Source of the DNA: Dysgonomonas sp. ZJ279
Lineage (GTDB): Bacteria > Bacteroidota > Bacteroidia > Bacteroidales > Dysgonomonadaceae
Direction: 5' to 3'
DNA: 64,000 nt
Assembly (NCBI RefSeq): GCF_011039205.1
Contig: NZ_JAAKEL010000003.1
Location: forward strand, 248,001 to 312,000
Of the stretch, positions 1 through 64,000 are shown piece after piece. A program made the translations under genes and the position numbers. Under the pieces are notes generated by a model. It made no database searches and was not told where the DNA came from. It was given only the letters and a program-made list of their open reading frames with translations. Position 1 is the first letter of the stretch. Each line of letters begins with the position of its first letter.

Positions 1-339
1 TTCTTTACTTTCTTCCGGATTGGTTTCGAATAGGCTCGTAACACTGTTTTGCTCTAATAATACATGCGCAAACAGAAGATAACTTAAGAAGATAGCTCCC
101 GGTATAATGGATATGGTCAGTAGAATCGAATATATGATTTTTTCCGATTTAGAACTTATAAAAACTGATAATATCGAAATCGACATAAATAACAATCCAC
201 AGACTAAAAAAATGGCTAATTTGTCCAATATTGATATATTCTCGGCCAAAGGGCTAAGTATTGGTAATAGGAGTAATATGTAAAATAAGAAGAAAAATTG
301 AAGCTTTTTATGCTTCAGAATGTCGAGTAATTGATTCAT
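1..339 (-). CDS. Phosphoethanolamine transferase-like membrane sulfatase (5' part only)
   Basis: The reading frame is open from the ATG at 337-339 down to base 1, giving the first 113 residues; the rest lies outside the window. It encodes several hydrophobic segments (about residues 12-30, 38-58 and 66-90) followed by a loop ending in LFETNPEES. In the EptA/sulfatase family a multi-helix N-terminus precedes a similar FETNPEE segment and then the periplasmic alkaline-phosphatase-fold catalytic domain that moves phosphoethanolamine onto lipid A or glycans. No catalytic residue is visible here, so the assignment rests on this motif and the membrane layout. Another membrane-anchored sulfatase-fold enzyme is possible. 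Confidence 0.6.
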   Translation of the reverse strand, partial: MNQLLDILKHKKLQFFFLFYILLLLPILSPLAENISILDKLAIFLVCGLLFMSISILSVFISSKSEKIIYSILLTISIIPGAIFLSYLLFAHVLLEQNSVTSLFETNPEESKE

Positions 340-434
340 TAATAGTGTAAAGGTTTACTTTTTAACTCTTTTAATTTAAAGAATATAGGCTGTAAATAAC
401 CTATCTACAGGGAACAAATATAGTATTTTATTCT

Positions 435-458
435 TACTTTTGGTGTAATTTACTTTTG
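435..458 (+). promoter_or_regulatory. Promoter -7 boxes for corA
   Basis: TACTTTTG occurs twice, at 435-442 and 451-458. Both match the Bacteroidetes TAnnTTTG -7 element. The second would start transcription about 13 bases before the corA ATG at 479. No clear -33 box was identified. Confidence 0.5.
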
Positions 459-478
459 TGTAACATTTAGATACGAGT

Positions 479-1552
479 ATGGCTAAACGAACATTGAAAA
501 AACGCAGGCATAAGCAAAGTCGGGAAAGTCAATTCTTGTCAACACCCATCTATCAAGGAGAGAATGATATTCCTACTCAGATAGAGCTTATTCAATACGA
601 CGAATTAGAGATTGATGTGAGAAATATTTCGCCGGATATTGATATAATGAACGAGATAAAACCGAATAAAATAAATTGGTTTAAGACAGTAGGCGTTTCC
701 GATGTTACTCGCATTAATCAAATTTGTCGTGGTTGTGGATTACATGGCTTCGATATCAAAGATTTGTTGTCAGATCAGGATGTAGTTAAGGCAGTTGTAT
801 ATGATAAAGTATCATTTGTTTTAATGCCCGGTTTCTTTTTCAACACAAACGGTGAATTCGAATCTTTTCAGATAGGATTTATATTGGGTGATAATTTTGT
901 TATAAGTTTCCAAGAATCTCCGATGCCGGTTTTTGATGATGTGAAGAAAGCATTTAATGATAATCATATTCCTCTTCGTCGCAATGGGGCTGATTTTCTG
1001 TTATATGTGCTTTTGAATAGTGTTAATTCATTGTATATGAATGCTTCAATAAGAATAGAGGATCAACTGTTAGATGCAGAAGATCAATTAATAGCCCAAC
1101 GTAATTCGTTGGATATAATGAATTTCTTGCGTGCACGTAGGATGGAATATATTAAGATGAAAAGATCTATAGTTTCTTTTCGTGAGGAATACAGTAACCT
1201 GCTGCGTAATTCGAATAAGTTGATAAAAGATGAAAATATAGTCTATATAAACGATTATGACGATAAATTGCGTACCGTTTTGAGTGATTTGGAGGCTTGT
1301 CATGAGTTACTGGTTTCGCTTATCGATCTTCATTATAGCAACAGTAATATGCGGATGAATGAGATAATGAAGCGATTGACGGTCGTTTCTACGATCTTTA
1401 TTCCATTAACTTTCCTTGCTGGGGTATGGGGTATGAATTTTAAATTCATGCCTGAGACCGAATCCCCGTATGGTTATGTTTTTGCTTGGATTACGTTTAT
1501 AGTTGTTGGTCTTCTGGCAGGTTATTTTTTGAAAAAAAGGAATTGGTTTTAA
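479..1552 (+). CDS. corA: CorA family magnesium/divalent cation transporter
   Basis: This inner-membrane channel of the CorA (MIT) family takes up Mg2+ and possibly Co2+ or Ni2+. The protein has 357 residues: a long soluble, mostly helical N-terminal domain (1-295), then two C-terminal transmembrane helices (about 300-317 and 331-350). The signature GMN selectivity motif is at 318-320, within WGMNFKFMPE, at the end of TM1. A positively charged C-terminus follows TM2, as is usual. The very basic N-terminus (KRTLKKRRHK) is an extension. Two promoter boxes lie just upstream. The next gene starts 9 bases downstream on the same strand, so the two may share a transcript although the functions look unrelated. 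Confidence 0.92.
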   Translation: MAKRTLKKRRHKQSRESQFLSTPIYQGENDIPTQIELIQYDELEIDVRNISPDIDIMNEIKPNKINWFKTVGVSDVTRINQICRGCGLHGFDIKDLLSDQDVVKAVVYDKVSFVLMPGFFFNTNGEFESFQIGFILGDNFVISFQESPMPVFDDVKKAFNDNHIPLRRNGADFLLYVLLNSVNSLYMNASIRIEDQLLDAEDQLIAQRNSLDIMNFLRARRMEYIKMKRSIVSFREEYSNLLRNSNKLIKDENIVYINDYDDKLRTVLSDLEACHELLVSLIDLHYSNSNMRMNEIMKRLTVVSTIFIPLTFLAGVWGMNFKFMPETESPYGYVFAWITFIVVGLLAGYFLKKRNWF

Positions 1553-1561
1553 AATACCATT

Positions 1562-2689
1562 ATGAGAAGGATTATAGCTATAGTTTTATTTATATCGGTT
1601 TCTATCTTGATGAGCTTTTCTCAGGCAGTACAACCAATAAAAGATATAAAAGTATTATTCGATGATGAACAATATCAAGAGCTTGTAGACCAGTATGCAG
1701 GTAAACCCCGCACATTATCTGCACAAGAGTTGGGTTATGTCGCATCTGCATATTTCAAATTGTCCGACTTCGATAACTGCAATAGATACGCAGGCTTAGC
1801 TCTTCAAAAAGATGCAAATAATTCGTTGGCTTACAATTTAAAAGGTTTGGTATATTCTGCAACGGGTAACTTTCAGGATGCTGTTAATATGTTTAAAAAG
1901 GCGATTGCATTATCACCTCGCGAAGCCGAGTATTATACTAATTTAGGTGACTCTTATCTCGGGTTGGAGCAAATAAGCGAGGCTATTGAGATTTATAAAA
2001 AAGCAACTCAGCAGATCAAACCATCCGAAAGGGCGTATTACATGTTAGGTGTTGCTTATACCTCATTAGATGATTATGAGTCTGCGCTTAAGGCTTTTAA
2101 CGTCGCTAAATCGAAAGTTGTAAAAGACAAGGAATTATATGTTACAGTAATATATAATATTGGATTCATAGAATACACGAAAGGTGAATATCAGAAAGCA
2201 ATACCGGCATTTAAAGATTTGATAGAGCATTTCCCCGACGATTACCGATCATTTGAAAAACTTATACAATGTTATTATGCTTTAGGAGATTATAAAGCGG
2301 GAGATAGTTATAAATCGAAATTATATAAAGCACATGAGGGCGGATTGTTGAATGATACAGAGTTGGATGACAAAATATGTATTGACAATTTCATGATTGC
2401 AGGCAATTCCATTCATGCCTACGAGCGTTATCAGACGGGTGATAGCCCTTATCCTTACCTTAAAAATATGTTTTATGTATTGAATCCCGACGGGAAAGTA
2501 ATCTGTGAGGTACAGCTTCAATACAGCCCCGAAACAAATAACTATGGATTAGCAAAAATAGAAGGTGGAAAGATTTATACTTATGGTATTTTCTTCGATT
2601 CGATTGTTAGTTATAGTACTCTGAAAAGTTTTGCCAAAGATATAATAAATGGAGTGCTGAAACCAACTGCGGTTACTTTAAAAGAATAG
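1562..2689 (+). CDS. Secreted tetratricopeptide-repeat protein
   Basis: This 375-residue protein has an N-terminal signal peptide (about 1-22, ending SFSQA), so it is exported to the periplasm or outer membrane. Several TPR units follow (about 60-245), with repeated patterns such as NLKGLVYSATGNFQDAVNMF and NLGDSYLGLEQISEAIEIYKKA. TPRs are protein-protein scaffolds. The last 100 residues are not TPR; they form a beta-rich tail (YPYLKNMFYVLNPDGKV) that I cannot place in a family. It follows corA by 9 bases. Its 3' end overlaps the end of the opposite-strand GNAT gene by 17 bases. The precise role is unknown. Confidence 0.75.
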   Translation: MRRIIAIVLFISVSILMSFSQAVQPIKDIKVLFDDEQYQELVDQYAGKPRTLSAQELGYVASAYFKLSDFDNCNRYAGLALQKDANNSLAYNLKGLVYSATGNFQDAVNMFKKAIALSPREAEYYTNLGDSYLGLEQISEAIEIYKKATQQIKPSERAYYMLGVAYTSLDDYESALKAFNVAKSKVVKDKELYVTVIYNIGFIEYTKGEYQKAIPAFKDLIEHFPDDYRSFEKLIQCYYALGDYKAGDSYKSKLYKAHEGGLLNDTELDDKICIDNFMIAGNSIHAYERYQTGDSPYPYLKNMFYVLNPDGKVICEVQLQYSPETNNYGLAKIEGGKIYTYGIFFDSIVSYSTLKSFAKDIINGVLKPTAVTLKE

Positions 2690-3479
2690 TCTGAAAATCA
2701 AATTCTAGTAAGCAGTATTTGCTAACAAAACCATTCTTCTCTAATGTTCTTCGCGAAGCGATGTTCTCTACGGCACATCCACAGATTGATCTGTACCCAT
2801 GCAAGAGGCAATATTCTTTGAGGTATGCTATTATCTGTGTAGCATAGCCCTGTTTTCTGAATTCGGGATTGACCCACATACCTATATCGTAATCTTTTTT
2901 ATCGGGTAATATCCGAATAAGATAACCGCAACCGATAAGTTCTTTTTCCTTCTCAAACATATAAAGAGCTTTATTCGATACGGTGAAACGAAGTTCCTCC
3001 GGTGTTTCATATAAGTCGCTGTCGAAGGTAAGCAAGAAATTGATATCACCTTCTTTCGCCAAGCGGACACTTATATTACTATCCAGTTTAATGTATGTAT
3101 TGAGTAAATAGTCCCGAAATAGAGTGCCAATTACATTATTTGATTCGGAAAAAGTATGGCAGCAAGCTAATAAAATAGGATCGAATGATTTACAATATGC
3201 TTTAGATATGGATTTTTCTATAATTATTTGTTTGAAAATCTTTTCTTTCTGAGTCAGCGAATTGGGTACTAAATAGAATTCTATAAGGATGTGATCTTCT
3301 GATATTATATAGTAACCTATTACTTTTCTTATCATTTCCTGATTATCTATTATCAGATAACATTCGCCCTTTGCAACCATCCATTCTATAAATAGCTCTT
3401 GAGCAAAAACGATACTATTAAAATACCCTTCTCTAAATTCTTTTAAAGAATCTAAATTAACTTTTTCAAATTGTTTCAC
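2673..3479 (-). CDS. GNAT family N-acetyltransferase
   Basis: This 268-residue protein has a C-terminal GNAT fold that uses acetyl-CoA. The pyrophosphate-binding stretch is RKQGYATQIIAYL, preceded by the beta-strand GMWVNPEF. The closing segment ENIASRRTLEKNGF (N-x-x-S...L-x-k-x-G-F) is typical of GNATs. The N-terminal 130 residues are poorly conserved and probably form a degenerate second domain, as in two-domain GNATs. The substrate cannot be told from sequence. It is transcribed convergently with the TPR gene, and their coding ends overlap. Confidence 0.8.
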   Translation of the reverse strand: MKQFEKVNLDSLKEFREGYFNSIVFAQELFIEWMVAKGECYLIIDNQEMIRKVIGYYIISEDHILIEFYLVPNSLTQKEKIFKQIIIEKSISKAYCKSFDPILLACCHTFSESNNVIGTLFRDYLLNTYIKLDSNISVRLAKEGDINFLLTFDSDLYETPEELRFTVSNKALYMFEKEKELIGCGYLIRILPDKKDYDIGMWVNPEFRKQGYATQIIAYLKEYCLLHGYRSICGCAVENIASRRTLEKNGFVSKYCLLEFDFQTILLK

Positions 3480-3519
3480 TTTGTAAGGCAGGTTAAATAA
3501 TACTGTAATCTTAATCCTT

Positions 3520-4197
3520 CTATACTATGCTTTTCTCTAGAGCACTCCACAAATTGTCATCAGGGAGGGGCGCCGTTATATCGATCTGTGTTTTCGATAC
3601 AGGATGTATAAATGATATACTCCGTGCATGCAGGCTAATTCCTGCATCGGGGTTCGAGCGGTCTGCTCCATATTTCAGGTCACCTTTTATCGGGCATCCC
3701 ATTTTTGCTAACTGGCAGCGAATTTGGTGATGTCGGCCGGTTTCAAGATCTATTTCAAGCAAATTGTATTTATCCGAACGGGCAATGAGTTTATAGTGTA
3801 ATATTGCCAGTTTCGAATTTGGCCTTTCAGAATCGTAAGCATACGATTTGTTTTGTTTCTCGTTCTTTATAAGATAATTCTTTAAAGTACCTATCGGTTC
3901 TTTAGGTTGATTCTTAACGATAGCCCAATAGGTTTTCTTTACATCTTTATTTTTAAACATCTCGTTCAGTCGGGGCAATACTTTACTCGTTTTAGCAAAG
4001 ACTACGATACCGCTTACCGGTCTGTCCAGACGATGAGTCACACCACAGAATACATTCCCGGGTTTATTGTATTTTACCTTTAACCACTCTTTTACAATCT
4101 CAGAGAGTGGTTTATCGCCTGTTTTGTCTCCTTGCACAATCTCGGAAACTGTTTTATTGACGATTATAATATGATTGTCTTCGTAGAGAACTGTCAT
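3520..4197 (-). CDS. RluA family RNA pseudouridine synthase
   Basis: This enzyme isomerises uridine to pseudouridine in rRNA or tRNA. The 225-residue protein contains the family signature HRLDRPVSGIVVFAKT near residues 56-71, whose Asp is the catalytic residue. Later family blocks are TYWAIV, ETGRHHQIR and GDLKYG. It starts directly with the catalytic domain (MTVLYEDNHIIIVNK) and lacks the N-terminal S4 RNA-binding domain, so it resembles the short RluA/TruC-like subgroup. The target uridine cannot be inferred. A hairpin between its start and the upstream CoA-transferase suggests it is transcribed separately or by read-through. Confidence 0.88.
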   Translation of the reverse strand: MTVLYEDNHIIIVNKTVSEIVQGDKTGDKPLSEIVKEWLKVKYNKPGNVFCGVTHRLDRPVSGIVVFAKTSKVLPRLNEMFKNKDVKKTYWAIVKNQPKEPIGTLKNYLIKNEKQNKSYAYDSERPNSKLAILHYKLIARSDKYNLLEIDLETGRHHQIRCQLAKMGCPIKGDLKYGADRSNPDAGISLHARSISFIHPVSKTQIDITAPLPDDNLWSALEKSIV

Positions 4198-4222
4198 GCT
4201 TTATCTGTTTATAATACAAAGA

Positions 4223-4254
4223 AAAACCTTTCGATCAGATAATCGAAAGGTTTT
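4223..4254 (-). terminator. Hairpin terminator after the CoA-transferase gene
   Basis: A 13-bp perfect stem (4223-4235 with 4242-4254) closes a 6-base loop. On the minus strand the stem ends in an A/T-rich run. It lies between the stop of the CoA-transferase gene and the start of the pseudouridine synthase gene. Confidence 0.75.
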
Positions 4255-4276
4255 CACTATAATATTTAGCTATAGG

Positions 4277-5773
4277 TTAAGCTTTTTTCTCTTTTCTCCA
4301 TTTTACGTTTTGCATATTGCCTGTTTCCATAAATGCTTCATGGAATGCAAACGCATCGTACAAATTGACAGGAGTCTGTCCCTTTTCGCCACGTGCAAGA
4401 TATTCTCTTAACAATGGACGATAGTCAGGGTGTACACAGTTTTCGATAATGCATTCAGCACGATCTTTCGGGCATTTGCCACGTAGATCGGCAACCCCGT
4501 ATTCCGAGATGAAGATTTTCACCGAATGTTCGCTGTGATCCTGATGTGCCACCATTGGGACAAAAGAACTGATCTTTCCGTCTTTAGCAATTGAAGGTGT
4601 TACGAATATAGAAACGTAAGCTCCACGGGTAAAGTCGCCCGATCCACCAATACCATTCATCATCTTAGTTCCCATAACGTGGGTTGAATTTACGTTTCCG
4701 AAAATGTCGGCTTCTATTGCCGTATTGATAGCAATAACACCTAGTCGGCGAACTATTTCGGGGTTATTCGAAATTTCAGATGGACGAAGTACTACTCTTT
4801 CTTTAAAGAAAGGCAGGTTTTTATATATTTTTTCGATGCAAGGATTGCTTACTGTCAATGAACATCCGCTGGCAAATTTAACACGACCTGTTTCCATCAA
4901 ATCTATAACAGCATCTTGTATAACTTCCGTATAAACTTCAAAATCAGGGATTTCTTTGCTATCACCCATTGCAGCTAGTACTGCGTTGGCAATATTACCC
5001 ACACCCGATTGTACGGGTAGGAATGTTTTCGGCATACGTCCTTCGGCCATTTCTTTCACGAAGAAATTAGCTACGTTCTCACCTATTTTTGCAGTTATTT
5101 CGTCAACAGGAGCAAAACCACCACCTTCGTTAGGTGTATTGCATTCAACAACTACAATTTTACTTGGGTCTACTTTTATGTGGTCTTTACCAATACGGTC
5201 ACGTACTGCATGGATACCTATTTCGCTACGTGTAGGAGGGTCTTGCAATTCAGTTAAGTCGTGCATTCCTCTCATTTCTTTAGGATTCCATTTGTTAAGC
5301 TCTACAATTACAATTTTAGCCATACGAGCTACTGTCGGAGAGATACCTACACCACAAGTTGGCACTATTTCGCCATCTTCAGTAACATCGCATGCTTCGA
5401 TAACTGCAACATCAACAGGGCCGAAAAATCCGTAACGGATATCTTGAGCCATAGTAGAAAGGTGTAAATCGAAATATTTAACTTCTCCACTGTTGATAGC
5501 ATTTCTTAGATCTTTGTTTGTTTGATAAGGTGTACGGAATTTAATAGCGTGCGCTCTGGCGAGATTACCATCCAAACTGTCGCCTGTAGATGCTCCTGTG
5601 AACATACCGATTTTAAACGGGTTGCCTTTCGCATGTTCTTCTTCGGCTCTTTTAGCCAATGCTACGGGTACTACTTTGGGACATCCGGCATGTGTAAAGC
5701 CACTAAATCCCACATTATCATTGTCATTGATAAGAGATGCTGCTTCTTCAGCAGTTACAAATTTTAAAGCCAT
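4277..5773 (-). CDS. Acetyl-CoA hydrolase/CoA-transferase family protein (probable succinate/propionate CoA-transferase)
   Basis: This 498-residue class I CoA-transferase has the two-domain acetyl-CoA hydrolase/transferase layout. The likely catalytic glutamate is Glu283 in VYTEVIQD (280-287), the residue that forms the glutamyl-CoA thioester in this family. The glycine-rich GIGGSGDF (374-381) is the CoA/oxyanion region. In propionate-forming Bacteroidales such enzymes move CoA between propionyl- or acetyl-CoA and succinate. That fits the methylmalonyl-CoA genes at 57-59.7 kb, but the substrate is inferred. The gene stands alone, with a strong hairpin downstream and a promoter box about 170 bases upstream. 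Confidence 0.88.
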   Translation of the reverse strand: MALKFVTAEEAASLINDNDNVGFSGFTHAGCPKVVPVALAKRAEEEHAKGNPFKIGMFTGASTGDSLDGNLARAHAIKFRTPYQTNKDLRNAINSGEVKYFDLHLSTMAQDIRYGFFGPVDVAVIEACDVTEDGEIVPTCGVGISPTVARMAKIVIVELNKWNPKEMRGMHDLTELQDPPTRSEIGIHAVRDRIGKDHIKVDPSKIVVVECNTPNEGGGFAPVDEITAKIGENVANFFVKEMAEGRMPKTFLPVQSGVGNIANAVLAAMGDSKEIPDFEVYTEVIQDAVIDLMETGRVKFASGCSLTVSNPCIEKIYKNLPFFKERVVLRPSEISNNPEIVRRLGVIAINTAIEADIFGNVNSTHVMGTKMMNGIGGSGDFTRGAYVSIFVTPSIAKDGKISSFVPMVAHQDHSEHSVKIFISEYGVADLRGKCPKDRAECIIENCVHPDYRPLLREYLARGEKGQTPVNLYDAFAFHEAFMETGNMQNVKWRKEKKA

Positions 5774-6087
5774 TTTTGTTGTAGTATATTTTGTTTAGTA
5801 TCAATAAATTCTATAATAACCGGAGCAAAACAGTTGATGGTGTATATCTAAAATCATAACAAAATCATAACAGATTGCCTCTTTTGTACGTCAGAAAATA
5901 ATAAATGGGTTTGCAATTTTATTAGTCTAGCAAAACCGACGCAAAAGTACAAAATTATTAGATGAAGAACTATTTTAATTGATTAAAAATTAGATACTAT
6001 ATCCTATTTTTAGCAATCTTCTTAACGAATGATGATACTTGTCCGGTTTTCTCTATTTTTACATTTTGAAAGACTTATTTATGACCA
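5774..6087. other. Divergent intergenic region, CoA-transferase / AraC regulator
   Basis: This 314-base AT-rich spacer holds the leader and promoter of the minus-strand CoA-transferase gene. It contains an 11-base tandem direct repeat (AAAATCATAAC, 5850-5860 and 5861-5871). A sequence resembling the -7 box, TACATTTTG, lies near 6060, about 25 bases before the AraC gene. I see no open frame worth calling. Confidence 0.5.
5942..5949 (-). promoter_or_regulatory. Promoter -7 box for the CoA-transferase gene
   Basis: On the minus strand this reads TACTTTTG, matching TAnnTTTG. It implies a leader of about 160 bases before the ATG at 5773, long compared with other genes here. Confidence 0.5.
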
Positions 6088-6858
6088 ATGACTGAAGATT
6101 GTATAACATATCGTGAATTTACGCCCCATCCTTTATTGGCTGATTATGTGAAGTCGTATTGGTATTTCAGTAATGAATCGGATACTGTTCATTCTTTTGA
6201 TATTATGCCCGATGGTTATTTCGATTTGCTCATATCTTTTAAATCAGGTAATATCGTGGATACGCAATTAACCGGAATCTGGAGTAAGATGGTGTCGCTC
6301 GATTATCTTCAGGGGCAGATAATCGGAATTCGGTTTAAACCACTGGCTTTATATTCTTTATTGGATATCCGTATCAAAGATATATTGAATAATTACTGTT
6401 CTTTACCATTGAAGGCATGGGGGCTTAATGATGAAATAATCGAAACCAAGAGCGATAAGTCGGTTCTTGAAGTTATTAAGTACATCGATGAAAGTCTATT
6501 GTTATTAATTAAGAACGAGAAAGAAGATATCAAGCTTAAATATCTTTTCGAGCAAATAGGTGAATCTTCCGGTATTACATCTATTCAATCTATTTCGGAT
6601 TCTGTCGGGTTAAGTGCAAGGCATATTAATCGTAAAATGAATGAACTGATTGGTATTAGTACAAAAGATTATGCTAAAATAGTTCGTTTCAAGGATTCTT
6701 TAGCAAGGATTAAGAAAGACAAATCTGATTTTATAGGTTATTTCGATCAGTCTCATTTTATCAAAGATTTCAAAAAATATACAGGGTTTACCCCTAAAGA
6801 AATTGATTTAGGAGCTGATGTCCGATTTTTACAATACTATGATTTTGATAATATCTAA
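6088..6858 (+). CDS. AraC family transcriptional regulator
   Basis: This 256-residue regulator has an N-terminal sensor-like domain (YREFTPHPLLADYVKSYWYF, then IMPDGYFDLLISF) of the type found in AraC proteins with an uncharacterised DUF6597-like N-terminus. The C-terminal AraC DNA-binding domain covers about 145-245. It shows a helix-turn-helix (SDSVGLSARHINRKMNELIG) and the family tail DQSHFIKDFKKYTGFTPKE. It sits 30 bases before a VOC-family gene and probably shares a transcript with it. The inducer is unknown. Confidence 0.87.
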   Translation: MTEDCITYREFTPHPLLADYVKSYWYFSNESDTVHSFDIMPDGYFDLLISFKSGNIVDTQLTGIWSKMVSLDYLQGQIIGIRFKPLALYSLLDIRIKDILNNYCSLPLKAWGLNDEIIETKSDKSVLEVIKYIDESLLLLIKNEKEDIKLKYLFEQIGESSGITSIQSISDSVGLSARHINRKMNELIGISTKDYAKIVRFKDSLARIKKDKSDFIGYFDQSHFIKDFKKYTGFTPKEIDLGADVRFLQYYDFDNI

Positions 6859-6888
6859 TTTTGTATTTAAATCAAAAAAATAAAAGAA

Positions 6889-7290
6889 ATGAAATTAGAA
6901 GGTCTGTCAATTTGTTTCCATACTACGAAAGTAGAAGAGTGTAAAGAATTTTATGTGAAATATTTCTCTGGTGAGATTATTTTCGATTGTGGTTGGTACG
7001 TAAGTATCGTTTTTAATAAAGAGAGGTGTTTGACGTTACAGTTTATGATACCACAAGACGATACTCCTGTTTATGGAGAAAAAGGTGTTACTCTTAATTT
7101 GGGTGTTAAAGATGTAGATGCGGAGTATCAGCGATTGATTGTGGAGAATAAACTTCCGGTTCAACGCGATTTGCAGGATCAACCGTGGGGAGATCGGTCG
7201 TTTACGATATTTGATCCTCTGGGGAATACATTATATATCTATTCTGACCGAGAAATGTCGGATGAATATAAAGAGGCGGTAAAGCAGTAA
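6889..7290 (+). CDS. VOC (glyoxalase/bleomycin-resistance fold) family protein
   Basis: This 133-residue protein fits a single VOC module pair of beta-alpha-beta-beta-beta units. The first unit is around LSICFHTTKVEECKEFYVKY. The second ends with WGDRSFTIFDPLGNTLYIY, the common C-terminal pattern of this superfamily. VOC proteins are metal-dependent isomerases or dioxygenases, or antibiotic-binding proteins; the sequence does not say which. It follows the AraC regulator by 30 bases and is closed by a strong terminator, so the pair looks like a two-gene operon that may respond to a small toxic compound. Confidence 0.82.
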   Translation: MKLEGLSICFHTTKVEECKEFYVKYFSGEIIFDCGWYVSIVFNKERCLTLQFMIPQDDTPVYGEKGVTLNLGVKDVDAEYQRLIVENKLPVQRDLQDQPWGDRSFTIFDPLGNTLYIYSDREMSDEYKEAVKQ

Positions 7291-7304
7291 AGAAATACAA
7301 ATAA

Positions 7305-7340
7305 TAAGCGGGCGAGACTCATCATAGTCTCGCCCGCTTA
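7305..7340. terminator. Bidirectional terminator between the VOC gene and rdgB
   Basis: A 15-bp perfect, GC-rich stem (7305-7319 with 7326-7340) encloses a 6-base loop between two convergent genes. It can serve both strands. Confidence 0.8.
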
Positions 7341-7362
7341 AACATATATGGGGGATAATATG

Positions 7363-7944
7363 TTACCGCTTATTCAAAAAGTCACACAAAGCCTTAACGG
7401 CCAACGCCCGATGGCTTATTTCGTTCTTCACGTCAGCGCCTAATTCAGCAAAAGTCTCATTGTAGCCATTTGGTTGAAATACAGGGTCATATCCAAAACC
7501 GGTAGTTCCTCGTTCATCTTTTGTAATAACACCTTCTATTTTTCCGTCAAAAAGGTATTCCTTTCCATTTAAGATAAGTGCAATAACGCTTCTGAATCGG
7601 GCGGTTCTGTTTTCTTTCCCTTCAAGCTCTTTAAGCAACTTATTTATATTTGCTTTGAAGTCGTGCCCTTCGCCTGCATAACGTGCAGAATAAACACCCG
7701 GTGCGCCATTTAAAGCATCCACTTCGAGTCCTGTGTCATCGCCAAAGCAGTCATATCCATATTTTTCTTTAATATGGCGTGCTTTTATCAATGCATTCTC
7801 TTCAAGCGTAGTGCCTGTTTCGGCTATATCTTCGAAGCAACCAATATCTTTAAGACTAAGTATGTCGATAGTATCTTTTACAATCTCACTAACTTCTTCA
7901 AGTTTATGAGCATTATTGGTTGCAAAAACTAATTTATTCTTCAT
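7363..7944 (-). CDS. rdgB: Non-canonical purine NTP pyrophosphatase (RdgB/HAM1 family)
   Basis: This enzyme hydrolyses dITP, XTP and related deaminated purine nucleotides to the monophosphates, keeping them out of DNA and RNA. At 193 residues it has normal family length. Motifs are the start [13 protein letters not shown] (substrate phosphate site), [20 protein letters not shown] with the metal/catalytic Asp, [10 protein letters not shown], and [10 protein letters not shown] at the C-terminus. Its ATG overlaps the stop codon of the upstream aminotransferase by four bases, so the two are translationally coupled. Confidence 0.95.
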
Positions 7945-9143
7945 TTACGGGGCAAGCTGTTATATGTTTCTAATGCTTTCTCAAGAACGATCAAGGCATT
8001 TCCTAAATCTTCTTTATTAAGGACATAGGCTATCCGAACTTCATCTTTACCTAATCCTGCTGTTGTGTAAAAACCTGATGCCGGAGCCATAAAAATAGTC
8101 TGACCATCGTATTCAAAATCGGAAAGACACCATGCGCAAAATTTATCGGCATCATCTACCGGCAAACGGGCTACTGTATAAAATGCGCCCATTGGTATAG
8201 GAGAATATACACCCGGGATGCGGTTGAGCCCATCTATTAAAAATTTACGACGCTCTACATATTCGTCATACGTATCTCTAAAATAATCGGGATCGGCGTC
8301 AAGGGATGCTTCTGCAATTATCTGCCCGATGAGGGGTGGACTAAGTCGTGCCTGACAGAATTTCATTACGGTGTTTCGTAGTTCTTTGTTTTTGGTGATT
8401 AGAGCACCTATTCGGATACCACATTCGCTGTAACGTTTCGATACAGAATCGATTAATACAACATTGTCCTCTATTCCTACCAGATGGCATGCAGATATAT
8501 AGGGTGAGCCTGTATATATGAATTCACGATAAACTTCGTCAGAAAATAAAAATAAATCATGTTTCTGAACCAGACTTTTTATCTGATTCATTTCTGCACG
8601 GGTATATAGATAGCCTGTCGGATTATTAGGGTTGCAAATCATAATCCCTTTGGTGCGCTCATTGATGAGTTCTTCGAACTTATCGATAGAAGGCAACGAA
8701 AATCCCTCTTCTATAGTTGAAGATACACCTCTGATAACAGCCCCTGCCGATACAGCAAAAGCCATATAATTGGCATAAGCCGGTTCGGGTACAATTATTT
8801 CATCACCGGGATCCAAGCAAGCAAGGAATGCGAACAGAACAGCTTCCGATCCTCCGGTAGTTATGATGATATCATCTGCCGAAACATTAATATTGTATTT
8901 CGCATAATAGCCAACCAGTTTTTCTCTGTAAGATCTGTATCCATCACTGGGGCTATATTCCAGTATTTTTCTATCGAGATTGCGAATGGCGTCGAGTCCC
9001 GCTTCAGGAGTGGCTATGTCGGGTTGACCTATGTTAAGGTGATATACTTTCAATCCTCTAGCTTTGGCTGAGTCTGATAACGGAGCCAATTTCCTGATAG
9101 GAGAATTTGGCATTTCGATTCCTCGTTCTGAGATTACTGGCAT
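7941..9143 (-). CDS. Pyridoxal-phosphate aminotransferase, class I/II (aspartate aminotransferase-like)
   Basis: This 400-residue fold-type I PLP enzyme transfers an amino group between an amino acid and a 2-oxo acid. Motifs include [10 protein letters not shown] (substrate site), NPNNPTG (171-177), SDEVYREF (201-208) and the PLP lysine Lys236 in [15 protein letters not shown]. The N-terminus ([19 protein letters not shown]) matches the Bacteroidetes AspC-like group. Aspartate is the likely donor, but an aromatic or other specificity cannot be excluded. A promoter box lies about 40 bases upstream. It overlaps rdgB by four bases. Confidence 0.88.
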
Positions 9144-9181
9144 GATAAATATATTATTTTAATTTTAAAAACAATAAGTCG

Positions 9182-9189
9182 CAAATATA
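9182..9189 (-). promoter_or_regulatory. Promoter -7 box for aminotransferase-rdgB
   Basis: On the minus strand this reads TATATTTG, an exact TAnnTTTG match about 40 bases before the start codon. Confidence 0.55.
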
Positions 9190-9230
9190 CGAAAAGAGCA
9201 TTGTAAATATAATAGTATATAAAATAAAAA

Positions 9231-9256
9231 CGCCGAAAATACTATTTCGGCGCTTT
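9231..9256 (-). terminator. Terminator after the flavodiiron protein gene
   Basis: An 8-bp GC-containing stem (9231-9238 with 9245-9252) is followed on the minus strand by a T-rich run (complement of the A-run at 9222-9230). It sits 21 bases past the stop of the flavoprotein gene. Confidence 0.7.
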
Positions 9257-9276
9257 ATTCAAAAGGAAATGTATCT

Positions 9277-10482
9277 TTATTTTCGGTCTAATATTAATCT
9301 ATCCGCCATCGCTTTTCCGAGGGCTATACATGAGTCGTATGTGTCAAGGCTCATAGATTGTTTCATTTCTACGGGTGAACCTATAATCTCAAATTTGGTA
9401 GAGTCGGCAAATTCTGTAAGACGTTTTACTGCCGCTCCTGACCATGTATATGAGCCGAAGTATCCGAAATAGCGATTTTTCATATCGCGTCCTTCTACTT
9501 TCGATAATAGGTATTCAACATCCGGAAACAATTTATTATTGTATGTCGGTGAACCAACGATTAATCCTTTATACTTGAAAATGTCACGTATAATATATGA
9601 ATGAGATCGTTTTGATACGCTATGTATTATGACTTCTTTTATACCTTGTTGAGCCAACTCATAAGCTATTGTTTCAGCCATTTGTTCTGTATTTCCATAC
9701 ATGCTGCCATAGGCAATAACTACACCTTCGTCTCCTTCATAGCGGCTAAGCTTGTCATAGATAGAAATTACTTTATTTATTTGCTCCGGCTGTGTCCATA
9801 CCGGACCATGGGTAGAGCAGATGTATTTAATATCGATAGTGCTTAGTTTTTCCAATGCTTTTTGAACAGGAGAACCAAACTTGCCTACTACATTCGAATA
9901 GTAACGAATCATTTCATCGTAATATCTTTCGGGGTGTAATTGTGAATCTGTGATACCACCATCTAATGTTCCAAAAGTTCCGAAAGCATCACCTGAGAAA
10001 ATGATTTTTTCAGTTGTTTCGTATGTTATCATTGTTTCAGGCCAGTGCACCATTGGCGTAAGGTAGAAAGCAAGATTGTGTTTGCCAAGTGATAGCTGGT
10101 CACCATCTTCGATCACCATCACGTTATCTGTAATACCGAAAAAGCCCTCTACCATATCGGCAGTGCGCTTATTTCCAACGATTTGTACGTTTGGGTATTT
10201 GCTTCTTAAGAGACCTAGCGATCCTGAGTGATCTGGTTCCATATGGTTGATAACCACATAATCGAGCTGTTTTCCATCAAGAGCTGTTTCTAATTTTTGG
10301 AAAAAGATATCTGAATAGCAAATATCAACAGTGTCGAATAATACGTTTTTGTCGTCGGTGATCAGATAAGAATTGTAAGAGACACCTTTAGGCAGAGGCC
10401 ATAGATTCTCGAAAAGGTGCTTAGTGCGGTCGTTTAGTCCGATATAATAAAGATCTTTCTTTATTTGAATTGGTTTAAGCAT
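9277..10482 (-). CDS. FprA/flavodiiron family flavoprotein
   Basis: Flavodiiron proteins reduce O2 to water or NO to N2O and protect anaerobes. The 401-residue protein has an N-terminal metallo-beta-lactamase-like di-iron domain with ligands in HMEPDH (His80, Glu82, Asp84, His85), and probably His146, Asp165 (FSGDAFG) and His225 (STHGPVW). A C-terminal flavodoxin domain starts near 254 with the FMN-binding loop GSMYGNTEQM. It lacks any extra rubredoxin domain. It begins one base after the lgt stop codon, so the two share a transcript. The choice between O2 and NO as substrate cannot be read from sequence. Confidence 0.93.
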   Translation of the reverse strand: MLKPIQIKKDLYYIGLNDRTKHLFENLWPLPKGVSYNSYLITDDKNVLFDTVDICYSDIFFQKLETALDGKQLDYVVINHMEPDHSGSLGLLRSKYPNVQIVGNKRTADMVEGFFGITDNVMVIEDGDQLSLGKHNLAFYLTPMVHWPETMITYETTEKIIFSGDAFGTFGTLDGGITDSQLHPERYYDEMIRYYSNVVGKFGSPVQKALEKLSTIDIKYICSTHGPVWTQPEQINKVISIYDKLSRYEGDEGVVIAYGSMYGNTEQMAETIAYELAQQGIKEVIIHSVSKRSHSYIIRDIFKYKGLIVGSPTYNNKLFPDVEYLLSKVEGRDMKNRYFGYFGSYTWSGAAVKRLTEFADSTKFEIIGSPVEMKQSMSLDTYDSCIALGKAMADRLILDRK

Positions 10483-10483
10483 A

Positions 10484-11341
10484 TTATTTTTTGTTGTTTA
10501 TAATAGTTACATCTTTTTTTCTCAGTGCATTCCATACCAGCCATATCCCCCATAACACAAAAGGTATACTTAGTATTTGACCCATATCGAGTCCGTAGGT
10601 TGCCCGCATTTGCACTTCGAATGGCTCTTGTACATTCTTTATCATTTCGATGAATATTCGGGACAGGAATATGCCAATTAATGCAACGCCAAGTATAAGC
10701 CCTTTTTTCTCTTTGGCATTCGTCTTCCAGAACATATACAGAGTAAGTCCGAAAATAGCAAGATATATTAAGGCTTCATATATTTGAGTAGGGTGACAAG
10801 GCAATTCACCCGATCCTCCCATATCTAAAGGCATGTGCCACGCTCTGTCTCTTACAAAGTTGAAACCCCAAGGTAGTGTTGTGGGAGCTCCGTATACTTC
10901 CGAATTCATAAGATTACCAACACGTATAAATGCTGCTCCAATACCAATACCTACTATTAGCCTGTCTAAAGACCATATTATGCCCATTTTTGTTATTCGG
11001 CGAGAATGTATCCAAACGGCTAAAGCCATTCCGGCAGCTCCTCCGTGGCTTGCCAGTCCGCCTTCCCATACTTTGAATATCTCCAGCGGATTACTTAAAT
11101 AGTATTCGGGAGAATAAGCCAGGCAGTGCCCTAGACGAGCGCCTACAAGAAGACCTATTACTACATAAAGGAATAATGAATCGAACCATTTTTCAGGATG
11201 TTTCTCTTTTTGGAATATCTTCTGAACCACCATGCTTGTGCATAAAACACCTATTGCCCAGCATATCCCATACCAGCGTACTTCTCTACCCAGCAGATTA
11301 AAAGCTTCGGGATCTATATCCCAAGTGATGAATGATAGCAT
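10484..11341 (-). CDS. lgt: Prolipoprotein diacylglyceryl transferase
   Basis: Lgt attaches diacylglycerol from phosphatidylglycerol to the lipobox cysteine of prelipoproteins in the inner membrane, the first step of lipoprotein maturation. The 285-residue, multi-pass protein shows the family signature around GARLGHCLAYSPEYYL, EGGLASHGGAAG and the strongly conserved IGIGAAFIRVGNLMNSEVYG (the Arg and Asn are family-invariant). HPTQIYEAL follows near residue 187. Seven hydrophobic helices can be traced. Several lipoproteins in this window (at 26-27, 55 and 60 kb) would be its substrates. It heads a two-gene unit with the flavodiiron protein. Confidence 0.95.
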   Translation of the reverse strand: MLSFITWDIDPEAFNLLGREVRWYGICWAIGVLCTSMVVQKIFQKEKHPEKWFDSLFLYVVIGLLVGARLGHCLAYSPEYYLSNPLEIFKVWEGGLASHGGAAGMALAVWIHSRRITKMGIIWSLDRLIVGIGIGAAFIRVGNLMNSEVYGAPTTLPWGFNFVRDRAWHMPLDMGGSGELPCHPTQIYEALIYLAIFGLTLYMFWKTNAKEKKGLILGVALIGIFLSRIFIEMIKNVQEPFEVQMRATYGLDMGQILSIPFVLWGIWLVWNALRKKDVTIINNKK

Positions 11342-11698
11342 ATTTGGTCTGTTCTTTTTAGTTTTTGGTACTGTTTAGTTTTTACGACTGCAAATATAAT
11401 AAAATACTAATGAATAGACATCTATTTTAAACTTAAGTTGTGATGGTTTGTTTAACATATTTATAATAAAATACCTTATACAATAGCTGTTTGATTGCGA
11501 TAGCAGTGTGTTTGTGTAATGTAAAACAATTCTAAATAAGGATGATTAAGACTGCTTTTTTAAACTATTTTATTTTATGTTAATAAACATCTTTTGAAGC
11601 TATTTTTCATTAACATTTTTTATTATCTTTATAAACATAAATAGGAGACCCTCATTAATAAAGGGCTTACCTCTGGACTTTAAATATATAAAATTGGA
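11342..11698. other. Divergent intergenic region, lgt / debranching enzyme
   Basis: This 357-base AT-rich spacer holds the lgt promoter box (11391-11398). A weaker match, TATCTTTA, on the plus strand at 11624-11631 could drive the alpha-glucan cluster. Nothing else was recognised. Confidence 0.45.
11391..11398 (-). promoter_or_regulatory. Promoter -7 box for lgt
   Basis: On the minus strand this reads TATATTTG, about 50 bases upstream of the lgt ATG. Confidence 0.55.
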
Positions 11699-13669
11699 AT
11701 GATAGCTATGAAAGGTAAAAAATCTGATAGTTACTTGAAGTTTGATATGTCTCGGATGGTCAATCTGGAGTATTCTTTGAATAGAGAGATACTCAGGACT
11801 AACCGTAGGGGGGCGTATCATTGTACAACGCTCGTGGAATGCAATACCAGGAAGCAACATGGGCTTTTGGTAGTGCCTGTGCCCAGTTTGGATAATTCGA
11901 ATCATGTTTTACTTTCGTCGCTTGATGAGACTGTAATACAGCATGGTGCGGAGTTTAATCTCGGTATCCATAAATACGATGGGGATAATTATAGTCCGAT
12001 GGGGCATAAGTACATAAGGGAGTTTAATTGCGACTGCTTACCCCGAACGGTATATCGCGTGGGAGGTGTTATCTTGTCTAAAGAAAAGATGTTTTCGCTC
12101 AAGAATAATACTATTTATATACGGTATACATTATTAGATGCACACTCACCTACAACAATCCGCTTCAAGCCATTTCTGGCATTCCGAGAAATAAATAACC
12201 TTGCAGTCGAGAATTCAGTAGCAAACCATGGCTACAAAGAGGTCGAAAAAGGTATTAGTATGTGTATGTATAGCGGATATCCGGATTTGTTTATGCAATT
12301 CAACAAAGCGGCGAATTTTATTTTTGACCCAAGTTGGTATAAAGGGATCGAATATCAAAAAGACATGCAAGATGGTTTGCCACATAAAGAAGACCTTTAT
12401 GTGCCGGGCTACTTCGAGCTGCCTATAGCTAAAGGGGAATCTATTATCTTCTCGGCAAGCGATGAGCCTGCAAAGACAGATAATCTTCTTTCGGTGTTCG
12501 AGGATGGTATTAAGGCTCGTACACCGCGTTCCTCATTTTTTAACTGCCTGAAGAATTCAGGACATCAATTCTATTTCCGTCCGTCAAAAGACGAGCTATA
12601 TATCAGAAATAGTTACCCATGGGGAGAGGTCAGAGCCCGTGAACAATTTATGGCTTTGCCGGGTTTAACTTTATCAATTGATAAGAATGAAGCCTTTGAA
12701 GAGGTAATGGATACGGCGATTCCTACAATAAATAACTTTTTGGAAGGTAAGCCACTATCCGGATTCTTGAAAGATATAGATAATGCCGATGTATTACTAT
12801 GGGTAGTACGGGCATTGAAAAAATTTGCAGATGTTGATAATGAACGATTTTATGCCAAGTATGCACTACTTGTAAATAAGATCGTTCATTTTATACAAAA
12901 AGGAAAACATCCGAATTTGAAGTTGTCGGATAACAAGTTGTTATATACAGATGCTAATATTGGTTTTCCCAGTTGGATGAATAACCAATCAGGAGGACAA
13001 CCGACTTCTCGTACAGGGCTTTTAGTCGAAGTTAATTCGGCTTGGTATAATGCAATAGCATTTAATCAGGAGATTGCCAACGCATTGAGTAATACAAAGC
13101 TGGAGAAAGATATGAGCCTTTTGGCAGGGAAGGTTAAATCTGCATTTGTCGATACATTCCTTAATGAGGGAGGTTATCTATACGATTATGTAGATGGTAA
13201 TTATGTAGATTGGAGTGTTCGTCCTAATATGCTTCTGGCAATATCCGGCGACTATCAGTTGCTCGATAAGCGACAGAGTAAATCTATTCTGGACATTGTT
13301 ACGAAAGAGTTATTAACCTCAAAAGGTGTTCGAACATTAAGCCCTAAGAGTGTTGGGTTCCGTCCACGCTGTGAAGGCTCTGCAATGGATAAGGTGTATA
13401 GTGCCTATAATGGGGCTGCATGGCCTTGGTTGTTAGGCGCTTATATGGAAGGATATCTGAGGATATTCCAGCGTAGCGGATTATCATTTCTGGATAGGTT
13501 ATTGATAGGTGTAGAGGATGAAATGTCTAATGATTGTATCGGTTCTTTATCTGCTTTGTACGATGGTAGTGTACCTTACTCGGGTCATGGGGCTATATCG
13601 TATGCTACCAATGTAGCGGGGGTGCTGCGCGCACTCACTTTGCAGAAAGCATTTGAAGACGAATATTGA
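11699..13669 (+). CDS. Glycogen debranching enzyme (amylo-alpha-1,6-glucosidase)
   Basis: This enzyme removes alpha-1,6 branches from glycogen or related alpha-glucan. The 656-residue protein begins with the bacterial GDE N-terminal beta domain (EILRTNRRGAYHCTTLVECN, then KQHGLLVVPVP). The C-terminal catalytic (alpha/alpha)6 domain runs from about residue 330 to the end, with YTDANIGFPSW, RTGLLVEVNSAWYNA and NGAAWPWLLGAY typical of the family. A second in-frame ATG at 11708 (MKGKKSD) is an equally possible start. It is the first gene of a three-gene alpha-glucan cluster, 62 bases before the glycosyltransferase. Confidence 0.9.
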   Translation: MIAMKGKKSDSYLKFDMSRMVNLEYSLNREILRTNRRGAYHCTTLVECNTRKQHGLLVVPVPSLDNSNHVLLSSLDETVIQHGAEFNLGIHKYDGDNYSPMGHKYIREFNCDCLPRTVYRVGGVILSKEKMFSLKNNTIYIRYTLLDAHSPTTIRFKPFLAFREINNLAVENSVANHGYKEVEKGISMCMYSGYPDLFMQFNKAANFIFDPSWYKGIEYQKDMQDGLPHKEDLYVPGYFELPIAKGESIIFSASDEPAKTDNLLSVFEDGIKARTPRSSFFNCLKNSGHQFYFRPSKDELYIRNSYPWGEVRAREQFMALPGLTLSIDKNEAFEEVMDTAIPTINNFLEGKPLSGFLKDIDNADVLLWVVRALKKFADVDNERFYAKYALLVNKIVHFIQKGKHPNLKLSDNKLLYTDANIGFPSWMNNQSGGQPTSRTGLLVEVNSAWYNAIAFNQEIANALSNTKLEKDMSLLAGKVKSAFVDTFLNEGGYLYDYVDGNYVDWSVRPNMLLAISGDYQLLDKRQSKSILDIVTKELLTSKGVRTLSPKSVGFRPRCEGSAMDKVYSAYNGAAWPWLLGAYMEGYLRIFQRSGLSFLDRLLIGVEDEMSNDCIGSLSALYDGSVPYSGHGAISYATNVAGVLRALTLQKAFEDEY

Positions 13670-13731
13670 AAAACAGTTATGATAAGAGCTTATTATTCCT
13701 CAATTTGTGATTGCTTAAAAACTAAAAATAT

Positions 13732-14991
13732 ATGAAGGCATTAATGTTTGGTTGGGAGTTTCCACCACATATTCTAGGAGGCTTGGGTACTGCCAGCTTT
13801 GGGTTGACCAGAGGGATGGCTATGCAACCGGATATGGATATTACATTCGTTATACCAAAACCTTGGGGTGACGAAGATCAGAGTTTTCTTAAGATTATAG
13901 GCGCATGCAATACTCCTGTTGCTTGGCGCGATGTACAATGGGATTTTGTAAACGAACACTTGTCAAAATACATGGATCCCCAGGAGTATTATAATTTGCG
14001 TGATAATATCTATGCTGATTTCAACTATATAGGAACGAATGATTTAGGATGTATCGAATTTTCGGGTAAATATCCCGATAATCTTTTACAGGAAATAAAT
14101 AATTACTCTATAGTAGCAGGTGTGATAGCCCGTACTTATGATTTCGATATTATTCATTCTCATGATTGGTTGACTTATCCGGCAGGATTGCATGCTAAGA
14201 ATGTTTTGGGTAAACCTCTTGTTATTCATGTGCATGCTACCGATTTCGACCGAAGTAGGGGAAATGTGAACCCACAGGTTTATCAGATAGAGAAAGACGG
14301 TATGGATAATGCCGATCATATTCTTTGTGTAAGCGAACTAACACGTCGCACAGTGATAGATAAATATCATCAGGATCCGGCTAAAGTAACTACTGTACAT
14401 AATGCGGTAGAACCTTTAAGTACCGAGATTCAGTTGATAAATCCTACTAGAGGCTCTAATGATAAAATAGTCACCTTCCTTGGACGTATTACGATGCAAA
14501 AAGGACCTGAATATTTTGTCGAAGCTGCCGCCAGTGTTTTAGAAAGGGCAAATAATGTGCGCTTTGTAATGGCTGGTAGCGGTGATATGATGGAAAAAAT
14601 GATCTACTTAGCCGCTCAAAAAGGAATATCGGATCGTTTTCACTTTACGGGTTTCCTCAAAGGAAAACAGGTTTATGAGATGTTGAAGCGAAGCGATGTG
14701 TATGTAATGCCTTCGGTTTCGGAACCATTTGGTATTTCTCCGCTAGAAGCTATGCAGTGTGGTATACCGACTATTATTTCGAAACAATCGGGCTGTGCTG
14801 AAATCCTCAATATGGCTATAAAAACAGATTATTGGGATATAGAAGCAATGGCGGATGCAATCTATTCAATTTGTACATATCCAGCCATGGCTGATTTTCT
14901 GAGTAAAGAAGGGAAAGCCGAAGTGGATGAAATAAAATGGGAATATGCCGGACAGAAAGTGCGGGATATATATAATAACTTATGTCAATAA
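13732..14991 (+). CDS. GT4-type glycosyltransferase (probable glycogen synthase-like)
   Basis: This 419-residue, cytoplasmic GT-B enzyme lacks membrane segments. The N-terminal domain opens with MFGWEFPPHILGGLGTAS, in which the Gly-Gly-Leu-Gly loop binds the nucleotide-sugar phosphate. The C-terminal domain has FLGRITMQKGPEYFVEA and the E-x7-E motif region SEPFGISPLEAMQCGIP. Flanked by a debranching enzyme and a GH57 protein, it most likely builds alpha-glucan from a nucleotide glucose. I assign GT4 from general appearance; a GT5 relationship is possible. Donor and acceptor are inferred from context only. Confidence 0.85.
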   Translation: MKALMFGWEFPPHILGGLGTASFGLTRGMAMQPDMDITFVIPKPWGDEDQSFLKIIGACNTPVAWRDVQWDFVNEHLSKYMDPQEYYNLRDNIYADFNYIGTNDLGCIEFSGKYPDNLLQEINNYSIVAGVIARTYDFDIIHSHDWLTYPAGLHAKNVLGKPLVIHVHATDFDRSRGNVNPQVYQIEKDGMDNADHILCVSELTRRTVIDKYHQDPAKVTTVHNAVEPLSTEIQLINPTRGSNDKIVTFLGRITMQKGPEYFVEAAASVLERANNVRFVMAGSGDMMEKMIYLAAQKGISDRFHFTGFLKGKQVYEMLKRSDVYVMPSVSEPFGISPLEAMQCGIPTIISKQSGCAEILNMAIKTDYWDIEAMADAIYSICTYPAMADFLSKEGKAEVDEIKWEYAGQKVRDIYNNLCQ

Positions 14992-15007
14992 TTCAATTAT
15001 AATAGAT

Positions 15008-16453
15008 ATGAAGACGATTTGTTTTTATTTTCAGATACACCAGCCTCATAGATTGAAACGTTATAGATTCTTCAATATTGGTGGAGATCATTATTACTAC
15101 GATGACTTCGCTAATGAGGATTTTATGCAACGCGTAGCTGAAGCATCTTTTGTTCCGGCCAACAGGTTGATGTTGGATATGATAAAAGAATATAAGGGTA
15201 AATTTAAAGTGGCATTTTCCATATCGGGTGTGGCATTAGATCAATTAGAGATATATGCACCCGAGGTAATAGATGGTTTTAAAGAATTAGCGGAGACAGG
15301 GTGTGTAGAGTTCTTATCCGAAACCTATGGGCATTCGTTGGTATCTCTGATCGATCCACTCGGTTTCCAGCAGCAAGTAAAGCATCATGACGATAAAATA
15401 GAAATGCTGTTCGGACAACGACCAAAAGTATTTCGAAATTCCGAACTTATCTTTTCAGACGAAATAGCCAGAATGGTTCATGAAATGGGTTTTGCAGGTA
15501 TGATAACCGAGGGTGCGAAACGCACGCTAGGATGGAAAAGTCCTAACTATCTTTATCAGTCGGCTGAGCAACCCAAATTGAAATTATTGCTTCGTAATTC
15601 ACGTTTTAGCGATGATATTGCCGTGCGGTTTTCTAATTATAGTTGGAACGAATATCCTTTGACTGCCGATAAGTTCATCAATTGGATCGCAGATACGCCA
15701 AAAGAAGAGCAGGTAGTTAATCTGTTTATGAATTATGAAGTTCTTGGAAACTTCCAAAAGAGGAGTTCTGGTATATTCGATTTTATGAAGGCTTTGCCAA
15801 GATTTGCAGCTGATAAAAACATAACATTTTCTACACCATCCGATGTATTAGAGAAGCTAAAGCCGGTGGATCGCATATCTTCATTAAACCCTATTTCATG
15901 GGTGGGAGAGGAGAGGGATATTTCTCCTTGGTTAGGCAATACATTGCAGCAAGAGGCATTCAACAAATTGTATGAGATCGCAGATCGTATTCATTTATCT
16001 GAATCGAAGCGATTGATACAAGACTGGACTTACCTTCAATCGAGTGACCACTTTTATTATATGGGAACTAAAGAAGCTCTGCCTTTTAGTCCATACACAT
16101 CACCTTATGAGGCATTCAATAACTATATGAATGTATTGAGTGATCTGATTGAACGTATGGAAGCCGAATTTCCTAGCACGATCGATAATGAAGAATTGAA
16201 TGCTTTATTGACTACTATTCACAATCAGGCAGATGAAATAGAGAAACTTCAAAGTCAGTTAACTAAACTGAAACCGTCGGCAGAAAAAGAGAAAGTTACT
16301 CCTGCAAAGAAAGCGGCTTCGTCTGAAAAAACAACTGCTCCTGCAAAGTCTAAGAATACAAAGCCTGCTCCGGTGGAGGCAAAAGCTGCCAATACTAAAA
16401 CAGAAGTTGTTCCAGATAAAAAAACTACTACGAGCAAAAAGAAAGCAAAATAA
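15008..16453 (+). CDS. GH57 family glycoside hydrolase-like protein with altered catalytic motif and Lys/Ala-rich tail
   Basis: GH57 enzymes are alpha-amylases, 4-alpha-glucanotransferases or branching enzymes. I place the start at the ATG at 15008 (MKTICFYFQIHQPH), 16 bases after the preceding stop; an upstream in-frame TTG is unlikely. The 481-residue protein has region 1 (HQP, 11-13), GCVEFLSETYGHSL, and the nucleophile motif FRNSELIFSDE with Glu146. The acid/base position, normally Asp in DYExFG, is Asn242 in MNYEVLG. From about 420 the protein is a low-complexity Lys/Ala/Pro/Thr tail. Activity may be lost or changed, or the role may be structural or regulatory. Confidence 0.85.
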   Translation: MKTICFYFQIHQPHRLKRYRFFNIGGDHYYYDDFANEDFMQRVAEASFVPANRLMLDMIKEYKGKFKVAFSISGVALDQLEIYAPEVIDGFKELAETGCVEFLSETYGHSLVSLIDPLGFQQQVKHHDDKIEMLFGQRPKVFRNSELIFSDEIARMVHEMGFAGMITEGAKRTLGWKSPNYLYQSAEQPKLKLLLRNSRFSDDIAVRFSNYSWNEYPLTADKFINWIADTPKEEQVVNLFMNYEVLGNFQKRSSGIFDFMKALPRFAADKNITFSTPSDVLEKLKPVDRISSLNPISWVGEERDISPWLGNTLQQEAFNKLYEIADRIHLSESKRLIQDWTYLQSSDHFYYMGTKEALPFSPYTSPYEAFNNYMNVLSDLIERMEAEFPSTIDNEELNALLTTIHNQADEIEKLQSQLTKLKPSAEKEKVTPAKKAASSEKTTAPAKSKNTKPAPVEAKAANTKTEVVPDKKTTTSKKKAK

Positions 16454-16464
16454 ACTTCTTAAAT

Positions 16465-16502
16465 AAAACAAAGCCTGTGAAGAAATCGCAGGCTTTGTTT
16501 TT
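16465..16502. terminator. Bidirectional terminator between the GH57 and RDD genes
   Basis: A 13-bp stem (16465-16477 with 16489-16501) has an A-run on one side and a T-run on the other. It sits between two convergent genes. Confidence 0.82.
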
Positions 16503-16523
16503 ATATATCAGAAAAGAGATTGC

Positions 16524-17267
16524 CTATTGTAAGGAAAGGTAGTTATAGTCACTAACTACTTTTTTTAAGAAAACTTTATCAGGTCCATCGTAAGTATAGC
16601 CTGTTATGGCTTTTATTCTATCAGCAAGACGTTTATTGAAGTAATCGTTATCTTTCATCTTGTCGTCTTCTGTTATCGCAATTATAGTTTGCACATCTTT
16701 GTCCGACAATCTATCCAGAATGTTCGTGTAACTAACTTTATAGTCTTCGTGGAAATCGAGATCGGATATTTTTAATTCTCTGTTTTTCGAGTTTACTTTC
16801 AGATCGATAACTGTTGTGCCGGCTAGATAGTCTCCTAAGCGTTGTGAACGTTTTGTTGCAACAATCATTATTAGTCCGAGAATACCTTCTGTCATCGAAA
16901 AATCTATAGGTCTGAACAGCCATCTTATCAGGTATGCTCCGAGTGAAGGGGGCGCACCATCGATATTGACTACTCTGATTTTAAACAACATTTTGCCAAG
17001 ACTCTGTCCGTTATTCATTGTTTCGAATAATAGATCGTAAAAGAATGCAGGGCCAATAACTATTATAGAAAGGAATAACCAGAAGAGCTCGGAACCGAAT
17101 AGATTTCCAGAATTAAAATCGAATATATTGTAAAGTATTCCAAACCAAACTCCAAACCAGGTAATGATCACAAGCCAATCGACCATATATGCTAATAACC
17201 GGTATCCAATACCTGCGGGTTCGTAGTCTATCGTTACATTTTGTGTCGTTTGTACTTCAATTGCCAT
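16524..17267 (-). CDS. RDD family membrane protein
   Basis: This 247-residue protein opens with the RDD domain: GIGYRLLAYMVDWLVIITWF carries the Arg and Asp that define the family, followed by a second and probably a third hydrophobic helix (about 60-80 and 115-130). GQSLGKMLFKIRVV is the usual loop between helices. About 100 residues of hydrophilic C-terminal tail end the protein. RDD proteins are often of unknown function. It is divergent from the SpoIIM gene, and the same domain set recurs together in other genomes, so it probably works with the locus that follows. Confidence 0.85.
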   Translation of the reverse strand: MAIEVQTTQNVTIDYEPAGIGYRLLAYMVDWLVIITWFGVWFGILYNIFDFNSGNLFGSELFWLFLSIIVIGPAFFYDLLFETMNNGQSLGKMLFKIRVVNIDGAPPSLGAYLIRWLFRPIDFSMTEGILGLIMIVATKRSQRLGDYLAGTTVIDLKVNSKNRELKISDLDFHEDYKVSYTNILDRLSDKDVQTIIAITEDDKMKDNDYFNKRLADRIKAITGYTYDGPDKVFLKKVVSDYNYLSLQ

Positions 17268-17305
17268 ACAGATAAATTAAAAAGCCCAAAAACTTAATCA
17301 TAGGG

Positions 17306-17313
17306 CAAATTTA
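17306..17313 (-). promoter_or_regulatory. Promoter -7 box for the RDD gene
   Basis: On the minus strand this reads TAAATTTG, about 40 bases before the start codon. It forms a divergent promoter pair with the box at 17366. Confidence 0.5.
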
Positions 17314-17365
17314 TATTTTTTATACGATTATTCGAGTATTTCTTTATTCTTTTTGGACAAAGGGT

Positions 17366-17373
17366 TATATTTG
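17366..17373 (+). promoter_or_regulatory. Promoter -7 box for the SpoIIM-MoxR-DUF58 operon
   Basis: TATATTTG is an exact match to TAnnTTTG, 35 bases before the SpoIIM-like start codon. The six genes downstream overlap or nearly touch, so this could be the promoter for all. Confidence 0.55.
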
Positions 17374-17408
17374 TGGAGCAATCATTTAAAAAAACGACAC
17401 TTAATTAG

Positions 17409-18380
17409 ATGAGAGAAGCCGCATTCATTAAAGAAAATAGAGAGAAGTGGCAGCAAATAGATAGCCAGAATGAGGATAAAGATATTCCGGCCGAAACTTT
17501 AGCAGATAACTTTATAGAGCTTACAGACGATTTGTCTTATGCACGTACTTTCTATCCGAAGTCGCAAACTGTCAAATATTTGAATCAGCTTGCCGCTCGC
17601 TATTTCATTGATATATATAAACATCGTAAGAGAGAGAAAGGTCGCTTTGCCCGTTTTTGGAAAATCGAACTGCCTCTTATTATGTATCGATACAGAAAAT
17701 ATATGCTTTATTCATTTCTGTTCATGTTTGCCGGTGTTCTGCTCGGAATTTTTTCGCAGCAGCAAGATTCAGATTTTGCAAACCTTATTCTTGGCGAAGC
17801 TTATGTAAATCAGACTATAGAAAATATAGAGAGTGGCGATCCGATGGCTATATATAAAAGTCAGGAGGAGACACCAATGTTTTTTATGATTTCGACGAAT
17901 AATATAATGGTATCATTCTATGCCTTTATATATGGAATATTATTCTCGGTCGGAACAGTTTTTGTTCTTTTTTCTAACGGAGTAATGCTTGGTACATTTC
18001 AATATTTCTTTTTCGAACACGGTCTGCTAGGAACATCACTTTTGTCTGTTTGGTTGCATGGAACACTCGAAATATCTGCAATCGTAATAGCCGGAGGTGC
18101 CGGTATCGCATTAGGTAACAGCTTGCTATTCCCCGGAAGTTATAAGCGTGTAGATTCACTACGTCGGGCAGCTAAAGACGCTCTTAAAATAGTAGTTGGG
18201 TTAATACCCGTATTTCTTGTTGCCGGATTTATCGAGAGTTTTCTTACTCGTTTGACTCACATGCCTGTATATTTTAATCTTACGATAATAATATTATCAG
18301 CATTATTTATTATATGGTATTTTTTTTATTACCCTTATTATCTAAATAGAAAATTGAATGAAACAATCACAGAAAATTAA
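17409..18380 (+). CDS. SpoIIM/DUF95-like integral membrane protein
   Basis: This 323-residue protein has a hydrophilic N-terminus (1-95) and then about six membrane helices. The segment WLHGTLEIS (215-223), followed by IVIAGGAGIALG, is the conserved core of the stage II sporulation protein M family. In sporulating Firmicutes SpoIIM acts with SpoIID/P in peptidoglycan remodelling. This organism type does not sporulate, so the role must differ. It is the first plus-strand gene of a six-gene run. Its last 23 bases overlap the next gene. Confidence 0.85.
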   Translation: MREAAFIKENREKWQQIDSQNEDKDIPAETLADNFIELTDDLSYARTFYPKSQTVKYLNQLAARYFIDIYKHRKREKGRFARFWKIELPLIMYRYRKYMLYSFLFMFAGVLLGIFSQQQDSDFANLILGEAYVNQTIENIESGDPMAIYKSQEETPMFFMISTNNIMVSFYAFIYGILFSVGTVFVLFSNGVMLGTFQYFFFEHGLLGTSLLSVWLHGTLEISAIVIAGGAGIALGNSLLFPGSYKRVDSLRRAAKDALKIVVGLIPVFLVAGFIESFLTRLTHMPVYFNLTIIILSALFIIWYFFYYPYYLNRKLNETITEN

Positions 18381-19212
18381 TCTTTTCGAAACAAGAGATC
18401 TTGGTCGTAATATTGAAGCTGCTCTAGCCTTTGCGAAGCAGAATTATGGTGCAATATGTAAAGGAATCAGTTTCTTTATACCTCTGTTATTAATTGCCGC
18501 TTATATAATGCCTGATACGTTCGAATTGCAGAGGCGGCTAAGTGGAGTTTCTCCATTGGAGATGTTAAGTGCATATGGATCGGATACGCTGCTTGCATAT
18601 TTGGCTGTTGGGTTGAGTTCTCTATTCTCTATGACCTATGTAATCAGTTATATGACGGAATATATCGATGCTGTGGATGGAAAAGTAGATTCGGCTGCTG
18701 TTTGGTCGAGATTCTCAAAAGTTATTTTTCCTGTATTCGTATGCCAGCTTGTATATATGATATGTGTTTCAGTGGGAACAATGCTTTGTCTTATACCGGG
18801 TGTTTTTATTGCTGTATCGTGTATGTTTTATGCGTATGTGTATATCAACGAAGGCGAAACTGTTATTGGTAGCCTTAAGCGTAGCTATTATCTTGTGCAG
18901 GGTAATTGGTGGTCTGTATTCTTGTATGTGCTTCTAGTGGTAATAGTCGTTGCCATTATTAGCGGGATATTCTCTATTCCATTGCTATTTGCGAGTATAG
19001 GTGCTGTTTTTGGTTTGGATGCCTTTGCCAGTGATACCTATATTTTTATTACAACACTAATTGCATATGTTGGTGATTTCTTTGTAGCTCCCCTTGTTAC
19101 TATAACGCTGGGTATGCTTTACTATAGCCTTCGCGATGAAAAAGAAGGTATTAATATGGATACAAAAATAGATGATATTGGTATTAATCAAGATAATAAT
19201 ACGAATTATTAA
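18358..19212 (+). CDS. Multi-pass membrane protein of the MoxR/DUF58 locus
   Basis: This 284-residue protein has about six hydrophobic helices (near 33-51, 78-100, 120-145, 148-170, 182-210 and 220-250) and a hydrophilic C-terminus. A short segment (CLIPGVFIAVSCMFYAYV) resembles the conserved part of DUF4013-like or glycerophosphodiesterase-type membrane domains, but I do not recognise a firm family. It overlaps the SpoIIM-like gene by 23 bases and precedes the DUF4129 gene by 21 bases, so it belongs to the operon. Confidence 0.7.
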   Translation: MKQSQKINLFETRDLGRNIEAALAFAKQNYGAICKGISFFIPLLLIAAYIMPDTFELQRRLSGVSPLEMLSAYGSDTLLAYLAVGLSSLFSMTYVISYMTEYIDAVDGKVDSAAVWSRFSKVIFPVFVCQLVYMICVSVGTMLCLIPGVFIAVSCMFYAYVYINEGETVIGSLKRSYYLVQGNWWSVFLYVLLVVIVVAIISGIFSIPLLFASIGAVFGLDAFASDTYIFITTLIAYVGDFFVAPLVTITLGMLYYSLRDEKEGINMDTKIDDIGINQDNNTNY

Positions 19213-19233
19213 AGTCTAGCTGATATAATATAA

Positions 19234-19977
19234 GTGATTCAAATAAAAATAAATAAGACGTTGTTTAAGGGTATTGTAATGATACTCTTAATCTGTTTTA
19301 GCTTACCTCTGCTATCTCAAGTAGATACATTGTCAGTTTCGTCGAAAGTTGAAGCTGTAGATTTTCGGATACCTTCTAAGGCAATTATAGAGGAATATCA
19401 GAAAGACGAACGTTTTCAATATATGGATGAGAAAAGTGAGGTTGATATACCGTGGTATACTAAACTATTCTCTTGGCTGGTCAATAAACTTTTTGGTGGT
19501 GCAGGCGATTTGATATCATCGGGATTGATTGGCTGGATTGGTATTGTAGCTCTCGTTATTCTTATCATTGTTATTATTTTGAAATTGATGGGTGTCAACT
19601 TTAAAGCCATATTAGGTAAAAAGAAAATGGATACACCCGAAATCGAGATATATACGGAGAATGTTCATGAGATGGAGTTTGAAACTCTTATAGCTAATGC
19701 CTTGCGAAATAACGATTATCGTTTAGCAGTTCGCTTTTTATACCTTAGGAATTTGAAGTCACTATCAGATAAATCGATTATAAAGTGGAGTGTGAATAAG
19801 ACGAATTATAATTATCAATACGAAATATCGAATAACACATTACGTTCTAAGTTTTTGGAAATAACCTTTATATTCGATTATGTGTGGTATGGCGAATTTC
19901 CGTTAGATGAGTCTGCTTTCTTTAGAGTAAATTCTCAGATGAATGATTTTAATAAAATGCTAGCCGATGAAAGATAA
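19234..19977 (+). CDS. DUF4129 domain membrane protein
   Basis: This 247-residue protein has a signal-like hydrophobic N-terminus (about 10-29), an extracytoplasmic segment, and one transmembrane helix (98-119). The cytoplasmic C-terminal DUF4129 region contains DYRLAVRFLYLRNLKSLSDK (161-180) and YVWYGEFP (216-223). In other organisms this domain sits beside transglutaminase-like or MoxR/DUF58 proteins. The start used is GTG at 19234, right after the preceding gene; an ATG 45 bases further in is possible but would shorten the signal. It overlaps the next gene by 11 bases. Confidence 0.78.
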   Translation: MIQIKINKTLFKGIVMILLICFSLPLLSQVDTLSVSSKVEAVDFRIPSKAIIEEYQKDERFQYMDEKSEVDIPWYTKLFSWLVNKLFGGAGDLISSGLIGWIGIVALVILIIVIILKLMGVNFKAILGKKKMDTPEIEIYTENVHEMEFETLIANALRNNDYRLAVRFLYLRNLKSLSDKSIIKWSVNKTNYNYQYEISNNTLRSKFLEITFIFDYVWYGEFPLDESAFFRVNSQMNDFNKMLADER

Positions 19978-21361
19978 GAAATGGATAGCATTAATTGCTG
20001 TGATTGTTGTCATGTTGGTCGGACTGATTTATTTAAACTCGTCTAAGAAGAAGGAAATTAGCTGGGTGCCTACATTTTACAATACTGATACAAATCCCTA
20101 TGGAACATACATTAGTTATGAATTATTGAAAACTGTTTTTCCTGATAATAAGATCCGGTCTACAAGGAAGCCTATATATAATAACTTAAAAGATACGCTC
20201 AATTCGTACTTCTTCTATGATGATTATTCTGACTATGAGTTTGAAGAAAATGATTCATCATATAACAATAATGAGTATACATACGACAATAATAACGAAA
20301 CAAGCTATTCGGATCCGGAAAATATCGCTAAAGATGATGCTATAGCAACAACTGCCTCTAATGTTACGGATAATACAACTTACGATCCCATGAGTATGTA
20401 TGACGGTATCGAAATTCCGGATACAACTGCTTATATATTTGTAAATAAAGATTTCACCCTCGATAAAGTGGATTTGGAGTACTTACTCGATTTTGTAGGT
20501 ATGGGTAATAATGTATTTATATCATCTGAAAGTTTCTCTCGGTTACTGATGGATACGTTGACGATTAAAGAAGAGAAAACATATTTTGATAGCGACAGTA
20601 TTTATACTTTAGTTGATTATCCCAATGAGGAATATGCATTCACAAATGCTTATTCAGATACTTATTTTAATACCGATAGCTGTAAACTGGCGGTGCGTGC
20701 GTTGGGACAAAATAAAAAGGGACAATCTGTATTTCTTCAAGTGAAATATGGCAATGGATATTTTTACCTGCATTCGGTTCCTATGGCATTTACAAATCTA
20801 AATATACTTAATCTAGATAAATACGATTTTGCATTCCGCAGTTTATCCTACATGCCGCGCAGCAGTAAAGTCATCTGGGACGAATATCAGAAGCAGGGGG
20901 CATTGGGAGAACAGAGTATGTTTAGAGTAATACTTTCTAGTATTCCGCTAACTATTGCACTCTGTATTTCGTTACTCGACTTTTTGCTTTTTATGATATT
21001 CAGAGCGAAGCGTACACAACGAATAATTCCTATCATAAATCCTCCGGTTAATTCTTCTATCGAATTTTTGGATACTATAAGTAATCTGTATTATCGAAAA
21101 AAAGATTTCCATGCTATAGCCGAGAAACGACAGGCTTATTTTTTGGATTATATACGTAAGAACTATTATATGTCAACCGAATATATCGATAGTGAATTTA
21201 TTCAATTGTTGAGTACTAAATCGGGAGCAGAAAAAGATACACTTAATGATATATTTGCTTATTACAAAGACATATCGACTTTATACGATGTTCCTAACGA
21301 TATGTTTTTGAAATATAATAGCCTCTTGGAAGATTTTTATAGAACAGTAAAGAATAAATAA
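19967..21361 (+). CDS. DUF4350 domain membrane protein with acidic low-complexity insert
   Basis: This 464-residue protein has an N-terminal helix (about 8-24) and a second near 323-350 (SIPLTIALCISLLDFLLFMI). Between them lies the DUF4350-like extracytoplasmic domain, starting SWVPTFYNTDTNPYGTYISY and resembling a ligand-binding fold. Residues about 84-145 form an Asp/Asn/Tyr/Ser/Glu-rich low-complexity stretch. The C-terminal 110 residues are cytoplasmic. Overlap of 11 bases with the DUF4129 gene and a 13-base gap to the MoxR gene support a single operon. The function is unknown. Confidence 0.75.
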   Translation: MKDKKWIALIAVIVVMLVGLIYLNSSKKKEISWVPTFYNTDTNPYGTYISYELLKTVFPDNKIRSTRKPIYNNLKDTLNSYFFYDDYSDYEFEENDSSYNNNEYTYDNNNETSYSDPENIAKDDAIATTASNVTDNTTYDPMSMYDGIEIPDTTAYIFVNKDFTLDKVDLEYLLDFVGMGNNVFISSESFSRLLMDTLTIKEEKTYFDSDSIYTLVDYPNEEYAFTNAYSDTYFNTDSCKLAVRALGQNKKGQSVFLQVKYGNGYFYLHSVPMAFTNLNILNLDKYDFAFRSLSYMPRSSKVIWDEYQKQGALGEQSMFRVILSSIPLTIALCISLLDFLLFMIFRAKRTQRIIPIINPPVNSSIEFLDTISNLYYRKKDFHAIAEKRQAYFLDYIRKNYYMSTEYIDSEFIQLLSTKSGAEKDTLNDIFAYYKDISTLYDVPNDMFLKYNSLLEDFYRTVKNK

Positions 21362-21374
21362 AATAGAATAATAT

Positions 21375-22349
21375 ATGTCAGATTTAGATTTTCAGTCGAG
21401 AATAGATTTCTCCGAATTGAGCCAGAGTGTTCAAGGAATAAAGAGTGAGATAGGGCGTGTAGTTGTAGGGCAGCATCAGCTAATAGAACAGATGATAGTT
21501 GCTATTTTGGCAAACGGACATGTGTTGGTAGAAGGTGTTCCGGGAGTAGCAAAAACACTGTCTGCAAAATTGTTGGCAAAAACGATTGATGTCGGTTTTA
21601 GCCGTATTCAGTTTACTCCCGATCTAATGCCTTCGGATGTATTAGGCACTAGTATATTTATGCCGGGAGCCTCGAAATTTGAATTTAAACAAGGGCCTAT
21701 TTTTTCTAATATAGTTCTTATTGATGAGATAAACCGTTCACCGGCTAAAACGCAGGCTGCACTTTTTGAAGTGATGGAAGAACGCCAGATAACAAATGAT
21801 GGTACAACTTACAAAATGGATTATCCATTTCTTGTTATTGCTACTCAGAACCCAATAGAGCAGGAAGGTACATATCGTTTACCGGAAGCTCAGCTAGACC
21901 GATTTCTATTTAAGATATCAGTTGATTACCCCAATATTGTTGATGAAATAACAATACTAGATAGACAAAATAAGGGAGAGTTATCGGCTGAGGTTGGCAT
22001 CAATCCGGTATTAACAGCTTCTAAATTACAATCTCTACGTCAGTCTATCGAGAAAGTATTAGTAGAGCGCCATCTACTTGAGTATATAGCGCAAATAGTT
22101 AGTTCTACGCGTCAGAGTCCATGGATAACATTAGGAGCATCACCGCGTGCATCGTTAGCGATATTGAACGCATCTAAGGCTTTGGCTGCGATAAGAGGCC
22201 GCGATTTTATTACTCCCGACGATATTAAAGAAATGGCAGTGCCTGTACTTCGCCACAGGATATTATTAACACCCGAAAAAGAAATGGACGGTACTTCTAC
22301 CGACACAATAATATGTCAACTAATAGACAAAACGGAGGTTCCCCGATAA
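21375..22349 (+). CDS. MoxR family AAA+ ATPase
   Basis: This 324-residue AAA+ chaperone-like ATPase has Walker A GVPGVAKT (54-61), Walker B IVLIDE (113-118), sensor-1 ATQNP (156-160), and EAQLDRFLFK (171-180) carrying the arginine-finger region. The C-terminal lid domain has SPRASLAILNASKALA. MoxR ATPases usually work with VWA or DUF58 proteins encoded next to them to mature or assemble envelope complexes. The DUF58 partner gene overlaps this one by 37 bases. All ATPase motifs look intact. Confidence 0.93.
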   Translation: MSDLDFQSRIDFSELSQSVQGIKSEIGRVVVGQHQLIEQMIVAILANGHVLVEGVPGVAKTLSAKLLAKTIDVGFSRIQFTPDLMPSDVLGTSIFMPGASKFEFKQGPIFSNIVLIDEINRSPAKTQAALFEVMEERQITNDGTTYKMDYPFLVIATQNPIEQEGTYRLPEAQLDRFLFKISVDYPNIVDEITILDRQNKGELSAEVGINPVLTASKLQSLRQSIEKVLVERHLLEYIAQIVSSTRQSPWITLGASPRASLAILNASKALAAIRGRDFITPDDIKEMAVPVLRHRILLTPEKEMDGTSTDTIICQLIDKTEVPR

Positions 22350-23680
22350 TTCGATTCTTTAAGAGCTTGTATCTTTCCAATCGATTCTTTCTGACACTTG
22401 CGTTAATAGTGTTAGGGCTTATTCTGTGCTTTATTTTTCAAGCCTTCTTCCTTTTCATGTTGGTATTTATAGGTGTGTTGGGTATCTTGTTCATTGTAGA
22501 TACTGTAGCAGTCTATCGTCAGAAGGATGGGGTGAAAGCATCGAGAGATTGTCCCGACCGATTATCTAATGGAGATCAGAATCCTATATCGATATCGATT
22601 AGAAATGATTATCCGTTTAAGATAGGTATCAAAATTGTCGAAGAAGTTCCTTTTCAGTTTCAAAAACGTGATCTTATATTTAAAACATCATTAGGAGTAG
22701 ATAGGAGTGACGTATTTCACTATAATCTGCGCCCTACCGAAAGAGGTGTGTATTTATTCGGTGCAATAAATATTTTTGTGACAGGCGTCTTTGGGTTGGT
22801 AAGCCGTCGTTATGTTTTCGATCAACAAAAATATGTAGCCGTATATCCATCTTTTTTAGAAATGCATAAATATGAACTGCTTGCAGCGTCTAATCGTTTG
22901 ACAGACTACGGAGTTAAAAAGATACGGCGGATTGGTCATGCAACGGAATTTGATCACATTAAGCATTATGTATTAGGTGATGATCCTCGCACTATTAACT
23001 ATAAGGCTACGGCACGAATCAGCCAGCTTATGGTAAATACGTATCAGGAAGAGAAATCACAACCGGTATATTGTCTTATTGATAAAGGGCGTACTATGAA
23101 GATGCCATTTAATGAAATGACGCTTCTCGATTATGCGATCAATTCGACTCTAATGGTTTGTAGCACAGCCTTAAATAAAGGTGATAAAGCAGGTGTTATA
23201 ACCTTCTCGAAGAATATTGATGATATACTTCCGGCCGACAAGCGTCGTCGTCAACGAAATAGTATTTTAGAAATGCTATACGCTCAACAAACTGATTTCA
23301 AAGAATCAGACTACGAACGTTTATTTGTTACAGTACGTCGTAAGTTGACACAACGCAGCCTCGTAATTCTCTATACTAACTTTGAAACAGTGAATGGTAT
23401 GCGCCGTCAACTGAAATATCTGAGCCATTTGGCTAAGGATCATTTAGTATTGGTGGCATTCTTTCTCAATTCGGAGTTTAATGATATTTTAGAAACTTCT
23501 CCAACTAATATGGAAGAGACTTTTCGCCGAGGGATGGCAGAGAAGCTGTCGAATGATAAATTGTTGATAGTGAAAGAACTTAATAGGCATGGCATACACA
23601 CTATTTTGTCTAAGCCTGAAAATCTGACAATTGATTCAATAAATAAATATCTTGAATTTAAATCGAGAGGATTAATCTGA
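22313..23680 (+). CDS. DUF58 domain protein (MoxR partner)
   Basis: This 455-residue protein has two hydrophobic helices at the N-terminus (about 25-43 and 45-63), an extracytoplasmic or beta-rich stretch, and the DUF58 core DDPRTINYKATAR (223-235). A VWA-like region follows. The metal-ion site that is DxSxS in classical VWA domains reads IDKGRTM (256-262), so it is degenerate. This is not unusual for the family, but metal binding cannot be assumed. It is the last gene of the operon and overlaps moxR by 37 bases. A palindromic repeat lies just downstream. Confidence 0.88.
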   Translation: MSTNRQNGGSPIIRFFKSLYLSNRFFLTLALIVLGLILCFIFQAFFLFMLVFIGVLGILFIVDTVAVYRQKDGVKASRDCPDRLSNGDQNPISISIRNDYPFKIGIKIVEEVPFQFQKRDLIFKTSLGVDRSDVFHYNLRPTERGVYLFGAINIFVTGVFGLVSRRYVFDQQKYVAVYPSFLEMHKYELLAASNRLTDYGVKKIRRIGHATEFDHIKHYVLGDDPRTINYKATARISQLMVNTYQEEKSQPVYCLIDKGRTMKMPFNEMTLLDYAINSTLMVCSTALNKGDKAGVITFSKNIDDILPADKRRRQRNSILEMLYAQQTDFKESDYERLFVTVRRKLTQRSLVILYTNFETVNGMRRQLKYLSHLAKDHLVLVAFFLNSEFNDILETSPTNMEETFRRGMAEKLSNDKLLIVKELNRHGIHTILSKPENLTIDSINKYLEFKSRGLI

Positions 23681-23710
23681 TTTAATCAGCGATTATAGTA
23701 GTATACAAAG

Positions 23711-23856
23711 AGGGTGTGTCATAAGTAGTTTTCGTATGATTCTGTCATTCTGAACGAAGAGAAGGATCTCTTATGTAGAGCTGAGATTCTTCACTTCGTT
23801 CAGAATGACAAAAGAGAGTAATCCTTTTGCAGGATATTTTACTTATGACACATCTA
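23711..23856. repeat. Nested inverted-repeat element (MITE-like), between DUF58 and malic enzyme genes
   Basis: An outer inverted repeat of 13 bp (TGTGTCATAAGTA at 23715-23727, complement at 23840-23852) encloses an inner 16-bp inverted repeat (23744-23759 with 23794-23809). The whole is about 140 bases with no coding capacity. Such outer ends with GTGTGTCA resemble insertion-sequence termini. The element also offers a strong hairpin that may terminate both convergent genes. The inner half-site resembles that of the element at 36322-36395. Confidence 0.7.
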
Positions 23857-23879
23857 CTTTTTCATTATTCAAATTTAAG

Positions 23880-26162
23880 TTATTCGTTTTTTCTATTCGC
23901 AATTGCATCTACAACAGCTACAGCCGTCAGAGTTACAATATCGCGAACCGAACTTTCTATATCTGTAAAATGTACAGGTTTGCGCAATCCTATCTGGATT
24001 GGCCCTATGCTTTCGCCCGCAATACCCAATTCCATTAAGAGTTTGCTTGAGATGTTGGCCGAACTCAGGTTCGGGAAAATAAGTGTATTCACATCTTTCC
24101 CTTTCAATGTGTTGAATGGAAATGTCTTATCTCTCAACTCTTTATTCATCGCAAAGTTCAACTGCATTTCGCCGTCTATTATCATTTCAGGATGATTCTC
24201 ATGGAAATACTCAACAGCATTCGATATACTTTTAGGACTACCATTATCATCTGCACCGAAGTTTGAGAATGATAACATTGCCATAACAGGTTCGACTGAA
24301 AAATATTTAACAGCGTCGTAGGTCAGTTTGGTAATCTCCTTTAATACTTCTTCTGATGGCCAGCGATTGATTAACGTGTCGGCAAGGAAATACGGACCTT
24401 TTTTAGTTTGTACAATATGCATCGCTGCAAAATGATTACAACCCGGTTTTAAGCCTATAACTTCAATAGCCGTTTCTGCAAACTCCTGATAATGGCTGTA
24501 AACACCGGTGATAAGAGCATCAGCATCCCCTGTTTCGACCATCATCATTCCAAAGTAGTTGCGATCATTCAACTTTTCGAAAGCTTCTTGAAAGCGGATA
24601 CCTTTTCTATAATTTCTATCACTTAGTATTGTTGCATATTTACTGCGGCGAACATCTTCTGATATATGTCTGTGATTAATAATTTCTATGCCGTTTAAAT
24701 CTAATCCGTTCTCGTTAGCTATTTTTCGTATGCGTTCTTCGCTACCTAGTAAGATAGGGTCGCAGAATCCTTCTCTGGAAGATACTATTGCGGCCTTAAT
24801 CATATTGATGTGGTTACCTTCGCAATAAACAACGCGTCTGTTCTCGCTACTTTTAGCAAGGGCATTCAGTTCTCGGATAAGTTTATTGCTATACCCCATC
24901 ATTTCAGACAATTTATTTTCATAAGCTACCCAGTCTTTGATCGGTTTTCGTGCAATACCGCTATCCATAGCAGCTTTTGCTACAGCCATAGATACTTTAG
25001 TCATTAATCGCGGATCGAGAGGTTTTGGTATAATATATCCATTGCCAAATGATAATTTATTAAGACCATAAGCCGAATTGACAACGTCGAGGACTGGTTC
25101 TTTTGCTAAAGCAGCCAAGGCATGTACTGCCGCTAATTCCATATCTTCGTTAATACCTGTTGCCTGCACATCCAGAGCCCCTCTGAATATATAAGGGAAT
25201 CCTAATACGTTATTCACCTGATTAGGGTAGTCGGAGCGTCCCGTTGCAAATATAAGATCTTCGCGCGAAGCTATTGCATCATCGTATGCTATCTCCGGAT
25301 TGGGATTAGCAAGTGCAAATACAATCGGATAGCTTGCCATAGAGCGTATCATATCTTTTGTGAGTACATCGGCAGCAGATAACCCTAAGAATACGTCAGC
25401 ACCGACCATAGCTTCCTCCAAAGTTGTTATATCACGCTTGGTAGCAAATATTTTCTTTGTCTCATTCAGGTTATCTCGTTTTAAGGAAATTACACCCTTG
25501 CTGTCACACATTACTATATTCTCTTTCTTGACGCCGAGCCGCATATATAGTTTTGTGCACGCAATAGCTGATGCACCTGCTCCATTCACTACGAGTTTGA
25601 CTTTGCCTATATTCTTTTTCGATATGTCGAGTGCTCCTAATAATGCCGCTGACGATATAATGGCTGTACCATGCTGGTCGTCGTGCATAACAGGGATATT
25701 AAGCTCTTCTTTCAATCGTCTCTCGATTTCGAAACACTCGGGAGCTTTTATATCTTCAAGATTGATCCCACCGAAAGTAGGGGATATGGCTTTTACTGTT
25801 TGTATAAATTTTTCAGGGTCTTTTTCATCCACTTCAATATCGAACACATCGATTCCGGCAAATATCTTAAAAAGTAATCCTTTGCCTTCCATAACAGGTT
25901 TACCGGCTAAAGCACCGATATCTCCCAATCCTAGCACGGCAGTACCATTAGATATCACAGCAACGAGATTGCCTTTTATCGTATAATCGTATGCTTTTTG
26001 AGGATCTTTTTCTATTTCCAAACACGGTTCGGCTACTCCCGGAGAGTAAGCTAGAGATAAGTCGGTTTGGGTTGTATGGGGTTTAGTAGGTATAACTTCG
26101 ATTTTACCCGGTTTGTCGGATGAGTGGTAAAGCAAGGCTGCTTCTTTAGTAATTTTAGGCAT
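23880..26162 (-). CDS. maeB: NADP-dependent malic enzyme (MaeB type, malic + phosphotransacetylase-like domains)
   Basis: It decarboxylates malate to pyruvate with reduction of NADP+ (cofactor inferred from the family). The 760-residue protein has the malic N domain (SLAYSPGVAEPC, residues 36-47, with Tyr39; Lys94 in MEGKGLLFK). The Rossmann domain follows, with VVNGAGASAIACTKLY near 190. From about residue 430 there is a C-terminal phosphotransacetylase-like domain, usually regulatory rather than catalytic. This two-domain length is typical of MaeB. It is monocistronic and convergent with DUF58 across the repeat element. Confidence 0.94.
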   Translation of the reverse strand: MPKITKEAALLYHSSDKPGKIEVIPTKPHTTQTDLSLAYSPGVAEPCLEIEKDPQKAYDYTIKGNLVAVISNGTAVLGLGDIGALAGKPVMEGKGLLFKIFAGIDVFDIEVDEKDPEKFIQTVKAISPTFGGINLEDIKAPECFEIERRLKEELNIPVMHDDQHGTAIISSAALLGALDISKKNIGKVKLVVNGAGASAIACTKLYMRLGVKKENIVMCDSKGVISLKRDNLNETKKIFATKRDITTLEEAMVGADVFLGLSAADVLTKDMIRSMASYPIVFALANPNPEIAYDDAIASREDLIFATGRSDYPNQVNNVLGFPYIFRGALDVQATGINEDMELAAVHALAALAKEPVLDVVNSAYGLNKLSFGNGYIIPKPLDPRLMTKVSMAVAKAAMDSGIARKPIKDWVAYENKLSEMMGYSNKLIRELNALAKSSENRRVVYCEGNHINMIKAAIVSSREGFCDPILLGSEERIRKIANENGLDLNGIEIINHRHISEDVRRSKYATILSDRNYRKGIRFQEAFEKLNDRNYFGMMMVETGDADALITGVYSHYQEFAETAIEVIGLKPGCNHFAAMHIVQTKKGPYFLADTLINRWPSEEVLKEITKLTYDAVKYFSVEPVMAMLSFSNFGADDNGSPKSISNAVEYFHENHPEMIIDGEMQLNFAMNKELRDKTFPFNTLKGKDVNTLIFPNLSSANISSKLLMELGIAGESIGPIQIGLRKPVHFTDIESSVRDIVTLTAVAVVDAIANRKNE

Positions 26163-26239
26163 AATGTTGATCGGTAATTTTAGATTATTAGAGTATCTAA
26201 AGTTACGAAAAAAGAAGCTAAGGAGCCTTGTTTAAATTC

Positions 26240-27253
26240 TTAATTATTCTTGATTATCTTCCGGGCTTCTTCAATAATAGTATCGATACCTTCAGCAATA
26301 TCAGCCTCTGACATATCTATTTTGACATCAGGATCGATCCCGAATTCTATCTGTTCCATTTCGGCATTAAGCATCGGCGAAGCAGAGAAACGGACAGACC
26401 ATCCATTAGGAATTTCGGAAGAGAAAGGCATTCCGCTACCTCCTCCTGTTTTATCGCCCACAATCGTTGCGTTAGGCGCATACGTCATTGCATTGACGAA
26501 ATTATTTGCAGAACTGTAACAGCTACGATTTGTAAGGACTATTACCTTCTTCTGATAGCGAATTCCGTCCGAAGGTTCTATGTATGTTTCGTATGGTTTC
26601 GAGAAATCGTTATGCCCTTTACCTGTTTTGTGCTGTATATGACCTACCAATGTTTTTTTGTTGAAGAAACGTGATGCTAACTTGTCACTATTAGTAAGGA
26701 AACCGCCTTTGTTATTTCTAATGTCAAGGATAATTCCGTCACACGAAGACATACGGCCTATTACCTGATCGAGATTACCTTCACCTATGCCACTGGAAAA
26801 ACTTTCGTAGTAGATGTAGCCGATATTATCCTCAAATATTTTATATTTTAATCCACTGGCAATACTGTAGTCAGTGCCAATATAGTTTCTCTGTATTTTG
26901 GTGTCGAAATTATCCGGATAATCTTCAAACCATTTCCAATAACGGGCTGTATTGTGAGTTGCTACCAGATTTACATGCCCATCTTTCACCTCAGCCAGCA
27001 TTTCCCCCAATAGAGTGAATAATGCATCATTACTCATATCCTCACTTACACGTACAGAATATTTACTGTAAATATCATTCCAGTCAACTTCTTTAAATGA
27101 GAAAAAACAGTAGTGTTCATCCATTATTTTCCACAAAGCTTCAAAGTTACCTTTCTTCGAATCAGTATATTTATCTTCCTCGAAGCAGGATGTAAGCAAT
27201 AAGCAAAAGGATAGTATAATTAGAAATTTATATTTCATATATTGGGAAGACAT
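26240..27253 (-). CDS. S41 family (C-terminal-processing/tricorn-like) peptidase, lipoprotein
   Basis: This 337-residue protein has a lipoprotein signal with lipobox LLTSC (Cys23). M1 or M6 could be the start; both leave the lipobox intact. The S41 domain shows ILDIRNNKGGFL and the catalytic serine region NRSCYSSANNF (likely Ser248), followed by TIVGDKTGGGSG. An N-terminal helical cap carries KDGHVNL. No PDZ domain is evident. S41 peptidases degrade misfolded or tagged envelope proteins; the substrate is unknown. It is the last gene of the rfbA-rfbC-GH25-S41 run, 11 bases after the GH25 gene. Confidence 0.85.
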   Translation of the reverse strand: MSSQYMKYKFLIILSFCLLLTSCFEEDKYTDSKKGNFEALWKIMDEHYCFFSFKEVDWNDIYSKYSVRVSEDMSNDALFTLLGEMLAEVKDGHVNLVATHNTARYWKWFEDYPDNFDTKIQRNYIGTDYSIASGLKYKIFEDNIGYIYYESFSSGIGEGNLDQVIGRMSSCDGIILDIRNNKGGFLTNSDKLASRFFNKKTLVGHIQHKTGKGHNDFSKPYETYIEPSDGIRYQKKVIVLTNRSCYSSANNFVNAMTYAPNATIVGDKTGGGSGMPFSSEIPNGWSVRFSASPMLNAEMEQIEFGIDPDVKIDMSEADIAEGIDTIIEEARKIIKNN

Positions 27254-27264
27254 AATTCAGTGTG

Positions 27265-28053
27265 TCAAGGTAATAATAATTCTTTAAATTCATCAAAAGA
27301 ATACCGATAGTAATTTAGATCTATATCGCCAACAATACCGGGTAGCTCTCCTTTATGGGAGAATTGCCATATCCTCCAATTTATATCTTTCGACGGTTCT
27401 TTGTGCAGATCGGACATCCATATAAAATTGTTTGGAAATTTATTCTTTATATAGAGTTTATAACAGTCCTTATTTGTGTAGATAATAGCGTGAACGCCAT
27501 AAAACTCGTATAGCTCATTTTCTAAAACCTTAAGTTCTTCTATAACTAAAGCTATATATGTCGGATCTTTACTATATGGGTTTGCCGGTGAATGTTCTAC
27601 ATCGATAGCGGGAAGCATGTCTCCCGATTTACATTTTGCTATTTTAATAAAGTGAGCTGCCTGTTCTTTGCCCGATAAGCCAAATGAATAGAAATGATAA
27701 GAGCCGACTTTTATATTTGTCTTCTTTGCTAAATCATAATTATAGGGATAGTTACGATCCTCGTGCGAAGTTCCTTCAGTTGCTTTCAGGTAGGCGAAGC
27801 TGATATCTTGTTCCATTACTATTTCCCAATTGAGAATAGGGTTATGGTGTGAAACATCTAATCCTTTTATAAAATACTTATTCGATTCGAAATCATTTGG
27901 CTCAACTGTAAGTTTTTTGACTGTAAAGAATATTGTAAATGCAGTACCCACTACCAGCAGAAATAAAAAGATATATCTTTTTATCGAGTCTTTTGAAGAA
28001 GACCGTTTAGTAACTCTCTTCTTTCTCTTTTTATGACTTGGGCTTTTTGTCAT
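27265..28053 (-). CDS. GH25 family lysozyme-like hydrolase, membrane-anchored
   Basis: GH25 enzymes cleave the N-acetylmuramyl-N-acetylglucosamine bond of peptidoglycan. The 262-residue protein has a very basic cytoplasmic N-terminus, one transmembrane helix (27-45) and the catalytic domain. The first acid is Asp66 in GLDVSHHNP. The DxE pair is Asp151 and Glu153 in PAIDVEHSP. Other blocks are FAYLKATEG and the C-terminal WQFSHKGELPGIVGDIDLNY. The anchor suggests it acts on the cell's own wall rather than being released. It follows rfbC by 3 bases. Confidence 0.9.
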   Translation of the reverse strand: MTKSPSHKKRKKRVTKRSSSKDSIKRYIFLFLLVVGTAFTIFFTVKKLTVEPNDFESNKYFIKGLDVSHHNPILNWEIVMEQDISFAYLKATEGTSHEDRNYPYNYDLAKKTNIKVGSYHFYSFGLSGKEQAAHFIKIAKCKSGDMLPAIDVEHSPANPYSKDPTYIALVIEELKVLENELYEFYGVHAIIYTNKDCYKLYIKNKFPNNFIWMSDLHKEPSKDINWRIWQFSHKGELPGIVGDIDLNYYRYSFDEFKELLLP

Positions 28054-28056
28054 TTA

Positions 28057-28605
28057 TTAATCGAACAGTATAGCTTCATTTAGTTGTTTCCCTATTTGAT
28101 CCTTTGCCGATAAGATGATTTCGCTTTCGTTGATATTCCAATCAATATTGATTGTCGGATCATTCCATAATATAGAAGCTTCGTGCTTTGGAGAATATAT
28201 ATTGTCTACTTTATATGCAAATACAGCTTCGTCACTTAATACAAGAAAACCATGAGCGAATCCTCTTGGAACAAATAGCTGTTTTTTGTTATCTTCTGTC
28301 AGTTCAACAGCAACATATTCACCGAAAGTAGGAGAGGATTTGCGGATATCGATAACAACGTCTAGTACCGCTCCTTGTAGGGCACGTACTAGCTTAGCCT
28401 GAGAGAATTCTCCTGTTTGATAGTGCATTCCTCGGAGAACTCCCCTTGTCGATTTAGATTCATTATCTTGTATGAATTCGGCTTTACCTATATGTTGTTC
28501 GAATGCTTCTTTTCTGAAAGATTCCATAAAGTAGCCTCTTTCATCTGCAAATACTTTAGGTTCAATAACCCAAACTCCTTTTATTTTTTGTTCTGTAAAT
28601 TTCAT
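28057..28605 (-). CDS. rfbC: dTDP-4-dehydrorhamnose 3,5-epimerase
   Basis: This enzyme epimerises dTDP-4-keto-6-deoxyglucose at C3 and C5 on the way to dTDP-L-rhamnose for surface polysaccharide. The 182-residue protein shows family blocks DERGYFMESFR, STRGVLRGMHYQ (with the catalytic His), KLVRALQGAVLDVVIDIRK, and FVPRGFAHGFLVLSDEAVFAY. Length is normal. It starts 9 bases after the rfbA stop. The rfbB and rfbD partners are not in the window. Confidence 0.95.
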   Translation of the reverse strand: MKFTEQKIKGVWVIEPKVFADERGYFMESFRKEAFEQHIGKAEFIQDNESKSTRGVLRGMHYQTGEFSQAKLVRALQGAVLDVVIDIRKSSPTFGEYVAVELTEDNKKQLFVPRGFAHGFLVLSDEAVFAYKVDNIYSPKHEASILWNDPTINIDWNINESEIILSAKDQIGKQLNEAILFD

Positions 28606-28614
28606 ATCTTTTAT

Positions 28615-29478
28615 TTAATCAACAAGACTAAGTATATACTGTCCGTATGCTGTTTTATCCGACTTTTCTCCTAATGACTTCAGTTGAATATCATCAATCC
28701 ATTTGTTACGCCATGCAATTTCTTCAATACACGCAATATAGAAACCTTGTCTGTTTTGAATTGTTTCTACATAGTTGCCTGCTTCAAGAAGGCTATCGCA
28801 ATTTCCTGTATCTAACCATGCAAATCCACGTCCGAACAACTTCACCTGTAATGTGTTTTCGGCAAGATAACATTTATTTAAGTCTGTTATTTCATACTCG
28901 CCTCTGGGCGATGGTTGGAGTGCTTTTGCCTTTGCTGTAACAGTTTTATCATAAAAATATAAACCGGGAACAGCATAGTTCGATTTTGGTTTTTCTGGTT
29001 TTTCTTCCAGAGAAATTACTTTACCCTCATCATCGAATTCTACTACACCGTAAGCACGGGGATCTTTTACATAATAGCCGAATACGCATGCGCCCTCATT
29101 TAGAGACGCAGCCTCTTTAAGCATTTTCGAGAATCCTTGTCCGTAAAACATATTATCACCTAATATTAGGCAACCGGATTCTCCGTCTAAAAATTCCTCT
29201 CCCAGCACAAAAGCCTGTGCCAGACCATTCGGAGTTTCTTGAACTATATATTCAAATCGCATACCTAGTTCTTCTCCAGAACCTAGAAGTTCTCTAAACA
29301 TGGGTAAATCGCGGGGTGTTGATATTATTAATACCTCTCTGATACCAGCCAACATAAGGGTTGATAATGGATAGTAAATCATTGGTTTATCATAAACAGG
29401 CATGATCTGTTTTGATATTGCCTTAGATAGGGGATAAAGTCGTGTTGCACTTCCGCCAGCAAGAATAATTCCTTTCAT
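28615..29478 (-). CDS. rfbA: Glucose-1-phosphate thymidylyltransferase
   Basis: RmlA makes dTDP-glucose from dTTP and glucose-1-phosphate, the first step of dTDP-rhamnose synthesis. The 287-residue protein begins with the nucleotide-binding loop [18 protein letters not shown], followed by [24 protein letters not shown] and [11 protein letters not shown]. Residues [16 protein letters not shown] are typical of this family. It is first in the rfbA-rfbC-GH25-S41 unit, with a promoter box just upstream. Confidence 0.96.
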
Positions 29479-29502
29479 TATATCTGTATTGATTTATTCC
29501 TG

Positions 29503-29510
29503 CAAATATA
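29503..29510 (-). promoter_or_regulatory. Promoter -7 box for rfbA operon
   Basis: On the minus strand this reads TATATTTG, about 25 bases before the rfbA ATG. It implies a short leader. Confidence 0.55.
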
Positions 29511-29697
29511 GCATTTTCAAGGTTATAAATAAATTCTTTGAATGATAAATGAGATCAATACAAAGTTATGTTTTCTAAATTATCTTTTTAAGATATACAT
29601 AATAGTGTTAAATTATAAAACTAGCAATATGCAAAAGATAACTAAGAAATATTTATATTCGTGTTATATAAAATAACTTTAATCGAAAAATATACTT

Positions 29698-30261
29698 ATG
29701 CTTACACATTACGGAACACAAACTATAGAATCAGAAAATCTGATACTTCGGAAGTTTTCATACGATGATAATGAAAATATGTTGGACTATTGGGTTAGCG
29801 ATCCAAAGATTCAATTCCTTTATTCGGAACCTATTTATACCACTAAAGATGAAGTGAAAATTCTATTAGATAAATACATAGGTTCGTATACCCTTGATGA
29901 TAAATACAGATGGGCCATTATAGAGAAATCGACGGGAATCTGTATCGGGCAAATAGCTTTTTTCTTAGTAGATAGTAAGAATCACTTCGGAGAGATAGAA
30001 TATTGTATAGGAAGCAAGTTTCACCGTAAAGGATATGCATCGGAAGCTGTTCGGAATATTATTAATTATGGATTTAGCAAGATTAATTTTCATAAGATAC
30101 AGGTTTGCCACAAAGAAAAGAATATTGCATCACAAGGTGTAATTATGAAAAACGGATTTCGATATGAAGGTACATTGAGAGATTATTTTTACATAGATGG
30201 TGCTTATGTAAGCCGATTGTATTATTCTATGTTGAAGAGTGAATGGGAGGCTGTTAAATAA
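29698..30261 (+). CDS. GNAT family acetyltransferase (RimJ/RimL-like)
   Basis: This 187-residue single-domain GNAT opens with the substrate strand ESENLILRKFSYDDNENM and ends with the common RimJ/RimL-type tail. The acetyl-CoA binding stretch is HRKGYASEAVRNIINYGF. The C-terminal block is ENIASQGVIMKNGFRYEGTL. RimJ/RimL relatives acetylate ribosomal proteins, antibiotics or small amines; the substrate here is unknown. It stands alone between divergent rfbA and convergent rpiB, with a terminator shared with rpiB. Confidence 0.87.
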   Translation: MLTHYGTQTIESENLILRKFSYDDNENMLDYWVSDPKIQFLYSEPIYTTKDEVKILLDKYIGSYTLDDKYRWAIIEKSTGICIGQIAFFLVDSKNHFGEIEYCIGSKFHRKGYASEAVRNIINYGFSKINFHKIQVCHKEKNIASQGVIMKNGFRYEGTLRDYFYIDGAYVSRLYYSMLKSEWEAVK

Positions 30262-30285
30262 TTATCTGAATATGTCGAAATAAAA

Positions 30286-30314
30286 AAGAGATGGTTTAAT
30301 TTAAACCATCTCTT
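30286..30314. terminator. Bidirectional terminator, GNAT gene / rpiB
   Basis: A 13-bp stem (30286-30298 with 30302-30314) closes a 3-base loop, with an A-run on its left. It lies between convergent genes. Confidence 0.8.
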
Positions 30315-30336
30315 CCTATCTAATAAGTATAATCTC

Positions 30337-30795
30337 TCATCTTAAAGGTATTTTGTCTATCCGAGCTTGATGTCTGCCTCCTTCGAATGGAATTGTGAAG
30401 AAAGTAACAATCATCTCGTAAGCTTCTTGTTCAGAAATCATTCGTCCCGGAAGCGTCAATACGTTAGCATTATTATGCGCTCTGGCCATTTTTGCTACAT
30501 ATGGATTCCAGCATAAAGCGGCACGAACAGCCTGATGTTTATTCAAAGCCATATTTATACCGTTACCTGTTCCACATATAGAAATGCCAAAATCACACTC
30601 TCCGTTGTCTATTGCCGCTCCTAACTTATGTGCAAAATCAGGATAATCGCAACTTTCGTTGGTATATGTACCAAAGTCTGTATATCTGATTCCTCTTTCG
30701 TCAAAAAGAGTTATAATATATTTCTTCATATCAAACCCTGCATGATCGCTACATAGTCCAATCGACTTTTCGCCTTGTGGAAATAATGCTTCCAT
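30337..30795 (-). CDS. rpiB: Ribose-5-phosphate isomerase B
   Basis: RpiB interconverts ribulose-5-phosphate and ribose-5-phosphate. The 152-residue protein matches the RpiB/LacAB fold. Motifs are SDHAGFDMKKYI near the start, CDYPDFAHKLG, and ISICGTGNGINMALNKH with the conserved catalytic Cys. The arginine-containing C-terminal blocks include LTLPGRMIS. Its start lies 8 bases after the transketolase stop, so the two non-oxidative pentose phosphate steps are co-transcribed. Confidence 0.95.
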   Translation of the reverse strand: MEALFPQGEKSIGLCSDHAGFDMKKYIITLFDERGIRYTDFGTYTNESCDYPDFAHKLGAAIDNGECDFGISICGTGNGINMALNKHQAVRAALCWNPYVAKMARAHNNANVLTLPGRMISEQEAYEMIVTFFTIPFEGGRHQARIDKIPLR

Positions 30796-30803
30796 ATCTA
30801 TAA

Positions 30804-32831
30804 TTATTTCAAGAGTTTAGTAACCTGTTCGTATACGTTTTGAGCTGTGAACCCAAGTTTTTCGTCTAGTACGGTGTAAGGAGCAGAGTATCCGAATGAG
30901 TTTAGACCCCATACACTACCATTGCATCCAACTAATCCTTCCAGAGTAACAGGAAGTCCGGCTGTCAATCCGAATACTTTCTTTCCTGTCGGTATCACAG
31001 AGTCCTGATATTCTTTACTTTGTTTACGGAATAATCCTTCTGACGGTACAGATACGATGCGTGTCTTGATTCCGTCAGCGTGTAATAGTTTAGCTCCGTC
31101 CACTAATGTAGATACTTCCGAACCTGATGCTAAAAGAATAACATCGTAATTGGCATCATCTTGTACTATATAAGCACCTTTGTCCGATTGAAGAGCTTCT
31201 GCATAACGGTTGTCCTTAGCAGGAAGGTCATTTATATTTTGTCTTGAGAAAATAAGGCCTGTTGGAGTAGACTTATTTTCCATTGCCATTTTCCAAGCCA
31301 CAGTAGCTTCCGATACGTCTGCAGGGCGAAGAACCAGCATAGAGTTATTACCACTATGGTTTTGAAGTTTCTCCATCAGACGGATTTGAGCTTCTTGTTC
31401 TACTGGTTCGTGAGTCGGTCCGTCTTCTCCTACGCGGAAAGCATCATGAGTCCACACAAATTTTACAGGTACTTCCATCAATGCAGCCAAGCGAATAGCC
31501 GGTTTCATGTAGTCCGAGAATACGAAGAATGTTCCGCAAGCAGCTACCATTCCACCATGCAATGTAATACCTATACATAGGCAAGCCATTGTCAATTCAG
31601 ATACGCCCGCTTGCAAGAATGCTCCGGTGAAATCGTCTTTTTGTATCGCTTTCGTATATTTAAGGAATCCGTCTGTTTTATCAGAGTTAGATAAATCGGC
31701 AGAGGAAACTATCATATTTTCCACTTTTTGAGCTAGTACAGAGAGTACCGTAGCTGAAGCTGCACGTGTTGCTTGATTTGGTTTTTGTTCGATATTTTCC
31801 CAATCTATTGTAGGTATATAGCCATCGAACCATTTTTGCATTTTTTCTGCAAGTTCTGGATTAGCTTTGGCCCATACTTCTTTTTGGGTTTTTCTCTCAG
31901 CAACTATTTCTTTTAATTCATTGGCACGTTTTGCATATAAATCTTTAGATTCAGGAAATATTGCAAACGGATTTTGAGCATCTCCACCTAAGTTTTCAAC
32001 TGTCTTGTCGAACGAAGCCCCTGCTGCGCTTAATGGTTGTCCGTGAGTAGATGTTTTTCCTTCGAAACAAGATTTGTCATCTTTCACAGCACCTTTACCC
32101 ATTATTGTATTTCCTATAATAAGGGTTGGTTTAGATTTCTCTAGTTTAGCTTCAGTGAGTGCAGCTCTGATTTCAGTAGTGTCATTACCTTTAATTGTAA
32201 TAACTCTCCATCCCCAAGCTGTATATTTAGCGGCTACGTCTTCTTCCGATACCTCTTTGGTCGGGGTTGATAGTTGGATACCGTTTGAGTCGTAGAACAT
32301 AATAAGGTTATCAAGTCCCAGATGTCCTGCGGTACGACCTGCTCCTTGCGAAATTTCTTCCTGTATACCACCATCAGATATAAAAGTATAGATTGTTTGA
32401 TCCATAACTTCTCCGAAACGGGCTTTCAGAAATTTAGCGGCGATGGCAGCACCAACAGCAAATGTATGTCCTTGTCCGAGTGGACCTGATGTATTTTCTA
32501 TTCCACGCATCACGTCGAGTTCGGGATGCCCGTGAGTGCAGCTACCCCATTGACGGAATTGTTTAAGATCTTCTAATGAATATTTGCCTGTCAATGCTAA
32601 TGTTGCATATAACATTGGAGACATGTGTCCGGGATCGAGGAAAAATCGGTCACGACCTTCCCATTTCGGATTTGATGGATCATATACTAAAAACTCAGAA
32701 AACAGTACATTGATGAAATCTGCTCCGCCCATAGCTCCACCGGGATGTCCCGATTTAGCTTTTTCGACCATTGCAGCCGCTAGAATGCGGATATTGTCAG
32801 CTGCTTTTTCGACTAATTTTATATCATTCAT
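30804..32831 (-). CDS. tkt: Transketolase
   Basis: It transfers two-carbon units between sugar phosphates using thiamine diphosphate. The 675-residue protein has normal length and three domains. N-terminal: KSGHPGGAMGGADF, GHGHTFAVGAAIAAKF-like blocks and SDGGIQEE. The thiamine-diphosphate pyrimidine domain starts near 350, with FVWTHDAFRVGEDGPTHEPV. The C-terminal domain includes VPSEGLFRKQ. It is upstream of rpiB by 8 bases and has its own promoter box. Confidence 0.96.
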   Translation of the reverse strand: MNDIKLVEKAADNIRILAAAMVEKAKSGHPGGAMGGADFINVLFSEFLVYDPSNPKWEGRDRFFLDPGHMSPMLYATLALTGKYSLEDLKQFRQWGSCTHGHPELDVMRGIENTSGPLGQGHTFAVGAAIAAKFLKARFGEVMDQTIYTFISDGGIQEEISQGAGRTAGHLGLDNLIMFYDSNGIQLSTPTKEVSEEDVAAKYTAWGWRVITIKGNDTTEIRAALTEAKLEKSKPTLIIGNTIMGKGAVKDDKSCFEGKTSTHGQPLSAAGASFDKTVENLGGDAQNPFAIFPESKDLYAKRANELKEIVAERKTQKEVWAKANPELAEKMQKWFDGYIPTIDWENIEQKPNQATRAASATVLSVLAQKVENMIVSSADLSNSDKTDGFLKYTKAIQKDDFTGAFLQAGVSELTMACLCIGITLHGGMVAACGTFFVFSDYMKPAIRLAALMEVPVKFVWTHDAFRVGEDGPTHEPVEQEAQIRLMEKLQNHSGNNSMLVLRPADVSEATVAWKMAMENKSTPTGLIFSRQNINDLPAKDNRYAEALQSDKGAYIVQDDANYDVILLASGSEVSTLVDGAKLLHADGIKTRIVSVPSEGLFRKQSKEYQDSVIPTGKKVFGLTAGLPVTLEGLVGCNGSVWGLNSFGYSAPYTVLDEKLGFTAQNVYEQVTKLLK

Positions 32832-32923
32832 TATATATGAGAAATTGAGGTCACCGACCTGTTTATTATTTGATTAAGTATAGAACGCAATGTTAAATGT
32901 TTTGCTTTACCTACTTGTAGGTG

Positions 32924-32931
32924 CAAAGTTA
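32924..32931 (-). promoter_or_regulatory. Promoter -7 box for tkt-rpiB
   Basis: On the minus strand this reads TAACTTTG, about 93 bases before the transketolase ATG. Confidence 0.5.
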
Positions 32932-33001
32932 TAAAATATGCTGTTATAATTAAGTAATTAGTACAGTAAAATACCCGATGTTTTATTTTTCGATCGTTTA
33001 C

Positions 33002-34207
33002 TTAATTATCAGATTGATTCATGTATATAGCCAGACCACCTGTCGATGTTTCCTTATAAAGGCTGGGCAAATCGTGTCCTGTCTGCTGCATTGTAAGCAC
33101 TACTTTGTCGAAACTGACCAAATGTTTACCGTCCGATAGCATGGAGAACGAGCATGAATCGAGTGCACGTACAGCTGCGAAAGCATTCCTTTCTATACAT
33201 GGAACCTGAACTAAACCGCATACAGGGTCGCAGGTAAGACCAAGGTGATGCTCTAATCCCATTTCTGCTGCATATTCGATTTGTTGGGTAGAACCACCGA
33301 ACAGTTGTGCTGAGGCTGCTGCTGCCATAGCACAGGCAACACCAATTTCTCCTTGGCAACCAACTTCTGCTCCCGATATAGAGGCATTGAATTTTACTAT
33401 ATTACCAATTAGCCCCGCTGTGGCTAAAGCTCTTATTATTTTTGCATCGCTGATATTACGACCTACTTTAAGATGGTATAATACAGATGGCAGTACACCA
33501 CACGAGCCACAAGTTGGTGCTGTTACTATCTTTCCTCCTGCTGCATTTTCTTCCGATGTGGCTAGGGCATACGCATATATAAGGGCTCTGCTTTTCATCG
33601 AGCCTTCATACCCTCTCGCTTTTGTAAAATAAGTAGAGGCTTTGCGTTGTAGCCCTAAACCACCGGGCAATAACCCCTCGGCTTCCAAACCTTTTTCGAT
33701 AGCAGCTTTCATTGTATTCCATACCTCCGTTAGGTATTCTGTTATCCCATCTTTGCCTTCTGTATCTTCTACGTATTCCCAAAATGTTTTCCCCGTTTTT
33801 TGACACCATTCGAGTATGTCGTCCATCGTTGTCTTATCGTATAGCGAAGTCCTGTTTGCCTTTGTGTTTTCGTCGGCAAGACTACCGCCTCCGATACTAT
33901 AAATTATCCATTCATCTATTGATTTTCCGTCAACGATTGCTTCAAATTTCATTCCATTAGGGTGAAAAGGAAATACTATTTCGGGTCTCCATACTATCTC
34001 TACCTCTTGGGGGGCTAATGTATTTATAATAGCAACATCGGTCATATGGCCTTTTCCGGTAGCCCCCAAGCTTCCATATAGAGTAACCCGAAAGGATTGT
34101 GCTTCTGGATTTTTTTCTTTAAATGTCAAAGCAGCTTTTTGCGGCCCCATTGTGTGGCTGCTGGAAGGACCGTATCCCATATTGTAAAGATGACGAATAG
34201 ATTCCAT
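33002..34207 (-). CDS. sdaA: L-serine ammonia-lyase (iron-sulfur type)
   Basis: It deaminates L-serine to pyruvate using a [4Fe-4S] cluster. The 401-residue single-chain enzyme contains the beta domain at the N-terminus (GPSSSHTMGPQKAA) and the alpha domain with APTCGSCGVLPSVLYHL. Further cysteines are in GLTCDPVCGLVQVPCIERN. These supply the cluster ligands. The gene has its own upstream region and no co-directional neighbour close by. Confidence 0.93.
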   Translation of the reverse strand: MESIRHLYNMGYGPSSSHTMGPQKAALTFKEKNPEAQSFRVTLYGSLGATGKGHMTDVAIINTLAPQEVEIVWRPEIVFPFHPNGMKFEAIVDGKSIDEWIIYSIGGGSLADENTKANRTSLYDKTTMDDILEWCQKTGKTFWEYVEDTEGKDGITEYLTEVWNTMKAAIEKGLEAEGLLPGGLGLQRKASTYFTKARGYEGSMKSRALIYAYALATSEENAAGGKIVTAPTCGSCGVLPSVLYHLKVGRNISDAKIIRALATAGLIGNIVKFNASISGAEVGCQGEIGVACAMAAAASAQLFGGSTQQIEYAAEMGLEHHLGLTCDPVCGLVQVPCIERNAFAAVRALDSCSFSMLSDGKHLVSFDKVVLTMQQTGHDLPSLYKETSTGGLAIYMNQSDN

Positions 34208-34784
34208 TTAGAATTTGGTGTTTAATTGATAGTTTTTGGCAAAATTGTTACAGGAAAAGCGATAATGCTTTAATCTGTAAAAATAATTGTTGAAAATATT
34301 ATTAGCAAACTTACCTGTTTTTAACTATTTGGACAATGATATTTGGGAATAAATTATGGCTGTAATTGCGACTTATACTTTGTTTTGTTAATTTAAAACA
34401 TGTTAAGAATCTATTATTTAGGTCGCTTTATATGCTAAATGCTTTTTAACGCATTGTTATTGACTTTAAAAAGATAGAAATTATGCATATAAAAAGAAAT
34501 AAGCAATACGTATTATTTTATATGTTATAGAACACGTTTTTTATTAGTCGGAGGTCGAAAGAGATTTTTAATTTTACATTGTTTTTAGAAGAACAATCTT
34601 CGCTTAACCATTACGACCATGAATCAAAGGATACCTTAGTTTTAGTATCCGGCAGGAAATCAAGGGGTAATTGGATTTTCTTATAATTCAATTACTTCTT
34701 GGTTTTGTGCTGAACTAGTGAATTTAAAATGTGTAAATTATAAAATATTGTTGAACTAAACTAATTAACTAATATTAAAATATT
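34208..34784. other. Long divergent intergenic region, sdaA / sugar MFS transporter
   Basis: This 577-base spacer holds the sdaA promoter (34306-34313, minus). On the plus strand it holds a possible leader of the transporter with two inverted repeats: GGATAC (34629-34634) with GTATCC (34645-34650), and GTAATTG (34667-34673) with CAATTAC (34689-34695). No open frame or RNA gene was recognised. Confidence 0.4.
34306..34313 (-). promoter_or_regulatory. Promoter -7 box for sdaA
   Basis: On the minus strand this reads TAAGTTTG, about 100 bases before the start codon of sdaA. Confidence 0.45.
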
Positions 34785-36071
34785 ATGACTTCGACTCAAG
34801 AACAGAAAAAGAATTATTTATTGCCTATCGCAATGATGATAGCTCTTTTCGCTATGATCTCCTTTGTAACGGGATTGCAAAACCCGATGGGGATAATCGT
34901 GAAAAATCAGTTTGGCGCATCAAACTTTATGTCGCAACTAGGAAACTTTGCGAATTTTATTGCTTATGCCTTTATGGGAATTCCCGCTGGTTTGTTGCTG
35001 CAACGAATTGGTTATAAGAAAACAGCTTTATTAGCTGTTGCAGTAGGTTTTGCCGGTGTTGGTATTCAATATATCTCAGGCCAGGCAGAAAGTTTTGTAG
35101 TTTACCTTACAGGTGCATTTGTTTGTGGATTTTCTATGTGTATGCTTAATGCAGTAGTGAATCCGATGTTGAATACACTTGGTGGTGGTGGAAACAAAGG
35201 AAATCAATTAATACAAGTTGGAGGTTCACTTAATTCATTAAGTGCAACAATCGTTCCGGTACTAGTTGGTTACTTAATTGGTAATGCTGCACAAGCATCG
35301 ATAAAAGATGCTAATCCTGCATTATTTATAGCTATGGGTATATTTGCATTGGCATTTATAGTTCTGTTCTTTATGGAGATTCCAGAACCTCATATGATAA
35401 AAGAGAAAGCTGCAGTAAAAGACAATCATAGTGCTCTTTCGTTTCGTCATTTTATCTTAGGCGCTGTTGCTATATTTGTATATGTAGGTGTTGAGGTTGG
35501 TATTCCTAATATCGCTAATCTGTTTATGACTTCTACTCCTGAGTCGGGAGGTTTAGGTATCGATACTACTATCGCAGGAACTGTGGTAGGTACATATTGG
35601 TTCTTAATGCTTATCGGTCGTTTGGTTGGAGCGTCTGTTGGTGCGAAGATATCAAGTAAAGCGATGCTTATCTGTGCTGCAGTGCTAGGTTTGATATTTG
35701 TTACCTTAGCAATGTTTATGCCGGTAGAAACTAAAGTAAGTATGCCAGTATTCCAGTCTGATATTTCTTTTGGATTGGCTGAAGTGCCTATTGGTATTAT
35801 GTTCCTTGTTTTGTGTGGACTATGTACGTCTGTAATGTGGGGTGGTATCTTTAATCTGGCTGTAGAAGGTTTAGGTAAATATACGGCTGCTGCTTCGGGA
35901 TTCTTTATGGTAATGGTTTGCGGTGGAGGTATACTTCCTCTTGTTCAAGGAGCTGTTGCCGATTCAACTACTTATATGACTAGTTATTGGGTAGTGTTTG
36001 CAGGTCTTGCATATATGGTATATTATGCATTGATCGGATGTAAAAATGTAAACAAAGATATTCCGGTATAA
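34785..36071 (+). CDS. Sugar MFS transporter (FucP/glucose-galactose-type)
   Basis: This 428-residue protein has twelve hydrophobic helices of the major facilitator superfamily. The N-terminal LFAMISFVTGLQNPMG resembles the FucP/GluP family of sugar:H+ symporters, in which the family block at this place is ...FVTG.N. The loop motif GYKKTALLAV and the region NPMLNTLGG are typical of the family. The likely substrate is glucose, galactose or fucose, but specificity is inferred. It stands alone with a long upstream leader and is closed by a T-tract terminator. Confidence 0.88.
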   Translation: MTSTQEQKKNYLLPIAMMIALFAMISFVTGLQNPMGIIVKNQFGASNFMSQLGNFANFIAYAFMGIPAGLLLQRIGYKKTALLAVAVGFAGVGIQYISGQAESFVVYLTGAFVCGFSMCMLNAVVNPMLNTLGGGGNKGNQLIQVGGSLNSLSATIVPVLVGYLIGNAAQASIKDANPALFIAMGIFALAFIVLFFMEIPEPHMIKEKAAVKDNHSALSFRHFILGAVAIFVYVGVEVGIPNIANLFMTSTPESGGLGIDTTIAGTVVGTYWFLMLIGRLVGASVGAKISSKAMLICAAVLGLIFVTLAMFMPVETKVSMPVFQSDISFGLAEVPIGIMFLVLCGLCTSVMWGGIFNLAVEGLGKYTAAASGFFMVMVCGGGILPLVQGAVADSTTYMTSYWVVFAGLAYMVYYALIGCKNVNKDIPV

Positions 36072-36096
36072 TCTGAGAATACTATAATTAAAATAG

Positions 36097-36135
36097 AAAG
36101 CCTGCTAGTGAAAACTTGCAGGCTTTTGTTTTTTT
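36097..36135 (+). terminator. Rho-independent terminator after the sugar transporter
   Basis: A 9-bp stem (36097-36105 with 36118-36126), extended inwards by 3 bp, is followed by a run of T at 36129-36135. Confidence 0.85.
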
Positions 36136-36321
36136 ATGAGATAAGTCTTGTAAAAAGAAAACTCTTAGCCATTTTAGTAAATCAAGGAACCTATATTGGT
36201 TAATATGGGTTCGGCATAAGAACTAGACATGAAAACTATTTTTCGAGGCACGAAAGTGCAGTACAGTAGTACCCAAAGAGAACTGTAATACTCGTATCTG
36301 GTATTCATTTTCTGTCGCTGT

Positions 36322-36395
36322 CATCCCGATACAAAGTGAGATATATAAATATTCCCTCGTTTTAAAGCAAAGATCCCTCACTTTGTATCGGGATG
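36322..36395. repeat. REP-like inverted repeat
   Basis: A 19-bp perfect inverted repeat (36322-36340 and 36377-36395; half-site begins CATCCCGATACAAAGTGAG) surrounds a 36-base AT-rich spacer. The right arm continues inwards to AGATCC. Its half-site aligns with that of the element at 23744-23809 with one single-base gap, so both may belong to one dispersed family. Confidence 0.75.
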
Positions 36396-36494
36396 GCGTT
36401 TCTGACAATTCTACCAATTATTGCTTCTTTCCTTATATCTAACTCATGCTAGCTATCAAAAGGGCGATGAATGGGTTGAATGGATTTTATATAA

Positions 36495-36534
36495 ATAATA
36501 TGGCTCGGTAGATTAATCTACCGAGCCATATTAT
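36495..36534. terminator. Perfect 40-base palindrome, terminator for the MFS gene
   Basis: Two 20-base arms (36495-36514 and 36515-36534) are exact complements without a loop. It lies 19 bases past the stop of the minus-strand MFS gene and could serve both directions. The T-tract is short. Confidence 0.75.
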
Positions 36535-36553
36535 ATGTTTTCTTTATGATTTA

Positions 36554-37762
36554 TTATTTCAAAGCCTTATTGAATGTTGCTATACCAACGATGCAAGCCC
36601 CAAAGAGACCAATCACAAGGTAGGCAACTTCCATTCCTATATGTTGCGATATATAGCCGACTAAAAGTGGTGCGACTAGCGGTCCTACAAAGCTGATACT
36701 GGACATAATAGTTAAAGCCAGGCCTACAGGAGTCTTTGCTTTTTCACCTACAATACTGTAGATAGTCGGAACAATACACGAAATTCCCAGACCAATAAGC
36801 ATAAATCCGAACGAATTGATGATCACTTTTATTAGTACTGTATCGGATAGATTGATGAAAAGAGATGATATTACGAACCCAACAAAAATTAAACCTCCTG
36901 CTATCTGCAAAACAGTTTTCTTTTTCCAGATACGATACGCAGCATTGGTTAGCAATCGTCCCGAGAACATCATGATCATAAATACAAGGAAACCTATTTG
37001 TAGTGACTCAGGAGCTTTTATAACTGATTGGAAATATACATCACTCCATTCGAACATTGTGTTCTCTACAATCAAAGCCAGAAGCCAAACGAACCCCAGC
37101 GATATAAGTATAGCTTCGGGCAGTTTCGCTCTTTTCAGTGTTTTAAGTCCTTGCGGTTCGACTTCTTTCGCCTTATTTTCTCCTTTATGTTCTTGCAAAC
37201 ACTTGTAATTTATCAATATCATAACACTCGCAATAACTGCAATGGCCGAGAAGTGAGCTAAGGTATCTATTTTGAGATTGATCATTGCATATCCGATAAC
37301 TGCGCCAACGCAAGCTGCTAAACTCCATCCCGCATGAAAGGTGGCTATAATATTTTTCCCATAAATTCGCTCTACCTCAATTGCTTGGGTGTTGAGAGAT
37401 ATATCGGTCATATTCCAAAATGTACCAAAAAGTAGCAGTACCACTCCTAATATATATATGTTGGTTATAACGCCTACTATAAATAGGGATAGTGTGAATC
37501 CTAAAATACTTATCAGAACTGTTCTTTTACTGCCTATACGTGGCAATAGAAATCCGACAAGCGGTATTGCTATAAACTTACCAACAGGAATGAGAAACAT
37601 TAGTAGTCCGAAGTAGATGAAATTATCAGCACTAAAGTGATTTTTAATGTCGGGTAGCCGACTTGCCCAGCTGGCAAAACATAGTCCTTGAGCAAGGAAA
37701 AAAGACAGGACGGCGATGCGAATGCGCATTTTGCTATGAGTCAATTGTGAATCTAAAGCCAT
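36554..37762 (-). CDS. MFS transporter (unknown substrate)
   Basis: This 402-residue protein has about twelve hydrophobic helices. Family-typical blocks are ARLPDIKNHF-like SRLPDIKNHFSADN near the start, the loop GFLLPRIGSKRT and the second-half motif SGRLLTNAAYRI. The pattern resembles the YbjJ-like MFS group, whose substrates are mostly unknown. I did not find a substrate-specific motif. It stands alone, with a promoter box upstream and a palindrome downstream. Confidence 0.83.
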   Translation of the reverse strand: MALDSQLTHSKMRIRIAVLSFFLAQGLCFASWASRLPDIKNHFSADNFIYFGLLMFLIPVGKFIAIPLVGFLLPRIGSKRTVLISILGFTLSLFIVGVITNIYILGVVLLLFGTFWNMTDISLNTQAIEVERIYGKNIIATFHAGWSLAACVGAVIGYAMINLKIDTLAHFSAIAVIASVMILINYKCLQEHKGENKAKEVEPQGLKTLKRAKLPEAILISLGFVWLLALIVENTMFEWSDVYFQSVIKAPESLQIGFLVFMIMMFSGRLLTNAAYRIWKKKTVLQIAGGLIFVGFVISSLFINLSDTVLIKVIINSFGFMLIGLGISCIVPTIYSIVGEKAKTPVGLALTIMSSISFVGPLVAPLLVGYISQHIGMEVAYLVIGLFGACIVGIATFNKALK

Positions 37763-37797
37763 TATTGGATATGTAAAAATTATAAATTAAAACTGCG

Positions 37798-37805
37798 CAA
37801 AGATA
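37798..37805 (-). promoter_or_regulatory. Promoter -7 box for the MFS gene
   Basis: On the minus strand this reads TATCTTTG, about 36 bases before the start codon. Confidence 0.55.
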
Positions 37806-38333
37806 AAAAGACTTTATTTGATAATTTCGTATTTCTGTAAAAGTTACGAAAAAAAATGGCCGAATTATCTGAATAAGTGAATAGTGACAAAATGATCAAT
37901 TTGTTCGTCCTTCTTTATTGTGTAATTTTTGTGTGAGGATGATCGTTTTTTATAATTTAAGATTAAATTAACCGTTAACTATTTCTTCATTTTAAATTTT
38001 ATTTAACTATTGACAATGTCTAATTTAGTGGCTATGGAAGCCTGTTTGTGGATGTTTGGATATGAAAATAATTTAATATATAAAGTGAAAGTCTTATCAG
38101 TTAGTCGTTTGTGTTTTTTTATATTGAAAAATAAAATTGAAAAATACTCCATTTTATCATACTATCATTTTAGAAGCATATTTCTTTAAATGATGAAATA
38201 TTTCTAAAAATATGTTTTATAATATGTTATTATATTTGGTATATGTAGCTAAATGGCTGATCTTTGTGTCGAATAACTAAACAATCTTTATTTTACCTTA
38301 GACCTAATACCTAAATTAACCACTTTACTTACA

Positions 38334-38371
38334 CATAAAGGGAAGCTTTTTAAAGAAAGTTTCCCTTTATG
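38334..38371. terminator. Terminator after prmA
   Basis: An 11-bp stem (38334-38344 with 38361-38371) is extended by A/T pairs inside. It is located 13 bases past the prmA stop. Confidence 0.7.
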
Positions 38372-38383
38372 CATTTATAGATA

Positions 38384-39220
38384 TTACTTTGTGAATTTAA
38401 CGGCTGTCCAATTTTCTTTTTCTACATTGTAATTGAACGATAGTCCATGTTTTTCGCATTCGGCTTTTATAGCCGGAATATCTTCAGTGTAAAATCCGCT
38501 CATATACAGACAACCTCCTTCATTTAGTACCGAAGCATATGTGTTTATGTCATTAAGTAATATATTACGATTGATATTTGCTAAAATAATATCATAAGTG
38601 TCTTTTCCTAACAGTTCAGCACCACCGATTTCTACTTTTACATTTTCGATATTGTTCAGTTTGAGATTTTCCATAGCATTGTCATATGCCCATTTATCGA
38701 TATCGATAGCTGTAATTGTATTTGCACCTCGCATCGAGGCAAGTATCGCAAGTATCGCTGTTCCGCATCCCATGTCAAGAATCGATTTTCCTGTAAAATC
38801 ATTTTTTAATATTTCCCTGATCATCAATTCTGTAGTTTGATGGTGCCCAGTTCCAAATGCCATTTTGGGATCTATTAATATATTGTATTCATACGTTTCT
38901 GCTACATTATGAAATGTGCTTTGTATAATACACTTATTGTCAATAATAAGCGGTTTGAAATAGTTTTTCTCCCATTCTTCATTCCAGTCTTGACCTTCGA
39001 TACTTTTATATGAATAGATTATTTCAGCATCAATAGGCAGATCGTTTAAAATAGCTTGTATTTGATCAGCATCGAATAAGCTTTCTTGTATATAAGCGAT
39101 TGTGCCTTCTTCACTTTCAACGAAACTTTCAAATCCTATTTCAGCCAGATAAACAGATAAAACGCTGTTTACTATTTCGTCATTGGGTGTACATTTAAAC
39201 TTTACTTCAATATAGTTCAT
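38384..39220 (-). CDS. prmA: Ribosomal protein L11 methyltransferase
   Basis: PrmA trimethylates ribosomal protein L11 using S-adenosylmethionine. The 278-residue protein has the small N-terminal L11-binding domain (ending near 110), the linker block GQDWNEEWEKNYFKPLI, and DPKMAFGTGHHQTTELM. The SAM site is ILDMGCGTAILAI, followed by DIDKWAYDNAMENLKLN. Length fits the shorter Bacteroidetes variant. It is monocistronic with a terminator downstream and a promoter box upstream. Confidence 0.94.
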   Translation of the reverse strand: MNYIEVKFKCTPNDEIVNSVLSVYLAEIGFESFVESEEGTIAYIQESLFDADQIQAILNDLPIDAEIIYSYKSIEGQDWNEEWEKNYFKPLIIDNKCIIQSTFHNVAETYEYNILIDPKMAFGTGHHQTTELMIREILKNDFTGKSILDMGCGTAILAILASMRGANTITAIDIDKWAYDNAMENLKLNNIENVKVEIGGAELLGKDTYDIILANINRNILLNDINTYASVLNEGGCLYMSGFYTEDIPAIKAECEKHGLSFNYNVEKENWTAVKFTK

Positions 39221-39242
39221 CGGATTAAATTTTTATTTGCAA

Positions 39243-39250
39243 CAAAAGTA
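39243..39250 (-). promoter_or_regulatory. Promoter -7 box for prmA
   Basis: On the minus strand this reads TACTTTTG, about 23 bases upstream of the prmA ATG. Confidence 0.5.
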
Positions 39251-39434
39251 CACTATTATTTATATATATCAGTAATAGAAAAACTTTTGAAATAATATTA
39301 AAACGGTTAATTTACTAGGGTTTATCTTGAGGTCAGAAATATTAAAAAAAGTTTCTTACTTTATTTTTAGAATAATCTTTAGTAACTTGCACCCGTATTT
39401 TGATTTAATGTTCTTTGTAACAAAAAATAACAGC

Positions 39435-40280
39435 ATGAAACTTTATATTACGTTCATTATTGCTCTCATATTCTCTTTATCTCTTTCGGCACAAGACAAT
39501 AACTCTCAACAGATTGTTAAAGAGTATGTTAGGTCGGGAAAAGTATCTCTATCCTCTAAGAAAAGTATAAGAAGAAGTGTTCTTGACGAACCATTTCATA
39601 AACTTGGAATGTCTTTTGGTATATCATCTCTTGGTTTTAATATAGAAGCAGCAACTCCTATTAATGAAAAATTTAAGGCACGTGCAGGTTTTAGCTTTAT
39701 GCCTCCGATCGTGCAGGTGAATAAACAAATAGAGGTGAAAGATCAGGTTTTAGCTAATCGTATAGTAGGTGGTTATTATCCTGATTACAAAGTGGGATTC
39801 AAACCTAGTTTTTTTAATTTTCATATGTTGGTCGATTATTATCCCCACGAAACAGTTCCTTTTCATGTAACAGGAGGTTTGTATTTCGGAACAAATAATA
39901 TAAAGGCGTCAGGAGAATTAATTAATCCTGAAACAGGGGAAAAATCGGTGTTGAGACCGGGGCAAGAATGGCCTACACTGAATGTTGAAGGATATGCTTT
40001 AAATATCGAAAATGGTAATCTGGATGCCACTATTCAAATGGGAGGACTTGTTAAACCTTATTTAGGTATAGGTTATGGTCATGTTATAGCAAAAAACAAA
40101 CTTGGATTTAATTTTGATCTTGGAGTTTTATATCAAGGTAGTTATAAAATTAAGCAAGATGGAAAAGCAGCAGTCTCATATAAAGACTACGAAAGTTCGG
40201 CTATTAATATAGATAAGTACACAAGTAAAGTAAAGGTGTGGCCTATGATAAACTTTCAATTAACTTATAGAGTTTTCTAA
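39435..40280 (+). CDS. Outer-membrane beta-barrel protein
   Basis: I choose the ATG at 39435, because it gives a proper signal peptide (about 1-19, ending LSLSAQD); the open frame extends 36 codons upstream without one. The 281-residue mature region has alternating beta-strand character (AGFSFMPPIVQV, FHVTGGLYFGTNNI, LKPYLGIGYGHVI) and ends in an aromatic residue (INFQLTYRVF), the outer-membrane insertion signal recognised by BamA. The barrel's ligand or role is unknown. It sits between divergent prmA and tex, with a terminator downstream. Confidence 0.78.
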   Translation: MKLYITFIIALIFSLSLSAQDNNSQQIVKEYVRSGKVSLSSKKSIRRSVLDEPFHKLGMSFGISSLGFNIEAATPINEKFKARAGFSFMPPIVQVNKQIEVKDQVLANRIVGGYYPDYKVGFKPSFFNFHMLVDYYPHETVPFHVTGGLYFGTNNIKASGELINPETGEKSVLRPGQEWPTLNVEGYALNIENGNLDATIQMGGLVKPYLGIGYGHVIAKNKLGFNFDLGVLYQGSYKIKQDGKAAVSYKDYESSAINIDKYTSKVKVWPMINFQLTYRVF

Positions 40281-40307
40281 TGTATACGCATAATAATATA
40301 AATAGAG

Positions 40308-40340
40308 TGGCTGAATGACTAATTCAGCCATTTTTGTTTT
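40308..40340 (+). terminator. Terminator after the beta-barrel gene
   Basis: A 9-bp stem (40308-40316 with 40322-40330) is followed by a T-tract from 40331. It separates the barrel gene from the tex promoter. Confidence 0.8.
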
Positions 40341-40351
40341 CTATTTTAATG

Positions 40352-40359
40352 TATCTTTG
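40352..40359 (+). promoter_or_regulatory. Promoter -7 box for tex
   Basis: TATCTTTG is an exact TAnnTTTG match, 24 bases before the tex ATG. Confidence 0.6.
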
Positions 40360-40382
40360 TATCAAAATAGAATTTCATACCT

Positions 40383-42500
40383 ATGATCATTACCAAATTA
40401 ATAGCATCAGCTCTGGATATAAAAGAAACTCAGATTAATAAAACAATAGAGTTGTTAGTATCTGGTGCTACGATTCCTTTTATCAGCCGTTACAGAAAAG
40501 AAGTAACCGGAGGATTAGACGAGGTTCAGATTGGAGCAATCAAAGAGCAGTACGATAAATTGAATGAATTACAGAAGCGTAAGGAAACAATTTTAAAGAC
40601 AATTGAGGAACAAGAAAAGCTAACTCCCGAATTACAATCTCGGATACAGGATTGCTGGAATACTTCCGAATTGGAGGATATATATTTACCATATAAGCCG
40701 AAACGTCAAACTCGGGCGGAAATTGCACGTAAAAAAGGACTTGAAGGATTAGCGAAGCAAATAATGGCACAGCAAAATATAGATGTTGAGTCTAAAGCAT
40801 TAAGCTATGTGAAAGGGGATGTGCAAAACCCTGAAGAAGCTATTACCGGAGGTTGTGATATTATAGCCGAGTGGATAAATGAAGATGAATATGCGCGTAA
40901 TGCAATTCGTAATCTATTTCAGCGAGAAGCGGTAATTACCGCTAAACTCGTAAAAGGGAAAGAGAACGAAGGTGATAAATACCGCGATTATTTCGATTTT
41001 TCAGAACGTTTGAGCAAATGCTCTTCTCATAGGCTTTTGGCTATACGTAGAGGTGAGTCGGAAGGTTTCTTACGTGTAAATATAGGTCCTGAAGAAGATG
41101 TTGCTGTCGAGCGTTTGGAAAAACGTTTTATAAAGGGAGATAATGAAGCAGCCGATTATGTCGCAGTAGCAGTGAAAGATGCTTATAAACGTTTGCTGAA
41201 ACCATCTATTGAGACAGAATTTGGCGCTCTGTCTAAAGACAAGGCTGATGAAGAAGCTATCCGTGTTTTTATAGAAAATCTGCGTCAATTATTACTTGCA
41301 GCACCATTAGGGCAGAAGCGGGTATTGGGTATAGATCCCGGTTATCGTACAGGTTGTAAACTGGTATGTCTCGATGCAGAGGGCAATTTATTGCATAACG
41401 AAACTATTTATCCGCATCCACCTCAAAACGAATCTTTCAAAGCAGGAAATAAAATTGTCAAGATGGTGACGACATACAATATTGATGCAATAGCCATTGG
41501 TAATGGGACAGCTAGCCGCGAAACAGAACGATTTATTACGAATCTACGTTATGAGAAAGCAGTGCAGGTATTTGTTGTGAGCGAAAATGGGGCATCGATA
41601 TATTCAGCTTCGAAAATAGCACGGGATGAATTTCCTAATTATGATGTTACTGTCAGAGGTGCTGTTTCTATCGGTCGTCGTTTGATGGATCCTTTGGCGG
41701 AACTGGTGAAGATTGATCCCAAATCGATAGGGGTAGGCCAATATCAGCATGATGTGGATCAAACAAAATTGAAGAAATCGTTAGATTTGACAGTTGAGAG
41801 TTGTGTAAATCTTGTTGGTGTGAATGTTAATACTGCAAGTAAACATTTGCTTACTTATGTTTCGGGATTAGGACCAACTTTGGCTCAGAATATTGTTGAT
41901 TACCGAGCTGAAAACGGAGCCTTCGCTTCCCGTAAAGAACTATTGAAAGTTCCTCGCATGGGAGAGAAAGCATTCGAGCAATGTGCCGGTTTTTTGCGTA
42001 TCTCCGATAGTGTAAATCCATTAGATAATTCGGCTGTGCATCCCGAAAGTTATCATGTGGTGGAAACAATGGCAAAAGATTTGAAATGTAGTGTGAAAGA
42101 ATTAATTGATAAAAAGGAATTAAAGAAGTCACTGCAATTAGAAAAATATATATCTGATATAATTGGCTTACCTACTCTCAATGATATAATTGAGGAACTT
42201 GATAAACCGGGTAGAGATCCACGTCAGGCAATAAAGGTTTTCGAGTTCGACCCTAATATAAGAACTATTGCTGATCTAAGAGAAGGCATGACGCTTCCGG
42301 GAATAGTTACCAATGTCACTAATTTCGGATGTTTCGTAGATGTTGGTATAAAAGAAAATGGATTAGTTCATATATCAGAATTGGCAGATAAGTTTGTATC
42401 CGATCCGGCAGAAATAGTATCATTGCATCAGCATGTCGAAGTACGTGTCTTATCTGTAGATCTGGAACGGAAAAGAGTACAGTTGACAATGAAGAAATAA
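40383..42500 (+). CDS. tex: Tex family RNA-binding transcription accessory protein
   Basis: Tex binds nucleic acid and contributes to transcription-related RNA processes. The 705-residue protein has the N-terminal helix-turn-helix-like domain (TIPFISRYRKEVTGGLDEVQ) and the YqgF/RuvC-like fold (LGIDPGYRTGCKLVCLD, residues about 316-332). A helix-hairpin-helix region (SGLGPTLAQNIVDYR, RKELLKVPRMGEKAFEQCAG) follows. A C-terminal S1 domain spans about 630-704 (GMTLPGIVTNVTNFGCFVDV). Full length, in the standard family order. It is convergent with tonB and closed by a strong bidirectional hairpin. Confidence 0.96.
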   Translation: MIITKLIASALDIKETQINKTIELLVSGATIPFISRYRKEVTGGLDEVQIGAIKEQYDKLNELQKRKETILKTIEEQEKLTPELQSRIQDCWNTSELEDIYLPYKPKRQTRAEIARKKGLEGLAKQIMAQQNIDVESKALSYVKGDVQNPEEAITGGCDIIAEWINEDEYARNAIRNLFQREAVITAKLVKGKENEGDKYRDYFDFSERLSKCSSHRLLAIRRGESEGFLRVNIGPEEDVAVERLEKRFIKGDNEAADYVAVAVKDAYKRLLKPSIETEFGALSKDKADEEAIRVFIENLRQLLLAAPLGQKRVLGIDPGYRTGCKLVCLDAEGNLLHNETIYPHPPQNESFKAGNKIVKMVTTYNIDAIAIGNGTASRETERFITNLRYEKAVQVFVVSENGASIYSASKIARDEFPNYDVTVRGAVSIGRRLMDPLAELVKIDPKSIGVGQYQHDVDQTKLKKSLDLTVESCVNLVGVNVNTASKHLLTYVSGLGPTLAQNIVDYRAENGAFASRKELLKVPRMGEKAFEQCAGFLRISDSVNPLDNSAVHPESYHVVETMAKDLKCSVKELIDKKELKKSLQLEKYISDIIGLPTLNDIIEELDKPGRDPRQAIKVFEFDPNIRTIADLREGMTLPGIVTNVTNFGCFVDVGIKENGLVHISELADKFVSDPAEIVSLHQHVEVRVLSVDLERKRVQLTMKK

Positions 42501-42504
42501 TAAA

Positions 42505-42536
42505 GAGAGCCAAATTCAAAAATGAATTTGGCTCTC
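42505..42536. terminator. Bidirectional terminator, tex / tonB
   Basis: A 14-bp stem (42505-42518 with 42523-42536) closes a 4-base loop between convergent genes. Confidence 0.82.
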
Positions 42537-42557
42537 ACGCTATTAGAGTAGTTCAGG

Positions 42558-43394
42558 TCAGTTTCTCAATTGGAAGGTAATAGGTAAAGTGAAATAAACT
42601 TGTACCGGGTTCCCGTTTTGTTTGCCGGCGATCCATCGAGGCATACTCTTCACTACACGAACAGCTTCTTTATCGCACGAAGGGTCAAATCCTCTCAATA
42701 CTGTAACATCGCTGATTTCGCCATTCTTGCCAACTACAAAGCGAATGATAACTTTCCCTTGGGTGTTGGTTTCTTGTGCTATAACCGGATATTTAAGCGT
42801 TTGATTAATATATTTGTACATCTCGTTTGCTCCTCCGGGAAATTGTGGCATAATCTCAGCGAAATCAATAGGCCCACCGGTATTAACCTCCGGCTTTTCC
42901 GTAATAGCTCTGCGCGAAGCTTCTTCCAGTTTGGCAACAGCATTTCTATCTACAAGATCGCCTTCGTTATCAAATGCAGCGATAACCCCTTTTGATTTAG
43001 TGATTTCTTCCATAGACTTCAATGAATTTTCATCAGTTACCAAGTTATCTTCTACAATAACAGGAGGAGTTACTTTCATTGTCGCTAATTCTTTAGGAGG
43101 TTCCGGTATTGCCATATCCGGAATAACCGGGTCGACAGGCGCTTTTGTATCAACTTCTATTAATGTATATGTGTCTTTTACTCCTTCGCCGGGAGTAGCT
43201 GTTGCAGCCTTAACACTGCTTATCAGTGACGGTAAAAATGCCACAAAAGCCACAATAAGTAAGGTGATACCAAATGCTATTATATGTCTTTTAGTTGAGG
43301 TTTGACGCATTGCGTAGGCTCCATATGATTTATTCTTTCCTTCGAAAACGATATCACACCATTCAGATGAGTTAAGATTGATAGAATTTTTCAT
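42558..43394 (-). CDS. TonB family energy transducer
   Basis: TonB links the inner-membrane proton motive force to outer-membrane receptors. The 278-residue protein has a short cytoplasmic N-terminus with the Bacteroidetes-type YGAYAMRQTSTKRH and a transmembrane helix (about 32-56). A Pro-rich periplasmic linker (PVDPVIPDMAIPEPPKEL) follows. The C-terminal TonB domain spans about 190-278 (GGANEMYKYINQTLKYPV, GKVIIRFVVGKNGEISDV, WIAGKQNGNPVQVYFTLP). ExbB/ExbD partners are not adjacent. Several TonB paralogues are usual in this group; the partner receptors are unknown. Confidence 0.9.
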   Translation of the reverse strand: MKNSINLNSSEWCDIVFEGKNKSYGAYAMRQTSTKRHIIAFGITLLIVAFVAFLPSLISSVKAATATPGEGVKDTYTLIEVDTKAPVDPVIPDMAIPEPPKELATMKVTPPVIVEDNLVTDENSLKSMEEITKSKGVIAAFDNEGDLVDRNAVAKLEEASRRAITEKPEVNTGGPIDFAEIMPQFPGGANEMYKYINQTLKYPVIAQETNTQGKVIIRFVVGKNGEISDVTVLRGFDPSCDKEAVRVVKSMPRWIAGKQNGNPVQVYFTLPITFQLRN

Positions 43395-43727
43395 GACTGT
43401 AAGTTTTATTTGTTAAACAATTTGTATCTTTTACTTACTAGATACATCTGGATGTTTAATTCCATAAATCGAGCTACGTTTTTTTTAGTAATAATTGGAG
43501 AAGCTATATATTAGGCCATAATTGTCTTCATTTTAAGAAGAAATTTGAACTGTATTTTGCAATGAAAGATATTCTAAAGTGTCTGATAATAGGATTCTAT
43601 GAAATTTGTGAAGTTTGATCGTTATTAAATGCGAAAATAAGTCAGTTCCTCTTTTACTTTTCATTTTTTAGGCATTATTTTTTATTTTTCAGCGTATAAT
43701 ATGCTACATTTGAGCAAAAATATAAAG
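43395..43727. other. Divergent intergenic region, tonB / DPM-like gene
   Basis: This 333-base AT-rich spacer includes TACATTTG (43705-43712) just before the chosen start of the DPM-like gene. I found no convincing -7 box for tonB and no other feature. Confidence 0.4.
43705..43712 (+). promoter_or_regulatory. Promoter -7 box deciding the DPM-like start
   Basis: TACATTTG matches the consensus. Its predicted transcription start (near 43719) lies downstream of the first in-frame ATG (43701), so translation should begin at 43728. Confidence 0.5.
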
Positions 43728-44465
43728 ATGTCAGATTCGCTAGTTATTATACCTACATACAACGAGAAGGAAAATATAGAAGCTATTATTAATGCAGTTT
43801 TTAAGTTGCCCCGTGTGTTTGATATCTTAATTATCGATGATGGCTCACCCGATGGTACGGCTGCAATAGTAAAACAACTTCAGTCTGATTATTCTGATAA
43901 ACTCTTTCTTATAGAACGTTCCGGAAAATTGGGCTTGGGTACAGCCTATATTACCGGATTCAAATGGGCATTAGATCATAATTATGATTATGTATTCGAA
44001 ATGGATGCCGATTTTTCGCATAACCCTGATGATTTACCCCGGCTTTATGATACATGTGCAATAGATGGAGCTGATATGGCAATCGGTTCGAGATATAGTA
44101 CAGGCGTTAATGTTGTAAACTGGCCTATGGGACGTGTTTTGATGTCATATTTTGCTTCAAAGTATGTTTGGGTCATTACAGGAATGAAAATTTGTGATGC
44201 TACAGCCGGATTTGTATGCTACAAGAGGAATGTACTCGAAACAATTGATTTAGATAATATTCGCTTTAAAGGTTATGCCTTTCAGGTCGAAATGAAATAT
44301 ACGGCTTATTGCTTAGACTTCAATGTGAAAGAAGTTTCTATCGTATTTGTTAACAGGGTTTTCGGTGTTTCGAAAATGAATTCAGGAATATTCAGAGAGG
44401 GTGTTTTTGGTGTAATAGGTATGAGGTTTAGACAATTGTTCGGTGGTATAAAGAAAAAGAAATAA
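43728..44465 (+). CDS. Polyprenol monophosphomannose synthase-like GT2 glycosyltransferase
   Basis: Such GT2 enzymes transfer a sugar, commonly mannose from GDP-mannose, to a polyprenyl phosphate lipid carrier. The chosen ATG gives 245 residues. Motifs are VIIPTYNEKENIEAII at the start, DDGSPDGT, the catalytic DxD-type EMDADFSHNPDDLPRL, and AIGSRYSTG. The domain ends without clear C-terminal membrane helices, which matches the short DPM1-like subgroup. Donor sugar and purpose (for example protein O-mannosylation in Bacteroidetes) are inferred. A FAH-family gene follows after 56 bases. Confidence 0.88.
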   Translation: MSDSLVIIPTYNEKENIEAIINAVFKLPRVFDILIIDDGSPDGTAAIVKQLQSDYSDKLFLIERSGKLGLGTAYITGFKWALDHNYDYVFEMDADFSHNPDDLPRLYDTCAIDGADMAIGSRYSTGVNVVNWPMGRVLMSYFASKYVWVITGMKICDATAGFVCYKRNVLETIDLDNIRFKGYAFQVEMKYTAYCLDFNVKEVSIVFVNRVFGVSKMNSGIFREGVFGVIGMRFRQLFGGIKKKK

Positions 44466-44471
44466 AATTTG

Positions 44472-44479
44472 TATCTTTG
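44472..44479 (+). promoter_or_regulatory. Promoter -7 box for the FAH-family gene
   Basis: TATCTTTG lies just after the DPM-like stop, 43 bases before the ATG. Confidence 0.5.
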
Positions 44480-44521
44480 TGATTATTTTTGTTAATAGAC
44501 TACTATAAATAGAAGTTAAGC

Positions 44522-45148
44522 ATGAAGATTATCTGTGTCGGATTAAACTATCAATCACATAATAAAGAAATGAATAGGGCATTATCGAGCAAAGACGATG
44601 ATCCCGTACTTTTCATGAAACCCGATACAGCTTTATTATCAAACGATAAGAATCAATTTTTCATTCCGGATTTCTCTTCCGATGTTCATTACGAAACCGA
44701 ATTAGTAGTGAAAATAAATAAATTGGGGAAGAATATTTCTGAACGTTTTGCTCATCGATATTACAATGAAATTACACTTGGTATTGATTTCACGGCACGT
44801 GATATACAGGCTGAGTTGAAGAAGAGAAGCTTGCCATGGGAGATATCGAAAGGATTTGATAACTCTGCTGTGGTAGGAGTATTTGTTGCTAAAGATAAAT
44901 TTGAAAAAGAAATAGACAATCTCAATTTTCAGCTTATAAAAAATGATCTGGTTGTACAGTCGGCTAATACATCGGAAATGATCCATTCTGTAGACAAAAT
45001 AATCGCTTATGCCAGCCGTTTTTTTACACTAAAGACAGGAGATCTTATATTCACAGGTACCCCTGCCGGTGTAGGGAAAGTTAATATAGGAGATCGATTG
45101 CAAGGTTGTTTGGAAGATTGCGAACTATTTGACTTGCAAATTTGTTAG
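44522..45148 (+). CDS. Fumarylacetoacetate hydrolase family protein
   Basis: FAH-superfamily members are metal-dependent hydrolases, isomerases or decarboxylases of 2-oxo or beta-diketo acids. The 208-residue protein has the core motifs YETELVVKINKLGKNI (metal-binding Glu pair), GIDFTARDIQAELKKRSLPW, and LKTGDLIFTGTPAGVGKV. This is the small single-domain type. The exact substrate (possibly an acylpyruvate) is not deducible. No partner genes of a catabolic pathway are adjacent; the next gene is porV. Confidence 0.88.
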   Translation: MKIICVGLNYQSHNKEMNRALSSKDDDPVLFMKPDTALLSNDKNQFFIPDFSSDVHYETELVVKINKLGKNISERFAHRYYNEITLGIDFTARDIQAELKKRSLPWEISKGFDNSAVVGVFVAKDKFEKEIDNLNFQLIKNDLVVQSANTSEMIHSVDKIIAYASRFFTLKTGDLIFTGTPAGVGKVNIGDRLQGCLEDCELFDLQIC

Positions 45149-45285
45149 TATATTATACTAATGTTAAATATTTGTTAGGAAATAATAAATACTCTAAAAA
45201 TGAGTTATTGATATAATGTGTTTATTGTTCGAAGATTTAAGATATTATATTTACAAAACTCAATTGATTTAAAAAAATAACATAG

Positions 45286-46443
45286 ATGAAAAGTATTTTC
45301 AAGAAAGTCTTATTTGCAAATATGTTTGCATTGGCTTCATTCAGCGTATATGCACAAGATATAAACCCTATCATTACGGCAGTACCTTCACTGTCAATTG
45401 CTCCCGATGCTAGAGCCGGTGGTATGGGGGACGCAGGGGTTGCAACGGCTCCTGATGTTTATTCGCAACATTGGAATCCTGCAAAGTATGCGTTCGCTCA
45501 GAGTAAAGCAGGTTTCGGATTATCATATACTCCATGGTTGAGAAAAATAGTAAACGATATTGCCTTGCTGTATGCAGTCGGTTATTACAAATTAGGAAAT
45601 GAAGATAATCAGGCATTGAGTGCTTCGGTTCGCTATTTTACTATTGGCGATGTAAATATTACAGATGCACATGGTATTTTAGGTAATACTATAGCTCCAT
45701 ACGAAATGGCTTTCGATTTAGGTTACTCCCGTAAATTATCAGAAACATTCTCAGGATCGGTGACTGTACGTTATATACGTGCCGACTATTCGGGTGCTGA
45801 TGAAGAAGGAGCTCCCGGTAGTACATTTGCTGCGGATATAGCCGGATACAACGAGTCTTATATAAATATAGGGCAATCGGAAAGCTTACTTAGTTTCGGT
45901 TTTAATATTTCTAATATCGGAGGTAAAATTTCGAGTAATGAAGGAATAACAAACAATTTTATTCCTACCAATCTGCGAATAGGTACATCGTTGATGTATC
46001 CTATGAATGAGGTTAGTACCTTGTCTCTAAGTCTTGATTTGAATAAACTACTGGTGCCTACACCTCCGGTTAAAGGAGATATGACTACGGAAGAATTTGA
46101 AGCGGCACGTCGGGAATACTTTGATAGAAGTCCTATTTCCGGTATTTTCAGATCGTTTGGAGACGCTCCCGGTGGATTTTCCGAAGAACTTAAAGAAATA
46201 ATGTGGTCGATAGGTGCTGAATATGACTATGATAGTAAGTTTAGAGTACGTACAGGGTACTTCCACGAAAACGAAATGAAAGGTAATCGTAGATATATGA
46301 CTTTTGGGGTGGGATTCAAAATGAGTGCCTTCCAACTAGATGCTGCTTATCTTGCATCAACAGCAAAAGCAAGTCCATTGGATCAAACACTTCGTTTCTC
46401 TCTTGCATTTGATATCGATGCAATGCAAGGCTTATTTAAATAA
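45286..46443 (+). CDS. porV: PorV-like type IX secretion system outer-membrane protein
   Basis: PorV is an outer-membrane beta-barrel that shuttles T9SS cargo from the translocon to the attachment machinery. The 385-residue protein has a signal peptide (about 1-23, ending SVYAQD). The mature N-terminus reads INPIITAVPSLSIAPDARAG, then GMGDAGVATAPDVYSQHWNP, strongly like the PorV/LptO family (FadL-like fold), with an overall beta-barrel character. Length (about 390) fits. The T9SS partner genes porU, porK-N and sov are not in the window. Whether this organism has the whole system is inferred. Confidence 0.88.
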   Translation: MKSIFKKVLFANMFALASFSVYAQDINPIITAVPSLSIAPDARAGGMGDAGVATAPDVYSQHWNPAKYAFAQSKAGFGLSYTPWLRKIVNDIALLYAVGYYKLGNEDNQALSASVRYFTIGDVNITDAHGILGNTIAPYEMAFDLGYSRKLSETFSGSVTVRYIRADYSGADEEGAPGSTFAADIAGYNESYINIGQSESLLSFGFNISNIGGKISSNEGITNNFIPTNLRIGTSLMYPMNEVSTLSLSLDLNKLLVPTPPVKGDMTTEEFEAARREYFDRSPISGIFRSFGDAPGGFSEELKEIMWSIGAEYDYDSKFRVRTGYFHENEMKGNRRYMTFGVGFKMSAFQLDAAYLASTAKASPLDQTLRFSLAFDIDAMQGLFK

Positions 46444-46455
46444 TTAATCTGAATA

Positions 46456-46935
46456 ATGAAAATACGTGTTGGGTTTGGCTATGATGTACATCGCCTTGCA
46501 GATAATCGTGATTTATGGTTAGGTGGTATTAAGATTGATCACCCACAAGGTCTGATAGGGCATTCTGATGCCGATGTGCTTATTCATGCAATATGCGATG
46601 CATTGTTAGGTGCAGCCAACTTGAGAGATATAGGCTTTCACTTTCCTGATAATGCAGGGGAGTACAAAGATATCGATAGCAAGATATTACTGAAAAGAAC
46701 ATTAGAGGTTATCACCGAGAAAGGATACAAAATAGGTAATATTGATGCTACAATTTGTGCCGAAAGACCTAAGATTAATCCTCATATTCCCGATATGCAA
46801 AAAGTAATGGCTGATATACTCCAAATATCGGTCGACGATCTTTCAATAAAAGCAACCACATCCGAAAAAATGGGATTTGTTGGGCGTGAAGAAGGATTTT
46901 CGGCTTATGCCGTGGCTTTAATTGAGTCGAAATAA
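46456..46935 (+). CDS. ispF: 2-C-methyl-D-erythritol 2,4-cyclodiphosphate synthase
   Basis: IspF forms the cyclic diphosphate intermediate of the MEP (non-mevalonate) isoprenoid pathway. The 159-residue protein has the typical start RVGFGYDVHRL (Asp10 and His12 as zinc ligands), GHSDADVLIHAICDALLGA with a further zinc His, and the C-terminal TTSEKMGFVGREEG. Length is normal. It follows porV by 12 bases and precedes mnmD by 19, so they may be co-transcribed. A functional link to PorV is not obvious. Confidence 0.96.
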   Translation: MKIRVGFGYDVHRLADNRDLWLGGIKIDHPQGLIGHSDADVLIHAICDALLGAANLRDIGFHFPDNAGEYKDIDSKILLKRTLEVITEKGYKIGNIDATICAERPKINPHIPDMQKVMADILQISVDDLSIKATTSEKMGFVGREEGFSAYAVALIESK

Positions 46936-46954
46936 TATAACAAATATAAATAAA

Positions 46955-47629
46955 ATGAGTGTGAAACGCCAGATAGAGCTTACAGCCGATGGTTCTCACA
47001 CTCTTTTTGTACCAGAACTCGACGAACACTATCATTCTGTAAATGGTGCGATACAAGAGTCTAAGCATGTCTTTATAGATACAGGTTTACATCATTGTCA
47101 AAAGAATGATGTTCATGTTTTCGAAGTAGGATTTGGCACAGGGCTGAATGCATTTCTTACACTGTTAGATAGTCAGAAGTCTGGGAAGACAATTCATTAT
47201 ACTGCGATAGAAGCTTATCCATTATCTCTTTCTATCATCAATCAATTAAATTATGCACAATCTCATTCTTTATCCGATCGGATGAGTTATGAAAAGATGC
47301 ATTCCATCGATTGGGGGCTAGAAGCACAAATAGTACCAAATTATTATCTGAAGAAGATAGAGGCTGATTTCACTCAATTTGATTTCACCCAGATAAATAA
47401 AATTGATCTGATATATTTCGATGCATTTGCACCCGACAAGCAAGCCGATATGTGGACGCAGCATTTATTCGATAAACTTTATGGAATCTTGAACAATGAC
47501 GGTATTTTAGTGACTTACTGTGCTAAAGGAATTGTCAGACGGATGATGCAACAAGCCGGATTTACGACCGAGCGCTTACCCGGACCACCCGGAAAGAGAG
47601 AGATGTTGCGTGCTACCAAACATCTGTAA
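46955..47629 (+). CDS. mnmD: tRNA (mnm5s2U34) methyltransferase, MnmD-type
   Basis: It catalyses the final methylation of 5-aminomethyl-2-thiouridine to mnm5s2U at the tRNA wobble position. The start is set at the ATG at 46955; an upstream in-frame TTG overlaps the ispF end and is less likely. The 224-residue protein matches the MTase part of MnmC without the oxidase half. Motifs are FEVGFGTGLNAFLTL (SAM-binding), DLIYFDAFAPDKQADMW (catalytic region), LVTYCAKGIVRRMMQQAGF, and PGPPGKREMLRA at the end. Confidence 0.9.
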   Translation: MSVKRQIELTADGSHTLFVPELDEHYHSVNGAIQESKHVFIDTGLHHCQKNDVHVFEVGFGTGLNAFLTLLDSQKSGKTIHYTAIEAYPLSLSIINQLNYAQSHSLSDRMSYEKMHSIDWGLEAQIVPNYYLKKIEADFTQFDFTQINKIDLIYFDAFAPDKQADMWTQHLFDKLYGILNNDGILVTYCAKGIVRRMMQQAGFTTERLPGPPGKREMLRATKHL

Positions 47630-47645
47630 ATTGACGAAGATTGTC

Positions 47646-47653
47646 TATCTTTG
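47646..47653 (+). promoter_or_regulatory. Promoter -7 box for the tRNA-dihydrouridine synthase
   Basis: TATCTTTG lies 28 bases before the ATG at 47681, which supports that start over upstream in-frame TTG codons. Confidence 0.6.
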
Positions 47654-47680
47654 TATCTCTTTTTTAGAAACAAACTCTCA

Positions 47681-48664
47681 ATGAAAATAGGTAATATAGA
47701 ATTTTGCGATAATCCCGTATTTCTGGCACCGATGGAAGATGTCACCGATTTGGGATTTCGACTTATGTGTAAACAATTTGGGGTAGACATGGTCTATACT
47801 GAATTTGTATCGAGCGATGCTCTTATACGTCGTGTAAACAAAACAGAAGCAAAGCTTGCTATCAGCGACAAAGAACGACCTGTGGCTATTCAGATATATG
47901 GTCGGGAAGTAGATGCTATGGTCGAAGCAGCAAAGATTTGCGAAGAATATAACCCCAATATACTAGATATAAACTTTGGCTGCCCTGTGAAGAAGGTGGC
48001 AGGTAAAGGCGCAGGTTCGGGAATGATGAAAACTCCTGATTTGATGGTCGATATAGTTCGGGAAGTAGTTAAGGCTGTAAACTTGCCTGTTACTGTAAAA
48101 ACCCGCTTGGGTTGGGATAACGATTCCAGAATAATTGTTGATCTGGCAGAAGAACTGCAAGATGTAGGTATTCAAGCGTTGACTATTCACGGTCGTACAC
48201 GTGCACAGATGTATACAGGTCAGGCTGACTGGACGCTTATAGGGGCAGTAAAGAATAATCCACGTATGCATATTCCTATAATAGGTAATGGTGATGTAAC
48301 CACACCCGAAATCTGTAAGCAGCGTTTCGATGAAACAGGAGTTGATGCAGTAATGATAGGGCGTGGGAGTATTGGTAGTCCATGGATTTTTGAAGAAGTA
48401 AAGCACTTTCTAAAGACCGGTGAACATCTGCCTAAAAAAACTTTTACAGCCTATGTAGAAGTTTTGAAACAACTTATTCGTGAAAACGTAGCTCATTCGG
48501 GCGAGCGAGGTGGTATATTGCATAGTCGTCGTCATTTAGCCATCAGTTCTATATTCAGAGGAATACCCGATTTCAAAAAAATACGTGTTGCTATGCTCAG
48601 AGCAGATAGTGTAGAAGAAATATTTTCGATAATGGATGATATTCCTAACCAGTTCGACGTATAA
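47681..48664 (+). CDS. dusB: tRNA-dihydrouridine synthase (DusB type)
   Basis: It reduces specific uridines in tRNA to dihydrouridine with FMN and NADPH. The start ATG at 47681 gives 327 residues and is supported by a promoter box. The TIM-barrel motifs are FLAPMEDVTDLGFRLMCK, ILDINFGCPVKKVAGKGAGS (catalytic Cys), VTVKTRLGWD, LTIHGRTRAQMYTG and VMIGRGSIGSPWIF. Together these place it in the DusB/NifR3 group. The start is separated from the preceding mnmD by about 50 bases. Confidence 0.94.
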   Translation: MKIGNIEFCDNPVFLAPMEDVTDLGFRLMCKQFGVDMVYTEFVSSDALIRRVNKTEAKLAISDKERPVAIQIYGREVDAMVEAAKICEEYNPNILDINFGCPVKKVAGKGAGSGMMKTPDLMVDIVREVVKAVNLPVTVKTRLGWDNDSRIIVDLAEELQDVGIQALTIHGRTRAQMYTGQADWTLIGAVKNNPRMHIPIIGNGDVTTPEICKQRFDETGVDAVMIGRGSIGSPWIFEEVKHFLKTGEHLPKKTFTAYVEVLKQLIRENVAHSGERGGILHSRRHLAISSIFRGIPDFKKIRVAMLRADSVEEIFSIMDDIPNQFDV

Positions 48665-48670
48665 TTTTCT

Positions 48671-48678
48671 TATTTTTG
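48671..48678 (+). promoter_or_regulatory. Promoter -7 box for cysS
   Basis: TATTTTTG matches the consensus, 28 bases before the cysS ATG. Confidence 0.5.
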
Positions 48679-48705
48679 TATTCTTATAATAACGACTTTT
48701 AAAAC

Positions 48706-50181
48706 ATGGATCAGAAGCTAGCTATCTACAACACATTAACTCGTCAAAAAGAAGTTTTCGAACCACTTCATGCTCCTCACGTGGGGATGTATGTTTGTGG
48801 GCCTACTGTATATAGTGATTCACATCTTGGGCACGCTCGTCATGGGGTGACTTTCGATTTGTTATTCAGATATTTGAAGCATATCGGCTATAAAGTGAGA
48901 TATGTAAGAAATATAACAGATGTTGGTCATTTGGAAAATGAAGCTGGTAGCGGAGAAGATAAGATAGCCAAGAAAGCCCGTTTGGAGCAGTTAGAGCCAA
49001 TGGAAGTCGTACAATATTATAGTAACAGGTATCACAAAGTGATGGCTGCATTGAATACATTGTCTCCTTCTATCGAACCTCATGCTTCGGGACATATAAT
49101 AGAACAGATAGCAACTATTAACCGAATATTGGAAAATGGTTATGCTTATGAAAGCAATGGTTCTGTTTATTTTGATGTAGAAAAATATAATAAAGATTAT
49201 AATTATGGTATTTTGTCGCATCGCAATATAGAGGAGATGCTGAATACCACGCGCGAATTGGACGGACAGGATGAGAAGCGCAGCAAAGTAGATTTTGCAC
49301 TTTGGAAAAAAGCTGCACCCGAACATATCATGCGTTGGCCATCACCGTGGAGCGAAGGATTTCCGGGCTGGCATCTCGAATGCTCTACTATGAGTATAAA
49401 ATATCTGGGTAAAGAGTTCGATATACATGGTGGTGGTTTAGACCTTATGTTTCCGCATCATGAATGTGAGATTGCTCAAAATACGGCATCAGAAAAGCAT
49501 CAGGTAGTGAAGTACTGGATGCATAACAATATGATTACGATAAAAGGTCAGAAAATGGCTCGTTCGTTAGGGAATTTTATAACCTTGGAACAGCTTTTTG
49601 CGGGTGACCATGAATTGCTGGAAAAGGCTTATTCGCCGATGGCGGTTCGTTTCTTTATATTGCAAGCACATTACCGCAGTACTGTCGATTTCAGTAATGA
49701 AGCATTGCAAGCTTCCGAAAAAGCATTAAGCAGATTGTTGGATGCTTATTCTAAGATAGATAAAATAGAAGCATCTGCTACTTCAACAGCAGAGGTGAAT
49801 GGATTGCGTGATAAATGTTATCAGGCAATGAATGACGATTTAAATTCGGCAGTTGTAATTTCACACTTGTTCGAAGCAGCCACAATAATAAATTCAGCCT
49901 TTGATAGTAAAGTTTCTTTGACGCAAGACGATCTAAATGAATTGAAATCTATTTTCGATTTGTTCCTATTTGATATTCTGGGTATCATAGATGAAGCAAA
50001 ATCGGGAGTGGGTGATAATTATGAATCTTTCTCTAAAGCTATCGATCTATTGCTTGATATTCGTGCTAAAGCTAAGGCGAATAAAGACTGGGCTACCTCA
50101 GATCAGATCAGAGACGAATTGGCTAAGATCGGTTTTGAGATTAAGGATGGTAAAGATGGAGCGGAGTGGAAGCTAAAATAA
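48706..50181 (+). CDS. cysS: Cysteinyl-tRNA synthetase
   Basis: It charges tRNA-Cys. The 491-residue class Ia synthetase has [16 protein letters not shown] containing the zinc Cys31 and the HIGH-type motif HLGH (40-43). The zinc-binding region follows ([10 protein letters not shown] with Cys; HHECE). The KMSKS-type motif reads KMARS ([11 protein letters not shown]), a common variant in this enzyme. A helical anticodon-binding and C-terminal domain ends the protein. Length is normal. It starts a plus-strand series ending with a beta-barrel gene. Confidence 0.97.
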
Positions 50182-50229
50182 TGATATAGCTAAAGAGATA
50201 TTATTTATCCCCATCTTATTTTACGATCT

Positions 50230-50928
50230 ATGACAGCGAAAGAAATACAAAAGCAACTCGAATCTTATTCCACACCCGAAAAGAGAGATTTCCTTCCTTA
50301 CTTTTTCAAAACAGGAAAAGGGCAGTATGGCGAGGGGGATAAATTTATTGGTGTTGTAGTGCCCGATTCACGAAAAGTGGCTAAAGTAAATAGAGACATT
50401 TCTTTTGATGAGCTGACAAAGCTTTTGAATAATGAATATCACGAATGTCGTCTTTGCGCATTATTGATTCTTGTCGAACGATTTAAGAAAGCTAAAGAAG
50501 AAGAGCGTAAGGTGATTTTTGATTTTTACCTTTCTCATACGCACCGTATTAATAATTGGGATTTGGTTGATCTTAGTGCTCAATATATTGTAGGCGAATA
50601 TTTAGTGGGTAAAGATCACTCGGTTTTATATAAACTGGCAGATAGTGATTTGCTTTGGGATCAGCGAATTGCCGTACTGTCTACATTTGCTTTTATCGGG
50701 CAAAACGATTTTGAAGATATTTTGGCTTTGTCCGAAAAACTTTTACAACATCCGCACGACCTTATGCATAAGGCAACAGGATGGTTGCTTCGTGAAGCAG
50801 GAAAGAGAGATAAGCAAGTACTTTGCTCTTTTTTAGATAAGCATCATAAAGTAATGCCACGCACAATGTTGCGTTACTCGATAGAGAAACTTACGCCCGA
50901 AGAAAGGGCACACTACATGAAAAAATGA
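50230..50928 (+). CDS. DNA alkylation repair protein (AlkD-like)
   Basis: AlkD-type glycosylases remove N3- and N7-alkylated bases using a HEAT-like repeat fold without base flipping. The 232-residue protein is all-helical, with family blocks RDFLPYFFKTGKGQYGEGD (close to the AlkD N-terminal KYFKTGKGEYGEGD type), LLNNEYHECRLCALLIL, and HRINNWDLVDLSA (conserved Trp and Asp). DLLWDQRIAVLSTF comes late. Length is normal. Its last four bases overlap the start of the M16 peptidase gene, so translation is coupled. Confidence 0.92.
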   Translation: MTAKEIQKQLESYSTPEKRDFLPYFFKTGKGQYGEGDKFIGVVVPDSRKVAKVNRDISFDELTKLLNNEYHECRLCALLILVERFKKAKEEERKVIFDFYLSHTHRINNWDLVDLSAQYIVGEYLVGKDHSVLYKLADSDLLWDQRIAVLSTFAFIGQNDFEDILALSEKLLQHPHDLMHKATGWLLREAGKRDKQVLCSFLDKHHKVMPRTMLRYSIEKLTPEERAHYMKK

Positions 50929-52148
50929 TAAATTACCATTCACATATATTATCTAATGGATTGCGGATTGTACATAAACCAATGGAAGGAAATGTTTCCT
51001 ATTGCGGTTTTATTGTAAATGCCGGAACACGTGATGAAGAAAGCGACGAATACGGCATGGCTCACTTTGTTGAGCACATGCTGTTTAAAGGGACAAAGAA
51101 AAGGCGTTCGCATCACATTATCAATCGCATGGAGCATGTGGGTGGTGAACTAAACGCATATACCAACAAAGAAGAAACGGTAATCTATTCTATCTTTTTA
51201 GAAGAACATTTCGGACGTGCATCTGAATTGCTGTCTGACTTGGTTTTCCATTCTGAATTTCCTCAAAGTGAGATAGAAAAAGAAGTTGAGGTGATTATAG
51301 ATGAGATTCACTCTTACGAAGACAGTCCTTCGGAACTGATCTTCGATGAGTTTGAAGACCTTGTGTTCAAAGATTCAGATATAGGTCATAACATACTCGG
51401 AGATCCAGACCAATTGATCGGTTTTGATACAACAAAAGCCAAATCGTTTGTAAATAAACACTATATTCCGTCGAATGTTGTTTTCTTCTCTATGGGAAAA
51501 ACAGACTTTAAAAAGATTATTTATTGGGCAGAAAAATACTTGTCAGATCTTACCCCTAGTGAGTATGGTGGTCATCGTTTGACTCCGAAAATAATCTCAC
51601 CCATAAATAAAGCTGATAATAAGGATACATCGCAAGTACATGCTCTTATCGGAGGACGTTCTTACCCTATTCTTGATCCTAAGCGCAGAACTTTGCATCT
51701 GTTGAATAATATTTTGGGTGGACCCGGTATGAATAGCCGATTAAACATAAGCCTTCGCGAAAAGAGAGGTTATGTTTATAATGTTGATTCATCTGCTACG
51801 GCCTATTCTGATACAGGTATACTTTCTATTTATTTTGGCTGCGATAAGAAAAATGCAAACAAATGTATCGATCTTATACATCGTGAACTGAAAAAACTGA
51901 GGGATACCAAACTGACGACATCGCAATTAGCAATAGCTAAAAAGCAATTAATCGGACAGATAGGAGTGTCAAGCGATAATCATGAAAATTTAGCATTAAC
52001 TTTGGGTAAAAGTTTTTTGTACTATAATCATATTAATACACTAGAGGAAACTTTTTCCAGGATAGAAGCTATAACATCTTCTCAGCTACAAGAAGTTGCG
52101 AACGAAATATTCGATGAAAATCGCCTCTTTAGCTTGATATATAATTAA
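50925..52148 (+). CDS. M16 family zinc metallopeptidase (processing peptidase-like)
   Basis: This 407-residue protein has the inverted zinc motif HxxEH at 47-51 (GMAHFVEHMLFKGTKKR). The third ligand is probably Glu in the block EKEVEVIIDEIHSYEDSP. The C-terminal domain contains GGPGMNSRLNISLREKRGYVYNVDSSATAYSD, the R/Y region of the family's C-terminal half (written here only as a landmark: RLNISLREKRG). There is no signal peptide, so it appears cytoplasmic. M16 peptidases degrade small peptides; the substrate is unknown. Confidence 0.9.
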   Translation: MINYHSHILSNGLRIVHKPMEGNVSYCGFIVNAGTRDEESDEYGMAHFVEHMLFKGTKKRRSHHIINRMEHVGGELNAYTNKEETVIYSIFLEEHFGRASELLSDLVFHSEFPQSEIEKEVEVIIDEIHSYEDSPSELIFDEFEDLVFKDSDIGHNILGDPDQLIGFDTTKAKSFVNKHYIPSNVVFFSMGKTDFKKIIYWAEKYLSDLTPSEYGGHRLTPKIISPINKADNKDTSQVHALIGGRSYPILDPKRRTLHLLNNILGGPGMNSRLNISLREKRGYVYNVDSSATAYSDTGILSIYFGCDKKNANKCIDLIHRELKKLRDTKLTTSQLAIAKKQLIGQIGVSSDNHENLALTLGKSFLYYNHINTLEETFSRIEAITSSQLQEVANEIFDENRLFSLIYN

Positions 52149-52154
52149 TTATTC

Positions 52155-52162
52155 TAACTTTG
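52155..52162 (+). promoter_or_regulatory. Promoter -7 box for the small beta-barrel gene
   Basis: TAACTTTG matches the consensus, 20 bases before the ATG at 52182. Confidence 0.55.
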
Positions 52163-52181
52163 CAATTACTATATTGGCCTT

Positions 52182-52892
52182 ATGAAAATAAAATATAAGA
52201 TACTCTTGTTTATGTGCATCTTATTCAGCTACACAAGCCTGAATGCCCAAGGAATAAAAACCCGAAAACTTCGGGGCGATTTTAGATTTGGATTAAATTT
52301 TGCTGAAATGGACATACAAGGTGGTAATATGTATAAACAGCCTAAGATTGGAGTTCAGTTTGGTGGAACTGTGAGCTATAAGGTTCTTGGCGATTTTCAG
52401 TTGCAAACAGGTTTTTTTATAACCAAAAAAGGATTGAAACAGCATGAAAACTCGTATAGTGTAGATCGGAATAGTGGCATAACAACATTAGTCGATCGAA
52501 GAACGTGGGTTGATGCCAATTATGTACAGGTACCCTTTAATGTCGGACTCGAGCATTACTTCACAAATAATTTTGCTTTGAATATTAATGGTGGTATATA
52601 TGTTGCATATGGTTTTAAAGGTCTTAGTAATGTTACAGGAACGATAACAACTATAGCTGGAACACAAACGAATGTAAGTGATGTAAATTCCGGCGATCAG
52701 CAGACTTTCCATTTAACAAGTTTAGGTCAATTAAAAAGGTTCGATTATGGTGCAGGGCTTAGTGTCGGAGCTATATATGATATATATGGAATAACAATGG
52801 GCTATGAGTATGGTCTTCATAATATATCTGCTATAGCCGGAGATGTCCGTAGAAATCGTAACTTTTATATTGGGTTAGGTTTTAGATTCTGA
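52182..52892 (+). CDS. Outer-membrane beta-barrel protein (PorT-like)
   Basis: This 236-residue protein has a signal peptide (about 1-22, ending SLNAQG). The mature part is rich in alternating beta strands and closes with an aromatic residue (FYIGLGFRF), the typical outer-membrane barrel signature. The segment GDFRFGLNFAEMDIQGGN, then GVQFGGTVSYKVLGDFQLQT, resembles the outer-membrane beta-barrel (PorT-like) domain group in Bacteroidetes. Function unknown. It has its own promoter box and a terminator downstream. Confidence 0.82.
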   Translation: MKIKYKILLFMCILFSYTSLNAQGIKTRKLRGDFRFGLNFAEMDIQGGNMYKQPKIGVQFGGTVSYKVLGDFQLQTGFFITKKGLKQHENSYSVDRNSGITTLVDRRTWVDANYVQVPFNVGLEHYFTNNFALNINGGIYVAYGFKGLSNVTGTITTIAGTQTNVSDVNSGDQQTFHLTSLGQLKRFDYGAGLSVGAIYDIYGITMGYEYGLHNISAIAGDVRRNRNFYIGLGFRF

Positions 52893-52918
52893 TATGTATA
52901 CATTTAATATATTTTAAG

Positions 52919-52945
52919 CGGGGACTGTATTACAGTTCCCGTTTT
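52919..52945 (+). terminator. Terminator after the beta-barrel gene
   Basis: A 10-bp stem with one G-T pair (52919-52928 with 52932-52941) is followed by T-rich sequence from 52942. Confidence 0.78.
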
Positions 52946-53001
52946 ATTTTGCAAATTTGTTTCGGGTTGTATATGTGTGCAATGTGAAATAATAGAATGG
53001 T

Positions 53002-53307
53002 ATGGAAAATATTATAAATAAACTGCAAAATGAAGCAGGATTGACAAAAGATCAAGCTGTTAAAGCTATATCTGTCTTCAAAGATTATCTTGATGGAGAA
53101 GGTCTTGATGTTGCATGGAATAAACTATCAAAGGAGAAGCAGGAGAATGTAGTTCAACAAGTAAAAGGATTTTATAATAATGTCTCGGAGCAAACACAGA
53201 ACTATACGGATAAAATAACTGATAAGGTTGATAGCTTTGCTGTTAAAGCGAAGAAAGGTGTGGAGAATTTGGGTAAAATGGCCACAGAACTATTTGAGGA
53301 AAAATAA
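53002..53307 (+). CDS. Small helical protein of unknown function
   Basis: This 101-residue protein has no signal peptide. The N-terminal half, ENIINKLQNEAGLTKDQA, resembles the short helical domains of small DUF families found in stress-related proteins. The C-terminal half (residues about 60-101) is an amphipathic, charged helix (NVSEQTQNYTDKITDKVDSF), coiled-coil-like. I do not recognise the family. Its strong downstream terminator and coherent codon use support a real gene. It might be a cytoplasmic stress or scaffold protein, but that is a guess. Confidence 0.65.
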   Translation: MENIINKLQNEAGLTKDQAVKAISVFKDYLDGEGLDVAWNKLSKEKQENVVQQVKGFYNNVSEQTQNYTDKITDKVDSFAVKAKKGVENLGKMATELFEEK

Positions 53308-53320
53308 AGAATTATCTGAT

Positions 53321-53366
53321 TATACAAAAAGGGTCGGTTTGATATCAAACCGACCCTTTTTGTATA
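53321..53366. terminator. Perfect 46-base palindrome, bidirectional terminator
   Basis: Two 23-base complementary arms (53321-53343 and 53344-53366) contain A/T runs at the ends. It lies between the plus-strand small gene and the minus-strand transpeptidase. Confidence 0.85.
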
Positions 53367-53376
53367 ATAAAGTATT

Positions 53377-55125
53377 TTATTTCTTCAGAGCCTCAAGTAT
53401 AATAGTATCGTACCCATACACATCGTCAGCATAGTAGAGATCATCTTCATTAGGCTGTGTGTATATAGTCTGGTAGTCGATAAATAAAGATATCTTCACT
53501 TTAGGATTAATTATATCTCCAATCTTTTTTAGCTTATCTTCTTTTTTTAATTTTTTGCCTTCTTTGCTCATCGGTTCTCTATCGATACTGAAAAGAAGCT
53601 GGTCTTTATACATCTCTGACGATGGCGATGTGCAGAAGAAAGCAAGGTCTACGGGGCGCTGTACTCTTACGCATCCATGGCTTATTGCTCTATTCCTTCT
53701 GCCGAAAGCCTTTTGGTTAGGAGTGTCGTGCAAATATACCGAGAAAGAATTGTTGAACATGAACTTAATACGGCCAAGTGAATTGCTATAGCCCGACCCT
53801 TGTTTTATAGTATATCCGAATTTGCTGGGATTCACTTTGTCCCAATCTATACTAGAAGCATCCACTTCTTTACCGTCCTTATATAACTTCATATTGTTAC
53901 GCGAAAGATATGTACGGTCTTTTTTCTGAGCGACACTAATCTCTTTACGTGCAATACTTGTCGGTACGTTCCACACCGGATTGAGGTTCATGTATGCAAT
54001 GTCGCTTTGAAGTGTGGGAGTTTTATTGCCAATGCTGCCAACACAAACTCTCATAATTAGTGGTACACTATCAGTCTGAACCGCTATTAACTTAAATGCT
54101 GCAATATTTACTTCTATATGCTTATCTTCATTCTTCTTTGCTCTTTTCCATCTATAGCGCTCCATGTTGGCCTGAATGGTGTTCTGGTAGTATTCGAAGG
54201 GTCTGTTTAGCGCCTCTATGGTTAAGCTGCCAATCTCATTATCTTCAGGATAAGAATGTTTTTTTCTGAATGTATTTATTGCGGCAAGAAGCTCGTTGTC
54301 CAGTACCTGATGTAAACTATCACTGCTTGTCGAATCTGCACTATATTCTCCTGTTATCAGCAAACGTTGTGCTATTGCTGATATGTTTTTACTCCGATCC
54401 CCAATCCTATAACCTATGTTATCGCCCTTATTCTCAATTTTATCAAACTTTATATCCTTTTTATTTTCGTAGTCTTTATAAGCAGCTTGCATTTTAAGGT
54501 ATATTTCATCTGTTGGCTGCGACTTTTCCATTGTGGCAATCGGATCTTTAATGATATCGGTATATAATTGAGTATTAAAAGTAGAATCAGCTTGAAGTAT
54601 TGTTATGCTATAATCATCTTTTCCAAAAAGTTTCTTAGGGTTAAGAAATCCGTATGTCATACCTCTGGTATATTTTACAGCAGCTTTAGTAGTCATTTCT
54701 TCCAATTCAGCCATTTTTACATATAGTAAATCCAGATTGTCAGAAAATACTCCGGAATCAATAGAGTCGGTTATTGAAAGAATACTATTTGTTGGGAATA
54801 AGTTTTCAGGAATCCCATGTTCATCGATATTGCTTAGTATCGCTATGATACTCTGTACCTTTGTCGTGTTCAAAGTGTCATTTATCCAAAGCGGCTTGTA
54901 ATCATTATTGGAGTATAGCAATGATAATATTGAATCTGATTGCACATGCTCTTGAAACATCTCATGAAATTCCTGAGGGTTGAAATCCGGATAATTTCTT
55001 GCGAACTTTGATCTGACAACTTCCTTTTTGCCGGACTCACTAATTTTGACATTTTCATTGTTTTTGCAAGCCGATATTTCGAAGAATAAGAAAAGTAAAA
55101 GTATAAGATGTGTTATTTGTCTCAT
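53377..55125 (-). CDS. L,D-transpeptidase family lipoprotein (YcbB-like)
   Basis: I set the start at the ATG at 55125. It gives a lipobox EISAC (Cys20), and the promoter at 55181-55188 would begin transcription after the longer upstream start (55218). The 582-residue protein has a long periplasmic N-terminal part and a peptidoglycan-binding-like segment (near 290, IGSLTIEALNRPFEYYQ). The YkuD catalytic domain with the Cys motif HGCVRVQRP lies around 485. L,D-transpeptidases form 3-3 crosslinks in peptidoglycan or attach lipoproteins. Cys is intact, so activity is expected. Confidence 0.9.
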   Translation of the reverse strand: MRQITHLILLLFLFFEISACKNNENVKISESGKKEVVRSKFARNYPDFNPQEFHEMFQEHVQSDSILSLLYSNNDYKPLWINDTLNTTKVQSIIAILSNIDEHGIPENLFPTNSILSITDSIDSGVFSDNLDLLYVKMAELEEMTTKAAVKYTRGMTYGFLNPKKLFGKDDYSITILQADSTFNTQLYTDIIKDPIATMEKSQPTDEIYLKMQAAYKDYENKKDIKFDKIENKGDNIGYRIGDRSKNISAIAQRLLITGEYSADSTSSDSLHQVLDNELLAAINTFRKKHSYPEDNEIGSLTIEALNRPFEYYQNTIQANMERYRWKRAKKNEDKHIEVNIAAFKLIAVQTDSVPLIMRVCVGSIGNKTPTLQSDIAYMNLNPVWNVPTSIARKEISVAQKKDRTYLSRNNMKLYKDGKEVDASSIDWDKVNPSKFGYTIKQGSGYSNSLGRIKFMFNNSFSVYLHDTPNQKAFGRRNRAISHGCVRVQRPVDLAFFCTSPSSEMYKDQLLFSIDREPMSKEGKKLKKEDKLKKIGDIINPKVKISLFIDYQTIYTQPNEDDLYYADDVYGYDTIILEALKK

Positions 55126-55180
55126 ATGTGTATCAAAGCTACTTTGCTTTATGTAGAATTGTTTGTATTTTTTTCGCTGA

Positions 55181-55188
55181 CAAAAGTA
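55181..55188 (-). promoter_or_regulatory. Promoter -7 box deciding the L,D-transpeptidase start
   Basis: On the minus strand this reads TACTTTTG, about 56 bases before the ATG at 55125 and inside the longer open frame. Confidence 0.55.
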
Positions 55189-55348
55189 GTAAAACTTTGC
55201 CAATAGACAACACACCATGATAGCTAACAGTTATATTTGTAAGATTGGTCATTCAATTCTATAACATTGTTTGGTATAAATAGTTCTGTTACTTTATTTT
55301 TATGATCAATCTGCGGGTATAGTTTTCTATTTGCAACGAAAACTTTTG

Positions 55349-55356
55349 TACTTTTG
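55349..55356 (+). promoter_or_regulatory. Promoter -7 box deciding the era start
   Basis: TACTTTTG is 21 bases before the ATG at 55378. It overlaps an upstream in-frame TTG, which therefore cannot be the start. Confidence 0.55.
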
Positions 55357-55377
55357 TTGTCAATTAATTATAATGGA

Positions 55378-56259
55378 ATGCATAAATCAGGATTTGTAAA
55401 TATAGTAGGTAACCCTAATGTCGGTAAGTCGACATTAATGAATATATTGGTCGGAGAGAAGATTTCTATCATTACTTCCAAGGCTCAGACTACACGACAC
55501 CGTATATTGGGTATCGTTAATACTGACGAATATCAGATTGTATATTCTGACACTCCGGGAGTACTTCGTCCTAATTATAAGTTACAGGAGTCGATGCTCA
55601 ATTTCTCAGAATCGGCTTTAAGTGATGCGGATGTATTGCTTTATATGACAGATGTGATAGAAAAGACTGATAAAAATGAAGCTTTTCTTCAAAAAGTTCA
55701 GCGTACTGATGTACCTGTTTTACTGTTAATAAACAAAATAGATAAGAGTAACCAACAGGAATTGGAAACTTTGGTTGCCGCATGGAAAGAATTGTTGCCC
55801 AAAGCTGAGATATACCCTATATCTGCAATAAGTAAGTTTAATGTAGATGTAGTGAAGAATAGAATATTACAGTTAATACCCGAGTCTCCTCCTTATTTCG
55901 AAAAAGATGCTTTAACCGATCGTCCGGCTCGCTTTTTTGTGACTGAGATTATCCGCGAAAAGATACTTTTGTATTATCAAAAAGAGGTTCCTTATGCTGT
56001 CGAGGTTGTAGTAGAAGAATTTAAAGACGAACGCGAAATTATAAATATTCGAGCACTGATCATTGTGGAACGTGATACCCAAAAAGGTATTATTATTGGT
56101 CACAAGGGTGCAGCCTTGAAGAAAGTTGGTACTATGGCTCGTAAAGATATGGAGCGATTCTTCGATAAGAAAATATTCTTGGAAATGTATGTCAAAGTAG
56201 AGAAGGATTGGCGAAGCCGCGATAATATACTCCGATCTTTTGGTTATCGTATGGACTAA
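55378..56259 (+). CDS. era: GTPase Era
   Basis: Era is a GTPase required for 16S rRNA maturation and 30S assembly. From the ATG at 55378 the protein has 293 residues. The G1 motif GNPNVGKST is at 11-19, with G2 near TTRHRILGI, G3 DTPGV and G4 NKID. The C-terminal KH domain (about 205-293) binds the 3' end of 16S rRNA, with RDTQKGIIIGHKGAALKKVG and LEMYVKVEKDWR. Length is normal. A hairpin follows. Confidence 0.97.
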   Translation: MHKSGFVNIVGNPNVGKSTLMNILVGEKISIITSKAQTTRHRILGIVNTDEYQIVYSDTPGVLRPNYKLQESMLNFSESALSDADVLLYMTDVIEKTDKNEAFLQKVQRTDVPVLLLINKIDKSNQQELETLVAAWKELLPKAEIYPISAISKFNVDVVKNRILQLIPESPPYFEKDALTDRPARFFVTEIIREKILLYYQKEVPYAVEVVVEEFKDEREIINIRALIIVERDTQKGIIIGHKGAALKKVGTMARKDMERFFDKKIFLEMYVKVEKDWRSRDNILRSFGYRMD

Positions 56260-56276
56260 ATATATTATATAAAATA

Positions 56277-56312
56277 AAAAACGCATGGGTGTTAAAGCCG
56301 ATGCGTTTTTTT
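56277..56312 (+). terminator. Terminator after era
   Basis: A 10-bp stem (56277-56286 with 56301-56310) is followed by T-rich sequence. It may also serve the convergent small gene. Confidence 0.78.
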
Positions 56313-56375
56313 ATTTTGTTTCAAAGTATTACAATTAACTATATTACTTTGAAAATCATAAGAAGTTAAATGGTT

Positions 56376-56636
56376 TTACATACCGATTTGACTCTTGATA
56401 AAATCACGGGCTTCATCTTTTGTTTTAAAATACATAATCCCTTTAATTTTAGCAGGAAGTCTATCCAAATTAAGTTCTAATTTGCTAGAGGTACATTCCA
56501 TTGAGAAATTCTCATACGTTGTGGTGGTATCTTCTACATTAATCTGGCTAATATTGAATGAGCTGATAGATAATCTTTCAGGATCTACCTTGTAGACGAT
56601 GCTTCCACTCTTTTTTAAAGTGTCATCTGTTTTCAT
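56376..56636 (-). CDS. Small hypothetical protein
   Basis: This 86-residue protein has no signal peptide, membrane helix or recognised motif. Residues KSGSIVYKVDPERLSISSFN, then LNLDRLPAKIKGIMYFK, suggest alternating strands, and the end (KTKDEARDFIKSQIGM) is a helix. I do not recognise a family. It is alone between era (with terminator) and the mce operon, on the opposite strand. Real-gene status rests on plausible codon use and a clear frame; it might still be spurious. Confidence 0.5.
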   Translation of the reverse strand: MKTDDTLKKSGSIVYKVDPERLSISSFNISQINVEDTTTTYENFSMECTSSKLELNLDRLPAKIKGIMYFKTKDEARDFIKSQIGM

Positions 56637-56990
56637 AATAAATAACTTTAATTAGGGTTGGACATCTTACCTCTTTTAAGATAAGGAATAAAACTCAAAA
56701 AAGTTTTACCTAAACGTTAAATTAACTAATTATTAACATGTATTTAACTTAATTATGGGCAGATATGTTTGTTTTCAACTGCTTTGCAGAATATTTATTT
56801 TTTGAGTCGTTATTTAATTTTATTGAAAAGTATGTGGTTTATAGTGAATCTCCGTATTATAAGATTGTTGCACAGTTCTTCGAAAAGTGTGCAATAGTAT
56901 GTGTTTTTTTTATTGTATAAATTTCGTTGTCTTATAATTTAGTAGTACTTTTGTCAAAACTAAATAATAACATTTTATTTTTAATAAATC
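56637..56990. other. Divergent intergenic region upstream of mce
   Basis: This 354-base AT-rich spacer holds the mce promoter (56946-56953) and a leader of about 30 bases. Nothing else was recognised. Confidence 0.45.
56946..56953 (+). promoter_or_regulatory. Promoter -7 box for the mce-mmdA operon
   Basis: TACTTTTG matches the consensus, 37 bases before the mce ATG. Confidence 0.55.
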
Positions 56991-57404
56991 ATGGATATTT
57001 CACACATCGAGCATTTAGGTATTGCCGTAAAAAGTATCGAAGAACAACTACCTTATTACGAAGGAGTGTTAGGTTTGAAATGCTATAGCATTGAGGTTGT
57101 TGAAGACCAAAAAGTAAAAACCGCATTCTTCAAAGTAGGACAAACTAAAATTGAATTATTAGAGCCAACAAGTCCTGAAAGTACAATCGCCAAATTTATC
57201 GAAAAAAGAGGTGAAGGTATACATCACATCGCATGGTGCGTTCAGGATGGAGTTGCTAACGCTCTTGCTGAAGTGGAAGCAAAAGGTGTTCAGTTAATTG
57301 ATAAAGCACCACGTCGCGGAGCAGAAGGTTTGGATATAGCTTTCCTTCATCCAAAATCGACAGGTAGCGTGTTGACCGAGCTTTGTGAAACACCAAAGAA
57401 ATAA
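56991..57404 (+). CDS. mce: Methylmalonyl-CoA epimerase
   Basis: It interconverts (R)- and (S)-methylmalonyl-CoA between methylmalonyl-CoA mutase and the decarboxylase. The 137-residue protein has the VOC fold of the family: ISHIEHLGIAVKSIEEQLP, VKTAFFKVGQTKIELLEP, EGIHHIAWCV and a C-terminal GSVLTELCE. The metal-binding His and Glu residues are present. It heads the operon with mmdA, a small protein and the biotin carrier, which fits propionate production from succinate. Confidence 0.94.
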   Translation: MDISHIEHLGIAVKSIEEQLPYYEGVLGLKCYSIEVVEDQKVKTAFFKVGQTKIELLEPTSPESTIAKFIEKRGEGIHHIAWCVQDGVANALAEVEAKGVQLIDKAPRRGAEGLDIAFLHPKSTGSVLTELCETPKK

Positions 57405-57495
57405 GAAATTAATAAATGGCTTTACACATAGACTATCTGTTGTAAAGTCATTTTCTATTAGAATAAAATCATATTGAATTATAAAATATAAAAAC

Positions 57496-59055
57496 ATGAG
57501 CCAACTTGAAAAAGTAAAAGAGCTAATTGAACTTCGAGCAAAAGCTCGTCTTGGCGGTGGTGAGAAAAGAATAGAAGCTCAACACGCAAAAGGTAAATAC
57601 ACAGCACGCGAACGCGTAGCGATTCTACTCGACGAAGGAAGCTTCGAAGAGTTTGATATGTTTGTAGAGCACCGTTGTACAAACTTTGGAATGGAGAAAA
57701 CTAAGTTCCTAGGTGATGGTGTTGTAACCGGTTGTGGAACTATCGAAGGTCGTCTGGTTTACGTCTTTGCTCAGGATTTCACTGTAATTGCAGGATCTTT
57801 ATCTGAAACTCTAGCTATGAAAATCTGTAAAGTGATGGATATGGCTATGAAAGTAGGTGCTCCTGTTATTGGCATTAACGATTCGGGTGGCGCACGTATT
57901 CAAGAAGGTATTAATGCTCTTGCTGGTTATGCTGAAATTTTCCAACGTAACATTTTAGCTTCGGGTGTTATCCCTCAGATTTCCGGTATCTTCGGTCCAT
58001 GTGCCGGTGGTGCTGTTTATTCTCCGGCTCTTACCGACTTTACTTTAATGACAGAGGGCATGTCTTACATGTTCCTTACAGGACCTAAAGTAGTGAAAAC
58101 CGTAACAGGTGAAGATGTAACTCAAGAGGAATTAGGTGGTGCAAGTGTACATACAACTAAATCGGGTGTTGCTCATTTTTCTGTTGGCAACGAAGATGAT
58201 GGTTTAGCACTAATCCGTCAACTATTTGGATTCCTTCCTTCTAACAACATGGAAGAAGCTCCAAGACGCGAATGCAAAGATCCTATCGCAAGAATGGATG
58301 ATTTGTTGAACGAAATTATCCCTGAAAATCCGAACAAACCATACGATATGTATGAAGTGATCGGTGCTGTTGTTGATAACGGCGAATTCTTGGAAGTTCA
58401 TTCGGCATATGCTAAAAATATTATTGTAGGTTTCGCTCGCTTCAACGGACAATCTGTTGGTATCGTAGCTAACCAACCTAAATATATGGCTGGTGTACTA
58501 GATATTAATGCTTCACGTAAAGCGGCTCGTTTTGTGCGTTTCTGTGATGCGTTCAATATTCCAATAGTAACATTGGTTGACGTTCCCGGATTCCTTCCAG
58601 GTACAGGTCAGGAGTACGGTGGTGTTATTACTCATGGTGCAAAATTACTTTATGCTTACGGTGAGGCTACTGTGCCTAAGGTTACTGTAACACTTCGTAA
58701 ATCGTACGGTGGTTCTCATATCGTAATGAGTTGTAAACAACTTCGCGGAGATATCAACTATGCATGGCCGACTGCCGAAATTGCAGTTATGGGTGCTGAC
58801 GGTGCTGTTGAAGTACTATATGCTAAGGAAATCAAAGCAGAGACTGATCCTGTTAAACAAGCAGAAGTTGCTGCGGCTAAGAAAGACGAATACAACAAAC
58901 TGTTCTGTAATCCTTACAACGCTGCCCGCTATGGTTATATCGATGATATTATTGAACCACGTAACACACGTTTCCGTGTAATCCGTGCATTAGAACAATT
59001 GAGAACTAAAAAGCAAACTAATCCTGCTAAAAAGCATGATAACTTGCCTCTATAA
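57496..59055 (+). CDS. mmdA: Methylmalonyl-CoA decarboxylase/propionyl-CoA carboxylase carboxyltransferase subunit
   Basis: This subunit carries the carboxyl group between methylmalonyl-CoA and the biotin of the partner carrier. The 519-residue protein is the normal length for the family. It has acyl-CoA binding blocks such as [37 protein letters not shown] and [20 protein letters not shown], the last being the carboxybiotin-binding region. It is 91 bases after mce and 19 before the small protein. In propionate fermenters this decarboxylase can pump Na+; the membrane subunit is not in the window. Direction of the reaction is inferred. Confidence 0.94.
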
Positions 59056-59074
59056 TCTCTAAAAGAATATAATT

Positions 59075-59254
59075 ATGAGTGAAAATAATATACCGGCAGA
59101 CGTATTAGCAGCTATTGCGATGGCAATATATGAAATGCAAGATCAGGTACATGATGTAGAAAGCAATGTGCTTACGTTCAAAAGACCTGCACAGGATTTC
59201 TTGCCATGGAGCGCTAAAGAAAATGGTATGTTGGTAATGCCAAGTAGAAAATAA
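59075..59254 (+). CDS. Small protein of the methylmalonyl-CoA decarboxylase operon
   Basis: This 59-residue protein starts at the ATG at 59075, 19 bases after mmdA, and stops 19 bases before the biotin carrier. It has a helical N-terminus (DVLAAIAMAIYEMQDQV) and a conserved-looking C-terminus (VHDVESNVLTFKRP, then DFLPWSAKENGM). It lacks the N-terminal membrane helix of OadG-type gamma subunits. I suggest it is a small accessory subunit of the decarboxylase, perhaps the counterpart of the cytoplasmic tail of OadG. This is inferred from position and resemblance. Confidence 0.75.
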   Translation: MSENNIPADVLAAIAMAIYEMQDQVHDVESNVLTFKRPAQDFLPWSAKENGMLVMPSRK

Positions 59255-59273
59255 AACTTGAATAATTAGTTGT

Positions 59274-59690
59274 ATGAAAACATTTAAATATAAAATCAAC
59301 GGTAAAGAATACGCAGTTGCCGTTAATAAAATGGAAGATACTCTAGCCGAAGTGGAAGTAAACGGTACTTCTTACAAAGTAGAGTTAGAGAAAAAAGAAG
59401 AAGAGGTGGCTGCACCTAGAATTCAGCGACCAGTTGTAGCTTCTTCCCCAGCAGCAGGCAAGCCTGCAGGTACGGGTGCTGGTGCGATTAAGTCTCCACT
59501 TCCGGGAATCGTTATTGATATAATGGTAAATGTAGGTGACCAAGTTAAAAAAGGTCAGACAGTTGCTATGCTTGAAGCCATGAAAATGGAAAATGCGATC
59601 AACTCGCCTTTGGATGGAAAAGTAGCTTCAATCTCAGTAAGTACAGGTGATTCTGTACTCGAAGGAGTCGTTATTCTTACTATCGAATAA
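59274..59690 (+). CDS. Biotin carboxyl carrier subunit (MmdC-type)
   Basis: It carries carboxybiotin between the decarboxylase subunits. The 138-residue protein has a short N-terminal domain and a Pro/Ala linker (RPVVASSPAAGKPAGTGA). The biotinyl domain contains AMKMEN at 102-107, Lys104 being the biotin attachment site; SPLPGIVIDIMVNVGDQVKK precedes it. It is the last gene of the operon and is followed by a strong terminator. Confidence 0.94.
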   Translation: MKTFKYKINGKEYAVAVNKMEDTLAEVEVNGTSYKVELEKKEEEVAAPRIQRPVVASSPAAGKPAGTGAGAIKSPLPGIVIDIMVNVGDQVKKGQTVAMLEAMKMENAINSPLDGKVASISVSTGDSVLEGVVILTIE

Positions 59691-59711
59691 TAAAAAATCC
59701 GATCAATATAG

Positions 59712-59746
59712 AGGCTGTATGAATCATTTCATACAGCCTTTTTTGT
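59712..59746 (+). terminator. Terminator after the biotin carrier gene
   Basis: A 12-bp stem (59712-59723 with 59728-59739) with a 4-base loop is followed by a T-run from 59739. Confidence 0.85.
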
Positions 59747-59799
59747 TTTAAATTAATATAAAAAATAAAGACTGGTTTTAGCCTTTAGCTTTCTATACT

Positions 59800-59807
59800 T
59801 ACCTTTG
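59800..59807 (+). promoter_or_regulatory. Promoter -7 box for the RND efflux genes
   Basis: TACCTTTG matches the consensus. The leader to the ATG at 59881 is about 65 bases. Confidence 0.55.
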
Positions 59808-59880
59808 TGGAATTGGAGAAAAACAATTTCACACATCAAATGTTAATCTATAGGATGTATTCCTGTAAATTTCAATATAT

Positions 59881-61062
59881 ATGAAGAATATTAAAACAAA
59901 CCTCTCATTACTCTCTGTCTGTATTTTTATTTTCTTATTCAGTGCTTGTAAAAAGACAACAGTAGAACCTCCTGTTGTAGAAGTAGAACCGGCTACAGTA
60001 GATAATATTGAAATTTATGGCGATTATGTCGGGCTTATCCGTGCTTCGCGCAATGTAGAGATCCGTGCACGTGTGGAAGGCTTTTTAGAAAAAATGACTT
60101 TCAATGAAGGTAAAAAAGTAGAGGTGAACGAGCCTCTGTTTTATATTAATAACGCACCTTATAAAGCCCGTGTAGAAAAGGCAAAGGCTCAACTAAAAAA
60201 GGATGAAGCTCAACAAGCAAAAGCACAGCGTGATGCAGAGCGTTTGCGTCCTCTCTACCAACAAAATGCGGCCAGTCAGTTAGATTTAGATAATGCGGAA
60301 GCAGCATTGGATATGACGAAGGCAAACGTGTCGATGAGTAAAGCCGATCTGGAACAAGCCGAATTAGAACTTAGTTATACTGTTGTGAGATCACCCTTAT
60401 CGGGTTATATAAGTGAACGATATGTCGACATAGGGACTTTGGTAGGCAATAATGCTAAATCATTATTAGCTACGGTTGTTAAGCGTGATACTGTACTAGT
60501 CGATTTCAAATTGACGTCTCTCGATTATCTGAGGAGCCAGCGCAGAAATGTGCATTTAGGTGAATTAGATACAACACGCTCATGGCAACCGACAGTAACT
60601 GTTACATTAGCCGACAATTCGGTATATGGAGCAAAAGGTATCGTCGATTTTGCATCTCCGTTGGTAGATCCCAAAACGGGAACTTTTGGGGTACGTGCTG
60701 AGTTGCCTAATCCGAACCAAGTGCTACTCCCCGGACAGTTTACACGTGTAAAATTACTTCTCGATGTATTGGAGAATGTAGTGGTTGTTCCGCGAAAAGC
60801 TATTATCATAGAAAAGGGTGGTGCATTTATATTTGTTATACGCCCCGATAGTATTGCTGAAAAAAGATATATAGAAACAGGTCCTGAACAGAATAATAAA
60901 ATTGTTGTTACTCGCGGGCTATCTGCTAATGAAAACATTGTAGTAGAAGGATATCAGAAATTGACACATGGGCAATTGGTTATACCGCGTACTCGTAACG
61001 AAGAAGAGGCAATAGAAGCTACGGTCAGAGAGCAACAAGCTAAGAAGGAGGGAAAAGAATGA
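59881..61062 (+). CDS. RND efflux periplasmic adaptor (MFP), lipoprotein
   Basis: The adaptor bridges the inner-membrane RND pump and the outer-membrane channel in tripartite efflux. The 393-residue protein has a lipobox LFSAC (Cys23). The membrane-fusion layout follows: lipoyl half (VRARVEGFLEKMTFNEGKK-like, starting near 60), an alpha-hairpin (about 95-150, KAQLKKDEAQQAKAQRD), the second lipoyl half (YTVVRSPLSGYISERYV), a beta-barrel and a C-terminal domain. Its last four bases overlap the permease start, so both are translated together. The exported compounds are unknown. Confidence 0.94.
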   Translation: MKNIKTNLSLLSVCIFIFLFSACKKTTVEPPVVEVEPATVDNIEIYGDYVGLIRASRNVEIRARVEGFLEKMTFNEGKKVEVNEPLFYINNAPYKARVEKAKAQLKKDEAQQAKAQRDAERLRPLYQQNAASQLDLDNAEAALDMTKANVSMSKADLEQAELELSYTVVRSPLSGYISERYVDIGTLVGNNAKSLLATVVKRDTVLVDFKLTSLDYLRSQRRNVHLGELDTTRSWQPTVTVTLADNSVYGAKGIVDFASPLVDPKTGTFGVRAELPNPNQVLLPGQFTRVKLLLDVLENVVVVPRKAIIIEKGGAFIFVIRPDSIAEKRYIETGPEQNNKIVVTRGLSANENIVVEGYQKLTHGQLVIPRTRNEEEAIEATVREQQAKKEGKE

Positions 61063-64000
61063 AACCTGGATTTTTTATCGACCGCCCCATTTTATCTACA
61101 GTCCTGTCATTACTGATAGTTATTACGGGTATTATAGGTTTGGCTCTTCTTCCTATTGAACAATATCCCCAAATAACGCCTCCTATGGTTAAGATCAGTG
61201 CATCTTATCCCGGAGCAAGTGCAACCACTGTTTCGCAGGCAGTAGCAACACCCATCGAGCAAGAATTGAACGGTACTCCCGGCATGATATATATGGAATC
61301 CAGTAGTTCCAATTCGGGAGGATTATCTATAACTGTTACTTTCGATGTCAGCACAAATGTAGACCTAGCTGCTGTGGAAGTACAGAATAGAGTAAAACTA
61401 GCGGAGTCCCGTTTGCCGGCCGAAGTTTTGCAGAACGGTATTTCTGTAGAGAAACAAGCAGCCAGCCAATTATTGACAATAGCCTTAGTATCTGAGGATC
61501 CTAAGTTTGATGAAATATACTTAAGCAACTACGCAACTATTAATATTCTCGATGTAATCAGACGTATACCCGGTGTTGGTCGTGTATCGAATGTCGGTAG
61601 TCGCTATTATGGTATGCAGATATGGGTATATCCCGATCGTTTAGCCAGTTTTGGGTTGACAGTAAAAGATTTACAGGATGCGCTCAAAGATCAGAATCGT
61701 GAATCGGCAGCAGGAGAGTTAGGTAAGCAACCTATTATTAATGTTGATGTTGCAATGCCGATCACTGCGCAAGGTCGATTGTCGACAGTCAGCGAATTTG
61801 AAGACATTGTAGTAAGAGCAGGTAGCGACGGATCATTTATTCGTATGCGCGATGTTGCCCGTGTGTCGCTGGAGGCTTCATCATACAGTACCGAAAGTGG
61901 ATTGAATGGGAAATATGCAACAATGCTAAGTATTTATATGCTTCCTGGGGCTAATGCAATGGAGGTTGCTAATGAGGTGAAAATGGCGATGACGCAGATC
62001 CAGAAGGATTTTCCCGAAGGTCTCGATTATTTGATCCCTTTCGATATGACAGAATATATTTCGGAGTCAATTCACGAAGTATATAAAACACTATTCGAAG
62101 CGCTGTTTCTTGTAATTGTTGTTGTGTTCTTATCATTACAGAACTGGAGAGCATCATTAATCCCTATTGTAGCAGTACCAATTTCGTTAATAGGAACTTT
62201 TGGGTTTATGCTTTTGATGGGATTCTCTTTAAACATGCTGACTCTTTTAGGTTTAGTTCTCGCCATAGGTATAGTTGTTGATGATGCTATTGTCGTTGTC
62301 GAAAATGTCGAGCGCATAATGGAGGAAAAGGGGCTTAATGCTCGTGAGGCAACTCATCAGGCAATGAAAGAGTTGGCAGGAGCACTTATTGCTACCTCAT
62401 TGGTATTAGCTGCCGTATTTGTGCCAGTAAGCTTTCTGGATGGAATTACCGGTTCGCTATACAGACAGTTCTCTGTAACAATTGTAGTATCTGTTTTGAT
62501 ATCGGCAGTAGTAGCTTTAACGCTCAGTCCGGCTATGTGTGCCCTCATATTGCGACCATCGCAAAAGAAGAAGAACTTTGTTTTCCGCAAGATAAATATA
62601 TGGCTGAATCAAGGAAATAAAAAATACGCAAGTATCTTGCTAAAGGTTATCAATAATCCTCGCCGCATTATGGCAGGTTTTGGGATGATAATGGTTTTTA
62701 TATTCGTACTCAATAAAATAGTTCCTACAAGTTTTATACCGCAGGAAGATCAGGGATATTTTACTGTTGAATTGGAAATGCCTGAAGGTGCGACGTTAGA
62801 ACGTACAAGAGTTGTTACGGACAGAGCCGTGGCATATCTTGACCATCACGAAGCAGTAGACCATGTGCAGAATGTGACAGGATCTAGTCCTCGTGTGGGA
62901 ACAAATCAAGGTCGTGCAACGTTGACAGTTATCCTTAAATCGTGGAAGGAACGAAGTGTAGGAGTCGATGATGTTATACGCGATGCTCAAAAAGAATTTT
63001 ATAATTATCCCGAGATTAGAGCCTTTGTGAGCAGACCGGCAGCTATACCCGGATTGGGTTCAGCCGGTGGAGTGGAAATGAAATTACAGGCTCGTTCTGA
63101 TGCAACATGGGATGATTTGGTGGCAGCGACTGATACATTTATGCATTATGCAGGGCAATCTAAAGAACTAGCTAATATCTCATCTTCGTTGCAATCTGAG
63201 ATACCTCAGTTGTATTTTGATGTAGATAGGGATCAGGCTAAATTATTAGGTGTTCCTATATCTGATATTTTTTCTACGATGAAGGCTTATCTGGGTTCGG
63301 TTTATGTGAACGATTTTAATATGTTCAACCGCATATATAAAGTGTATATTCAGGCTGATCAATCGTATAGAGCAACTCCCGATGACATAAATCTTTTCTT
63401 TGTAAAAGCAGCGAATGGATCTATGATACCTCTTACCGCATTAGGTACAACAAGTTATACAACAGGTCCGGGTAATATCAGCCGCTTTAATATGTATACA
63501 TCGGCTTCGATGCAGGTTACCCCAGCGAAAGGATATAGTTCGGGACAGGCTATGAATGTAATACAGGATATAGCTGACGAGCATTTGCCCGAAAATATTG
63601 GTGTTGCATGGAGTGGACTATCCTTTCAGGAGCAAAAAGCTAGTGGACAGACCGGGATAGTAATGGCGTTGGTCTTCTTATTTGTTTTCTTGTTTTTAGC
63701 TGCCTTGTATGAAAGCTGGACAGTGCCGATAGCTGTTTTATTATCTTTGCCCGTGGCAGCATTAGGCGCATTTCTTGGTATTTGGGCGGTAGGATTAGAT
63801 AATGATATATATTTTCAGATAGGATTAGTAACACTGATTGGTCTTGCGACGAAAAATGCAATATTGATAGTCGAATTTGCAAAGATACAGGTCGATAAAG
63901 GAATGCAACCAATCTATGCAGCAATGCAAGCAGCTAAATTACGGTTTCGTCCTATTCTAATGACTTCGTTAGCTTTTGTATTGGGTATGTTGCCGATGGT
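61059..64000 (+). CDS. RND efflux permease (HAE-1/AcrB type), 3' end beyond window
   Basis: Only the first 980 residues lie in the window; the frame is open at its end. It begins MKPGFFIDRPILSTVLSLL with a transmembrane helix, followed by the periplasmic pore/porter region (PQITPPMVKISASYPGAS). The membrane helix bundle around residues 335-550 contains the proton-relay pair Asp-Asp in GIVVDDAIVVVENVERIM (family D407/D408). The second half repeats the layout. It overlaps the adaptor by four bases. A TolC-like channel gene, if any, lies beyond the window. Confidence 0.95.
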   Translation, partial: MKPGFFIDRPILSTVLSLLIVITGIIGLALLPIEQYPQITPPMVKISASYPGASATTVSQAVATPIEQELNGTPGMIYMESSSSNSGGLSITVTFDVSTNVDLAAVEVQNRVKLAESRLPAEVLQNGISVEKQAASQLLTIALVSEDPKFDEIYLSNYATINILDVIRRIPGVGRVSNVGSRYYGMQIWVYPDRLASFGLTVKDLQDALKDQNRESAAGELGKQPIINVDVAMPITAQGRLSTVSEFEDIVVRAGSDGSFIRMRDVARVSLEASSYSTESGLNGKYATMLSIYMLPGANAMEVANEVKMAMTQIQKDFPEGLDYLIPFDMTEYISESIHEVYKTLFEALFLVIVVVFLSLQNWRASLIPIVAVPISLIGTFGFMLLMGFSLNMLTLLGLVLAIGIVVDDAIVVVENVERIMEEKGLNAREATHQAMKELAGALIATSLVLAAVFVPVSFLDGITGSLYRQFSVTIVVSVLISAVVALTLSPAMCALILRPSQKKKNFVFRKINIWLNQGNKKYASILLKVINNPRRIMAGFGMIMVFIFVLNKIVPTSFIPQEDQGYFTVELEMPEGATLERTRVVTDRAVAYLDHHEAVDHVQNVTGSSPRVGTNQGRATLTVILKSWKERSVGVDDVIRDAQKEFYNYPEIRAFVSRPAAIPGLGSAGGVEMKLQARSDATWDDLVAATDTFMHYAGQSKELANISSSLQSEIPQLYFDVDRDQAKLLGVPISDIFSTMKAYLGSVYVNDFNMFNRIYKVYIQADQSYRATPDDINLFFVKAANGSMIPLTALGTTSYTTGPGNISRFNMYTSASMQVTPAKGYSSGQAMNVIQDIADEHLPENIGVAWSGLSFQEQKASGQTGIVMALVFLFVFLFLAALYESWTVPIAVLLSLPVAALGAFLGIWAVGLDNDIYFQIGLVTLIGLATKNAILIVEFAKIQVDKGMQPIYAAMQAAKLRFRPILMTSLAFVLGMLPM

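Follow-up and report, generated by a model that had tools for sequence, protein, structure and literature searches.

Gene content of the locus

The window, a stretch of 64,000 nucleotides from a Dysgonomonas sp. ZJ279 contig, carries three adjoining genes on the forward strand. The first (11699..13669) encodes a GH133 amylo-alpha-1,6-glucosidase, i.e., a glycogen debranching enzyme, recognized by the Pfam profiles GDE_N (1.4e-74) and GDE_C (2e-44); its score against TIGR01561, 222 bits, lies under the cut-off of 364. The second (13732..14991) encodes a GT4-type glycosyltransferase with matches to Glycos_transf_1 (1.3e-36) and, in part, to Glyco_transf_5 (2.2e-11), and its best NCBIfam match is glgA_Coryne with 118 bits, under the cut-off of 302. 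The third (15008..16453) encodes a GH57-like protein of 481 aa, residues 6-290 of which match the Pfam family Glyco_hydro_57 (PF03065) with an E-value of 7.5e-68. Its ATG at 15008 is situated 16 nt past the GT4 stop; an alternative upstream ATG at 14945 falls within the GT4 gene, and most relatives have a methionine at the position of 15008. The protein is the sole GH57 match in its genome, and no NCBIfam model matches it at E 0.001. The cluster is adjoined at 16524-23680 by a gene for an RDD-like membrane protein on the reverse strand and by a forward-strand run resembling SpoIIM-like, MoxR ATPase and DUF58 genes, all named by eye. Elsewhere in the genome, on another contig, separate neighbouring genes encode GT3 (552 aa) and phosphorylase (875 aa), and a 668-aa open reading frame matches the GH13 branching-enzyme model at a score under its cut-off.

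AlphaFold2 modeling of the GH57-like protein (mean pLDDT 85) predicted the incomplete barrel and helical domain of known GH57 structures, with 9kyq_B as the best structural match (VIA-align Z 34.6, rmsd 2.9 over 342 residues). The model also matched polysaccharide deacetylases and GH38, which reflects the wider fold; a PDB sequence search with the window protein alone returned no relevant match.

The catalytic acid/base position is occupied by asparagine

In the GH57 enzyme AmyC of Thermotoga maritima, D349 is listed as the acid/base, E185 as the nucleophile and H10 as the polariser of the acid/base (Table 1 of PMC6616209). In the window protein, the HQP motif (residues 11-13, His11 to Pro13; 15038..15046, forward strand) and Glu146 at the nucleophile position (within FRNSEL; 15443..15445, forward strand) are kept, as the first-pass annotation had claimed, and His11 is probably the counterpart of AmyC His10. 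The same annotation held that the acid/base Asp had been replaced, and this is borne out: Asn242 (15731..15733, forward strand) is an in-frame AAT codon within the block NLFMNYEVLGNFQ, and when a profile built from 54 relatives is aligned to AmyC (2b5d), column 242 falls on Asp349, with a whole-chain E-value of 8.1e-5 and a weak match in that particular stretch (i-Evalue 1.5). The Thr and Phe that follow in intact-type proteins also differ, Thr245 and Phe246 being Val and Leu here, and none of the alignments made places an intact Asp at the acid/base position. The protein has the family profile, the predicted fold and the nucleophile Glu on strand 4 of a catalytic GH57 member, and lacks the acid/base Asp on strand 7.

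The codon was found to be genuine. The gene is present in 24 of 25 genomes of the genus Dysgonomonas, all 24 of which read MNYE (the 26 genus loci include two that are the window's own gene and one fragment, L026, without the site), and both Asn codons are in use among unique proteins (AAC 71, AAT 65). Since Asn is genus-wide and encoded in two ways, a sequencing error, raised in the first-pass annotation as a way in which the claim could fail, or a recent mutation is ruled out.

The structural matches of the model include crystal entries of an Aquifex GH57 D352N variant whose titles name cyclodextrins and a branched maltotriosyl sugar as the bound partners. D352N probably occupies the same position as Asn242; if so, evolution has fixed the very change that crystallographers use for trapping glucan.

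Distribution and phylogeny of the substitution

Matches to the protein occur in 92 of 101 family genomes and, across the order, in 230 of the 247 genomes sampled; a draw across the phylum gave matches in 7 of 197 other genomes, two of them weak, and the rows shown belong to other orders. At 48 family loci, some of them duplicated, Asn is the rule at the acid/base position; one gene has Pro, two have Ser, and five loci combine Asp with a Gly nucleophile. After removal of five fragments of fewer than 350 residues and with identical sequences counted once, 217 unique proteins comprised 137 with the pair Glu/Asn, 50 with the intact pair Glu/Asp and 30 with other pairs; this protein sample is non-random, joining the proteins that match the window best (one selection retained the top 80 of 577 relatives) with hand-picked spreads.

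Two further protein types were observed. The five loci with Asp and a Gly nucleophile (L037, L038, L039, L065 and L066, from genomes G029-G032 and G034) belong to one genus of the window's family, g3, and represent the reverse loss, Glu having changed to Gly. Their proteins read RLTGLMYSD or RLTGLIYSD, have HLP instead of HQP and lack the clade motif described below; GT3 lies downstream, its open frame measuring 1421 aa in G029 and G034. The placement of the g3 protein outside the clade of its family suggests that the cluster was acquired by this genus from another lineage. The second type (L088, L092, L192 and L194, including Bacteroides and Mediterranea records) has a Ser nucleophile, Glu at position 242 and HQI for HQP, and in genome G197 such a copy (L088) sits beside an Asn-type copy (L087).

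In a GH57 tree of 118 rows, the window protein falls in a clade of 55 rows with no intact member (SH-aLRT 100). The same clade forms one branch (54 of 112 rows, SH-aLRT 99) in a second tree, which was built under a mixture model after removal of the catalytic blocks, the C-terminus and six long rows, and again in the GT4 tree (53 of 105 rows, SH-aLRT 100). The intact protein L231 is sister to the clade in the GT4 tree and the second GH57 tree and adjoins it in the first. By their titles as deposited, the clade records come from Dysgonomonas, Tannerella, Porphyromonas, Muribaculaceae, Alistipes and Bacteroides; Parabacteroides loci sharing this Asn motif dropped out when the tree rows were thinned. 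The clade covers most of the window's family together with related Bacteroidales groups, with Asn as the rule.

Asp is absent from column 242 in all 55 rows of the clade and in all 148 proteins carrying the clade motif, where the position is N in 131, S in 4, G in 4, E in 4, T in 3 and P in 2; the nucleophile of these 148 is Glu in 142, S in 4 and D in 2. Outside the clade, losses are scattered and affect either residue, the nucleophile becoming G, H, A, S or Q and the acid/base N, S, R or E. Changes between the intact and lost states number 9 over 112 rows and 10 over 118, of which strongly supported branches force 2 and 5, respectively; these counts do not distinguish gain from loss, and polarity is taken from the nesting of the clade in the trees. 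Judged from these sequences, the loss of the acid/base Asp is ancestral to a large Bacteroidales clade, and similar losses occur elsewhere in the order.

A C-terminal helix marks the clade

The informative changes lie outside the coordinates singled out in the first-pass annotation, in the C-terminal helix, the neighbouring GT4 and the linkage to GT3. The helix region spans residues 390-426 (16175..16285, forward strand), as delimited by a profile HMM, column counts and the model, and includes the clade motif NEELNxLLxTIxNQ at residues 394-407 (16187-16228, forward strand). These residues are newly conserved in the clade, Gln407 being present in 54 of 54 rows. A helix is modelled at residues 394-426 with moderate confidence (mean pLDDT of 59, 71, 82 and 57 in successive blocks of residues 391-430); it lies past the range 1-390 covered by most rows of the structural alignment. 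By eye the helix has a coiled-coil-like pattern, and the profile of the protein and its relatives matches coiled-coil chains weakly (SNAP-25, E 1.2, not significant). It is followed by a Lys/Ala/Thr-rich tail, residues 429-481 (16292..16450, forward strand), which is probably disordered (pLDDT below 50); several intact-type proteins end in similar tails.

An HMM of residues 390-426 scored above 10 bits in none of 50 intact proteins (best 9.9) and in 148 lost proteins (lowest 42.9). It also matched 89 of 94 Asn proteins left out of its building, the motif proteins among these being at least 78% identical to some training row. The five Asn proteins that it missed (L098, L100, L105, L108 and L224, the last on a long branch) all lie outside the clade, so Asn alone does not bring the other changes. 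The clade row L131 is truncated before the motif. All four Ser/Glu proteins keep the helix motif; because they have lost the Pro of HQP, binding in their cleft may have eroded while the helix was retained.

A clade-specific shift in the neighbouring GT4

Clade-specific columns, defined as those with a residue present in at least 85% of clade rows and at most 10% of intact rows, were counted in the three proteins of the cluster. They number 32 of 417 in GT4 (54 clade and 43 intact rows), 11 of 431 in the GH57-like protein and 8 of 649 in GH133 (45 clade and 28 intact rows). Within the clade, GT4 is moreover the slowest evolving of the three proteins, the median identity of the window to clade rows being 75% for GT4, 62% for GH57 and 52% for GH133. 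Clade rows carry 21-32 of the 32 GT4 residues, intact rows 0-7, and 14 other lost rows, which were not used for choosing the residues, 0-3. Both the motif HMM and the list of GT4 residues fit the clade rows by construction, since they were built from those rows.

Twenty-two of the 32 columns fall in residues 1-176 of GT4 (binomial p 0.002). The N-terminal half of GT-B enzymes usually meets the acceptor. An SxEPFG...E-type motif is present in all 233 GT4 proteins. When the 32 columns were removed, the GT4 tree still retained the clade and its sister L231, which makes replacement by a foreign GT4 unlikely.

Stable linkage to GH133 and GT4, and separation from GT3

Among loci with more than 4 kb of upstream sequence, GH133 and GT4 are located upstream on the same strand in 158 of 161. 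The exceptions are L137 and L147, which are without both genes, and the intact locus L244, which has GT4 and no GH133 match. Counted by unique protein, all 30 intact proteins, 108 of the 110 with the clade motif and all 12 other lost ones show the arrangement; L244 was left out of this count as a duplicate protein, and the truncated clade row L131 is among the 12.

In contrast to this stability, GT3 lies downstream at 25 of 32 intact loci and 8 of 11 other lost loci, versus none of 103 clade-motif loci, with 70 loci having too little downstream sequence left out. In a set of 62 chosen genomes, GT3 is encoded by an open frame of 530-655 aa in all 29 clade genomes; in the 33 non-clade genomes the frame measures 1312-1444 aa in 29 and 609-615 aa in 2, and is absent in 2. 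The one such long frame that was examined, in G296, has GT3 in front and alpha-glucan phosphorylase (GT35) behind. Near intact GH57 genes, as in the 1412-aa frame at L248:1260-5495, the GT3 glycogen synthase and the phosphorylase are thus fused, joining a making and a breaking enzyme in one protein. An apparent GH57-GT3 fusion at G190, a 1789-aa open frame, was rejected, the frame reading through a TAA between the two genes. Two genomes, G505 and G419, possess GH133, GT4 and an intact GH57 and give no GT3 match, a pattern that fits a GT4 which is itself a glucan synthase.

Branching enzyme was surveyed in the same 62 genomes with TIGR01515. A match of at least 200 bits was obtained in 28 of 29 clade genomes (the miss being G039), in all 6 of the other lost genomes and in 20 of the 27 intact ones, the intact misses being G119, G222, G186, G176, G171 and G505, together with G215, which has a partial 165-bit match. 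The model's own cut-off is passed by 2 of the 62 genomes. The idea that catalysis was lost only where a GH13 branching enzyme exists is at most suggestive, as five of the misses lie close together in the 118-row GH57 tree. Of the seven genomes without a match of at least 165 bits, six have an intact GH57 and G039 has the Asn type; the intact GH57 might do the branching in those six.

Constraint on the lost-type protein

Values of dN/dS across residues 1-390 were computed for 22 disjoint pairs in which both proteins are catalytically lost; they span 0.006-0.085 with a median of 0.027. The dS of these pairs reaches 1.6, and one of them is of the Gly-nucleophile type outside the clade. No intact pairs close enough for the calculation were found, hence these values stand without an intact control. 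On the strength of this median, which indicates strong purifying selection, pseudogene decay of the lost-type protein was rejected.

Among the 99 columns at least 95% fixed in intact-type proteins, 69 stay at least 90% conserved in the clade. The strongly relaxed columns are 91, 154, 206, 242, 245, 248, 299 and 361, three of which lie in the acid/base loop. Relaxation of this loop in the clade is seen at positions 245, 248 and 249; His249 is present in 44 of 48 intact rows versus 1 of 55 clade rows.

A putative non-cleaving glucan-binding subunit

Acid/base loss, gain of the helix, the GT4 shift and the unlinking of GT3 map to one branch and, with the constraint and synteny described above, their coincidence is supported at the level of sequence comparison. 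We consider it somewhat more probable than its negation that the GH57-like protein is a neofunctionalised pseudoenzyme, a non-cleaving glucan-binding subunit that presents chains to GT4 (or to GH133). The sequences support an ancestor that had an alpha-amylase-type GH57 with a Glu nucleophile and an Asp acid/base. Its gene closed a GH133-GT4-GH57 cluster, behind which the GT3 glycogen synthase usually lay, in most of the tested non-clade genomes as part of an open frame of about 1400 aa. On the clade stem, the Asp was replaced, most often by Asn, with the fold, Glu146 and most intact-type invariant positions staying in place; the C-terminal helix appeared, GT4 gained fixed residues mostly in its N-terminal half, and GT3 left the locus and now forms a separate, shorter open frame. 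Lacking the acid/base, the protein would presumably no longer cleave alpha-glucan at a useful rate, and its cleft could still hold a glucan chain, by analogy with the Asp-to-Asn mutants of an active GH57 enzyme seen in crystals. The helix may then oligomerise the protein or dock it onto GT4. In its most specific form, this reading has an amylase converted once, on one branch leading to a large clade of gut and other Bacteroidales, into an obligate subunit for a GT4 glucan synthase, binding glucan and no longer cleaving it, with a docking or oligomerising helix, a GT4 remodelled in its N-terminal half and a separated GT3; we advance this form tentatively, and rate its chances below even. The connection between the GH57-like protein and GT4 is drawn from gene order and from coincident change on one branch, which is a single event. 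As a counterpoint, the presence of Glu146 in 142 of 148 proteins might be more than a mere scaffold needs.

A pseudoenzyme with a different partner or role, for instance one that forms homo-oligomers in glycogen particles or that serves GH133 or the unlinked GT3/GT35 as a subunit, seems to us rather unlikely, although the coiled-coil-like look of the helix with its weak SNAP-25 match is in keeping with it and GH133 is linked almost as strictly as GT4; the larger clade-specific shift is in GT4, with only 8 of 649 columns in GH133. The retained nucleophile bears most directly on a somewhat less likely reading, that the protein is still an enzyme with a changed reaction, in which Glu146, attacking a donor that bears a good leaving group, would yield a glycosyl-enzyme with no need of an acid. 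In myrosinase, a member of GH1, the acid/base position is occupied by Gln, and since Glu146 is kept, a reaction of that kind can still be envisaged by analogy. The pattern of Glu in 142 of 148 clade-motif proteins with the acid/base Asp lost in all, and the strong purifying selection, argue for it. However, the acid/base position varies within the clade (N, S, G, T, P, E), the members without the nucleophile (S in 4, D in 2) keep the helix motif and are not among the loci lacking the operon, and we know of no activated donor for a GH57.

A normal GH57 hydrolase with a relocated acid/base is less probable still. Glu301, Glu302 and Asp304 are nearly invariant, and Glu occupies position 244 in 46 of 48 intact rows and in 48 of 55 clade rows, with Asp in 6 and Cys in 1 of the latter; these residues are not replacements, since intact proteins conserve them too. 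The 21 columns that became conserved in the clade include no Asp or Glu, and a stricter list of such columns holds one acid, Glu395, in the C-terminal helix outside the barrel. With no newly conserved Asp or Glu in the barrel of clade proteins, relocation was rejected as a candidate. Ongoing decay of a dispensable gene would agree with the several separate losses in the sampled order (9-10 intact/lost changes), yet the median dN/dS of 0.027, the preserved synteny, the presence in 230 of 247 order genomes and the new conserved residues leave it only the slightest likelihood.

The interpretation offered in the first-pass annotation is thus partly supported. Loss of canonical hydrolysis combined with a non-catalytic role in an alpha-glucan cluster is the best fit to the data, but the change is not special to this protein, being ancestral to a large clade, with similar losses, also of the nucleophile, elsewhere in the order. 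Its alternative of a changed reaction keeps some probability through the retention of Glu146 in the motif proteins. Strict retention beside a probable glucan synthase and the newly conserved tail suggest that the protein now takes part in building or organising glycogen and no longer cuts it.

Comparison with known systems

Under its Pfam name, Glycosyl hydrolase family 57, the protein is counted as a hydrolase in genera including Bacteroides, Parabacteroides and Alistipes. Should it be a pseudoenzyme, the CAZyme counts and glycogen models in use for these bacteria would be mistaken at one step. The coupled changes described here were not found among the open-access literature matches listed, none of the queries having been aimed at the helix or the GT4 residues. 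The part played by catalysis can be tested by exchange, because intact, Asn-type and Ser/Glu-type versions sit behind the same two neighbours in related genomes.

Solved GH57 structures (1k1x, 2b5d, 3n8t, 3p0b, 5wu7, 9jlu and 8zyi) share the barrel and helical domain with the model (Z 26.4-34.1 over 340-360 residues) and have counterparts of Glu146 and His11 at 14-19% identity to the window protein; unlike it, the wild types have the acid/base Asp. GH57 alpha-amylase-like proteins without one or both catalytic residues have already been described (Martinovicova and Janecek 2018, PMC6037648), and the window protein has in common with that group the GH57 conserved regions and a substituted catalytic residue (Asn242). 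As in the group, logo position 12 is non-aromatic, being Arg143, three residues before the nucleophile, and Tyr350-Tyr351 in DHFYYM would correspond, in our reading, to the final Tyr-Tyr of the logo, a pair that the paper gives for alpha-amylases and not explicitly for the alpha-amylase-like group. As far as tested on sequence features, the protein fits the alpha-amylase-like description in the passages concerned. The string 'Bacteroid-' does not occur in the main text of that paper, and its passages on these proteins are silent on the C-terminal helix, the GT4 shift and the unlinking of GT3.

The cluster itself has parallels. In Segatella copri, GH133, GT4 and GH57 genes lie side by side and are given as predicted alpha-glucan-related enzymes in the relevant section of PMC11784079, and B. 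fragilis strains are described in part of PMC10395257 as having an intracellular polysaccharide, with GlgC absent in Bacteroidetes. The same three families adjoin in archaeal GH133-GT4-GH57 clusters such as that of Picrophilus torridus, a likeness by gene content; the passage on these clusters states that the function of GT4 requires clarification (PMC11046441). The Bacteroidales locus offers a tractable case for this question of the GT4 role.

For a conserved non-catalytic partner in alpha-glucan building, plant ISA2 may serve as a precedent by analogy. In the account of PMC12510319 drawn on here, ISA2 is a non-catalytic partner of ISA1, proposed to act in complexes with several glucan-binding sites, and the GH57-like protein resembles it in being conserved, related to an enzyme that cleaves alpha-glucan, and probably devoid of a working active site itself. 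ISA2 differs in being a GH13-type isoamylase and a paralog of its partner, so the resemblance is one of working and not of kinship. If the GT4-subunit reading is true, the GH57-like protein would be to bacteria what ISA2 is to plants, and would mark a distinct way in which gut commensals build glycogen.
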